Part shown: positions 1 through 34,278 of the stretch, in pieces | Layout of the letters: every line of letters starts with the position of its first letter | Numbering within the stretch: position 1 is the stretch's first letter | Source of the DNA: a virus | Reading direction: 5' to 3' (one strand) | Virus record (IMG/VR): IMGVR_UViG_3300042485_000802 | Span: 1 to 34,278 of that record | DNA length: 34,278 nt | The notes under the pieces: generated by a model | Databases searched by the model: none | Seen by the model: the letters and a program-made list of their open reading frames with translations, nothing else | What the model was told of the DNA's origin: nothing | Made by a program: the position numbers and the translations under genes

Positions 1-443
1 CCTTGTACATAATAAACTGTTGTAGTTCCAGCACGAGTAATCGATACTGATCCTACTGCTGTACTTTTAGTATATACATAAAAGTCTGCTGATGTTCCAG
101 TTCCTGTTGCAATTGATAGCGTTGAGGTTCCAGATGATGCTGTTACTGCTGCACCAGTTGCTGATAGAGCGGGTACAAGTGTTGCGTTTACTGCAACTGC
201 TGTTACTGCTGTTCCAGTGTCTACGCCTGTTACGGCAATCTTCAATGCATCTGCTGCATCTACACTGTTATCTGCTGGTACTGGTAGTGATACAGGAGTT
301 GTTACTACTGTTCCACCCGTTGCTGCAGTTCCCGCCACCGTTAGGGTGACAGTTCCAGCATTAGCCTGAGCTGCTGGCGATACAAGCATTGTGCTAGTCA
401 GGGCTGCAGCGATGATTAGCGATACTTTCTTAAATGAGTTCAT
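1..443 (-). CDS. Secreted Ala/Thr/Val-rich protein, 3' end outside window
   Basis: The frame opens at ATG 443 and runs off the left edge with no stop (about 147 codons visible). A good ribosome site (AAGGAG) lies about 10 nt upstream. The N-terminus is a classical signal peptide: Lys5-Lys6, a hydrophobic stretch at about residues 8-22, and a likely cleavage after QANA near residue 28. The mature part is low-complexity, rich in Ala, Thr, Val, Gly and Ser, without Cys, as in beta-sandwich surface or virion proteins. Its composition resembles the large protein at 11737-14247. Function is unknown; a surface or tail-associated adhesin is an inference. Confidence 0.75.
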   Translation of the reverse strand, partial: MNSFKKVSLIIAAALTSTMLVSPAAQANAGTVTLTVAGTAATGGTVVTTPVSLPVPADNSVDAADALKIAVTGVDTGTAVTAVAVNATLVPALSATGAAVTASSGTSTLSIATGTGTSADFYVYTKSTAVGSVSITRAGTTTVYYVQ

Positions 444-545
444 TTAATTTATTCTCCTTTTTACCTGCCTCTGTTGAGTACAGGAATCTATGTGGTATTT
501 TTATATCACAATATGTAAGACGTTTATGTGACACAAATGTTGCGT

Positions 546-749
546 TTAATTTAATTCATTTACTCTAACTTGAAAAGAACAGGGGTCTCCGCCCTCTTCC
601 CACTCTTGCATTTCTTCGTCAGACATTGGGGGAGCATCATGTGTATTGCAAAATACATCTGAAATCCATCCTCGATCATAGCCATTTTTAAGCCATATTT
701 CAAACTCTACGTGATTTATATATCCTTCGTCAGGATCTAATTCATCCAC
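546..749 (-). CDS. Small acidic phage protein, unknown function
   Basis: 67 aa, starting with GTG at 749 and preceded by AAAGGAG at 8 nt spacing, overlapping the thioredoxin stop by 13 nt. It is strongly acidic, with a run containing CNTHD, PMSDEE and WEEGGDPC; the two Cys and the His could bind a metal. The Cys-x-Thr-His-Asp ... Trp-Glu-Glu-Gly-x-Asp-Pro-Cys layout resembles small hypothetical proteins of actinobacteriophages as I remember them, without assigned function. It is probably co-transcribed with the thioredoxin from the promoter at 1050-1078. Confidence 0.7.
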   Translation of the reverse strand: MDELDPDEGYINHVEFEIWLKNGYDRGWISDVFCNTHDAPPMSDEEMQEWEEGGDPCSFQVRVNELN

Positions 750-1042
750 TGCTCGATCTCCTTTAGCATTAAATGTTTTGGCTTTGCCCCAATGATTCTT
801 TTTACTTCTTCTCCATTTTCAAAAACAATTGTAGTTGGTAAAGATATAATCCCATACTTTTCTACCATACTCTTATTTTCGTCAGCATTTATTTTACCAA
901 CCCATATCGAGCACTCCTCAGATATTTCATCTAAAATTGGAGAAAACATCTTGCACGGCCTACACCACTCTGCCCAGAAATCAACTAAGATTACCTTGTG
1001 GGTAGAAATAGCTGTTTGAAAATTGTTGTCGTCGACTATCAT
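737..1042 (-). CDS. Thioredoxin with WCRPC active site
   Basis: 101 aa from ATG 1042. The thioredoxin fold is clear: VDFWAEWCRPCK at residues 20-31 with redox Cys27 and Cys30, then the cis-Pro motif SLPTT near residue 72 and a C-terminal helix. The motif is Trp-Cys-Arg-Pro-Cys rather than the usual WCGPC, which should shift the redox potential. An upstream in-frame ATG at 1051 exists, but it overlaps the -10 box and neither ATG has a ribosome site. The consensus promoter places +1 on or next to ATG 1042, so a leaderless start there is favoured. Phage thioredoxins commonly serve as reductant for ribonucleotide reductase or as polymerase processivity factors; which applies here is not visible. 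Confidence 0.9.
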   Translation of the reverse strand: MIVDDNNFQTAISTHKVILVDFWAEWCRPCKMFSPILDEISEECSIWVGKINADENKSMVEKYGIISLPTTIVFENGEEVKRIIGAKPKHLMLKEIEQWMN

Positions 1043-1049
1043 ATTATAC

Positions 1050-1078
1050 ATTATATATAATCAACGTCTTGGTGTCAA
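1050..1078 (-). promoter_or_regulatory. Consensus sigma70-type promoter for thioredoxin, leaderless
   Basis: -35 TTGACA at 1078-1073, 17 bp spacer, -10 TATAAT at 1055-1050: a perfect consensus. The A of ATG 1042 is 8 nt past the -10, at the expected transcription start. The TGA stop of the upstream oxygenase gene (1077-1075) is the TGA within the -35 hexamer. Confidence 0.85.
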
Positions 1079-1662
1079 TAGAGATTGACATCGTTAGGTG
1101 TCATCTTTAATCTAATTACATCTTGAGCTTCTTTTGGCAAGCTTCTAAATGCCCTAGTTTTTTTAATTATTTCACTGTCTTCTGGTGCTAAATTGACAAA
1201 AATTGCTATAACGTAATCCTTTTCATCAGATGACGGATACTCTGGTCTATTGTGGAAGTCTTCGTCTCCCTTTAGAAAGACTGCTGAGTTAGTAACACTT
1301 GGAAAGTCTACTCCCTCAACCGTCAAGGGCCAGTTGAGGGTTGAATCTACAATAATATTTAACGTATGAGTGGCATAAAAGTCATCTACGTGATTTCCTA
1401 AAGACGGGATCACGCCGTCTACTATTTGATACTTTACGCATTGAGTATAAACTATTTCTAGGTTGTCTACATTAAATCCGTCTCTAGAAGTTTTAACTAA
1501 TAATTGATTTATCTCTTCAGGAAAATGAATAGTGTTCCAGTATCTACCATATATTTTTGTGTAATTAAAATCTTTTGAATTCTCTATATGCGAAACCACA
1601 TGATCTTTAATTAGATTAAAGTCTTTGTCGTTAAATAAATTTTCTTTGTAAAAAGATTTCAC
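1075..1662 (-). CDS. 2OG-Fe(II) oxygenase-like protein
   Basis: 195 aa, GTG start at 1662 with a GGGAG ribosome site just upstream. The likely iron triad is His91-x-Asp93 (NHVDD) and His137, with Arg139 (FHNRPE) as candidate 2-oxoglutarate ligand; the double-stranded beta-helix core is about residues 70-170. It is a paralogue of the gene at 8034-8615: both have a Ser-Thr-Leu-Asp/Asn-Trp-Pro block about 18 residues after the HxD motif. It lies directly downstream of an SGNH-like gene, an order repeated around 8034-10040. The substrate could be a glycan, peptide or small molecule. Family placement is fairly likely, substrate unknown. Confidence 0.65.
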   Translation of the reverse strand: MKSFYKENLFNDKDFNLIKDHVVSHIENSKDFNYTKIYGRYWNTIHFPEEINQLLVKTSRDGFNVDNLEIVYTQCVKYQIVDGVIPSLGNHVDDFYATHTLNIIVDSTLNWPLTVEGVDFPSVTNSAVFLKGDEDFHNRPEYPSSDEKDYVIAIFVNLAPEDSEIIKKTRAFRSLPKEAQDVIRLKMTPNDVNLY

Positions 1663-1744
1663 GATTCTCCCTTAATAAATAAATCTTTTTGTCCTGTTTA
1701 ATTCTTTTTTTAGCTTTCTTTTTCTATATAGATAAATAATTTTT

Positions 1745-2698
1745 TTAATCATTGAACAGGCCTCTTTTTTCTATTTCTTTCATAAAGCATGATGTCCAGT
1801 ATTGGTGGATAGCGCTTCCACTGTGTCCGTCTCTCTTTTTTAACACAGAGTCTGGAACAGACATTTTGGGATAAAGATTTGCAATAAACTCAAAAAGATC
1901 CTTTCCATTCATTTCTATAAAATATTGACCTATATACTTGAGATGACTAAGGTTGATATTGTCATCATAAATCCAAGTAGAGTATAAAAGCTTAATGTTA
2001 TTTGATTTACAATAAGAAACAAGCATGCTCCATCCAACTGCAAACTCTATATATTGCCTTCTGTATTCATTAAAATCAATTACATTTTCTTTTGGGACAA
2101 ATTTAGCTGCCCTGTTCTTTTCTCTTTGTGTGACTGGACGTCTGCTTGGAAGTTCTAGATATTTTTGATTGTATTCCCATCCTTCTCTTTTGTCGTTCCA
2201 GTAAAAATTTCTTCCAATATTAGGCAGCAATACAAAAAAATGAGTAGGAGCTCCGTATTTTTCTACGTAAGTCATTAGACTTAAAGCTACTTTATGCCAT
2301 CCGTTACCCGATCTTGCTAAAGAATAGTATCCGCCGATATCATATTTTTGCTTTAATTCAGAATACAAATTGTATGCCCATAATTCATTTAAATTACCGC
2401 CCACGCCTTCTGTTTCAGAGCAGCCTCCAAATACTACATGATATTTTTCTTTATGATCTTTAGTAAATTCATCGGATCTAAAAAAATCTGAGTTGTACTT
2501 ATACGAGACAAGCCCGTCGTCATCACCACTCTCTGTCTTAAATGGCAAATGCGTAAAAGTTCTTGGCCACTCATTTCTATTTTCACCAAAATTGTTAAAC
2601 CATGTTGCATCAAATTCATTATAAAAGGCGTCTATAGTTCCTGAACTATTTAAAATATTAGCGTTAGTTATTTCAAACGGATCATTTTTGGTATTCAA
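1745..2698 (-). CDS. SGNH/GDSL-like hydrolase, paralogue 1 of 3
   Basis: 317 aa, TTG start at 2698 with AAGGAG 5 nt upstream. Block I is FGGCSETEGVG with candidate nucleophile Ser94; a block II-like Gly is in LARSGNGW; the block V Asp-x-His is DGHSG (Asp290, His292). It is clearly related to 15963-16952, sharing SYKYNSD, GCSETEGVG, LWAY and the terminal (D)GH-x-G-x(4)-H-x-YW. Members of this superfamily are esterases, acyl- or acetyl-hydrolases or transferases acting on lipids and glycans; no signal peptide, so intracellular. It overlaps the methyltransferase gene by 17 nt and sits in the sulfotransferase operon, suggesting action on the same glycan or lipid product (inference). Confidence 0.65.
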   Translation of the reverse strand: MNTKNDPFEITNANILNSSGTIDAFYNEFDATWFNNFGENRNEWPRTFTHLPFKTESGDDDGLVSYKYNSDFFRSDEFTKDHKEKYHVVFGGCSETEGVGGNLNELWAYNLYSELKQKYDIGGYYSLARSGNGWHKVALSLMTYVEKYGAPTHFFVLLPNIGRNFYWNDKREGWEYNQKYLELPSRRPVTQREKNRAAKFVPKENVIDFNEYRRQYIEFAVGWSMLVSYCKSNNIKLLYSTWIYDDNINLSHLKYIGQYFIEMNGKDLFEFIANLYPKMSVPDSVLKKRDGHSGSAIHQYWTSCFMKEIEKRGLFND

Positions 2699-3389
2699 CT
2701 TTGCTCCTTAAATATATATCATAAAATCCTAATGTGTGTAACGCAATGGCGTCTACTGACCATTCTTTATTTAAGAATAAAAACTCATTTACAGACTGGT
2801 ACGTTCCATATGGCGCATCTTCAATTATACCATCGTAAATTAAGTAATCATTTAGCCCTATTATTCCCCCAGGCTTAATCATGTCCTTTACTTTATTTAA
2901 TGTATCTCTAATTAATCTTCTATCATTAGATAGGTCTATGTAGACATAATCATATTTTTTATCTATTGTATCAAGTACTTGTGGTACGCTTCCTTTAATT
3001 ACATTGACACCTGTGTATTTACTAAATTTATCCTTAATGTATTCCATGTGTGTCTCTGGAGTATACAGAAGTTCATGTTTTGGATTGCACTGGCAACTTC
3101 CAAATTTTCTCCAAGACCAGCATTTTAGATCTTGATTGTACCAGTCTACTAAATCTACAGATAATGGATTTCTTGAGCTAACTACTATATCTGAGTAGTA
3201 GCCCCAAGCAACACCCAGCTCCATATAGTCACAATTTAAGGGTAACGTTTTTATGTATTCTTCTCTGTTTGAGTATACACGAGCTTTGCTTAGTTGTGAT
3301 TGTTCTATGTGGTGCGAACTTTCAATTTCGTCGTTGGCTAAATTTGTTATTTGATTAAAATCAAATTGTCTGACTGGTTTTTTTGGCAC
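2682..3389 (-). CDS. Class I SAM-dependent methyltransferase-like protein
   Basis: 235 aa, GTG start at 3389. A Rossmann-type pattern is visible: motif I YMELGVAWGYYSD (about 55-67), an acidic residue after strand 2 (SVDLVD, about 77-82), motif IV YDYVYIDLS (about 145-153) and a motif VI-like MIKPGGIIGLNDY, as in O-methyltransferases of the Methyltransf_24 type that act on sugars or small molecules. A CW/CQC segment in the middle may bind metal. It lies 15 nt after the sulfotransferase gene and overlaps the SGNH gene by 17 nt, so the three are probably one pathway. The substrate is not inferable. Confidence 0.7.
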   Translation of the reverse strand: MPKKPVRQFDFNQITNLANDEIESSHHIEQSQLSKARVYSNREEYIKTLPLNCDYMELGVAWGYYSDIVVSSRNPLSVDLVDWYNQDLKCWSWRKFGSCQCNPKHELLYTPETHMEYIKDKFSKYTGVNVIKGSVPQVLDTIDKKYDYVYIDLSNDRRLIRDTLNKVKDMIKPGGIIGLNDYLIYDGIIEDAPYGTYQSVNEFLFLNKEWSVDAIALHTLGFYDIYLRSKVEYQK

Positions 3390-3404
3390 CTAGATATCCT
3401 CTGC

Positions 3405-4091
3405 CTAAGACCATTTAGATTGCTCATCAAGAATTAAGCTTTTAGTGTCTTCATAAATCTTTTGTATTTTATCAAAACCCTTGGTGTTTAAAAGCAAATC
3501 CTTTGCCTGATCATAAGGATCAGGCTTCTTTTCTACTGGGACTGCGTTGTTATATCCAGGCTCACCCTTATCGTGCACACGTATCTGGCTTTTGGCCTCT
3601 GCCTTTAATTTTTCAATGTCGCTATTTTTTGCATCCATATCCAGCAAAGACTTAACCACATACTCTATGTCTGTGGTTGCCTGCTCAAAAGTAAATGGCT
3701 TTAAGTTTTTAATATTCTTTTCTATTCCGTAAGCATAGTTCTTGTATACATAAAAATGCTCCATGATCAGTCTATCTAAACTTACATAGTTATATTCATG
3801 TGGCTGAGCTATACCGCTAACAATACTATTGCCTAGACCAGACATAATTTTTGTAATTACTGAGGGTATTAAATCTACTGGATCTCTTAGTATTGTTGTT
3901 TGAGTTATACCGTCAAATTTTGCTAGCAAAGCTACTGGGGTATGAACCCTTAAAATAAATGAATCGACATAGATATTGCCACCATACTCTACATCCTTAA
4001 GTAGGGATATTTTATGCTTATATAAAACATATTGTAGCCATGCAGTTCCGCTTCTCGGAGCAGAGTTTATCAATATCTTGTCGTTTATCAA
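3405..4091 (-). CDS. Sulfotransferase-like protein (PAPS-dependent)
   Basis: 228 aa, apparently from TTG 4091, with AAGGAT upstream inside the preceding gene's end. The 5'-phosphosulfate-binding P-loop is NSAPRSGTAWL (residues 9-19). The 3'-phosphate site is ILRDP (Arg69-Asp70-Pro71) followed by Ser77, the Arg...Ser spacing usual for cytosolic-type sulfotransferases. The family moves sulfate from PAPS to hydroxyls or amines of carbohydrates or small molecules. It is short for the family and its C-terminus (after about 150) is Lys/Glu-rich without clear motifs. Context is a methyltransferase and an SGNH hydrolase downstream. Confidence 0.75.
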   Translation of the reverse strand: MINDKILINSAPRSGTAWLQYVLYKHKISLLKDVEYGGNIYVDSFILRVHTPVALLAKFDGITQTTILRDPVDLIPSVITKIMSGLGNSIVSGIAQPHEYNYVSLDRLIMEHFYVYKNYAYGIEKNIKNLKPFTFEQATTDIEYVVKSLLDMDAKNSDIEKLKAEAKSQIRVHDKGEPGYNNAVPVEKKPDPYDQAKDLLLNTKGFDKIQKIYEDTKSLILDEQSKWS

Positions 4092-4095
4092 ACGA

Positions 4096-4302
4096 TTATG
4101 TATCCTTTAGTTCGTCCGCTGCTGCATTGAATTTATTCATAAATGTTTGAATAACCCAAACTGCAGTTTCTCCAGCATTAGCAGCCATTGCTTTTGAAGA
4201 TTCTTCCGTCCTATCTTCAATGGCAAGACCATTGTACCATTTTTGGTACAACTCCTCGCCAATTTCTTTAATAATTTCTTCTAATACTGTCATGTTAGCC
4301 AT
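4096..4302 (-). CDS. Small helical protein, unknown
   Basis: 68 aa, ATG at 4302 overlapping the protease stop by 8 nt; a second in-frame ATG at 4293 is also possible. Predicted almost entirely alpha-helical, charged at both ends, with a central AMAANAGETAVWVIQTFM helix. No Cys and no known motif. Likely translated by coupling to the upstream subtilisin-like gene. Function unrecognised; the context would allow a structural accessory protein or a protease partner. Confidence 0.6.
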   Translation of the reverse strand: MANMTVLEEIIKEIGEELYQKWYNGLAIEDRTEESSKAMAANAGETAVWVIQTFMNKFNAAADELKDT

Positions 4303-5425
4303 TTATTTTCTTGTTCCAATCTGCTTTAATCTTAGCAAGCTTTTCAGCAGCAGCCTTGATTTCTAGTTGGTACTGTGCCTCGGCTGCAGCAATTTCTTTA
4401 GCCGATTCTGCTACAAGAGCAGCCTTTGCCTCAGCAGCCAATTGTTCTGCGGTTTTAACCACAGGCTTTGGTGTAGGAGTTGGTGCTGGGGCCTGTGCAA
4501 CTATTGCTGTTTGAGAAGACATAATAAGCTTTCCCTCTTGTCCTCTTGCACCCTTGATTATCTTAGAATTTGCATTCAGCATACCAATAACTTCATTATA
4601 TGAAGCGTTAGGATTTGAAGATTTAATTCCAACCCACACTGCTGCTGCAACTTGTGTTGAAATTGAAGACCCCATTGCATTTCTAATTTGTCCTCCTGGA
4701 ATCATAACCTGCATGTTTCCAGTAGCATAGTAATCTAATCTGTTTTTGTCAAAATTAGAATTGTTATCTATTTGCTCATATTGATCAGACATTCCAATTG
4801 ATATTGAATCATTAATGCATCCTGGCCACGATAGTCTTGATAGGTCTCGCATATTTCCTGCTGGAAAAAATGAAGGGATTCCTGCTGTGACCAATGAGGA
4901 TAGCATGCCACGCAGAGTTGGAGTTGCAGGGCAATAATCTGTTGCTGTAGTTAGGATTGCATGGTTAGCTTGTGACATGGAAACCGCTTGAATGTTAAAC
5001 TTTTCTTTATTATCTAGTACCCACTTGAGGGCCAATGATACTCCGACTTCACCAGTGGACTGTCTCATTCCAGTTGTGGTATTTCCAATAATTCTAACAA
5101 ACACGATTTTAATATTTGGATTAGTTCTAACAGCAACGGAAGCCATTTGCGTTCCATGATCAAATCCATTTGAAGAAATCATGTTAGAAGGAAGAACCGC
5201 TGAACCAGTTCCTTCCATAAACTTCTGTCCGTTTGGACATGAGGCCCATTCTAACACACAAACTTCATGTGCAATCTTATCTTTAAAGATTGGCAACGAA
5301 GTGTCTAGAGCTGTGTCTAGAATAGCTAATGTAGGGGCTTTTGGTTCCGCCTTTGCCTCTACAGCAAAAAATAAAGTAAATAGTAGTGATGTTGCAGATA
5401 CTGCACTTATTAGTTTTTTATTCAT
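4295..5425 (-). CDS. Secreted subtilisin-like (S8) serine protease
   Basis: 376 aa. The signal peptide (MNKK, hydrophobic about 5-22, AxA site near residue 26) is followed by an S8 domain with the triad Asp37 (LAILDTALD), His90 (GFDHGTQMA) and Ser254 (GSSIST); oxyanion Asn191 is in FPAGN. The Ser motif is GSSIS rather than the usual GTSMA. Six Cys outside the signal peptide (56, 63, 165, 203 among them) could form disulfides, fitting an extracellular place. The tail (about 310-376) is a Pro linker then an Ala/Glu/Lys coiled coil, perhaps an attachment to the virion or cell surface. It is preceded by a leaderless promoter and heads the unit running to 1075. Substrate unknown; could be a tail-borne protease. 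Confidence 0.85.
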   Translation of the reverse strand: MNKKLISAVSATSLLFTLFFAVEAKAEPKAPTLAILDTALDTSLPIFKDKIAHEVCVLEWASCPNGQKFMEGTGSAVLPSNMISSNGFDHGTQMASVAVRTNPNIKIVFVRIIGNTTTGMRQSTGEVGVSLALKWVLDNKEKFNIQAVSMSQANHAILTTATDYCPATPTLRGMLSSLVTAGIPSFFPAGNMRDLSRLSWPGCINDSISIGMSDQYEQIDNNSNFDKNRLDYYATGNMQVMIPGGQIRNAMGSSISTQVAAAVWVGIKSSNPNASYNEVIGMLNANSKIIKGARGQEGKLIMSSQTAIVAQAPAPTPTPKPVVKTAEQLAAEAKAALVAESAKEIAAAEAQYQLEIKAAAEKLAKIKADWNKKING

Positions 5426-5431
5426 AATGAC

Positions 5432-5461
5432 ATTCTACTAAATTAGTAGGCAGTTTGTCAA
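5432..5461 (-). promoter_or_regulatory. Promoter for subtilisin gene, leaderless
   Basis: -35 TTGACA at 5461-5456, 18 bp spacer, -10 TAGAAT at 5437-5432. The A of ATG 5425 is exactly 7 nt past the -10, and no ribosome site precedes the ATG. The TGA stop of the 56-aa gene (5460-5458) is inside the -35 box. Confidence 0.8.
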
Positions 5462-5628
5462 GAGTTTCTATCTAGTCGTCGTTGATACCATTTCCCAGCA
5501 TCAAGCTGTGGCTGTTGAAGGTTGTTTGCCTCTATTAGGGTTGCAAGCATATTGTTAACTAGATCTAATTCAAATTCTAGCTTGATTACTTGCATCTCTA
5601 GCAATCTAAGTCTTTCAGATTTTCTCAT
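5458..5628 (-). CDS. Small coiled-coil protein (56 aa)
   Basis: 56 aa from ATG 5628 by ATGA overlap with the upstream zinc ribbon gene (stop 5627-5625). The N-terminal half is an amphipathic helix with Leu at heptad-like spacing (RLRLLEMQVIKLEFELDLV), then LQQPQLDAGKWYQRRLDR. No Cys, no membrane segment. It resembles, from memory, short hypothetical proteins in other actinobacterial phages ending in a DAGKWYxRRLDR motif. Function unknown; a dimerising helix is likely. Confidence 0.65.
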   Translation of the reverse strand: MRKSERLRLLEMQVIKLEFELDLVNNMLATLIEANNLQQPQLDAGKWYQRRLDRNS

Positions 5629-5834
5629 TCTGTTCTATCCTCTGGTGTAGGGGCGGTTGCTAATGTACCGCAATTTGCACATTCCATGTCTAAAAAGTAT
5701 GTAGCAATATCAAAATTTTCAAAAACAACTTTTAGGTTCCAGACAAAACATCCGCAGGGACAAACATGGGTTGGTGTTCCACGAATGTCCATAGCCATAT
5801 CGTAGTTTTCTGGCCTTAGATCGTTTATGTCCAT
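5625..5834 (-). CDS. Zinc-ribbon phage protein (69 aa)
   Basis: 69 aa, ATG 5834. Metal ligands are likely CPCGC (about 25-29) and CANCG (about 52-56), two Cys knuckles separated by a beta segment, giving a rubredoxin- or zinc-ribbon-like fold. The C-terminus is polar (TAPTPEDRTE). Expressed from its own leaderless promoter at 5842-5870 and coupled to the 56-aa gene. Such ribbons in phages are often transcription- or replication-associated, but nothing here proves that. Confidence 0.7.
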   Translation of the reverse strand: MDINDLRPENYDMAMDIRGTPTHVCPCGCFVWNLKVVFENFDIATYFLDMECANCGTLATAPTPEDRTE

Positions 5835-5841
5835 AAAGTTT

Positions 5842-5870
5842 ATTATACTCTAAATCTCTATTATTGTAAA
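5842..5870 (-). promoter_or_regulatory. Promoter for zinc-ribbon gene, leaderless
   Basis: -35 TTTACA at 5870-5865, 17 bp spacer, -10 TATAAT at 5847-5842. The A of ATG 5834 is 8 nt past the -10. The -35 lies inside the final codons of the Ntn-hydrolase gene. Confidence 0.75.
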
Positions 5871-6416
5871 TGGTGGTCTAACCGACATATTAAATTTTGC
5901 TGCTGCATCTAGAGCCATTCTAACACGCTTTCTAGGAGTTTTAATTGCTGTAGTAGAAAAAAGCGATCCAAGAGCTAGCTCTTGTCCAGCACCTTCAGCC
6001 ATGTATTGAACATCAGCCTCTCCAACGTGAAAGTCAGAGTCCATTGTAAATATTCTTCCAGCGCCTTGTACGGCTATTATAAATATACCACCAGCATCGC
6101 CATCATCTGTTCCTGTACCAAAACTTCCATATCCTTGTTCTTTAAATGCATCTTTGATAGACTCAATAAACTTTGTTCTGATGAACTTATCTAGGTTTCT
6201 GTATCCCGTTGTTGGTTTGTATACAGGTGGGGTCCAGTTGTATTGTAATATCTGACCCATTCTAAAACTATCAACAAACGCTATACCAAACTGACCAACT
6301 TTAAATACTTTTGGATCAGTTCTTTGAAATATCAATCCGCTTTTATCGTCTGAGGCAGCAGCATCTCCGCCAAGGAGTACTTTGTTTTCATGAATTAGGG
6401 CTACTACACAGGTCAT
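5850..6416 (-). CDS. Proteasome/HslV-like Ntn hydrolase
   Basis: 188 aa. After removal of Met the protein starts Thr-Cys-Val-Val-Ala, placing a nucleophilic Thr at position 1. Asp17 (GGDAA) falls exactly where the proteasome beta-subunit catalytic Asp does, and Lys35 (DPKVFK) is near the expected Lys33. Later GTGTDDGDAGG and MAEGAGQELALGSL match the beta-subunit core, where S/G-SG-x-AxxAL is typical. Length is near HslV. Self-assembling Ntn hydrolases of this kind occur in some phages, with unknown substrates; capsid maturation or host proteolysis are possibilities. Leaderless promoter directly upstream, and no ATPase partner gene in the window. Confidence 0.75.
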   Translation of the reverse strand: MTCVVALIHENKVLLGGDAAASDDKSGLIFQRTDPKVFKVGQFGIAFVDSFRMGQILQYNWTPPVYKPTTGYRNLDKFIRTKFIESIKDAFKEQGYGSFGTGTDDGDAGGIFIIAVQGAGRIFTMDSDFHVGEADVQYMAEGAGQELALGSLFSTTAIKTPRKRVRMALDAAAKFNMSVRPPFTIIEI

Positions 6417-6422
6417 AAGATA

Positions 6423-6451
6423 AGTATACTATTTTTAAATTATATAGGCAA
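6423..6451 (-). promoter_or_regulatory. Promoter for Ntn hydrolase, leaderless
   Basis: -35 TTGCCT at 6451-6446, 17 bp spacer, -10 TATACT at 6428-6423. The A of ATG 6416 is exactly 7 nt past the -10. No ribosome site is present. The boxes begin 2 nt after the upstream gene's stop. Confidence 0.65.
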
Positions 6452-6453
6452 CC

Positions 6454-6756
6454 TTATTTTTCATCAAAATCAAAGCCATTTAGCTCTCTAAGGGCATTTT
6501 CGAGCTCTGACTTAATTAAAATTAACTCCTCAATTGTTTTATAATATTTATCTTTCCAGTCAGTCAATTCTTTTTCTAATTGATATAGCTCAATTTTTAA
6601 ATCTTTAAGCTCTATTTTTAATAAGTCTTGCTCACGCTCTTTTTGTCTATTTTTCTCTCTCTTGCTCTCGCTCAGACCAGCAATAATTGCCGTCCCCATG
6701 CCAGACAATAGAGCAGCAGATATTGCAATAATTATAGTAGTCAGATCTAGATTCAT
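6454..6756 (-). CDS. Membrane-anchored coiled-coil protein
   Basis: 100 aa, ATG 6756. One N-terminal membrane helix (about residues 5-28, TTIIIAISAALLSGMGTAII), then a long charged coiled coil (about 30-95) rich in Lys, Glu and Leu. This topology suggests a protein held in the cell membrane with a cytoplasmic helical stalk, as in some phage lysis-timing or exclusion proteins; no family recognised. A TATAAT at 6771-6766 lies 9 nt before the ATG, and no ribosome site is seen. Confidence 0.65.
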   Translation of the reverse strand: MNLDLTTIIIAISAALLSGMGTAIIAGLSESKREKNRQKEREQDLLKIELKDLKIELYQLEKELTDWKDKYYKTIEELILIKSELENALRELNGFDFDEK

Positions 6757-6765
6757 TATACATTA

Positions 6766-6771
6766 ATTATA
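6766..6771 (-). promoter_or_regulatory. Possible -10 box before membrane coiled-coil gene
   Basis: TATAAT, with the A of ATG 6756 10 nt downstream. The hexamer at 17 bp spacing (TTAATT) is a poor -35, so this is a weaker example of the leaderless pattern. Confidence 0.4.
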
Positions 6772-6785
6772 CCGTATTACATATA

Positions 6786-7022
6786 CTAAATTAATAATTC
6801 AGAAGCGGTAATCTCTAGTCCAACATACTTCTTTTTTAAAACAAAATCTTTTACTGCGTCTGACCCTAGCTGTCTGCCAGCCAATATGATCAGCCATCTT
6901 GGCTCAAATTTAGAAGATATGCAGCTTTCGCACATCAATAAGTTGATAGGCACTAGAACCGACTTCTTAAGACTTAGCTTATTTTTTGTTTTATTGCATG
7001 AATAGCATAATACTTTATCCAC
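6786..7022 (-). CDS. Small Cys-pair protein (78 aa)
   Basis: 78 aa, GTG start at 7022 with AGGAG at 7 nt spacing. CYSC at about 6-9 and CESC at about 31-34 make a four-Cys zinc site. The C-terminal half WLIILAGRQLGSDAVKDFVLKKKYVG looks like a short helix pair. I recall very similar short proteins in actinobacterial phages, with no assigned role. It is part of the run of small genes downstream of WhiB. Confidence 0.7.
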   Translation of the reverse strand: MDKVLCYSCNKTKNKLSLKKSVLVPINLLMCESCISSKFEPRWLIILAGRQLGSDAVKDFVLKKKYVGLEITASELLI

Positions 7023-7026
7023 TTGT

Positions 7027-7218
7027 TTACTCCTCTATGTGTGTAAAAACAATTTCATCCATAATTGAAAACTCAGAATTATCTATCATTTCTTCATGTT
7101 CAACTTCATCTTTAATATATTTTACTAAAGATGCGTATGCTCCAAGCTTTTCTGTTGATCCGTAGCACCCCAAATCATGAATAAAGACTATCATGACTCT
7201 GTCATAATACTCTCGCAC
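7027..7218 (-). CDS. Small hypothetical protein (63 aa)
   Basis: Start chosen at GTG 7218 because AAGGGG lies 6 nt upstream; a longer GTG at 7239 and an ATG at 7194 are alternatives. The start region lies within the end of the gene at 7202-7519. The product contains a hydrophobic strand VMIVFIHDLGCYG and an acidic C-terminus rich in Glu and Asp. No family recognised. Confidence 0.5.
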   Translation of the reverse strand: MREYYDRVMIVFIHDLGCYGSTEKLGAYASLVKYIKDEVEHEEMIDNSEFSIMDEIVFTHIEE

Positions 7219-7519
7219 TAGGAACCCCTTCCAGCTCACATCTTACTCCATATGATTCTAGCAACTTTTTAACTTTAGTTACATATTCAATCAACATTTC
7301 TTTTTCTAAGCCTTGGTATTGTATAAAGTTATCTTCATATAATCTTATTGCTAAAAATTCTGGATACTTAACTATATCCATTTGTAAGTTGTGCACTGGG
7401 CGCTTAATCCCTCTTAATGCTTTTGCCATATCCTGTGTGTAAAAAACTGGTTTGTTAGGCTCCCCAGTCCATTGATTAATTCCATATTTAAAATGATCTT
7501 TATTTTTATCAATGTACAT
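7202..7519 (-). CDS. Hypothetical protein (105 aa)
   Basis: 105 aa, ATG 7519 overlapping the WhiB-like gene by 11 nt. Mixed alpha/beta, charged, with one Cys near the C-terminus. The order MYIDKNKDHFKYG ... FLAIRLYEDNFIQY ... YVTKVKKLLESYG suggests a small globular fold with a beta-strand core. Not recognised. Position between WhiB and the Cys-pair protein suggests an early or regulatory gene set. Confidence 0.6.
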   Translation of the reverse strand: MYIDKNKDHFKYGINQWTGEPNKPVFYTQDMAKALRGIKRPVHNLQMDIVKYPEFLAIRLYEDNFIQYQGLEKEMLIEYVTKVKKLLESYGVRCELEGVPSARVL

Positions 7520-7820
7520 TCTTTGCCTTCAATCTTTTCCAAACTTCTTTTGTCTTGTGTATATTTCTAGGTTTGTCTATGGACCCAGAATTTAAATAGA
7601 CGCCACCCCAAACTCCATGCTCATTATTTTTTACACCAGACTGGTAACACATTTGTATGACTGGGCAGGATAGGCATGCCTCATCTATGTTTTGTGCTAT
7701 CTTTTCATCAATTTCATATTTTTCGTAAAATAAGTTTGTATTCATTCCACGACATATAGCAAGATGCCACCAATCAAAATCATCTTCATCAATGCCTAAA
7801 CTATTTAAGATACTTGACAT
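7509..7820 (-). CDS. WhiB-family Fe-S transcriptional regulator
   Basis: 103 aa from ATG 7820. The four cluster ligands of the family are present: Cys23, then Cys49-x2-Cys52-x5-Cys58, followed by the GVWGG turn at 69-73 and a Lys/Arg-rich C-terminal tail that would contact DNA. WhiB proteins bind the housekeeping sigma factor and a [4Fe-4S] cluster and occur in Actinobacteria and their phages, so this gene is the best host indicator in the window. An upstream ATG at 7853 is possible but lacks a ribosome site; GGAGG lies 13 nt before ATG 7820. The start overlaps the preceding gene by 20 nt. Confidence 0.85.
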   Translation of the reverse strand: MSSILNSLGIDEDDFDWWHLAICRGMNTNLFYEKYEIDEKIAQNIDEACLSCPVIQMCYQSGVKNNEHGVWGGVYLNSGSIDKPRNIHKTKEVWKRLKAKNVH

Positions 7821-8034
7821 ATTTTTTTGGCAACCTCCAAGATCCATTTTCATTTAGGATAAACGTTTTAAATGTACCCCAACTGTCTTTATGATACATT
7901 CCATTTACATTAAAGTACCCAGAGGCATCTTTTTCCCACACAATTAAATCATAATTATTCCAGAATGAATCCTGCAATAAATTATTATATCTTTTAATAA
8001 AGATTTCTACTCCAATTGTGTTTAAATGTAGCAT
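7801..8034 (-). CDS. Hypothetical protein (77 aa)
   Basis: 77 aa, ATG 8034 in a TAATG overlap with the upstream oxygenase gene. Rich in aromatic residues (Trp, Tyr, Phe), e.g. DSFWNNYDLIVWEKDASGYF, with a basic C-terminus RLPKKYVKYLK. No Cys. No family recognised. Position between an oxygenase and WhiB suggests co-expression with both. Confidence 0.6.
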   Translation of the reverse strand: MLHLNTIGVEIFIKRYNNLLQDSFWNNYDLIVWEKDASGYFNVNGMYHKDSWGTFKTFILNENGSWRLPKKYVKYLK

Positions 8035-8615
8035 TACTTCCTGCTTGCCATCTTTACTTGATCCATAATTCTTTTTCTAAATTCTACATCAATATCATCT
8101 AGATCAGAGTGCTCTAGGTGGCAAAATATCATATCGCAAACATCATCTTCTTTAAACTCTACTGGTTTTCTTGAATGAACCTGATGGGTGCCAGAGAATG
8201 TTAAAGCTTGATTATCCTTTAAGGAATATTCTTTGCCATTAACTATTATAGGCCAGTCTAATGTTGATTTCATTTGTATATCAAAAGTCAACATTGGCTT
8301 TGTAAACACCGAATCTATGTGGAAATCTAGATTTGGCGCTATATGAGAACTTGTGTCATACCGTGCAAATTGAATTCCCAAGATATTGATTCTTTTGCCG
8401 TACTCTTTCTCGACAGCATCCTCAATAGTATTGTATATATCTTCTGCACCACTAGATCTTGAATCAAATTCTTTAATATAAAATACAGTTTGTCCCCATG
8501 GATTTTGATTCTTAATCTTGTCTTTTGGACAATTTTCTACAGACTTATATATTCTATCTATTTGATCTTGTGTAAAAATATTATCGATAATTTTATTCTC
8601 TATGTCTGGATTCAT
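8034..8615 (-). CDS. 2OG-Fe(II) oxygenase-like protein
   Basis: 193 aa, ATG 8615 in TAATG overlap with another oxygenase gene. The candidate iron triad is His99-x-Asp101 (DFHID) and His147, with Arg149 (QVHSRKP). The Ser-Thr-Leu-Asp-Trp-Pro block (117-122) is shared with the paralogue at 1075-1662, about 25% similar by eye elsewhere. An N-terminal helical part (1-80) precedes the beta-helix core. Hydroxylation of an amino acid, sugar or lipid is the expected chemistry, substrate unknown. Two tandem oxygenases follow a degenerate SGNH paralogue here. Confidence 0.65.
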   Translation of the reverse strand: MNPDIENKIIDNIFTQDQIDRIYKSVENCPKDKIKNQNPWGQTVFYIKEFDSRSSGAEDIYNTIEDAVEKEYGKRINILGIQFARYDTSSHIAPNLDFHIDSVFTKPMLTFDIQMKSTLDWPIIVNGKEYSLKDNQALTFSGTHQVHSRKPVEFKEDDVCDMIFCHLEHSDLDDIDVEFRKRIMDQVKMASRK

Positions 8616-9316
8616 TAGTATTGCCTCAAGTGTGAGGAGTCCTCCCCTTCATTAACCCATAAATTCTTAGAAGCCTCAGAATTATATTCTAAGTTTGGAA
8701 CTTCCATTCCAATATCAAAAGTGTACCAAGTGGGTAAAGTAAATCTTAAACCTGAATCTACATTTTTAACATAATGTAGATAAGAATTGTTTGCTGGGAA
8801 CAGTACCATGTCGCCAGCTTTTGGCTTTATTTCTAAATCGTAATCAGGCCAGCCGATTTCTCCGCCCACATAGTTATCATTTGGGTAGATTAGAGCAGTA
8901 ATGTTTAATTTAAAATAGTTTGATTTTATAAGTGGAGATCCGTCTGGATACTGGCAATCTGAGTGTAGTCCACTTGACATTTCTGGTTGCCACTTAACAA
9001 TATGGAATGGGTTCCATGGCATTCTCTTTACCTTAATTCCATACTTTTTAGAATAGTTTTCCTGTATTAACTCATAAACCTTATCCGCACATCTTTGCAT
9101 GATATTAAACAGTTCAACATTTTCTTCGTATATCTTTTTACCTGTAAGGGTCTTACCGCCAGAAAATTCTGGGTCATCTTTGTAGAGCTCTACATATGAC
9201 ATTATGGTGTCAATCTCATCTTGTGTTATGAAATTGTTTACATGTATAATGTTGTCTTTTGACTTTCCTATTTTGTCAAAAAAGTTTTGATAATAACTCC
9301 ATATCTCATCGTACAT
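8615..9316 (-). CDS. Prolyl-4-hydroxylase-type 2OG-Fe(II) oxygenase
   Basis: 233 aa. ATG 9316 is chosen because AAAGGAG lies upstream; a longer frame to 9373 has no such site. Triad His118-x-Asp120 (GLHSDCQ) and His181 (YLHYVKNV), 2-oxoglutarate ligand Arg191. The stretch LIYPNDNYVGGEIGWPDY, then LEIKPKAGDMVLFP, is the standard prolyl hydroxylase core. Relative of 29359-30270. In phages such enzymes may modify proteins or small molecules; cyanophage and pelagiphage examples are known but substrates mostly are not. Confidence 0.8.
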   Translation of the reverse strand: MYDEIWSYYQNFFDKIGKSKDNIIHVNNFITQDEIDTIMSYVELYKDDPEFSGGKTLTGKKIYEENVELFNIMQRCADKVYELIQENYSKKYGIKVKRMPWNPFHIVKWQPEMSSGLHSDCQYPDGSPLIKSNYFKLNITALIYPNDNYVGGEIGWPDYDLEIKPKAGDMVLFPANNSYLHYVKNVDSGLRFTLPTWYTFDIGMEVPNLEYNSEASKNLWVNEGEDSSHLRQY

Positions 9317-10040
9317 TTTTTTCGATCTCCTTTTTAAAAGAATTAAAAATATGCTCTTGGTCCATATTTCCAATCATATAGAAAAACCCATCAAAGTTGT
9401 GCTTGTTTAAAAAATTGTTTGTTCTTGGATCCCAAGATGTCCAACATAAATCTATTCCTGCAGCTTTACAATATTGTTCTAGCGTAAAAATTGACTGTAT
9501 ATACTTTAAAGCCAATAGCTTTGGAGAAACATCATGAGGGTAAGCCATCAGGTTATGTTCTATGCCACCATCTTCTTTTCTATACATCTTGGGCTTAAAA
9601 CCCTTAGCTTCTGGCCACCAGCCGTAAGCCCTAATCATCTCTGGCATCAGCACGAATATCTTTGATGGCTTTCCGTATGAGTTAATATATTTTAAAATGT
9701 TATATATTATTCTATTAGAGTCAGCTCCTGGGTAGGATAGGTTTACAAACTTAGACTTATCTTTATAGAACTCGTTATGTATTCTGTAGGCCCACCCATT
9801 TTCATACTTAACGTCTATTGGTATAGTAACCTCGCAACCAGCAAAAACAATATTGTTCTCTGGGTCTGCAACTGGTGAGAAATCGTCACACCTTAATCCA
9901 ACATTATTTAATTTATAATTAATGTCTTCTGTTTCTTCCCATGGATTTTGATAATCAAATAGTTTTTCAACTTTATTTGAAAACCAAGAATAGAAAGACG
10001 GACTAATGTCTTCTATTTCATTAAAATATTGTGGTTCCAA
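9306..10040 (-). CDS. SGNH-like protein, paralogue 2 of 3, nucleophile replaced
   Basis: 244 aa from TTG 10040 with AGGT upstream. It aligns by eye with the two other SGNH-like genes: FAGCEVTIP (66-74) against GGCSETEGVG, then WAYRIHNEF, SYPGAD, a YGKPSKIFVLMPE block and WTSWDP. Two active-site parts are missing: the nucleophile Ser is Glu70, and the protein stops before the C-terminal Asp-x-His block found in the others. It is likely catalytically dead or has a new role, for example substrate binding for the oxygenases downstream. No frameshift remnant of the missing end is seen. Confidence 0.55.
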   Translation of the reverse strand: MEPQYFNEIEDISPSFYSWFSNKVEKLFDYQNPWEETEDINYKLNNVGLRCDDFSPVADPENNIVFAGCEVTIPIDVKYENGWAYRIHNEFYKDKSKFVNLSYPGADSNRIIYNILKYINSYGKPSKIFVLMPEMIRAYGWWPEAKGFKPKMYRKEDGGIEHNLMAYPHDVSPKLLALKYIQSIFTLEQYCKAAGIDLCWTSWDPRTNNFLNKHNFDGFFYMIGNMDQEHIFNSFKKEIEKNVR

Positions 10041-10077
10041 TTTTACCTAATCTGTTAGTGTTAAGCCTTAATATACA

Positions 10078-10107
10078 ATTATACAGTAATTTAAAATAGA
10101 TTGTCAA
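10078..10107 (-). promoter_or_regulatory. Promoter with short leader
   Basis: -35 TTGACA at 10107-10102, 18 bp spacer, -10 TATAAT at 10083-10078. Predicted start near 10071, leaving about a 30 nt leader before TTG 10040. Unlike the leaderless promoters this one serves a gene with a weak AGGT site and a non-ATG start. Confidence 0.75.
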
Positions 10108-10113
10108 CTGTTT

Positions 10114-10341
10114 TTATGGTTTATTTTTAGGTATTAATGTTTGAGGTCCATCTGTTCCAAACAAAGACTTTTTTACTGGGACGCAGTTAGGAACTCTTCT
10201 TCCGTTTTTGTCTTTCATTCCTACCTGTTTATATCCAGCCCAGCAAGCTTTTTCTACATTGTCCCATTTATCTTCTTCCTCATTTTCTGAGTCGTAGGAT
10301 TTTGAAATTTCTTCGTCTGATAGGTTATATAAATTATCCAT
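10114..10341 (-). CDS. Small acidic protein with CWAGYKQVGMK motif
   Basis: 75 aa, ATG 10341, 2 nt after the endolysin stop. An acidic N-terminus (ENEEEDKWD) is followed by CWAGYKQVGMKDKNGRRVPNC, a motif I recall from many marine and freshwater phage proteins, where it often sits at the C-terminus of structural or head proteins. Cys at about 33 and 53 bracket the motif. Last gene of the lysis-region unit. Role unknown; a small virion protein is plausible. Confidence 0.65.
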   Translation of the reverse strand: MDNLYNLSDEEISKSYDSENEEEDKWDNVEKACWAGYKQVGMKDKNGRRVPNCVPVKKSLFGTDGPQTLIPKNKP

Positions 10342-10343
10342 TT

Positions 10344-10928
10344 TTAGTCTTTAATTGCTTGTCCACATGATGAACATGTTTTTGGCTTTTTTGCTTTAGC
10401 AGGAGTTTCTGTTTTTGTTTTTCCAGATGCACCAAACTTAGGTCTTCCAAAACCTACAATAGAAATCATTACGCCAGCTTTATTCTTTTTGTAGGCACGA
10501 AGTTGTTTGCAAACTTCTCCGCCATTTCTTTGGCTTCCAGATTTCTTTGAAGAAGTGTTTCCTTCAATACACCAAACAGTTCCGTCTTCGTTGTCTTTAA
10601 CAACAATTCCTACATGAGAAATTCTATCGACGCCATCTGATGGGAAATCAAAATAGGCAATATCTCCTGGCTCTGGATCTGCAATATCTCCATCAACCCA
10701 TGCCCCAGCCTTTTTAAAGGCTGCTGCTCCGCCTGGAGTATAAACAGTGTTTGGAATCTTTACTCCAGCTTCATTTCCGCACCAGTTAACAAAACTTCCG
10801 CACCATGGTTGAAAGTTAGCTTTTGTGTAAGCGCCGTACTTTGTTTCGTTATCCTTTGGACCCTCAATAGTTCCTAATTCTGCTGTAGCAACTTCAATCA
10901 AACGTGCTGCTGTACCTTGCTCTGCCAT
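10344..10928 (-). CDS. Endolysin, CHAP-domain amidase/peptidase with C-terminal zinc knuckle
   Basis: 194 aa from ATG 10928 (TAATG overlap with the upstream gene). The CHAP core has Cys43 (QPWCGSFVNWC), His105 (ISHVGIV) and a third polar residue in IEGN (Glu122/Asn124); EPGDIAYFD is the typical strand before the His. The tail after about 165 is a Lys/Pro-rich linker ending in CSSCGQ, a single Cys pair possibly binding metal or host wall. The enzyme would cleave peptidoglycan cross-bridges at the end of infection. It lacks a signal peptide, so release would need a holin. Confidence 0.85.
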   Translation of the reverse strand: MAEQGTAARLIEVATAELGTIEGPKDNETKYGAYTKANFQPWCGSFVNWCGNEAGVKIPNTVYTPGGAAAFKKAGAWVDGDIADPEPGDIAYFDFPSDGVDRISHVGIVVKDNEDGTVWCIEGNTSSKKSGSQRNGGEVCKQLRAYKKNKAGVMISIVGFGRPKFGASGKTKTETPAKAKKPKTCSSCGQAIKD

Positions 10929-11338
10929 TAGTCTTTGTCCCAATTTGTGTCAACTGGCTGCTCTGATGGCATCTGTCCATCTGGCTTTGCTGCAAGACGT
11001 GCTGCTGTAGCATCGATCTCTGCCTCTAACTTCTTATCAGCCTGTGTGTTCTTAGCATCCATTTCTTTGTTTTGAAGCTGTGCTGCCATAATATCTTTAG
11101 CGCCTGAATTACCAATAAGAATTCCTGCAAGTGTGCCTGTAATAAATGTTGCAATACTTCCTAGAACATTAAAAAACATTTTGTCGTTTTCTGACTGTGC
11201 TCCTATTGGTTGAGTTACAAATAATAATCCGTAAATAATTCCAATTGCTGTTAGAAATAAAATGCTTCCAAGAGTTATTCCTAGAATAAACTTTAATCGA
11301 GCATCTAAGTCTGCAGGCGTTAATCTTTCTTTAGCCAT
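10928..11338 (-). CDS. Two-pass membrane protein, holin-like
   Basis: 136 aa, ATG 11338 with AGGAA upstream and an 8 nt overlap with the lipoprotein gene. Two membrane helices (about 16-40 and 58-78) separated by a short loop, then a charged Ala/Lys/Glu coiled coil (about 85-120). It sits immediately upstream of the endolysin and its stop overlaps the endolysin start, so a holin or other lysis role is the best guess. Alternatively a membrane-bound structural chaperone. Confidence 0.6.
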   Translation of the reverse strand: MAKERLTPADLDARLKFILGITLGSILFLTAIGIIYGLLFVTQPIGAQSENDKMFFNVLGSIATFITGTLAGILIGNSGAKDIMAAQLQNKEMDAKNTQADKKLEAEIDATAARLAAKPDGQMPSEQPVDTNWDKD

Positions 11339-11546
11339 TTGTTATTTCCTGTTCTGGTGTAGTAGGTGTAATTTTTATTACATCCTTTGTGCAAGTCTGT
11401 GAGGCCTCACAGACTGGTGGATTACATTCTGAGTTTTTCCAGTTTGCTGGATCTTGGCATGGGTATCTATAATGCCCACTATATCCACACGAACTCAATA
11501 ATACCATTAATAGCCCAGATAGGGCAATAGCGATTGACTTATTCAT
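11331..11546 (-). CDS. Small lipoprotein with Cys-rich exterior
   Basis: 71 aa, ATG 11546. Signal peptide II: hydrophobic 5-17 and lipobox LLSSC with lipid-modified Cys20. Mature part GYSGHYRYPCQDPANWKNSECNPPVCEASQTC has further Cys at 30, 41, 46 and 52 that may pair. Similar small lipoproteins appear beside lysis genes in marine phages as I remember; in a host without an outer membrane a spanin is unlikely, so superinfection exclusion or surface masking is possible. No ribosome site beyond AGGG; the -10 at 11553-11558 would make it leaderless. Confidence 0.7.
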   Translation of the reverse strand: MNKSIAIALSGLLMVLLSSCGYSGHYRYPCQDPANWKNSECNPPVCEASQTCTKDVIKITPTTPEQEITNG

Positions 11547-11552
11547 ATCCCT

Positions 11553-11558
11553 ATTATA
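11553..11558 (-). promoter_or_regulatory. -10 box of possible leaderless promoter for lipoprotein gene
   Basis: TATAAT with the A of ATG 11546 exactly 7 nt downstream. The hexamer at 17 bp (AGAAAT) is not a convincing -35, so promoter strength is doubtful. Spacing is identical to the stronger leaderless promoters. Confidence 0.45.
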
Positions 11559-11560
11559 CC

Positions 11561-11743
11561 CTACTCTGAATCCTTATTTCTGATTGGGCTAGTTGCTACC
11601 CATAAAGCAGTCGTGGCTATAATTCCATATCCAACAATAGTCTTTGCACTTCCGTCCAGAACTACCCAAGCAATAAACATTCCAAGAAGGGTCCATGCTT
11701 GGTCAACCATATCTTTTAGGATATTCTTTATTATTCTTACCAT
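11561..11743 (-). CDS. Small holin-like membrane protein
   Basis: 60 aa, ATG 11743 with AGGAGG at 6 nt, overlapping the upstream large gene by 7 nt. Two hydrophobic helices (about 15-32 and 36-52), TLLGMFIAWVVLDG and IVGYGIIATTALWVA, with charged ends RIIKNILKD and RNKDSE. Size, topology and location in the lysis region fit a class II holin, but the other small membrane protein at 10928-11338 competes for that role. Confidence 0.6.
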   Translation of the reverse strand: MVRIIKNILKDMVDQAWTLLGMFIAWVVLDGSAKTIVGYGIIATTALWVATSPIRNKDSE

Positions 11744-14247
11744 TTTCTTCCTCCTCGTGAACCTGGTGAATTAGCTCCTGATGAGCCTCCCCCAGAATTT
11801 CCTCCGCCTCCTGTGCCACCTCCAGTGGCTCCTCCTGTGGCAACTGCTGCTGCGTTAATTGCTGCACCTGCTGCGACAACTGTTGCTACAACCATTTCTG
11901 TTGCCTCTTCTCTTTCTTCATCTGACATATCGGCGCCTATATTGCTTAGTGCTTCAATAGCCGCTCCAGGGTCTGAAAATGCTGTTGATAATAACTCTGC
12001 AGGATTTTCAAGCAATACCAAAGATGCTGCTACCTCTGCTGTAATAACAACTTCGTTACCATTTTCATCCTGCCTTACTTCAACTGGAGTAGATGCAGGT
12101 AAGTCTTTATATTCAATTCCAGCTTCTTGAATTTGTTCTTTAGTTAAAGATTCTCCAGGAACAATAGACTCTACGAGTGCATCTGCTATCAATTCCTTTT
12201 CTGAATTAGTTAATTTTCCATCTTCAGATAAAGCATCTGCAAGGTTTTGAACTTCTTCTGCAGTTACTTCACCATCACTTGCTAATTCATTTAAAATATC
12301 TTCTGCTTCCTCTGTATCTATTTTACCATCAGATAATGCGTCATCAACAGATTCTTCTACTGCTTCTTCTGATCCCGTCACAGGCTCTGTGTCAATTGGT
12401 TCTGTCTCCACAGGCTCTGTGTCAATTGGTTCTGTCTCCACAGGCTCTGTGTCAATTGGTTCTGTCTCCACAGGCTCTGTGTCAATTGGTTCTGTCTCCA
12501 CAGGCTCTGTGTCAATTGGTTCTGTCTCCACAGGTGTGGTATCAACTGGTGTGGTAGTTACTGGTGTAGTGTCTACAGGTGGCACGACTACTGGTGTAGT
12601 GTCTACAGGTGGCACGACTACTGGTGGTTCAACTGGTGCAGGTGGAGTAGGGGCTGGCAAGGGCGCTGGTGCAGGAACTGCATCAATTACTGTTTGTGCT
12701 GCTGCTACTATTGTAGGTGCAGTAGTTACTTTTTCTACGGCTGTAGAAACAATTGCAAGGTCTGCCACCTTTTCAGTTAATGTTGTGCTTGCTGCTGCTA
12801 ATGCCGTTACAGTATTTTGTGAAACAGTTGCAATAGGTGCAATAACTGTATTTGTATTTGCTGTATTTGTTGCAACAATAGCAGTAACTGCTGAGTTTAA
12901 TGTAGCAATTTGTGCATTTGCTGTATCAATTGCTGCCAAGACTGCTGCATTGTCTGGATCAGGGGTAGGAGTAAATGCAGCGCCTTGACTAATTGTTCCA
13001 GTAAATCCCGTAGTAGTACTTGTATTACTAATATTTGTTACGGGACCATTTGTAGTCTCTCTTACGTTAAATCTAGCACCATTTGGGATTGGTCCAGTCA
13101 CGCTTACATCTGCTTGCCAGGCACCATCTGAAGGATTAACATCCGCATTAAATCTAACTTGAGTCATTTGTGTTTCTGCTGTCTGCAAAGGATAAACTCT
13201 AAGATCCCAAGCAACGCTAAGGGTGTTTGTAGTTGTTGAATATGTAATTCCAGATCCATTACTCCAGGTAGTCCAGTCATATCCTGCTATAGAAATAGAA
13301 GGCGCATTTGGAGTAGAATAATAGTTTGCACCTTCATTTACACCAAATGTAATAGTGGCATTGGACCCGACGTAAACATTATTGTATGTGACTCCGCCCA
13401 TCTGTAAATTAAATGGAAGGTTCATTCGAACACCAGCGTCATCTACATTAGATAAAACGTTTGTGGTAGTGCCAATGGTTGCCGCTAGAGCATTGACTGC
13501 ATCTTGAGCGTTATTAATTGCTACGTTTGCTTGAGTTAATTGTGTTTGAGCCTCTGTCCGTGCAGGTGTTACTGCTGCCACTGCCGTAGTTGCTGTAGCA
13601 ACTGTTGTAGTGGCCGTATCTATTGCTGTTTGTGCTGATTGAACTAAAACTGTGGCCGTTTCTGATTGGGCAACTTCTGTTGCAATTGCTGTGGCTACTT
13701 GTGCAACTGTGGTTGGGGTCTCTGTCATTAATGGAGTTGCTGTTGCTATCACAGTGGCTACTGCAGAATCTACAGTAGTAACGGCTTGCGTTATTACTGC
13801 TTGTGCCGCTACAACCTCTGGTGTTTGGGTTGTGGCTGTTGCTGGTATTGCGGCTACAGCCTGTGTAACTGCTGTTACCGTTGAAGTAATTGTTTGAACA
13901 ACTGTTGTTGCAGTTTCTACTGCTGAAGATACATTTGATACTTCTGCTACCGCCGTAGTTGCTGCTGCTACGGCCGTAGTTGCTGCTGCTACGGCAGCGT
14001 TAGACGCTGTTACTGATTCAACTGCAGTGGCTATGGTTACTGTTGCTGTATCTGATGCTGCTGCAGCTTGTGCAACTTCTGTAGTTGCTGTTGCAATTGC
14101 TGTGTTAACTGCTTGCTGTGCAGGGCTTACTACAACTTGCTCTGCAGGTGCTGGTGGCTCATTAGCATTAGCAAAATTAGGACTAAAAAGGAAAAGCCAG
14201 CCGATTATAAAAAGGCTGGTTAAAAAATACTGTAGCTTTCTAGTCAA
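11737..14247 (-). CDS. Large secreted Ala/Thr/Val-rich repeat protein
   Basis: 836 aa, TTG 14247 with AGGAG at 8 nt. A signal peptide ends near residue 29 (FANA). Then: an Ala/Thr/Val helical region (30-255); a beta-rich domain (about 265-430) opening DDAGVRMNLPF and containing VYVGSNATITFG, as in nidogen/adhesin-like modules; more Ala/Thr/Val sequence; a Pro/Val/Thr stretch with five 10-residue PVETEPIDTE repeats (about 570-625); three DG-containing EF-hand-like segments (about 635-690: DGKIDTEEAEDIL, DGEVTAEEVQNL, DGKLTNSEKEL); and a Gly/Ser-rich tail. Low Cys. It looks like an extracellular or virion adhesin. Its position before the lysis genes fits a late gene. Function inferred only. Confidence 0.8.
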   Translation of the reverse strand: MTRKLQYFLTSLFIIGWLFLFSPNFANANEPPAPAEQVVVSPAQQAVNTAIATATTEVAQAAAASDTATVTIATAVESVTASNAAVAAATTAVAAATTAVAEVSNVSSAVETATTVVQTITSTVTAVTQAVAAIPATATTQTPEVVAAQAVITQAVTTVDSAVATVIATATPLMTETPTTVAQVATAIATEVAQSETATVLVQSAQTAIDTATTTVATATTAVAAVTPARTEAQTQLTQANVAINNAQDAVNALAATIGTTTNVLSNVDDAGVRMNLPFNLQMGGVTYNNVYVGSNATITFGVNEGANYYSTPNAPSISIAGYDWTTWSNGSGITYSTTTNTLSVAWDLRVYPLQTAETQMTQVRFNADVNPSDGAWQADVSVTGPIPNGARFNVRETTNGPVTNISNTSTTTGFTGTISQGAAFTPTPDPDNAAVLAAIDTANAQIATLNSAVTAIVATNTANTNTVIAPIATVSQNTVTALAAASTTLTEKVADLAIVSTAVEKVTTAPTIVAAAQTVIDAVPAPAPLPAPTPPAPVEPPVVVPPVDTTPVVVPPVDTTPVTTTPVDTTPVETEPIDTEPVETEPIDTEPVETEPIDTEPVETEPIDTEPVETEPIDTEPVTGSEEAVEESVDDALSDGKIDTEEAEDILNELASDGEVTAEEVQNLADALSEDGKLTNSEKELIADALVESIVPGESLTKEQIQEAGIEYKDLPASTPVEVRQDENGNEVVITAEVAASLVLLENPAELLSTAFSDPGAAIEALSNIGADMSDEEREEATEMVVATVVAAGAAINAAAVATGGATGGGTGGGGNSGGGSSGANSPGSRGGRKW
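12381..12530 (-). repeat. Five perfect 30-bp tandem repeats
   Basis: Five identical copies starting at 12381, 12411, 12441, 12471 and 12501, within the coding region of the large surface protein; each encodes a 10-residue Pro-Val-Glu-Thr-Glu-Pro-Ile-Asp-Thr-Glu unit. Identity at synonymous positions points to recent slippage or recombination. No spacers. Confidence 0.95.
12561..12620 (-). repeat. Two perfect 30-bp tandem repeats
   Basis: Two identical 30-bp copies at 12561-12590 and 12591-12620, next to the five-copy array and in the same reading frame, encoding Val/Pro/Thr-rich linker sequence. Same period, different sequence. Confidence 0.85.
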
Positions 14248-14258
14248 CTAGGTATCTC

Positions 14259-14288
14259 CTAAGTAATGCAATATTTTTGCTTACTTAG
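14259..14288 (-). promoter_or_regulatory. 5' leader hairpin before large surface protein
   Basis: Perfect 8-bp stem (14259-14266 with 14281-14288) extended by 4 bp past a one-base bulge, loop of 5 nt. It would begin almost at the first transcribed base from the -10 at 14291-14296, and its 3' arm ends on the TTAG of the TTAGGAG ribosome site. No T-run follows, so it is not a terminator. Confidence 0.6.
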
Positions 14289-14290
14289 TA

Positions 14291-14296
14291 ATTATA
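14291..14296 (-). promoter_or_regulatory. -10 box before large surface protein gene
   Basis: TATAAT between the fmdB-like stop (14316) and the hairpin. No good -35 at 16-18 bp. Predicted start about 14285-14288, inside the hairpin's first arm. Confidence 0.45.
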
Positions 14297-14315
14297 GCAG
14301 ATGTGTTAGTTTAAA

Positions 14316-14495
14316 TTACTTAGAATCTGTTTTGTAAAATCCATTACCTTTAAATTGTATACCAAAGGAGTGATAGACCTTGTTCATCTTATATCCACAT
14401 TTTTCACAAATTTCTACAGAATCTGACTCTGCAATTGGTCTGTTTACTTCTTTAGTAGAGTCACACTCTATGCATGAGTATTCATATGTTGGCAT
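14316..14495 (-). CDS. FmdB-like zinc ribbon protein (59 aa)
   Basis: 59 aa from ATG 14495, with AAAGGA upstream. It begins MPTYEYSCIECDS, the hallmark start of FmdB-family regulatory zinc ribbons, with Cys pairs CIEC (8-11) and CEKCG (30-34). The C-terminus contains FKGNGFYKTD, also typical (the family ends in F-K-G-x-G-W/F-Y). FmdB-like ribbons are thought to act in gene regulation, with targets unknown. Its transcript carries an unusually structured leader of about 130 nt (14496-14630), so expression is probably controlled after initiation. Confidence 0.85.
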   Translation of the reverse strand: MPTYEYSCIECDSTKEVNRPIAESDSVEICEKCGYKMNKVYHSFGIQFKGNGFYKTDSK

Positions 14496-14630
14496 CTTTA
14501 ATCCTTTGTTAGAGAGCAGTTTTTTACAGTCATGCTCAGGACTATACCAGTTATTTATAGTCGCTGTCTCCCCCGACTATCCTGGGCGTCGATGCCCGAA
14601 TCTGCGACTCCCCAGTGACGGGGTGCAGAT
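14496..14630 (-). ncRNA. Structured 5' leader RNA, riboswitch-like
   Basis: GC-rich in an AT-rich genome. Starting just after a TATAAT (14635-14640) the transcript folds as: outer stem 14625-14630/14600-14605 (6 bp) enclosing 14620-14623/14610-14613 (4 G-C pairs); hairpin 14594-14597/14584-14587; hairpin 14574-14580/14557-14563 (7 bp). The arm 14556-14562 is the overlapping partner of a second, mutually exclusive 7-bp stem with 14540-14546. A last hairpin 14533-14537/14514-14518 precedes the ribosome site. The alternative pairing is the layout expected of an expression platform. No known riboswitch class recognised. Confidence 0.6.
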
Positions 14631-14634
14631 ATCT

Positions 14635-14640
14635 ATTATA
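14635..14640 (-). promoter_or_regulatory. -10 box for the structured leader and fmdB-like gene
   Basis: TATAAT placed so that transcription would start at about 14628-14630, the first bases of the outer stem of the leader. The -35 region (AACAAT-like at 17 bp) is poor, so activation may need another factor. Confidence 0.5.
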
Positions 14641-14643
14641 CTA

Positions 14644-15051
14644 TTACTTTATTTTAATTGTTTTTGGCTTTTTCTCTTCTGGGACATTTTTTCTAATGTG
14701 TATATGAAGCATGCCGTCTTTCATTTCAGCGTTATCAACTTCCATATACTCTCCTAATGAAAATGACCTTTCGAAGTTTCTTTTGGCAATACCTTCGTGG
14801 ATATATTCTCCATCCCAGTGTTCTCCGTGTAGCTCACCTTTGATTACCAAATTATTATTTTCAACATAAACACTTATGTCTTCACGTTGAAATCCAGCAA
14901 TTGCCAAACTAATGCCATAAGCACCGTTATCGAATTTAACTAGATCATAAATTGGATAGTTAGAGTTTGAAGATTGCATTTTTGCAAAATTTGTATCCCA
15001 TCCAATAAAAAATGGATCATTAAAAAGATCCATAGCAAGTTTTGTTACCAC
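14644..15051 (-). CDS. Hsp20 / alpha-crystallin small heat-shock protein
   Basis: 135 aa, GTG 15051 with AAGGAGG at 6 nt. Alpha-crystallin domain about 40-130: YGISLAIAGFQREDISVYVENNNLVIKGE, then the family's G-L-rich segment FERSFSLGEYMEVDNAEMKDGMLHIHI, and a C-terminal Lys-rich tail with IKIK in place of the I-x-I anchor. Short N-terminal arm starting DLFNDPFF. Small heat-shock proteins hold unfolding proteins; phage copies exist (T4-like and cyanophages) and may assist assembly. A hairpin closes over its ribosome site, discussed separately. Confidence 0.85.
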   Translation of the reverse strand: MVTKLAMDLFNDPFFIGWDTNFAKMQSSNSNYPIYDLVKFDNGAYGISLAIAGFQREDISVYVENNNLVIKGELHGEHWDGEYIHEGIAKRNFERSFSLGEYMEVDNAEMKDGMLHIHIRKNVPEEKKPKTIKIK

Positions 15052-15077
15052 TTTATTCCTCCTTCAAGCGAATAAGT
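15050..15077 (-). promoter_or_regulatory. Hairpin around hsp20 ribosome site, RNA-thermometer candidate
   Basis: Arms 15070-15077 and 15050-15058 pair over 8 bp with one bulged base; the 11-nt loop holds most of AAGGAGG and the lower stem takes in the first bases of the GTG start. The upstream arm can also pair with 15091-15095, an alternative that would free the site. Weak A-U rich stem, as expected for a temperature-sensitive switch. Confidence 0.5.
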
Positions 15078-15109
15078 TAAATTAGGCCCCATTCGGCGAC
15101 CTATATATT

Positions 15110-15138
15110 ATTATATCAAATCTTAGACGTTTTTACAA
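15110..15138 (-). promoter_or_regulatory. Promoter for hsp20
   Basis: -35 TTGTAA at 15138-15133, 17 bp spacer, -10 TATAAT at 15115-15110. Starts directly after the stop of the luciferase-like gene. Predicted start near 15103, giving a leader of about 50 nt. Confidence 0.6.
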
Positions 15139-15966
15139 TTAAACAGACATCTCTTCCATAAGCTTTAAAAGACTAGAGATATCCTTTTGGCTTGTAACTA
15201 TCATAAAGTCCTCTACCCCATATTTTTTAGATATTTCAAGAATTTGTTGCTTTACCTCTTCCATGTTTCCCTTAATGGAATGATGTTGTTTTTCTAGCAC
15301 AACTGGCTTTTCTCCCAAATTAGTATTCCAAGACTGCTTGCGATACTCTATATCCTGATCAAGCTCTTCTTTTGTTTCTCTAATTAAAGGATCAATTGTT
15401 AATACGATTTTTGTATTTTTTAATTTATTAACCGACTCCTCAAGCCTGCCCTCATGCACAATAGCATAGTCTGTCCACCTATTAGCTAAATCAAGCGTAA
15501 TTGGAGAGTTTGCAATTGTATAAGATATTGGTGGCTTGAGATTCTTTTTGCTATAAAAGTTAAAAAATTTATCTGCCCATTTATCTGCCAGATCTATTCT
15601 TTTATCAACAGTATCAATAAGAGACTTGTCGAAGTTATACATTTCAATGGCTTCTTTTTCTTCATGCTCTACCATCTTTCCAGCAACTAAATTAAAAGTA
15701 AGCCTACTGCCATAGTTATTTTTCATTGTTTCAAATATTCTAATTGCATATTCTGGGCTAAGAGTATAAGATCTTAGAGCTAACATAAATTTGAGTTTTT
15801 TTGTTGACTTTATCATGCTTGGTAAAAACGGAACAAAGTCTGGTGATCCGAAGGAATAGGTTAGTAGGACTGAATAGGCTTTTGATTTTTCTAGCGTTTC
15901 CGCCATGTAAACCAATTCCTTTTCTCTGTTTCCAAAATCAAACCTATGCATCCAATGAAATCTCAT
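15139..15966 (-). CDS. Luciferase-like flavin-dependent monooxygenase (LLM family)
   Basis: 275 aa, ATG 15966 in ATGA overlap with the SGNH-like gene. The TIM-barrel flavin monooxygenase pattern is visible: RFHW near the N-terminus, SVLLTYSFGSPDFVPFLPSM, then KFMLALRSYTLSPEYAIRIF followed by YGSRLTFNLVAG (about 95-107), the conserved S/G-x-R-x-x-x-N-V-V-x-G flavin-site strand. It is at the short end of the family (usually about 300-380 aa). These enzymes use FMNH2 or F420H2 to oxidise sulfonates, alkanes, aldehydes or complex metabolites; F420 use is common in Actinobacteria. Partner reductase not present. Confidence 0.7.
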   Translation of the reverse strand: MRFHWMHRFDFGNREKELVYMAETLEKSKAYSVLLTYSFGSPDFVPFLPSMIKSTKKLKFMLALRSYTLSPEYAIRIFETMKNNYGSRLTFNLVAGKMVEHEEKEAIEMYNFDKSLIDTVDKRIDLADKWADKFFNFYSKKNLKPPISYTIANSPITLDLANRWTDYAIVHEGRLEESVNKLKNTKIVLTIDPLIRETKEELDQDIEYRKQSWNTNLGEKPVVLEKQHHSIKGNMEEVKQQILEISKKYGVEDFMIVTSQKDISSLLKLMEEMSV

Positions 15967-16952
15967 TTGTTTTGCATCTTCTCCTTATATGCAGCAAATA
16001 ATTTTTCTGCCCAGTATGCGTGATACAACTTACCGCAATGCCCTTTGTCTCTAGCGCTTAAATCCTCTATGGCATAACCGTTTTGATCTGCCCATTCGTA
16101 TAGGCTTTTAATGTTTCCTATGTTTGTATAGTTATTAAACAAACCACTATTTTCTACGCTAGTTGAGGAGTACATATCCCAAGTTCCCCAAAATAATTCT
16201 ATGTCAAGTATTCGACAAAGCTTCTCTACTAAATGAAAATACCTAACTCCATTAAATACGGCATTGGCATATTTATCTTCAGACATTAATTCTGGAACAA
16301 AGTACGCTCCATTGACTGCGCCAGAAAACTGTGCAAGGTCTTTATTCATAATGTCTTTCATTAGATTGGACTCTTCTTTATACATACCAGTTTTAAAATC
16401 TTTTAAATAAAACTTGTCGTATATATTGTAGGCTGCTGCTGACTCTATGCCTATCTTTGCTACCCACCTTTGTTGCTTTTCATCCCAAATATAAAATTTA
16501 AATAGGTCTGGGAAATTTATAAATAGTATATCTGGCTTTCCAAATTTTTCAATATAAGCAAAAATTTGTTCTACAATAAGATCTATACTGAACCCCTTAG
16601 ATCCAATATTAAAAAATCCAGAACACTTTTCTGTTTCGGTTATCTTTTGATAAACCCTATAGGCCCAAAGGTTTTCTAGGCTTGTTCCTACACCCTCTGT
16701 TTCAGAACATCCAGCAAACAAAATATGCTTGCCATCGTGTGGCTCACCCAGCTTTATAAAATCATCACCCCTGTAACCGTCAGAGTTATATTTATAAGAG
16801 TGGCTTTTATCTTCTGGTATGCCCATTCTAATTTCAAAGTTTTGCCTATAGTAGAAAGCATTTGGCTCCTCATACTGAACCAGACCAGAATCAAAATATT
16901 TTCTAAAGTTTTTCTTTTCGTAAATTCTCATACGATCAATTTCTTTCATCAT
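15963..16952 (-). CDS. SGNH/GDSL-like hydrolase, paralogue 3 of 3
   Basis: 329 aa from ATG 16952 (AGGAGG a few nt upstream); a longer frame to 16970 lacks such support. Block I LFAGCSETEGVG with Ser83, block II-like NIGSKGF, block V DKGHCG (about Asp302, His305), then LYHAYWAEK. It matches 1745-2698 along its full length. No signal peptide. It is followed by the luciferase-like gene with a 4-nt overlap, so the two products probably act together. Likely esterase or acyl-transfer chemistry on an unknown substrate. Confidence 0.65.
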   Translation of the reverse strand: MMKEIDRMRIYEKKNFRKYFDSGLVQYEEPNAFYYRQNFEIRMGIPEDKSHSYKYNSDGYRGDDFIKLGEPHDGKHILFAGCSETEGVGTSLENLWAYRVYQKITETEKCSGFFNIGSKGFSIDLIVEQIFAYIEKFGKPDILFINFPDLFKFYIWDEKQQRWVAKIGIESAAAYNIYDKFYLKDFKTGMYKEESNLMKDIMNKDLAQFSGAVNGAYFVPELMSEDKYANAVFNGVRYFHLVEKLCRILDIELFWGTWDMYSSTSVENSGLFNNYTNIGNIKSLYEWADQNGYAIEDLSARDKGHCGKLYHAYWAEKLFAAYKEKMQNK

Positions 16953-17250
16953 AGTCCTCCTCCATCTCAATCATTCCATGCTCTCTTGCTATTCTTTTAG
17001 CCTCTTCAGTCAAGGTAATTGTAGCTTCAAGATTTTCATTATACTCTACAGAAATTAAATCTTTTTCATACAGATCTAATAGTGTTTGATCTATATAGTC
17101 TTTATGGGCTTGCCAAAGTTCTGGGACTAAGAATTCAGCTTTGTCTGTAATCTTAAAAATTACTTCACCGTATTCATCTACGCCAGACAATTCTACAGCA
17201 CCTATCTCTATGTAGTGCTCTAAATCTCTTTCGAACTCATCATCTTCCAT
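16936..17250 (-). CDS. Acidic helical protein, unknown (104 aa)
   Basis: 104 aa, ATG 17250 with AAGGAG 5 nt upstream, that site directly following the tRNA 3' end. Strongly acidic; helix-strand pattern DEYGEVIFKITDKAEFLVPELWQAHKDYI then LISVEYNENLEATITLTEEAKRIAREHG looks like two winged-helix-like halves (a wing EVIFKIT and a second TITLTEEA). It overlaps the SGNH-like gene by 17 nt. I do not recognise the family; a DNA- or protein-binding adaptor is possible. Confidence 0.6.
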   Translation of the reverse strand: MEDDEFERDLEHYIEIGAVELSGVDEYGEVIFKITDKAEFLVPELWQAHKDYIDQTLLDLYEKDLISVEYNENLEATITLTEEAKRIAREHGMIEMEEDYDERN

Positions 17251-17262
17251 TTTTTCTCCTTG

Positions 17263-17336
17263 TGCAACAAGTAGGACTTGAACCTACGATTACCGAATTA
17301 TGAGTTCGGGGCTTTAACCAACTAAGCTATTGTTGC
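17263..17336 (-). tRNA. tRNA with CAT anticodon (elongator Met or Ile2)
   Basis: 74 nt cloverleaf: acceptor 7 bp GCAACAA/TTGTTGC; D-stem GCTT/AAGC; anticodon stem CCGAA/TTCGG with loop CTCATAA (anticodon CAT); T-stem GTAGG/CCTAC with loop TTCAAGT; discriminator A. CCA is not encoded. It lacks initiator features (no run of three G-C pairs next to the anticodon). If C34 is lysidinylated it reads AUA as Ile, otherwise AUG. Its own promoter and first 23 nt lie inside the carbamoyltransferase reading frame. Confidence 0.9.
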
Positions 17337-18759
17337 CAGTTAGTATATTATAACTATAATGTACCTGCCAGTCAATAGCATCTTGCTTATCATTTAATAA
17401 AGGCTGCCCTTTTATATTTAAACTTGTATTTAAAAGGACTGGGCAGCCAGTATCCCAATACCATTTTCTTAAAAGCATGTGTAGCCCTGGGTGTTGATCC
17501 CTATTGACAGTTTGAACTCTAGATGTTCCATCTTTATGAACAACTGAAGGTATCTTGTCTGGCTGCTTGCACTTTACTGTATACTGCATGTATGGGGATG
17601 CAAAGTCCATATCAAACCACTCACTTGCAAACTCTTCAAGCACAACTGGTGCAAACGGTCTAAACTGCTCTCTTTGTTTAATTGTATTAACTTTATCTTT
17701 AATATTGGGATCCCTAGGGTCAGCTAAAATACTTCTATTCCCAAGAGCTCTTGGTCCGTATTCTGCTCTGCCAGTTGCAACTGCTGCTATCTTATTAGTT
17801 TTTAATTCTTCAAGTATTTTATTTACTGGGTACTCTCCGCCCATATCGTAACCAAGATACGGCCCTTTCCAGTCAATATGCTTTCCGTATAGGGCTGCTG
17901 CTGCCCCAAGAGATGAGCCAGCATCGCCTGGGTTTGGCATGATCCAAATATCTTTAAATATATTCCATAGCAATGTATTTGCAGATGAATTTAAGGCGCA
18001 TCCGCCCATAAAAACAAGGTTTGATTTTCCAGTTAATTTTTTTGCCATTTGCATAAAATCAATTAGTCTTTGCTCATATACAACTTGAACTGCTGCAGCT
18101 ATATCAAACTTGTCTTGTTCATTAATTGGAAGACCCCAATCTGTTATTCCTTGATGAAAATTATATGATTGCTCATGATACTTTGGAAAATATGAATCTA
18201 CTTCTTTATAGTATCTTTGCCAGTCTCCATATGCAGCCATGCCCATCATAATATACTCTTCTTGATTAGGCATAAGTCCAATTAATTTAGTAAATGCTGA
18301 GTAGAATAGTCCAAAACTGACTGGGTAGTTCTGCTTAAACTTTAAGCTAATTTTTTCGCCTTCCCCTACCCAAATAGTTGAAGTGTTATATTCCCCTATG
18401 GCATCTAGCACCACTATTGCTGCGTCTGTAAAACTACTAGTATAATAACCAGCGCATGCATGAGAATAGTGATGGCTAAATGATTTCCTAGGGATTGATT
18501 TTATATCAAACCTAGGCTTCCAGTCCCCAGAACCACCCTTTATAAATAGCCTAGAGGCCTTTAGGAGCGGTTTTTCGTAGTAGGCTATAGCATCAGGTAC
18601 CCCATACGACAAAGCATCCCCAATTAGGCTGTCGTTGACGTACCAATCATTTTTTTGCTTACTATATCTTTCTGCATGACCAGCAAATAATATTTCTCCA
18701 TCTTTAATTAAAGATACTGAGGCGTCGTGTGATGTTTCATTTACTCCCAGAATTATCAT
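17314..18759 (-). CDS. NodU/CmcH-family carbamoyltransferase
   Basis: 481 aa, ATG 18759, ATGA overlap with the upstream gene. N-terminal ASKHA-type domain GVNETSHDASVSLI (5-18) and the His motif SHHYSHACAGY (about 94-104); VVLDAIGEY; FMGGCALNSSAN (about 250-261); C-terminal carbamoyl-transferase domain with GPRALGNRSILADPR (about 335-350) and CPVLLNTSLNIKG (about 440-452). The enzyme transfers a carbamoyl group from carbamoyl phosphate through carbamoyl-AMP to a hydroxyl of a sugar, nucleoside or antibiotic. Full-length apart from a tail somewhat shorter than the 550-600 aa usual. The final codons overlap the tRNA gene. Confidence 0.88.
   Translation of the reverse strand: MIILGVNETSHDASVSLIKDGEILFAGHAERYSKQKNDWYVNDSLIGDALSYGVPDAIAYYEKPLLKASRLFIKGGSGDWKPRFDIKSIPRKSFSHHYSHACAGYYTSSFTDAAIVVLDAIGEYNTSTIWVGEGEKISLKFKQNYPVSFGLFYSAFTKLIGLMPNQEEYIMMGMAAYGDWQRYYKEVDSYFPKYHEQSYNFHQGITDWGLPINEQDKFDIAAAVQVVYEQRLIDFMQMAKKLTGKSNLVFMGGCALNSSANTLLWNIFKDIWIMPNPGDAGSSLGAAAALYGKHIDWKGPYLGYDMGGEYPVNKILEELKTNKIAAVATGRAEYGPRALGNRSILADPRDPNIKDKVNTIKQREQFRPFAPVVLEEFASEWFDMDFASPYMQYTVKCKQPDKIPSVVHKDGTSRVQTVNRDQHPGLHMLLRKWYWDTGCPVLLNTSLNIKGQPLLNDKQDAIDWQVHYSYNILTGNNSLVG
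17347..17375 (-). promoter_or_regulatory. Promoter for the tRNA inside carbamoyltransferase gene
   Basis: -35 TTGACT at 17375-17370, 17 bp spacer, -10 TATAAT at 17352-17347. Predicted start at about 17340, leaving 3-4 nt before the tRNA 5' end. All within the last 20 codons of the carbamoyltransferase. Confidence 0.75.
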
Positions 18760-19691
18760 ACTGTTAGCACGTTCTTTCCTATGGTATCCCTATTTCTCAT
18801 TTTTTCATGCATTGCTTTTGCATCCTTTAATTCCATTTTATCACCAACGAATATTTTAATTTTTTTAGTTTTAATTAAATCAAATATATAGTAAACGGCT
18901 TGGCTTAATTTATCTCTATCACTAAACTCTTTTGTACCCCAAAAAATAGATGCTGTTTTTAAAGACCCTGTTTCTTTAAGCGCTGGCGGTAGGCCCTCTC
19001 TAGCAGAAGCTCCATATGTGCATATATGTCCTTGATCAGACAGAATGTTGTAGTATTTCATAAAAGACCTACCGCCGTATGAATCCATAATAAAGTCTGG
19101 CTTGCGACCTATACTGGCTATTAACTTTTCTATCTCATCAAAGTTATTTAGGCATGCAAAATCAACATTTAAATTTTTTACAAACTCTATCTTTTTTTTG
19201 CTTGAAGTTACAGCTATAACCTCTGCGCCAATCATTTTACAAAGCTGTATTAAAATTATTGACAGTCCACTTGAGGCTCCGTTAATAAGAACTAGGTCCC
19301 CCCTTTTTATCTTACAGGCATAATTTACTAGACCATAAGCAGTTGTTCCTTGAGAAAGAGCTGCTAGGGCCTCCTCTTCTGAAATACCATCTGGGACCTC
19401 AAACATTTTCTTTTTGTGAACAGTAGCTTTTTCTGCATACGATCCACTTTCCGTAAAACCAACAAAATTTTTATTATCCATAACAAAAGATGCTTCTACT
19501 CCAGGAACCATGGGTGCGCTTGCAGCCATAAAATAAAAATAACTATTTTCAATTTGATAGGTGTCTGCATAGTTTACGCCTACCATTTTGACGTCTACTA
19601 AAAATTGATCCGTTCCAGGAATTGGATCCTTAAAGTCTCCATACTCAATAACTTCTGGTCCGCCAAACTTATTGATTACAATTGCTTTCAT
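18756..19691 (-). CDS. Zinc-less MDR / quinone-oxidoreductase-like enzyme
   Basis: 311 aa, ATG 19691 (TAATG overlap). The start MKAIVINKFGGPEVIEYGD and the GVNYADTYQIE segment are typical of quinone oxidoreductases. The Rossmann loop is VLINGASSGLSIILIQLCK (about 132-150), and no catalytic-zinc Cys/His cluster is visible. The family uses NADPH to reduce quinones, enoyl groups or enones. It is coupled to the carbamoyltransferase by a 4-nt overlap, so the pair may tailor one metabolite. Confidence 0.8.
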   Translation of the reverse strand: MKAIVINKFGGPEVIEYGDFKDPIPGTDQFLVDVKMVGVNYADTYQIENSYFYFMAASAPMVPGVEASFVMDNKNFVGFTESGSYAEKATVHKKKMFEVPDGISEEEALAALSQGTTAYGLVNYACKIKRGDLVLINGASSGLSIILIQLCKMIGAEVIAVTSSKKKIEFVKNLNVDFACLNNFDEIEKLIASIGRKPDFIMDSYGGRSFMKYYNILSDQGHICTYGASAREGLPPALKETGSLKTASIFWGTKEFSDRDKLSQAVYYIFDLIKTKKIKIFVGDKMELKDAKAMHEKMRNRDTIGKNVLTV

Positions 19692-19954
19692 TAAACTTCC
19701 ATTTCCTTTTTAGTCTGCTCATTTTCATTTCTAAAAAATTCTTCTACAATTTGCTGAACATACTCTGAAAAATGTTTTCTTATATTGCCTTGAGGCCTTT
19801 TACCTATAGAGTTCCATATTCTTTGGTACTCAATAATATTTGAAAATGTAGTAGGGCATACAGTTTTACTATTGTATTCTTTTAAAACGGTTGGCAAAGG
19901 AACATGTTTGGTACAGCATTTACATTCCTTTGCTCTTTCTTGATATTCGCTCAT
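19691..19954 (-). CDS. Small Cys-cluster protein downstream of terminase
   Basis: 87 aa, ATG 19954, ATGA overlap with the large terminase stop. CKCC (12-15) and a single Cys in VCPTTF (about 33) suggest a degenerate metal site. The rest, IEYQRIWNSIGKRPQGNIRKHFSEYVQQIVEEFF, is helical and basic. HNH endonucleases often sit next to terminase, but no HNH motif is visible here. Function unknown; it could assist packaging. Confidence 0.6.
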   Translation of the reverse strand: MSEYQERAKECKCCTKHVPLPTVLKEYNSKTVCPTTFSNIIEYQRIWNSIGKRPQGNIRKHFSEYVQQIVEEFFRNENEQTKKEMEV

Positions 19955-21744
19955 AGCATAGTCATCCTTTCTAAAGACTCTGACAAATGATCAGGCATCT
20001 TTGGCGCTCTAATCATATTAACTGGGAACTCTTCTTCTCTTCCGAAATCGTTATCGTAACTCATTGATTCATATGTGTGAACATTTATTTCTTGATTTAA
20101 ATCAAACCTAGTGCCACTTATTGCATTATATATAGATCCGCATACAGCATCAGCTAAGTCTTTTGAGCCTTTTCTGGGGTGGTCAACTTTATCTCTCATA
20201 ATTTTTAGCTGGAGCAATTCGTCTATGAGCAAAGGTATATGTGGCCCACGCAATCTTTCTTCTAAAACAATCATGGCCATATCGTCATAATGTTTTTTAG
20301 CAACAGACAAAATCTCTGTGTTAATGCCGTACTGTTTTAGCTGTTGCATCATATCATGAGAGTTCCATCTATCAAATGTGCAAAGCTTTATATTAAACCC
20401 CTTTGTCCTTAATGATAATATATAGTCTCTAACTTCTGCAAAATCTACAGACTTATCTGGGGTCGGAGTCCAGTATCTAACTGCATCTACTTCCACTATT
20501 GGCGCTGGCTGGGAATATGTGTCTGTGACTTTTACATTAACCCATTTCTGAACATGAGCTATTGAAACCGCACAGTGGTCATGTTTTTGTGCAAGGTCAA
20601 CGTGTATAAAATAATGTTTGTCTGGGTCTGGGGCAAACCAATTTTCAAACCTACCAAATTGATCAATGGCTAAAGCTGTGTTATTAAATGCAACTTCAAT
20701 TTTTTCTCTTGATTTAAAAAATGCATCTACTGCGTCTGACGGCATGCAGGCAAATCTTCCAAGAGCATCTACAGAATTTTTATAAAAAGCAACTTTAAAA
20801 TCATTTATATTTCGTGTTGGGTTAATTTCCCAAGTAGGTCTTTTTAATGCATACACCTTTGGGATGCTATAAGAAATAATATGATCTTCTTCCCACTCTA
20901 CAGTAAATTCATTTCCTTCTGTGCCCTCTGGAAGATCCTCGTCCATTTTAAATCTGTGGCTTCGAACTACAATTTCTTTTTCAGAAATTACTGAGTCGTA
21001 AAATTTTTGTATTGGATCGTTTTTAAATCTTGGAAAAGATAGCAATATAACCTTTCCAAAATCTGGAAATCTGGAATCTACTGATGCACGGTACATATCA
21101 TATATAGCATCTGCTGTTTTTGCTTGATCGTGACCAGTAGTGTTCTCTGTGGCAAAGCCAGATATCTCGTCAAGGATTACAACAATTACGTTATACCCTT
21201 CCCAAGCTTCTCTCTCTGAGTGTCCTGAGTGAACTGTTATAGCTTTATCAAATTTCATTTCTGAGGCCTTGTCGGTGTACTTGCCAGTAAACCAAGGAGA
21301 CTTTTCAATTCTTGTTTTAAACCCTTTAAAAAAAACATTGTTTGCTTGCTGTGCGTTAATAGCAATATTCAAAATATCAATAGCATCGCCTGGCGGCTTT
21401 CCATAATAAGACGCTGGGTCTTTGAGGCACAGTAGTAAATAAACGATATAAGAAACTGCGATAGTAGAGCAGTAGTCTTTTCCAGAACCTTTTCCTAATT
21501 GAGCAATTACTTCGGTAGCCGTTTGTTTAAATATTCTTCTTCCTTCATCTTCTCCAAAAAGTTTTATTAAAGTAGACTCTTTGTATATCTGGGAAGACTT
21601 CTCTATTAATGCATACTGGTAATTAGATAAGGGAGGTAGCGCTAGATAATTTGGGCTTGTAACAAACTCACGAAGATCAACTGGCCTTTCTTCAAACTCT
21701 TCGCCATCTAAAATATCGATAAGATCATTAAAGTTAAGATTCAT
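19951..21744 (-). CDS. terL: Terminase large subunit
   Basis: 597 aa, ATG 21744. ATPase: Walker A AQLGKGSGKD (81-90), Walker B VVILDEIS (188-195) with the acidic pair Asp192-Glu193. Nuclease (RNase H fold): Asp383 in HVDLAQKHD, Asp458 in FDRWNS, and Asp529/Asp532 in KGSKDLADAVCG. This motor-nuclease cuts and pumps DNA into the procapsid. Length is normal. It overlaps the small subunit by 11 nt and is followed, in the same unit, by two metabolic-type enzymes, which is unusual. Confidence 0.93.
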   Translation of the reverse strand: MNLNFNDLIDILDGEEFEERPVDLREFVTSPNYLALPPLSNYQYALIEKSSQIYKESTLIKLFGEDEGRRIFKQTATEVIAQLGKGSGKDYCSTIAVSYIVYLLLCLKDPASYYGKPPGDAIDILNIAINAQQANNVFFKGFKTRIEKSPWFTGKYTDKASEMKFDKAITVHSGHSEREAWEGYNVIVVILDEISGFATENTTGHDQAKTADAIYDMYRASVDSRFPDFGKVILLSFPRFKNDPIQKFYDSVISEKEIVVRSHRFKMDEDLPEGTEGNEFTVEWEEDHIISYSIPKVYALKRPTWEINPTRNINDFKVAFYKNSVDALGRFACMPSDAVDAFFKSREKIEVAFNNTALAIDQFGRFENWFAPDPDKHYFIHVDLAQKHDHCAVSIAHVQKWVNVKVTDTYSQPAPIVEVDAVRYWTPTPDKSVDFAEVRDYILSLRTKGFNIKLCTFDRWNSHDMMQQLKQYGINTEILSVAKKHYDDMAMIVLEERLRGPHIPLLIDELLQLKIMRDKVDHPRKGSKDLADAVCGSIYNAISGTRFDLNQEINVHTYESMSYDNDFGREEEFPVNMIRAPKMPDHLSESLERMTML

Positions 21745-22270
21745 TTACCTGCTCAATTATCTCTATTGGCTCGACCAACCCAGTAATTTGAGAAAGTCTT
21801 TTTGCTACATCCATTTTACATTTTGGGCAAGAGGCAGTAACTTCTTTTAAAATCTTAATTAATATTTCTTGCTTATGCTCTGTTTCTGCAATTTGAGATG
21901 CCATTTCTGCATTGTCAAGAATGCCAACTTCTTTAAGCATTGTAATTCTTTTTGTTTCAATATCTGCTATAAGCTTTAGGGCGCCCGCCTTTACGCTAAG
22001 TTGACCTTGAGTATCCGCATCTTCTACCGTTTTCCAGGCCTCTTTGATAAGCATAGAGTAATGCTTGTCAGCTCCAGATATAGCCTCTTTAGCTCTTTCT
22101 TTAGAAGCGTTATCGTTATGAACAACAGTCTTCCACTCATCTATAAGGTCAACGACTTCAGCTCTTTTAAAGCCAGTCATAGTAGCAATTTGTGTTGGGT
22201 TGTTGCCTTTTAAAAGTTCGGCAACTACCTTATTCATGCGATCAAAATGATCAGCTAATTCAATTTCCAT
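21734..22270 (-). CDS. Probable terminase small subunit
   Basis: 178 aa, ATG 22270, no ribosome site but a perfect consensus promoter at leaderless distance. The N-terminal HTH (about 15-45: VVAELLKGNNPTQIATMTGFKRAEVVDLIDEW) would recognise packaging sites; a central helical region (60-150) is for oligomerisation; a CPKC pair lies near residue 150. Position directly upstream of the large subunit supports the call; the sequence alone is less specific. Confidence 0.7.
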   Translation of the reverse strand: MEIELADHFDRMNKVVAELLKGNNPTQIATMTGFKRAEVVDLIDEWKTVVHNDNASKERAKEAISGADKHYSMLIKEAWKTVEDADTQGQLSVKAGALKLIADIETKRITMLKEVGILDNAEMASQIAETEHKQEILIKILKEVTASCPKCKMDVAKRLSQITGLVEPIEIIEQVNES

Positions 22271-22278
22271 ATATATTT

Positions 22279-22307
22279 ATTATAATTCTAGTTGACTAAA
22301 ATGTCAA
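22279..22307 (-). promoter_or_regulatory. Consensus promoter for terminase operon, leaderless
   Basis: -35 TTGACA at 22307-22302, 17 bp spacer, -10 TATAAT at 22284-22279: perfect. The A of ATG 22270 is 9 nt past the -10, so a 0-2 nt leader. The TGA stop of the upstream gene (22306-22304) lies inside the -35. Confidence 0.85.
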
Positions 22308-22642
22308 TTGGAATTTGCTTTAGCAATTTTAAGTAAGATTAAATAACCTATCATATCGTCAATATCATTATCTCCAGCAAACCCTTTGCCATTCTTAATT
22401 CTATTTATTTTATCATCAATACGAATTTTAATTTGCTCTTGATTGTCCGCCTGAGAAAATATACGAATTGGGGTCAAAGCTGAGTCTCCGTAGGATATAT
22501 TCTTTTCAATCAACATTTGTGCTATTTCAAGACACTCTACAATTATCTTATTTCCAGATGGTGCATCTGTTGCCATTAACTGTAAATCTGTAACCCACAT
22601 TTGATACCCGTTTTCTTTATTTGGATATGATGTAAATCCCAT
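22304..22642 (-). CDS. DUF1599 / nucleotide-modification-associated-like protein
   Basis: 112 aa, ATG 22642 (TAATG overlap). Key stretch EKNISYGDSALTPIRIFS followed by EQIKIRIDDKINRI and DIDDMIGYLILLKIA matches the small all-helical family named DUF1599 or nucleotide modification associated domain 1, related to MazG-like/dUTPase helical folds: Glu, Asp and Arg residues form the presumed metal site. It may act on modified nucleotides, but its operon partners handle sugars. Moderately sure. Confidence 0.65.
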   Translation of the reverse strand: MGFTSYPNKENGYQMWVTDLQLMATDAPSGNKIIVECLEIAQMLIEKNISYGDSALTPIRIFSQADNQEQIKIRIDDKINRIKNGKGFAGDNDIDDMIGYLILLKIAKANSN

Positions 22643-23304
22643 TATTCCATCTCCTTATATAACTGTTTAAGTCCTCTTAGCGTTCCAATATCCATATATT
22701 GTCCGCCTGGTCTTACCGCCCGAATGTTAGCACCCTTTGCAATCCATTCTTTTAATTGTTTTCCTGGATGATCTAGTGATGTATCTATGTATCTTATCAT
22801 ATTCTTTCGGAATAGCATAGTGCCCCACATATCTGGGTAATCACAATTGTCTACCTTATCTTCTGACTCAATTACTTTATCATTAGAAACCAAGACCTGA
22901 CCAACACGGCCTTTTATAGATTCTCCGCATTCCCAAATTCCCAGAACAAGGTCTGCGGTATTATCTTTAAATAAAGGCTTATATATATTTCCAGGTGCGT
23001 TTAATATATATGTATCTGGCATACCAATTAGCACCGTATCATTATACTCACCGACCATAAACTTTACTGCATCTGACATTGTTGATGGCTCACGAACAAT
23101 TAGTTTAATATTCATGTCCATGTTTTGAATAATTGGAACCCACTCAGCTCTTGTAGAAACTCTAACCTCATCACACACTTCAAGCATCTGCTCTACGTGC
23201 CACTGCAAAAGAGATCTTTCATCTGATATAGGCAAACAAAATTTAGGGATGCCTCCAATTCTAGAAGCTTTTCCTGACGCTGGCAATACTCCAATAGTAG
23301 ACAT
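22642..23304 (-). CDS. Sugar-phosphate nucleotidyltransferase-like protein
   Basis: 220 aa from ATG 23304 (TAATG overlap with the glycosyltransferase); a longer TTG frame to 23316 is not needed. N-terminal signature IGVLPASGKASRIGGIPKFCLPI replaces the usual GGxGxRL...K but keeps the shape with Lys21; GMPDTYI holds the metal Asp; GTLRGLKQLYK at the end is typical (D-I-G-T). The family makes NDP-sugars (glucose-1-P or related). Together with the glycosyltransferase it may produce and attach a sugar to DNA, virion or host glycan. Confidence 0.7.
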   Translation of the reverse strand: MSTIGVLPASGKASRIGGIPKFCLPISDERSLLQWHVEQMLEVCDEVRVSTRAEWVPIIQNMDMNIKLIVREPSTMSDAVKFMVGEYNDTVLIGMPDTYILNAPGNIYKPLFKDNTADLVLGIWECGESIKGRVGQVLVSNDKVIESEDKVDNCDYPDMWGTMLFRKNMIRYIDTSLDHPGKQLKEWIAKGANIRAVRPGGQYMDIGTLRGLKQLYKEME

Positions 23305-24062
23305 TACTTTTCCCAATCGTGAGGATTAAATCCGTTAGGATATGATTCATTTACTCTAGGATCTTTTTTCCAAGCAATCCATCCCTCTTCTCTGTCGTCT
23401 CCCCAATATAGATGAACTACATCTCTGTCTAGGAGTCTTTTAGCATCTTCGCCATGGAAAATATAAACCTTATTATCTTTTAGGAATGGCATCTCAAGGA
23501 GCTCTGGTGCCCATTCATTAATGTGTTTTTGATACGGCTCTACACCAAGCTCACGGTATAGTGCATCAGTAAACATTTGAACATCAGTATAGTAATGAAC
23601 CATATGGTTGTGTTGAATGACTCCTTCAGAACATCTTTCAACACAAAGGTCTATGGCTGCCTTTAGTAAAGGGTGTCCAGCTTTAGCGGCAATCGTTTGA
23701 GTTGCTAGCCATGGAGTATCTCTTTCAATATCTAGGATCATATCGTACTCAGAGTTTAACCATGTGTCTACTGGAATCTTGCAATGAGTATCCATATCAG
23801 CATATATACCGCCGTGTATGTAAAGAATAGCAAATCTCCACAATCCAGCCTTCATTACTCCCAGAGGCAGGTTCACATACGTCTCGTATGTTTTTGTATC
23901 AAAGTGCTCCTTAAAGAAGTTTTCTCTGTCTTGTCCGCTCATGTATCCATGAGTCCATTCTGGATTTTGATAAGTCCATGTGCCTACGCTTTCTTTAGCG
24001 TAAGATGGCAATTCATCAAATGGTGTTTCGTAAGTCTGCCAAATCTTTTTTTCTATACTCAT
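23304..24062 (-). CDS. Glycosyltransferase with DXD motif (OCH1/Gly_transf_sug type)
   Basis: 252 aa, ATG 24062 with AAAGGAG. IPKxIWQT-like start KKIWQTYETPFDELP (5-19); LGVMKAGLWRFAILYIHGGIYADMDT (67-92) with the catalytic Asp89-x-Asp91. This retaining family transfers hexoses (mannose, galactose) from nucleotide sugars. No membrane segment, so cytoplasmic. In an operon with the nucleotidyltransferase downstream and a mini-HTH and oxygenase upstream. Confidence 0.85.
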   Translation of the reverse strand: MSIEKKIWQTYETPFDELPSYAKESVGTWTYQNPEWTHGYMSGQDRENFFKEHFDTKTYETYVNLPLGVMKAGLWRFAILYIHGGIYADMDTHCKIPVDTWLNSEYDMILDIERDTPWLATQTIAAKAGHPLLKAAIDLCVERCSEGVIQHNHMVHYYTDVQMFTDALYRELGVEPYQKHINEWAPELLEMPFLKDNKVYIFHGEDAKRLLDRDVVHLYWGDDREEGWIAWKKDPRVNESYPNGFNPHDWEK

Positions 24063-24063
24063 A

Positions 24064-24210
24064 CTATCTCCTTTTAATTAACTGAAACTTTTCTAAATGT
24101 CTCTGTATAGTCATAGCAGAAACCTTGCACTCATCAGCAATTTCAGTTACTGTTTTCTTTTGAACAACATATCTTCTATACATCCATGGCTGGCTTTGAT
24201 ATAGTTTCAT
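24064..24210 (-). CDS. Mini helix-turn-helix protein (48 aa)
   Basis: 48 aa from ATG 24210, 2 nt after the oxygenase stop. MKLYQSQPWMYRRYVVQKKTV then TEIADECKVSAMTIQRHLEKFQ is a resolvase/AraC-like HTH with nothing else attached. Small isolated HTHs like this can be transcription regulators or recombination-type DNA adaptors. It has no clear ribosome site; likely translated by re-initiation. Confidence 0.7.
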   Translation of the reverse strand: MKLYQSQPWMYRRYVVQKKTVTEIADECKVSAMTIQRHLEKFQLIKRR

Positions 24211-24212
24211 AT

Positions 24213-24797
24213 TTACTGCAAATACTGTTGTGGGATTATGTCAATAATTAGATGAACCCTGCTGAATTTAGATTTATTTTCAACTCTGTGCATCTTGTTG
24301 TTATTTATCTCCCAGCATTGCCCCTCTTTCATAGTTGCATCTTCGCCATCTATTGAAAATATGACCTCGTCATTTGTTATTATAGGAATATGGTTTCTGC
24401 GGGAAACATCAAGATAATCTCCAACATCCCAATGGGCTGGAATTATACTATTGCCGTTAAGCATGGCAAACATAACGTTTCCCATTCTTCCACCATGAAT
24501 GCGCTTTAAATCCATTACTATTGGGTATACAGCATTCCATAGAGCCGACCCCTGATTACTTATTCTTTGTATATACGGGTCTTTAACTTTCCATGCTATA
24601 TCATATTTGTGCAAAAAGTATGAAAATGTACCAGCTAATGCTTTATGCTGGAAGCGCTCATCTTTGCCCAAAACCCATTCTTGATCCAAATCTTTGATTA
24701 GCTCTTTTATCTTTGACACATCATAGTCTTTATGATGCTTAAACGCAAATTCTTCTTGCCTCTTTGATATGTCCACCTTGTTTTTATTTTCCATCAT
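24213..24797 (-). CDS. Aspartyl/asparaginyl beta-hydroxylase-like oxygenase
   Basis: 194 aa, ATG 24797 (a second ATG follows immediately). HxD is AHWDVGD (His122, Asp124), distal His170 with Arg171 (NNNKMHRVEN) and Arg180 as candidate 2-oxoglutarate ligand. The layout RRNHIPIITNDEVIF ... CWEINNNKMHRV is the core of the Asp/Asn beta-hydroxylase cupin family. It leads the glycosyltransferase operon, so modification of a glycoprotein or peptide is conceivable. Leaderless promoter. Confidence 0.78.
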   Translation of the reverse strand: MMENKNKVDISKRQEEFAFKHHKDYDVSKIKELIKDLDQEWVLGKDERFQHKALAGTFSYFLHKYDIAWKVKDPYIQRISNQGSALWNAVYPIVMDLKRIHGGRMGNVMFAMLNGNSIIPAHWDVGDYLDVSRRNHIPIITNDEVIFSIDGEDATMKEGQCWEINNNKMHRVENKSKFSRVHLIIDIIPQQYLQ

Positions 24798-24803
24798 ATC
24801 TAT

Positions 24804-24830
24804 ATTATACTCCTATTATCTTTTAGTCAA
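24804..24830 (-). promoter_or_regulatory. Promoter for oxygenase-glycosyltransferase operon, leaderless
   Basis: -10 TATAAT at 24809-24804; the A of ATG 24797 is exactly 7 nt past it. -35 TTGACT at 24830-24825 inside the end of the RuvC-like gene; the spacer is only 15 bp, shorter than optimal. Confidence 0.6.
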
Positions 24831-25382
24831 TACTTCGTTAGAATAATGGGCAATGCCAAATGCATCTGCTACGTCAAAATCATTTAATGATAGGCTATAT
24901 TTTTTATTAAAATAGTCTACAGTTCTTTGCTTACGCATATTTCGTAATTGAGTTTTATACCAAGAATCTGCATACCCTGGATTCTTTAATCTTATTGCTG
25001 CCTTTTCGTCTTTGGTTGGGTTCTTATTTCCAATATACGCCTGCCAGGAGCTAGGTGGGATAGTAATAACCGAAGCCCCAGTAGACATAAGCTCAGCAAT
25101 AACAACACCGTAGACGTATGATAATTTTATTACCGCATCGGGTGATCTGACAAGTATGGCACCTTCGACAACAATATAATCAGACTTTAATTCATCTAGC
25201 ATTGCATTCATTTTTATTTTTGCGTCATATATTTTTTCGTATATATCTGCGCCTTTAAACTCTATCTTCCCCCACTTTAAAGGAATATTGTTTTCCATTA
25301 AGCAAAAGGCCACGGAGTTTGTTGAGGCATCTATTCCAAGCACTCTATGCGCTTTAGTTTTTACTAGACTAGCTAAGTTCAC
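24816..25382 (-). CDS. RuvC-like Holliday junction resolvase
   Basis: 188 aa, GTG 25382 with GGGG upstream. RNase H-fold acidic residues: Asp18 (LGIDAST), Glu73 (VVEGA) and Asp170/Asp173 (FDVADAFGIAHY). PSSWQAYIGNK and a basic region TKDEKAAIR fit the DNA-binding side of RuvC. It would cut four-way junctions during recombination or before packaging. The gene overlaps the zinc-finger gene by 14 nt. Confidence 0.82.
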   Translation of the reverse strand: MNLASLVKTKAHRVLGIDASTNSVAFCLMENNIPLKWGKIEFKGADIYEKIYDAKIKMNAMLDELKSDYIVVEGAILVRSPDAVIKLSYVYGVVIAELMSTGASVITIPPSSWQAYIGNKNPTKDEKAAIRLKNPGYADSWYKTQLRNMRKQRTVDYFNKKYSLSLNDFDVADAFGIAHYSNEVLTKR

Positions 25383-25647
25383 TTATTATGCCCCACAAAA
25401 TCTTTTTGCTTTCGTTATTTAAATTTTTTTCACAAGTAGAACATACAGATAGCTGGTTATATCTGCTTAGTTTAGTTTTGCAAAACTTACAAGATCTTTT
25501 TGCGCCGTTCTTGATTGCCTTTTTTTCATAATACTTTTCCATAATTTTACGATTTGTTGCAACCCTACAGCATTGCTCATTACAGTATTTTTGATTATGT
25601 GTTTTTGGCTCAAAGTCTTTTGCACATTCTATGTTTGAGCAAATCAT
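25369..25647 (-). CDS. Two-module zinc-finger protein (92 aa)
   Basis: 92 aa, ATG 25647. Module 1: CSNIEC (3-8) with YCNEQCC (about 21-27). Module 2: CKFC (about 54-57) with CSTC (about 70-73). A Lys-rich linker between them. Two zinc ribbons next to a resolvase and a Cas4-like nuclease suggest a DNA-binding accessory of recombination. Family unknown. Confidence 0.7.
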   Translation of the reverse strand: MICSNIECAKDFEPKTHNQKYCNEQCCRVATNRKIMEKYYEKKAIKNGAKRSCKFCKTKLSRYNQLSVCSTCEKNLNNESKKILWGIISELS

Positions 25648-26420
25648 ATTTTTGGAACCTCAAATTTTTCAATCTGAACAGTTCCAGTTTCCATAGACCA
25701 GCATGCATCTTTTGCTGGGCAGTACTTGCAAGAAGATGTCGACTTTGTAAAAGATCTCATTGGAAGATCGCCTTCTTTAAAGTTATCCCAAACCTCGCAC
25801 ATCCATGTAAAAGTATCATCAATAATCTTTTTATTTCTATCATTCATTACGACTGGTATGATGACAACTTCCTGCGTGTTTTTATTTTCATACAAAAAGA
25901 ATCCCTCTTTGGCATCAGTTAGCTTCATGTAAGTAAGAAGCTGTAGCATATGGTTTGCTGAGGACTTCATCTCTGCTTGACGGGTATCCCAAACCTCTTG
26001 CTTGGCGGTTTTGATTTCACCAATTATTGTTTCGCCATCCCATTCCATAACCAGGTCAATAAACCCTCTAATTGGTGGGTATTCGTTTTTAATTTCACGC
26101 TCTTCCTCAACAAAGTTAGGCATTGTCTTAATTAAATTTTGCAGTCTTTCGTGAGCCTGTGTACCCTGAGCCATATTAGCAATAGCAACAGAATCGTTAT
26201 CGTTAATAAACATAACTCCGCTAAATGCAAGATACCAATATCTAGGACAATTACCGTGTCCATACCCCAAAGAGCTTGGGCTAAAAGATGTTTTTGTTGT
26301 TACAGCATCTTCTCTTTTGGTTGCTAGGTATGCGTCATCAAGCATCTTGGCAAACACTTCTGGATCAAATTTACCAGAAGTTTTTTTAAACTTTAAGTTC
26401 TTAACGATATCTCTACCCAT
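25644..26420 (-). CDS. Cas4/RecB-like PD-(D/E)XK exonuclease with Fe-S Cys
   Basis: 258 aa from ATG 26420, overlapping the adenosyltransferase stop by 8 nt; the longer upstream frame is rejected. Catalytic set: His90 (TQAHERL), Asp122 (GFIDLVM), Glu135-x-Lys137 (GEIKTAK), then a helix with QAEMKSSANHMLQLLTY. The four Fe-S Cys of Cas4/AddB type are Cys58, Cys231, Cys234 and Cys240. Phage Cas4-like proteins act as 5' or 3' exonucleases in recombination with RecA; no CRISPR array or Cas1 is nearby, so a CRISPR role is unlikely. Confidence 0.85.
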   Translation of the reverse strand: MGRDIVKNLKFKKTSGKFDPEVFAKMLDDAYLATKREDAVTTKTSFSPSSLGYGHGNCPRYWYLAFSGVMFINDNDSVAIANMAQGTQAHERLQNLIKTMPNFVEEEREIKNEYPPIRGFIDLVMEWDGETIIGEIKTAKQEVWDTRQAEMKSSANHMLQLLTYMKLTDAKEGFFLYENKNTQEVVIIPVVMNDRNKKIIDDTFTWMCEVWDNFKEGDLPMRSFTKSTSSCKYCPAKDACWSMETGTVQIEKFEVPKI

Positions 26421-26910
26421 TGTTTGGCACCCACATTTTTTCTTTTCCTTTATTGTGATATCTAGCCATAACAAACAATAAGTCTGATAGACGATTTAAA
26501 TACTTAGCAATGTTTGGATTTACATTTTCTATCTTCCAAACCTCACGCTCTGCCCTTCTTACAACAGTCCTTGCATTGTGCAGTGGACCTGTTGGTAAAA
26601 CAAAAGATCTTAGAGGTTCTAGATATTCATTGTAGTCATCAATTACATTTTCTAAATATGTCACTCTGTTTTCAGATATTGCTATTGTTGGGGCCCCCGC
26701 AAGCTCTGCACCAAGATCAAATAAGTCGCTCTGAACTCTTTCAATAATATCATTATACTCATCTGTTGCCATTCCAATAGCAGAGTTAGCCTCATCTACA
26801 GCACCTATTGCTTCCATTACGGGGCTAGTCTTAGACACCCTTTCGTTATTAGCGTTAGAGGTTTGCCCATCGTCACCAGTTTTAGTATAAATTTTACTTA
26901 GTATTACCAT
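26413..26910 (-). CDS. ATP:cob(I)alamin adenosyltransferase, PduO/MMAB type
   Basis: 165 aa from ATG 26910 (AAGGGG upstream, TAATG coupling); a TTG frame to 26934 is rejected. Family signatures in order: KIYTKTGDDGQTS (6-18), EAIGAVDEANSAIG (34-47), LFDLGAELA, FVLPTG, ARTVVRRAERE (about 121-131) and YLNRLSDLLFVMAR (about 142-155). It attaches the adenosyl group of ATP to cob(I)alamin, making coenzyme B12 for radical enzymes such as class II ribonucleotide reductase. The Gly-Gly-x-Arg segment is NNERVSK. The gene lies between Cas4-like and a DUF4430-like secreted protein. Confidence 0.9.
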   Translation of the reverse strand: MVILSKIYTKTGDDGQTSNANNERVSKTSPVMEAIGAVDEANSAIGMATDEYNDIIERVQSDLFDLGAELAGAPTIAISENRVTYLENVIDDYNEYLEPLRSFVLPTGPLHNARTVVRRAEREVWKIENVNPNIAKYLNRLSDLLFVMARYHNKGKEKMWVPNNG

Positions 26911-27071
26911 TAATGACCCCTTAAAGAACGCCAAATATCTACTGCAATTTCATTAACTACAGATAAAGCAACAACTGTTATAAAAAGCTGAGCAATAACT
27001 AATATTGGAAAAGATTTATTCTTAACCTTTTCTTCTAATAATTCTACTTCTTCTAATAACTCTACGGCCAT
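26910..27071 (-). CDS. Small single-pass membrane protein (53 aa)
   Basis: 53 aa, ATG 27071 with AAGGAG; stop TAA overlaps the adenosyltransferase ATG. N-terminal acidic amphipathic helix MAVELLEEVELLEEKVK, then a membrane helix FPILVIAQLFITVVALSVV (21-39) and a short tail. Overlaps the DUF4430-like gene by 10 nt, so the three genes are one unit. A membrane partner of the secreted protein is possible, but nothing specific is visible. Confidence 0.7.
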   Translation of the reverse strand: MAVELLEEVELLEEKVKNKSFPILVIAQLFITVVALSVVNEIAVDIWRSLRGH

Positions 27072-27511
27072 CTTACTTCTCCTTTAGTAGAAAATACTAG
27101 GCCAAGGTGGTCTCCTGGTTCGACAAAAGTTTCATTAATTCCCTTTTGTGCCCAGCCCCATTCATTTCTTGGAAATGGCAAGGCCTGATTCTTTTTTACT
27201 AACACGGCCCAATATGCATTTTCTGGTGGCATGTCTTGGCATTTTTCAACACTGTTGTTGGGAAAATTATTTACTCTGCAGACAACAGCATTTCCATACT
27301 TTGCTGTCCCCTCTATCTTATATCCATTTGCTTTTAATAGGTCTAAAGAATTAACTTTACCACTAGCACTGACGCATTTCTTTTCTACTGTAGAATTATT
27401 TCCGTAGTCTACGTGTAGGTTAATGCACTCTGGTTGATTAGAATTTAAAACAAACAATCCTATTGCTGAGCCAATAAAAATAAACAAAAACATAATTCTT
27501 TTTTTAATCAT
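27062..27511 (-). CDS. Secreted DUF4430 / transcobalamin-C-like protein
   Basis: 149 aa, ATG 27511 (TAATG overlap). An N-terminal hydrophobic anchor (about 7-22) is followed by a beta-grasp-like domain: NSLDLLKANGYKIEGT, then GNAVVCRVNNFPNN, ENAYWAVLVKK, WGWAQKGI, VEPGDHLGLVFS. This series fits the ubiquitin-like DUF4430 domain, related to the C-terminal domain of transcobalamin/intrinsic factor and seen in Gram-positive surface proteins that capture B12. Cys29, Cys46, Cys78 and Cys90 may pair. Fits a B12 role beside the adenosyltransferase. Fold assigned by eye, so moderate. Confidence 0.6.
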   Translation of the reverse strand: MIKKRIMFLFIFIGSAIGLFVLNSNQPECINLHVDYGNNSTVEKKCVSASGKVNSLDLLKANGYKIEGTAKYGNAVVCRVNNFPNNSVEKCQDMPPENAYWAVLVKKNQALPFPRNEWGWAQKGINETFVEPGDHLGLVFSTKGEVRWP

Positions 27512-27855
27512 TAGTTATACCTAACCACATACTTAAGCGCATCTACAAGTTTGTCTATTGATTCTTTTAAAGAATAATAAACGTTCTTTTTATTGTTGTT
27601 TGTAGTGCCAGCTTTATCTTTTGCAATAGTGGAATAATATGAGGCAAGTACAGCAAATTTAGTAGACATTGCCTGAAGCTCCATAATAAGCATTGGTGAT
27701 TTTGCAGATGGCACATCTGGGTTCATTAATAGTTTTACTACAACTGCTAGAGCTTTATCCAAGTGTTCATCTTTCATAAATTCATGAAGGTCATTAAACT
27801 CAGTAATATCACTGATCAGTTCTAGAGTATTTTTTGAATCAGTTTTATTTTCCAT
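27511..27855 (-). CDS. Helical phage protein, unknown (114 aa)
   Basis: 114 aa, ATG 27855. All-helical: FMKDEHLDKALAVVVKLLMNPDVPSAKSPMLIMELQAMSTKFAVLASYYSTIAKD and NKKNVYYSLKESIDKLVDALKYVVRYN. I recall similar conserved hypotheticals in marine phages with the NPDVP and VYYSLKE motifs and no known function. Located in the replication-recombination unit. Confidence 0.7.
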   Translation of the reverse strand: MENKTDSKNTLELISDITEFNDLHEFMKDEHLDKALAVVVKLLMNPDVPSAKSPMLIMELQAMSTKFAVLASYYSTIAKDKAGTTNNNKKNVYYSLKESIDKLVDALKYVVRYN

Positions 27856-27949
27856 CTCTATTTACCCAATCTGTGTAGTATCCAGCCCATAGTCCTAATG
27901 GGTATGCAATTACAATCCCAAGCAAAACTCCAAAAAGAAACTCAATCAA
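27845..27949 (-). CDS. Tiny membrane protein (34 aa)
   Basis: 34 aa from TTG 27949; GGAGG lies 8 nt upstream, inside the end of the oxygenase gene, and TTG overlaps its TGA stop. One hydrophobic helix IEFLFGVLLGIVIAYPLGLW, then AGYYTDWVNRDGK. Stop overlaps the next gene start region by 11 nt. Size and topology resemble small phage inner-membrane peptides. Coding status rests on the strong ribosome site and perfect fit between neighbours. Confidence 0.6.
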   Translation of the reverse strand: MIEFLFGVLLGIVIAYPLGLWAGYYTDWVNRDGK

Positions 27950-28761
27950 AAGTGTAACCTCCATATACCGTCGCATCTTAAGGCATGTGCCTGTAAGGTA
28001 ATTCTTCGTTCATCTGTTTTTGCATTTACTGGTGGGGCAATTTGATGCCATGGATCACCAATAACATAAAACAAACTTCCCTTAAAGTATTCTACAATCT
28101 TTGGCTTATCCATATCAAACTCTAAAATCTTTTCGCCATTAAATGGATAACCAGAAGCAGATTTAATTCTATCTAAATCTGACATAGCGTCCTTTTTTAT
28201 ACTATTTGCATATTCTGTTTCAGAATCCATATCCATATCTTTGTCCCAAACTACAAGGCCAGATCCATTTTTATGAATGTCTAAAGCAACAGTTATTGTT
28301 AGTAGGTCATCTTCAACTTCTTTATACTTTGACCAAACTCCCTTATGATTATATGAAACTGTATCTGAATGTAGCTCTGTGGAATATCCAAGATTTGGTA
28401 TTGGGTTAGCCGACCCCATGTTTTTCTTTTTTAAACCAAAAACTTGAAACCCAGGAATAGCAAGGCTTTCCTCTAATTCACATTTGCCAACTAGTGGCTC
28501 CATTGTTTTAATAATTAATTCGTATAAATAAGAAAAGTTTTCTTTTAATACCGAATTCATCTTGACTGCGGAGTCAGCATATTGATTTGGTCTAGCACCT
28601 TTATAGGAATCTAAGTACGATGCTGCTCCTACTGTATAGAACATGTTTAAGCCGTTTCTTGGCCTTGGGGTCCAATGTTCTTCTAATCTATCTAATATAT
28701 CGATTGTTTTTAGGCAATCTTCTTCAGACATTAATTTTATCAAGCCATATTGTTTAATCAT
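27946..28761 (-). CDS. 2OG-Fe(II) oxygenase-like protein (271 aa)
   Basis: 271 aa, ATG 28761 (ATGA overlap). Candidate triad His131-x-Asp133 (TELHSDTVS) and His239 (PWHQIAPP), 2-oxoglutarate Arg252/253 (ERRITLQAH). A helical N-terminal part (1-100) with a fold not seen in the other oxygenases here. GSGLVVWDKD between strands is typical of the beta-helix. Substrate unknown. Confidence 0.65.
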   Translation of the reverse strand: MIKQYGLIKLMSEEDCLKTIDILDRLEEHWTPRPRNGLNMFYTVGAASYLDSYKGARPNQYADSAVKMNSVLKENFSYLYELIIKTMEPLVGKCELEESLAIPGFQVFGLKKKNMGSANPIPNLGYSTELHSDTVSYNHKGVWSKYKEVEDDLLTITVALDIHKNGSGLVVWDKDMDMDSETEYANSIKKDAMSDLDRIKSASGYPFNGEKILEFDMDKPKIVEYFKGSLFYVIGDPWHQIAPPVNAKTDERRITLQAHALRCDGIWRLHF

Positions 28762-28889
28762 TTTTGTATTTTCTTTTTAGTTATATAGGGACCAAGATCT
28801 GCTTTGATTGCTCCATCTTTTCTTAGCCTAACAATTCTACCATTTTTAATAACTGTTTTATTAAAAGGTATCTTATTATTATTTCCCAT
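28758..28889 (-). CDS. Tiny basic protein (43 aa)
   Basis: 43 aa from ATG 28889, GGAGG about 8 nt upstream, overlapping the previous gene by 11 nt and the next by 3 (ATGA). Lys/Arg/Asn rich: MGNNNKIPFNKTVIKNGRIVRLRKDGAIK then ADLGPYITKKKIQK. No Cys. Likely nucleic-acid binding from charge only; no family recognised. Confidence 0.6.
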   Translation of the reverse strand: MGNNNKIPFNKTVIKNGRIVRLRKDGAIKADLGPYITKKKIQK

Positions 28890-29187
28890 TTTTTTCCTCC
28901 CAACAATTTATTAACTCTTCTAAAACAGACCACTCAATTATTCCTAGTCTAACCTTTGACTCATTGCCTATTATTATTTTGAGCGCTGGGTGCATGTCTC
29001 TATCCACCTTAAATGTGTCTGTGCATATTTTTGCCCAAACATCTTTATTTAATGTAAATGACTTTGAAGCCTCTTTATAATCAACTAAGAACTGGTTCCA
29101 CTTAGCATCACCTTTTTGATAGTCTCCCCTGCCAGAATTTTTTTGAGCTTTTGCGCCATCACGTTTAACCTCTGATCGTTCCGACAT
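28879..29187 (-). CDS. Putative PD-(D/E)XK-type endonuclease (Holliday-resolvase-like)
   Basis: 102 aa, ATG 29187 (TAATG overlap). SGRGDYQKGDAKWNQFLVDYK at 18-38 followed by EASKSF resembles small phage nucleases in which GDA, then D-x-K, give the metal site (Asp27, Asp36, Lys38). C-terminal IIGNESKVRLGIIEWSVLEEL is a strand-helix pair. I recall relatives annotated as Holliday junction or recombination endonucleases in actinobacterial phages. The call is tentative; an unrelated DNA-binding protein is possible. Confidence 0.45.
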   Translation of the reverse strand: MSERSEVKRDGAKAQKNSGRGDYQKGDAKWNQFLVDYKEASKSFTLNKDVWAKICTDTFKVDRDMHPALKIIIGNESKVRLGIIEWSVLEELINCWEEKNGK

Positions 29188-29375
29188 TAGTTCACCCTGT
29201 ATTGATTGCTATGTCCATCGGGGCACTGCCAAGACATTATTAATGTATCTGGGTCCCAGAAAGACTCTTCTGCATCTTTACTGCATTTGCCACATGGTTT
29301 TGTTCCAGAAATAGTTTCTAGATTATTCTTTTGTATCTTTTCTTTTTTATTAAAGAATTCATTTAGATTGGGCAT
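29187..29375 (-). CDS. Zinc-ribbon protein (62 aa)
   Basis: 62 aa, ATG 29375. Ligands CGKC (about 28-31) and C-PDGH (Cys about 51, His about 55), a CxxC...CxxxH ribbon. TLIMSWQCPDGHSNQYRVN closes the fold. It overlaps the upstream oxygenase gene by 17 nt. Located between oxygenase and putative nuclease; may cooperate with the latter. Confidence 0.65.
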   Translation of the reverse strand: MPNLNEFFNKKEKIQKNNLETISGTKPCGKCSKDAEESFWDPDTLIMSWQCPDGHSNQYRVN

Positions 29376-30270
29376 TGATGTTAACCCTTTCCATTTGATC
29401 TGTATTTAATATTTTTGGTGGAAGAACCCAAGTTGATAAGTCTTTCATTCCTGGTGAGGTCAGGAAAACCACACCATCTTCTTCCCACATAAAAGGAACT
29501 TTGTGGTTTGTTTGATTTGAAGATTTTGTATACGATCCAGATTTAAATTCGTCAGAACCTTCTGTCTCTATACAATAATTCATTCTAATTGCGTATCTAT
29601 CGTTTTTATATGTAGTAAGTACACCGTGATAAAATGGCTCACATGAAGGGAAAACAACGGCATCTCCTGCTTTTGGTTTTAGTCCAACTATTTTTGTTCC
29701 GTCAAAGAAACAAATTTCTCCTCCATCATAGTCATCGTTTAGGTATAGCATTACTGTAAAGATTAGTTTATATCCTGGAGAGTCCATATCTTGTTCAAAA
29801 TAGTCACTGTGAAATGCAGAGGATGTCTTTAAAAATCTTTTATCTTGATAATCTTTTTCATAGTTATACTTCAGAAATGCAATTTTTGTATTTTTTGCCT
29901 CTGTCAGTAAATCAACCTTCTTATAGGAACTTGGCCAAATGTTTTTGTTTCCATATTTAGATATAAAATCTTTTGAAATATACTTATATGAATTATAAAT
30001 ATTTTGGAAAATTTCTTTTTGACGGACATCCTCTTGATTATTTTTGTCTAAAGGATTTGCATTAATTGATTGAGAGTCTATTTCTGTCATTATACCCATG
30101 TCTCCCCAATCATGAAATTTTTTCATAATGTAGGTATCTTCGGTATAACTTTCTGCTTCCTTGAAAAAAGAAAGCAGCTTATCAATATCCTTAAAAGCAT
30201 TTCTATATACAATTGCACCAGGGATTAAACTGTATGCTTCTATATCATTTGCTTTATCAGAATTTTGCAT
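29359..30270 (-). CDS. Prolyl-4-hydroxylase-type 2OG-Fe(II) oxygenase (303 aa)
   Basis: 303 aa, ATG 30270, overlapping recA by 14 nt. His154-x-Asp156 (AFHSDYF), His215 (PFYHGVL), Arg225 or Arg229. The block TVMLYLNDDYDGGEICFFDG followed by LKPKAGDAVVFPS is classic for P4H-like enzymes and resembles 8615-9316. The C-terminal 60 residues include a GMKDLSTWV segment of unknown role. Directly downstream of RecA in the replication unit, so modification of a replication or virion protein, or of small molecules, cannot be told apart. Confidence 0.82.
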   Translation of the reverse strand: MQNSDKANDIEAYSLIPGAIVYRNAFKDIDKLLSFFKEAESYTEDTYIMKKFHDWGDMGIMTEIDSQSINANPLDKNNQEDVRQKEIFQNIYNSYKYISKDFISKYGNKNIWPSSYKKVDLLTEAKNTKIAFLKYNYEKDYQDKRFLKTSSAFHSDYFEQDMDSPGYKLIFTVMLYLNDDYDGGEICFFDGTKIVGLKPKAGDAVVFPSCEPFYHGVLTTYKNDRYAIRMNYCIETEGSDEFKSGSYTKSSNQTNHKVPFMWEEDGVVFLTSPGMKDLSTWVLPPKILNTDQMERVNINAQSK

Positions 30271-31261
30271 CTATTTCCTCTTTTAGTTTAACAACAACTT
30301 CTGGATTGTCCTTTAGGTACTGCACAGCTTTGGCACGACCCTGAAGTCTTTCACCGTTGACTGTATACCAAGCTCCGCCTTTTTCAACAACCCCTGTCAT
30401 TTCTGCAACGTCTAATGTCTCTCCTATATAATCTACACCAAGAGTTTCCCCTTGGTAGTAAAAGTCATACTGTCCTGAAAGATTAGGGGGGCCGAGTTTG
30501 TTGTAATCAATAATCCAGTTAACTGGTCTTCCGACTCTTTGTTCGATAATCTTGTCGCCAACTTTAATACCAGCTTTAATAGCATTAGCCTCAGCTTCAG
30601 ACGACCATAGCTTAATGACTGTGGAAGAAAAGAACTTGACTGCCATGCCACCTGTGGGGATGTGACTAGCATGCATAGATCCAAATTGATTTCTTTGTTG
30701 CGAGATGAGAACAAGTAGTGTTTTTTTGTTTGCATAATTTAACATCTTGACTGCGTGGGTCATATCCTTTGCTTCAGCGCCGATTTGCTTTGTATCCTGC
30801 AAATCTTTCATTTCATTTCCATCTTTTTCAAAATAAATTGCTGGCAACAATGCAGAAATTGAGTCAACAACTATCATATCAACGCCAGCATCCATTAGTT
30901 TTGTTGCAACATCAACCATATCGTTAACTGTTTTTGCTGAAGAATAAATTAGTTTAGATGAATCTACTCCTAAAGACTCTGCCCAAGACTGATCGTAAGA
31001 AGCTTCAGCATCAATCCATGCACAAGTCTTGCCCTCTTTCTGAGCTATTGCTATCATCTGTAAACAAAAAGAAGATTTTCCAGCAGACTTATTTCCCCAT
31101 ACAAGAACTTGTCTGCCGTAGCCTAGCCCTCCACGGAGAGCCATGTTTAATCCAATGCTTGGTGTTTTTTGTTTTTCAACAACAACATTTTGTGCTGATT
31201 GCACTCTTGCTCTTGTTTTTGGGTCTAGCTTTGCTAATACATCATCTATTAAAATATTCAT
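30257..31261 (-). CDS. recA: RecA-type recombinase
   Basis: 334 aa, ATG 31261. Walker A GNKSAGKSS (56-64), Walker B DMIVVDSIS, the RecA signature LLVLISQQRNQFGS with L2-like loop TGGMAVKFFSS, and C-terminal KAVQYLKDNP. The core is close to bacterial RecA, though GPESSGKTT is replaced by GNKSAGKSS. It would promote strand exchange in phage recombination-dependent replication with the Cas4-like and RuvC-like proteins. TATAAT at 31284-31289 may be its promoter. Confidence 0.9.
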   Translation of the reverse strand: MNILIDDVLAKLDPKTRARVQSAQNVVVEKQKTPSIGLNMALRGGLGYGRQVLVWGNKSAGKSSFCLQMIAIAQKEGKTCAWIDAEASYDQSWAESLGVDSSKLIYSSAKTVNDMVDVATKLMDAGVDMIVVDSISALLPAIYFEKDGNEMKDLQDTKQIGAEAKDMTHAVKMLNYANKKTLLVLISQQRNQFGSMHASHIPTGGMAVKFFSSTVIKLWSSEAEANAIKAGIKVGDKIIEQRVGRPVNWIIDYNKLGPPNLSGQYDFYYQGETLGVDYIGETLDVAEMTGVVEKGGAWYTVNGERLQGRAKAVQYLKDNPEVVVKLKEEIDAKF

Positions 31262-31283
31262 TGTTTTCTTTCTCTATATGCTT

Positions 31284-31289
31284 ATTATA
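31284..31289 (-). promoter_or_regulatory. Possible -10 box of recA promoter
   Basis: TATAAT 22 nt upstream of the recA ATG with a short purine-rich leader. The -35 candidate (ATGACA at 19 bp spacing) is imperfect. Falls in the only non-coding gap of the replication region (31262-31361). Confidence 0.4.
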
Positions 31290-31361
31290 GCATTAAAATC
31301 AGGGTTTGTGTCATTGTAATTAAAGTCTTTTGATCTTTTATTTAATACGGGAGCAGGAATT

Positions 31362-31601
31362 TCATTGATCTGATTCTGCATCAGCATCCTGATTATCAGT
31401 TTGTTGTTCAATGTTCTCCTTTAGCTCAAATACAAACGAGGAGCTATCCTCAAGATATTCGACGTTTAAACTTTTTTCTGAGTTAGATGCGTTTAAAAAT
31501 ACATCAATCGGAATTGATACCTTTTTTTGCGACTCTAATATTGCAACTAAAATATTAGTAGCATTCATTGCTTGATATATTTCTGCTGGGGTTTTACTCA
31601 T
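31362..31601 (-). CDS. Hypothetical protein (79 aa)
   Basis: 79 aa, ATG 31601 in ATGA overlap with the polymerase stop. N-terminal helix TPAEIYQAMNATNILVAILESQ, then a beta segment and an acidic tail (QQTDNQDADAESDQ). Could be a polymerase accessory by its position; no motif known. Confidence 0.6.
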   Translation of the reverse strand: MSKTPAEIYQAMNATNILVAILESQKKVSIPIDVFLNASNSEKSLNVEYLEDSSSFVFELKENIEQQTDNQDADAESDQ

Positions 31602-34278
31602 CTTATTTCCTTTATCATTAAAGTTCCATCTTCTAGTTTAGACAAAACGGGTTTACATTTCATTCCCTCACGCATTCTGCCAAGCACCTTTGAATACATA
31701 GTTGGGAAAGCAATTGCACGTTGCAATTCTTTATTTTTATTAGTCATAACAATGTGTGCCATTGTTTTTCCAGCTTTTGTTTTATATGGATTAAAATTAA
31801 TTACCATCATTTCATCATCTTCCATATCATATTCTTTTCTATACAGATAGTCAACAAATAGGTCTGAGCCATTGGGGTCAATTTCATTGACCTTAACGTA
31901 TCTTGCAATTCTATTATCTCCGACCAGAATAAAATACATCTGTCCTGTTTCAATTTGAGTTTGCTCATTATGAAATAATCCAATTGATCCAGTTTCATCA
32001 ACAAGCTCTACTCTAGCCCACCCAGTTCCTCTTTTTATACTTTTAACCATTCCAAATACTGGGAATGATCCTAGGTCATCAAAGTCTTGAATTGGTCTTG
32101 CTTGAGCTTTAATTCTTGGTGGCAAATCAATATTAAATGTTGGTATACCTAAGTATTCGTAATAGTTTTCTTTTTCTTTGCCAGTACGCTTATTATCCTC
32201 AAAAGCAGCCCCACCAATACTATTAAGAGCAGAAATAGCCCTGCTGTTAATCCCACTACCCTTGGTAGACGCCTTTTGAATAAACTCCGAATAGTCTTCA
32301 TACGGTCTCTTTTCTATGATTTTATTAGCTATGCTGTCCGATATAAACTTGACTTCAGCTAAGCCAAATTGAACTGCATTTTCTTTAAGAGAAAAATACA
32401 ATTCTGATTCATTGATGTGAGGCAATAAAATTTTAAGATTTAATCTCTTAGCCTCAATCAAATATTCTGTTCTTTTATCTTTGTCATTTTCGTTTTTAAG
32501 AATTGAAAAAATAAATTCAAGTGGGTAATAGTGCTTAAGCCAAGCCGTATAATAACTAAGCATGGAATAAGCAACAGCATGGCTACGGTTAAAAGAGTAG
32601 CCAGCATGAGCCTCGAAATCATGCCATAACGCTTCGGCCTTTTTCTTAGTAATGTGTTTTGAAGCCCCATCAATAAATTGATCTTTGAACTGGTCGAATT
32701 CTTTTGCATCCTTCTTCTTTCCGATGATTTTACGAACTTTGTCAGCTTCTGACCAAGACATACCACCTAAATGTACACAAGCCTGCATAACTTGCTCCTG
32801 ATATATAATAACACCATACGTATTTTCTGTAAAAGGCTTCATAATCTCATGAACATAGCTAACGGCTTCTCGTCCATGCTTTCTATTAATATATGAAGCT
32901 CCTACAGTATTCATTGCTCCTGGTCTAACCAAAGCATTAGATGCAGCAAGATCTTCAAATTTGTCCACACCCATTTTAATTAAAAGGTTTGTGTACGGTG
33001 TAGCTTCAGCTTGGAATACTCCCTTTGTATATCCTTCGCTTAATGTTTTATAAACATCTAGGTCGTCAAGTGGTAATTCAGACAATACAATTTCTTTATT
33101 GTGTCTTTCTTTGATTGCTTTTAATGTGTCTGAAATTACAGATAATGTTTTTAGTCCAAGTGCATCTAGCTTAATAAGACCAATGTCTGCGACTGTATCC
33201 ATGTCATACGCTACTACTGGGATACGACCAGAAACTTTATCTTGTGCATCCTCACGAGATTCAATAGGAGCAAAATTTCTTAGATCATCCTTTGCAACGA
33301 CAACTCCAGCAGCATGAACTCCAACGCTTCTAATTTTTCCACGCAGTCTTTCTGCAAGCCACACAACTTCTGGGTACTTCATTCTAAACTCTTTTGTGTT
33401 TGGAGACTCCATAAAGTCTTCAAATGTATCAATTGATTTCATTGCACGATTTACATCCTGCAACGGAACCATAAATACACGAGCAGCATCTCTAATTACT
33501 CCCTTATCTTTAAAGTAAGTGTATGTAGAAATAGATGCCACATGCTTGAATTTCTTTTTGAGGTAATCCTTTACTTCCTTACGGCGACGATCTTCAAAGT
33601 CTGTGTCGATATCTGGAAAGTCGTTACGTTCTGGATTAATAAATCTAAAAAATAGCAAGTCATACTCAATTGGGTCTACATCTGTAATTCCAAGAGAGTA
33701 GCAGACCAAAGACCCAGCAGCAGAACCACGTCCTGGACCCACCATGATATTATTTTGTTTAGCCCAATTAATCATATCTGCTACCACAAGAAAGTATGAT
33801 GCAAATGATTTATCTTTAATTATAGATAACTCTTCTGCTAGCCTGTCCGTGTAGACCTGGTCCCCGTCCAGACCTAGCCTTTTAAGGCCCTCAGAGGCCA
33901 TTTGAGAGAGTTTCTCGTCAGCATCCGTCTTGGGTACTGGGAGTAGGTCTAAACCGCTGTTAAAATCGTATTGGCCAATTTTATTGGCTATCTCAATAGT
34001 GTTCTCATAAATGTCTGTTCGTTTAATTCCAGATTTATTAAAGTCTGACTCTATTTCTTCCCTAGATTGGATAAATAGGTTATAGTCTTGAAAAGAGATT
34101 CTTCTATCTGGATATAGGTAGTTGAATCGATCTAGCATATTATTCATATTTCTAGACATTTCAAAGTCTGCTTCTTTATCTGATTTAGGTGATGTGGAAA
34201 GAATTAGCATGGCTTCTTCCAAAACCTTATCTTCGCCTTTAGCAAAGTGTGCATCTCCTGTGGCAACTGGCTTGATTC
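31598..34278 (-). CDS. dnaE: DNA polymerase III alpha subunit (DnaE-type), 5' end outside window
   Basis: About 893 codons visible, in frame to the right edge. Order: end of PHP domain (VATGDAHFAKGED at the edge); palm with GPGRGSAAGSLVCYSLG and the catalytic PDIDTDFEDRRR pair; third acidic VADIGLIKLDALG; finger region with YQEQVMQACVHLGGMSW; HhH and GYSFNRSHAVAYSMLSYYTAWLKHYYP; OB-fold FPVFGMVKSIKRGTGWARVELVDETGSIGLF near the C-terminus. No tau-binding tail. A replicative polymerase of bacterial C-family type, as in a subset of actinobacterial phages. Confidence 0.95.
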   Translation of the reverse strand, partial: IKPVATGDAHFAKGEDKVLEEAMLILSTSPKSDKEADFEMSRNMNNMLDRFNYLYPDRRISFQDYNLFIQSREEIESDFNKSGIKRTDIYENTIEIANKIGQYDFNSGLDLLPVPKTDADEKLSQMASEGLKRLGLDGDQVYTDRLAEELSIIKDKSFASYFLVVADMINWAKQNNIMVGPGRGSAAGSLVCYSLGITDVDPIEYDLLFFRFINPERNDFPDIDTDFEDRRRKEVKDYLKKKFKHVASISTYTYFKDKGVIRDAARVFMVPLQDVNRAMKSIDTFEDFMESPNTKEFRMKYPEVVWLAERLRGKIRSVGVHAAGVVVAKDDLRNFAPIESREDAQDKVSGRIPVVAYDMDTVADIGLIKLDALGLKTLSVISDTLKAIKERHNKEIVLSELPLDDLDVYKTLSEGYTKGVFQAEATPYTNLLIKMGVDKFEDLAASNALVRPGAMNTVGASYINRKHGREAVSYVHEIMKPFTENTYGVIIYQEQVMQACVHLGGMSWSEADKVRKIIGKKKDAKEFDQFKDQFIDGASKHITKKKAEALWHDFEAHAGYSFNRSHAVAYSMLSYYTAWLKHYYPLEFIFSILKNENDKDKRTEYLIEAKRLNLKILLPHINESELYFSLKENAVQFGLAEVKFISDSIANKIIEKRPYEDYSEFIQKASTKGSGINSRAISALNSIGGAAFEDNKRTGKEKENYYEYLGIPTFNIDLPPRIKAQARPIQDFDDLGSFPVFGMVKSIKRGTGWARVELVDETGSIGLFHNEQTQIETGQMYFILVGDNRIARYVKVNEIDPNGSDLFVDYLYRKEYDMEDDEMMVINFNPYKTKAGKTMAHIVMTNKNKELQRAIAFPTMYSKVLGRMREGMKCKPVLSKLEDGTLMIKEIR

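Follow-up and report, generated by a model that had tools for sequence, protein, structure and literature searches.

A putative phage-borne module for cobalamin capture and activation, associated with class II ribonucleotide reductase genes

Can a phage control the supply of vitamin B12 to its own nucleotide metabolism, from capture outside the cell to conversion into the coenzyme? The question is raised by positions 26413-27511 (minus strand) of a viral DNA stretch of 34,278 nucleotides, IMG/VR record IMGVR_UViG_3300042485_000802, which we analyzed whole and call the window. An initial annotation, made by a model from the letters alone, had described there a cobalamin adenosyltransferase coupled to a small membrane protein and to a secreted transcobalamin-like protein. 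All three ORFs of this phage B12 gene set, here called SEC, TM and ACAT, were confirmed and they lie between two backbone genes in the following order of reading:

27511..27855, minus strand: phrog_9818 gene, upstream backbone neighbour with a PHROG match and no assigned function
27062..27511, minus strand: SEC, 149 aa, a hydrophobic N-terminal signal or anchor segment followed by a predicted transcobalamin-beta-like (DUF4430-type) beta-grasp domain
26910..27071, minus strand: TM, 53 aa, a single membrane span judged by eye
26413..26910, minus strand: ACAT, 165 aa, a PduO-type cob(I)alamin adenosyltransferase by family, with its ATG start within TAATG
25644..26420, minus strand: Cas4-like/PD-(D/E)XK exonuclease (phrog_1706), downstream backbone neighbour with its ATG at 26420

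The coupling noted earlier between ACAT and the membrane protein gene is present, as TM and ACAT share a TAATG, whose ATG we took as the ACAT start (the mechanical ORF begins at a TTG at 26934), and SEC runs 10 bases into TM. These overlaps had been taken to make the three genes one unit. We rejected overlap as proof because both flanking genes overlap in the same manner, the phrog_9818 gene joining SEC by TAATG at 27511 and the Cas4-like gene overlapping ACAT by 8 bases. The unit itself stood when defined by comparison: SEC, TM and ACAT were intact in 57 of 92 distinct related viral contigs, a count that is not one of independent cases since the contigs are related and some nearly identical. 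More than one kind of genomic surrounding was seen for the trio, and its order holds even where SEC identity has fallen to about 50%. Against the window, dN/dS was 0.09-0.29 for SEC and 0.03-0.10 for ACAT, well below 1 (8 pairs with finite dS for each gene; several dS values were saturated and the ratio is given only where computable). Of 245 confirmed ACAT stretches, 80 were taken for analysis. At least 25 contigs have ACAT directly behind phrog_9818 with SEC and TM both missing, so B12 capture is not always needed. The window-type phages share their backbone gene order with Streptomyces phage Gilson (Stanwilliamsviridae), in which the phrog_9818 homologue adjoins a Cas4-like gene with nothing annotated between them. 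TM gave no Pfam or PHROG match and no NCBIfam match better than E 0.07. Cobalamin riboswitches were found neither in the window nor in 15 long phage relatives, and tblastn detected no ECF genes, and none for the toroid that shares the B12 site in transcobalamin, in 124 viral loci plus the window.

The family of ACAT is confirmed at the sequence level, in agreement with the PduO/MMAB assignment made from its motifs. It scored 171.1 bits against PF01923 (curated cut-off 24) and 153.9 bits against TIGR00636 (PduO_Nterm; curated cut-off 108.45), and matched the M. tuberculosis PduO structure 2g2d with an E value of 1.7e-31. The stretches YTKTGDDG, DEAN, SFVLP, RTVVRRAER and KYLNRLSDLLF align to 2g2d, and TGDxG, RxxER and NRLSDLLF, which we take to be the ATP/cobalamin motifs of PduO-type enzymes, are conserved in the alignment to 2g2d and 6wgs. 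Catalysis is a prediction from family membership. For a tree with 32 bacterial rows, the 30 loci that scored best among 112 positive genomes, including a single host-like one, were joined by two further host-like loci. In this tree the window-type ACATs make up a clade of phage sequences only, set on a long branch, with the bootstrap not settled, and the ACAT of the L104 type is 75-76% identical to those of host-like genomes. The phage collection of 50,697 records yielded 15 ACAT matches, all at most 42% identical, and tblastn found none in its Streptomyces and Mycobacterium phage records. Thirteen of the 15 matches are in unannotated records of 2-34 kb that resemble bacterial DNA and the other two are in 254-kb Acinetobacter phage records.

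SEC is probably exported, judging by eye from its hydrophobic N-terminus and its Cys residues. Its four Cys are invariant across 15 aligned phage forms, and the NEWGW motif is phage-specific. Direct hmmscan searches of SEC against Pfam, PHROGs and NCBIfam gave no match, a profile search of PDB sequences returned only chance-level matches, and tblastn found SEC in none of the 50,697 phage records. The initial annotation had linked SEC by eye to DUF4430 (PF14478). At the level of the Pfam HMM this link failed: none of the 15 phage members matched, with chance-level hits only, nor did the HMM match in eight genomes with bacterial SEC relatives, and SEC is not filed as PF14478 because the cut-off was not reached. 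Profile-profile comparison and predicted structure upheld it. When bacterial relatives were included (profile A2), HHalign against 30 DUF4430 domains gave 95.6%, with 60 column shuffles at or below 0.8%, whereas the phage-only profile reached just 34.5%, with shuffles up to 12.4%. Folding with only the phage rows gave a weak first model (pLDDT 62.9), with 3u7z and transcobalamin already top-ranked; the later AlphaFold model had a pLDDT of 82.2. In Foldseek, human transcobalamin, 5no0 (the isolated beta domain of transcobalamin) and bacterial 3u7z all matched this later model with probability 1.00 (E values of 1.6e-3 and above; TM-scores of 0.49-0.55 by query length). VIA comparisons with transcobalamin, haptocorrin, intrinsic factor and 3u7z gave Z scores of 9.5-10.8, against 5.8 for the next unrelated chain, with 96-100 residues aligned at an rmsd of 2.9-4.6. 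By computation, the predicted fold of SEC is thus a transcobalamin-beta-like (DUF4430-type) beta-grasp, and cobalamin binding is predicted. In the model, helix 33-39 is followed by strands 44-47 and 51-58, an arrangement compatible, short of a residue-by-residue superposition, with the beta-hairpin insert after the helix that the available part of PMC1796856 describes for the transcobalamin-like clade of SLBB beta-grasp domains. Short fish proteins with a transcobalamin-beta-type domain are also on record (PMC4350170, in the portion available), while the accessible part of PMC2667541 holds nothing on proteins of the SEC, TM or ACAT type.

The bacterial relatives of SEC have a setting linked to B12. 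We chose 20 actinobacterial neighbourhoods from 58 SEC-positive genomes, namely stronger matches with enough flanking sequence, and searched them with queries from L141, L143, L146 and L149. ECF-like genes of T-like, A and S-like type matching those of L141 were present in 20 of 20; the S component of L141 is named by position only, and the CbiQ match of L141 is just over the cut-off (25.7 vs 25). B12-dependent methionine synthase MetH occurred in 10 of 20 and toroid-like genes in 9 of 20, the toroid-like queries themselves matching toroid families below cut-off only. Sixteen of the 20 genomes also supplied 20 control stretches, which contained no hit for T, S, MetH or toroid and four weak ones for the ATPase. 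The closest bacterial SEC relatives found are in three host-like genomes of 1.2 Mb, which we infer to be Nanopelagicales, and in all three a cobalamin/AdoCbl riboswitch lies 52-74 bases upstream of the SEC relative. A riboswitch search of 10 of the 20 SEC genomes and L141 was positive in 2 of 11, with 0 of 11 control stretches. A search of the three host-like genomes for the S-like gene of L141, a query without positive control there, found nothing, and CbiQ gave one sub-cut-off match in them, in G654. Since several bacteria with SEC relatives are without ACAT (G016, G031, G248 and G317), the bacterial pairing of SEC is with uptake and MetH and not with adenosylation. Bacterial members of the same clade beside CbiO/CbiQ genes were proposed as B12 scavengers in the part of PMC1796856 at hand. 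The phage host is probably a small or streamlined actinobacterium, and the phages would be freshwater ones.

A use for adenosylcobalamin is encoded by the phage relatives themselves. In two other lineages, 12 contigs have a gene for class II (adenosylcobalamin-dependent) ribonucleotide reductase (RNR) just upstream of SEC, with a distance of 10-11 bases in ten and one intervening gene in two. Two whole RNR proteins were scanned: that of L134 scored 356.2 bits on TIGR02505 (RTPR; cut-off 340.05), and that of L131, a window-type relative, scored 303, under the cut-off but still with this as its best family and with RTPR 1l1l as its best PDB match (E 1.9e-45). The L104 fragment scored 166 bits. 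RNR matches were present in 9 of the 15 long relatives, the expected place falling past the contig end in the other six, and window-type relatives carry the gene elsewhere, 47-71 kb away. The earlier expectation of a class II RNR was therefore borne out in relatives, while reading the ORFs of the window, a 34-kb genome fragment, revealed none. The L131 RNR is matched by 1191 phage records, and one host-like genome encodes a B12-dependent RNR (1556 bits). The initial annotation would have been undermined by a lack of any DUF4430 or beta-grasp match, of conserved gene order in related phages, and of a B12-dependent enzyme in host or phage. None of these came true: the structure check of 27062-27511 gave the transcobalamin-beta/DUF4430-type match, the order is conserved in the 57 contigs, and RNR genes occur in phage relatives and in one host-like genome. 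Its capture-and-activation interpretation is largely supported.

With a probability of about 0.8, we consider that SEC, TM and ACAT constitute a phage-borne cobalamin capture-and-activation module serving the phage class II reductase. SEC would be exported and place its transcobalamin-beta-like domain on the outside of the membrane, perhaps anchored or partnered by TM, and the pair would help the uptake system of the host by increasing how much B12 or other cobamide is caught. In the cytoplasm, ACAT would adenosylate cob(I)alamin with ATP as the donor, and the resulting adenosylcobalamin would be used by the class II ribonucleoside-triphosphate reductase of the phage group to provide dNTPs for phage DNA; the B12-dependent reductase of the host possibly uses it as well.

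Other explanations must be weighed against this module. ACAT alone could serve the reductase, with SEC and TM as a separate surface pair that merely travels along, acting for instance in superinfection exclusion via a host B12 receptor or in blocking uptake by rivals. Small membrane proteins for exclusion are common among phages, no relatives of TM were recognised beyond the present phages, and SEC and TM are jointly missing in the contigs, at least 25, that retain ACAT. We nevertheless regard this as unlikely, because the bacterial SEC relatives have ECF-like transporters and cobalamin riboswitches next to them, because the trio persists both in differing genomic surroundings and next to the RNR gene, and because pure exclusion would need neither ACAT nor a reductase nearby. 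A slightly less likely explanation still is that SEC scavenges another soluble ligand, either a cobinamide-type corrinoid precursor or an unrelated vitamin, and that ACAT acts on the corrinoid obtained in this way. The ligands predicted for SLBB-type beta-grasp domains are varied (PMC1796856, available part), and the S-like gene of L141 matches no Pfam, NCBIfam or PDB sequence; however, the cobalamin/AdoCbl riboswitch ahead of all three of the closest bacterial SEC genes and the MetH neighbours in 10 of 20 point to cobalamin.

That the trio consists of ordinary passenger host genes without selected function is very improbable and already disfavoured. Phages do acquire host genes, and the L104-type ACAT is close to those of host-like genomes, but the low dN/dS of both SEC and ACAT, the long phage-only branch of the window-type ACATs and the gene order kept over wide SEC divergence all argue against it. 

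Under the capture-and-activation reading, a phage-deployed transcobalamin-type surface protein together with coenzyme conversion would put B12 supply under phage control in B12-dependent streamlined actinobacteria, a broader proposal that we hold with somewhat better than even confidence.

Phages often carry RNR genes similar to those of class II, and the module touches the question of how their coenzyme is supplied. The available part of PMC10547690 states that class II RNR phages are bound to infect hosts capable of making or modifying B12 and may themselves increase its uptake or production; because uptake-type and activation genes adjoin the RNR gene in two lineages, this idea of enhanced B12 supply becomes directly testable. 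If the reading is true, extracellular vitamin capture is added to phage metabolic genes, and should the host be, as proposed, a freshwater actinobacterium of the streamlined kind, phages would be tied to the movement of B12 in lakes. Among the vitamin auxotrophies of a freshwater culture collection, that for cobalamin was the most frequent (PMC12381374, in the part available). In the open-licence PMC literature on phage AMGs and adenosyltransferases we found PMC11183165 alone, whose accessible portion has cobA and cobS among wastewater viral genes and no surface B12 binder.

The module resembles several known systems and departs from each. Like PduO-type adenosyltransferases, ACAT exceeds both curated cut-offs and aligns in the conserved stretches; at 165 aa it has shorter loops than the actinobacterial enzymes of about 190 aa, and unlike the known enzymes its gene is coupled to SEC and TM. 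With the beta domain of transcobalamin, intrinsic factor and haptocorrin and with DUF4430-type proteins (PF14478; 3u7z), SEC shares the predicted fold and an exported-looking N-terminus, and its bacterial relatives add the B12-linked genomic setting; it differs in lacking a DUF4430 HMM match, in that no toroid half was found in the phages, and in its own NEWGW motif and four invariant Cys. Bacterial surface SLBB proteins beside CbiO/CbiQ-type transporters are comparable to the SEC relatives next to ECF-like T/A/S genes (20 of 20), whereas the phages have the surface component and TM with no ECF gene found. ECF-CbrT is presumably a known system comparable to these SLBB-adjoining B12 transporters. 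RTPR-type RNR genes link the relatives of the window to the class II RTPR phages, that is, those of virioplankton (PMC10547690), the cobaviruses (PMC6775973) and Streptomyces phages, as far as the available parts of these sources describe them. For the virioplankton phages, enhanced B12 uptake or production is merely suggested in the accessible text of PMC10547690, whereas the group of the window has dedicated genes.

The window (34,278 bases of a virus record, 36% GC) carries five consecutive minus-strand genes, in transcription order:

27855-27511, minus strand: phrog_9818
27511-27062, minus strand: SEC, a predicted exported protein of 149 amino acids
27071-26910, minus strand: TM, a one-span membrane protein of 53 amino acids
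26910-26413, minus strand: ACAT, a cobalamin adenosyltransferase of 165 amino acids
ATG at 26420, minus strand: a Cas4-like exonuclease gene

TAATG junctions link phrog_9818 to SEC and TM to ACAT; SEC and TM overlap by 10 bases, and ACAT and the Cas4-like gene by 8. The initial annotation regarded SEC, TM and ACAT as one unit because they overlap. The overlaps are real, but stop and start overlap at every junction, including those with both flanking genes, so overlap by itself cannot single out a three-gene unit. Elsewhere the window encodes a putatively exported subtilase (PF00082; 4295-5425), an 836-residue protein rich in Thr, Val and Ala with PVETEPIDTE-type repeats (11737-14247), and carbamoyltransferase, MobA-like nucleotidyltransferase and DXD glycosyltransferase genes (17314-18759 and 22642-24062).

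Gene order was compared in 92 distinct viral contigs, some of them near-identical, comprising the best 80 of 245 ACAT stretches and 12 more with SEC. SEC-TM-ACAT was whole in 57. In 25 ACAT came straight after phrog_9818, an arrangement also read in L054; in L074 a further gene separated the two, and eight contigs broke off at the module. TM without SEC was not seen where contigs could show it, so the two appear to be gained or lost together. The window backbone matches Streptomyces phage Gilson (Stanwilliamsviridae), and its terminase reaches 63% identity with those of Stanwilliamsviridae-type phages. In Gilson the phrog_9818 homologue adjoins a Cas4-like gene with no annotated gene in between; thus, the cassette occupies a spot that is empty in Gilson.

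By family, ACAT is predicted to be a PduO-type ATP:cob(I)alamin adenosyltransferase, as initially annotated: it passed the cut-offs of both PF01923 (171.1 bits against 24) and TIGR00636 (153.9 against 108.45) and aligned in the conserved stretches with M. tuberculosis PduO (2g2d, E 1.7e-31). Where comparison with the window yielded a finite dS (eight pairs), its dN/dS was 0.03-0.10. In the ACAT tree nine phage rows clustered with 10 of 32 bacterial rows (100/98), nine of these ten coming from 1.2-1.4-Mb genomes, and the window-type ACATs formed a long-branched clade of phages only (100/100). The ACAT of another phage lineage, the L104 type, is 75-76% identical to those of three 1.2-Mb genomes, and that of the window 49-52%. 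The tree leaves room for a single origin of phage ACAT. ACAT genes of bacterial look also occur in unannotated 2-34-kb phage-collection records labeled as Listeria, Enterococcus or Salmonella phages or as Bacteriophage sp.; these are probably host DNA.

SEC showed no meaningful match to any library model. Four Cys residues and the motifs MPP..AYWA and NEWGW are invariant across 15 phage forms, and a scan of genome contigs yielded 17 relatives, all actinobacterial by record title (top, Aurantimicrobium minutum, 35%), 14 of which entered the alignment for an AlphaFold2 model (pLDDT 82.2). The top Foldseek hits were human transcobalamin, the beta domain of that protein and 3u7z, with probability 1.00 and E values from 1.6e-3 upward (none below 1e-3). 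VIA-align scored transcobalamin, haptocorrin, intrinsic factor and 3u7z at Z 9.5-10.8 and the next unrelated chain at 5.8. In a single HHalign comparison, SEC with its bacterial relatives matched 30 DUF4430 domains at 95.6% (E 1.3e-8; 60 column shuffles, at most 0.8%); the phage rows alone stopped at 34.5% (up to 12.4% in 60 shuffles) and matched the bacterial relatives at 99.6%. By modeled fold and profile, SEC is thus a predicted transcobalamin-beta-like domain. The DUF4430 link proposed by eye is borne out by fold and by profile comparison with bacterial relatives but not by a PF14478 match, since SEC lies below the reach of that model and hence is not filed there.

Within the order to which A. 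minutum belongs, 58 of 198 genomes carry a relative of SEC. In 12-kb stretches from 20 genomes chosen among the stronger SEC matches, searched with queries including the genes of bacterial locus L141, matches to the L141 ECF-like transporter genes (T-like, A and S-like, the last named by position, without library match) lay beside SEC in all 20, a match to MetH, the B12-dependent methionine synthase, in 10, and a gene resembling the toroid, the other half of transcobalamin, in 9. Twenty control stretches from 16 of the same genomes gave none for T, S, MetH or toroid and four weak ATPase matches. By Pfam, L141 contains CbiQ (25.7 bits, cut-off 25), ABC_tran and MetH domains; the toroid genes reach toroid families only below cut-off. 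Cobalamin riboswitches were found at 2 of 11 SEC loci of transporter type versus 0 of 11 controls. Transcobalamin consists of a toroid plus this beta domain, according to PMC1796856, so adjoining toroid-like and SEC genes in actinobacteria may be a two-gene transcobalamin. Such pairs lie beside ECF-like transporters at:

L146, 6076-8753
L149, 6673-8468
L143, 6229-8738

Several SEC-bearing bacteria (G016, G031, G248 and G317) showed no ACAT, which fits a general uptake role.

Twelve contigs from two other lineages (ten L116-type, two L104-type) have a class II (adenosylcobalamin-dependent) ribonucleotide reductase (RNR) gene upstream of SEC, some of them with just its 3' portion on the contig. 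The gap is 10-11 bases in the L116 type; one WhiB-like gene intervenes in L104 and L105. The flanks phrog_9818 and Cas4-like were not found in these 12 contigs, so the trio sits there at another genomic place. The relevant genes are:

L134, 823-2859: class II-type RNR adjoining the B12 module
L131, a window-type relative, 1072-3006: class II-type RNR remote from the module
L104, 1074-1391: WhiB-like gene (so named by eye) separating the reductase gene from SEC
Window, 737-1051: thioredoxin gene (PF00085)
Window, 7509-7853: WhiB gene (PF02467)

The two reductases, which serve phage lineages related to each other, share only 28% identity. Against TIGR02505, that of L134 scored 356.2 bits (cut-off 340.05) and that of L131 303, under the cut-off, yet this was its best family and its best PDB match was the class II triphosphate reductase 1l1l. 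Nine of 15 long relatives had an RNR match, seven over the family cut-off. In window-type relatives the match sits upstream of the module by 60-71 kb, and in G003 it is 47 kb downstream, the pattern of a permuted genome. The six others are contigs too short on either side to reach the expected position. No RNR was recognized in the window, itself a fragment. Thioredoxins are known RNR reductants, and that of the window could plausibly pass electrons to the reductase.

The WhiB and WhiB-like genes fit an actinobacterial host. When 394 genomes of the class were searched for SEC (44 positive), three actinobacterial genomes of 1.2 Mb stood far ahead at 132-140 bits, the next match reaching 86; they represent the likely host type, and their SEC is 36-39% identical to that of the window. 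In each of the three, ACAT is present, and a solo SEC-like gene, lacking any ECF match next to it, follows an AdoCbl or cobalamin riboswitch at a distance of 52-74 bases:

L271, 7980-8706
L272, 9353-10091
L273, 9165-9885

Their 18-kb SEC stretches have 41-44% GC. All three have an RNR match; of the two proteins that were classed, that of G563 is B12-dependent (1556 bits versus 859) and one of the G654 pair is class Ib. Judging by class and genome size, these host-like genomes may belong to the Nanopelagicales (acI). PMC7527133 treats Planktophila as reliant on others for B vitamins, B12 included.

We propose that SEC would be exported, bind B12 and pass it to host uptake, that TM would anchor or partner SEC, and that ACAT would produce adenosylcobalamin for the phage reductase. 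Computed support comes from the ACAT family, the SEC fold, the order kept in different settings, the B12 surroundings of SEC relatives and, for two lineages, the adjoining reductase gene. A search of the window and 124 viral loci turned up no match to toroid, ECF or MetH genes, so the phage would depend on host uptake. At least 25 contigs without SEC and TM suggest that capture is optional and activation kept.

No report of a phage transcobalamin-type surface protein with an adenosyltransferase was found in searches of the open-licence PMC literature, nor SEC among 50,697 phage records. Every part of the module has known relatives. Phages with class II RNR are well described (PMC10547690, PMC6775973), and PMC1796856 had earlier put forward B12 scavenging as a role for bacterial SLBB proteins encoded next to CbiO/CbiQ genes.
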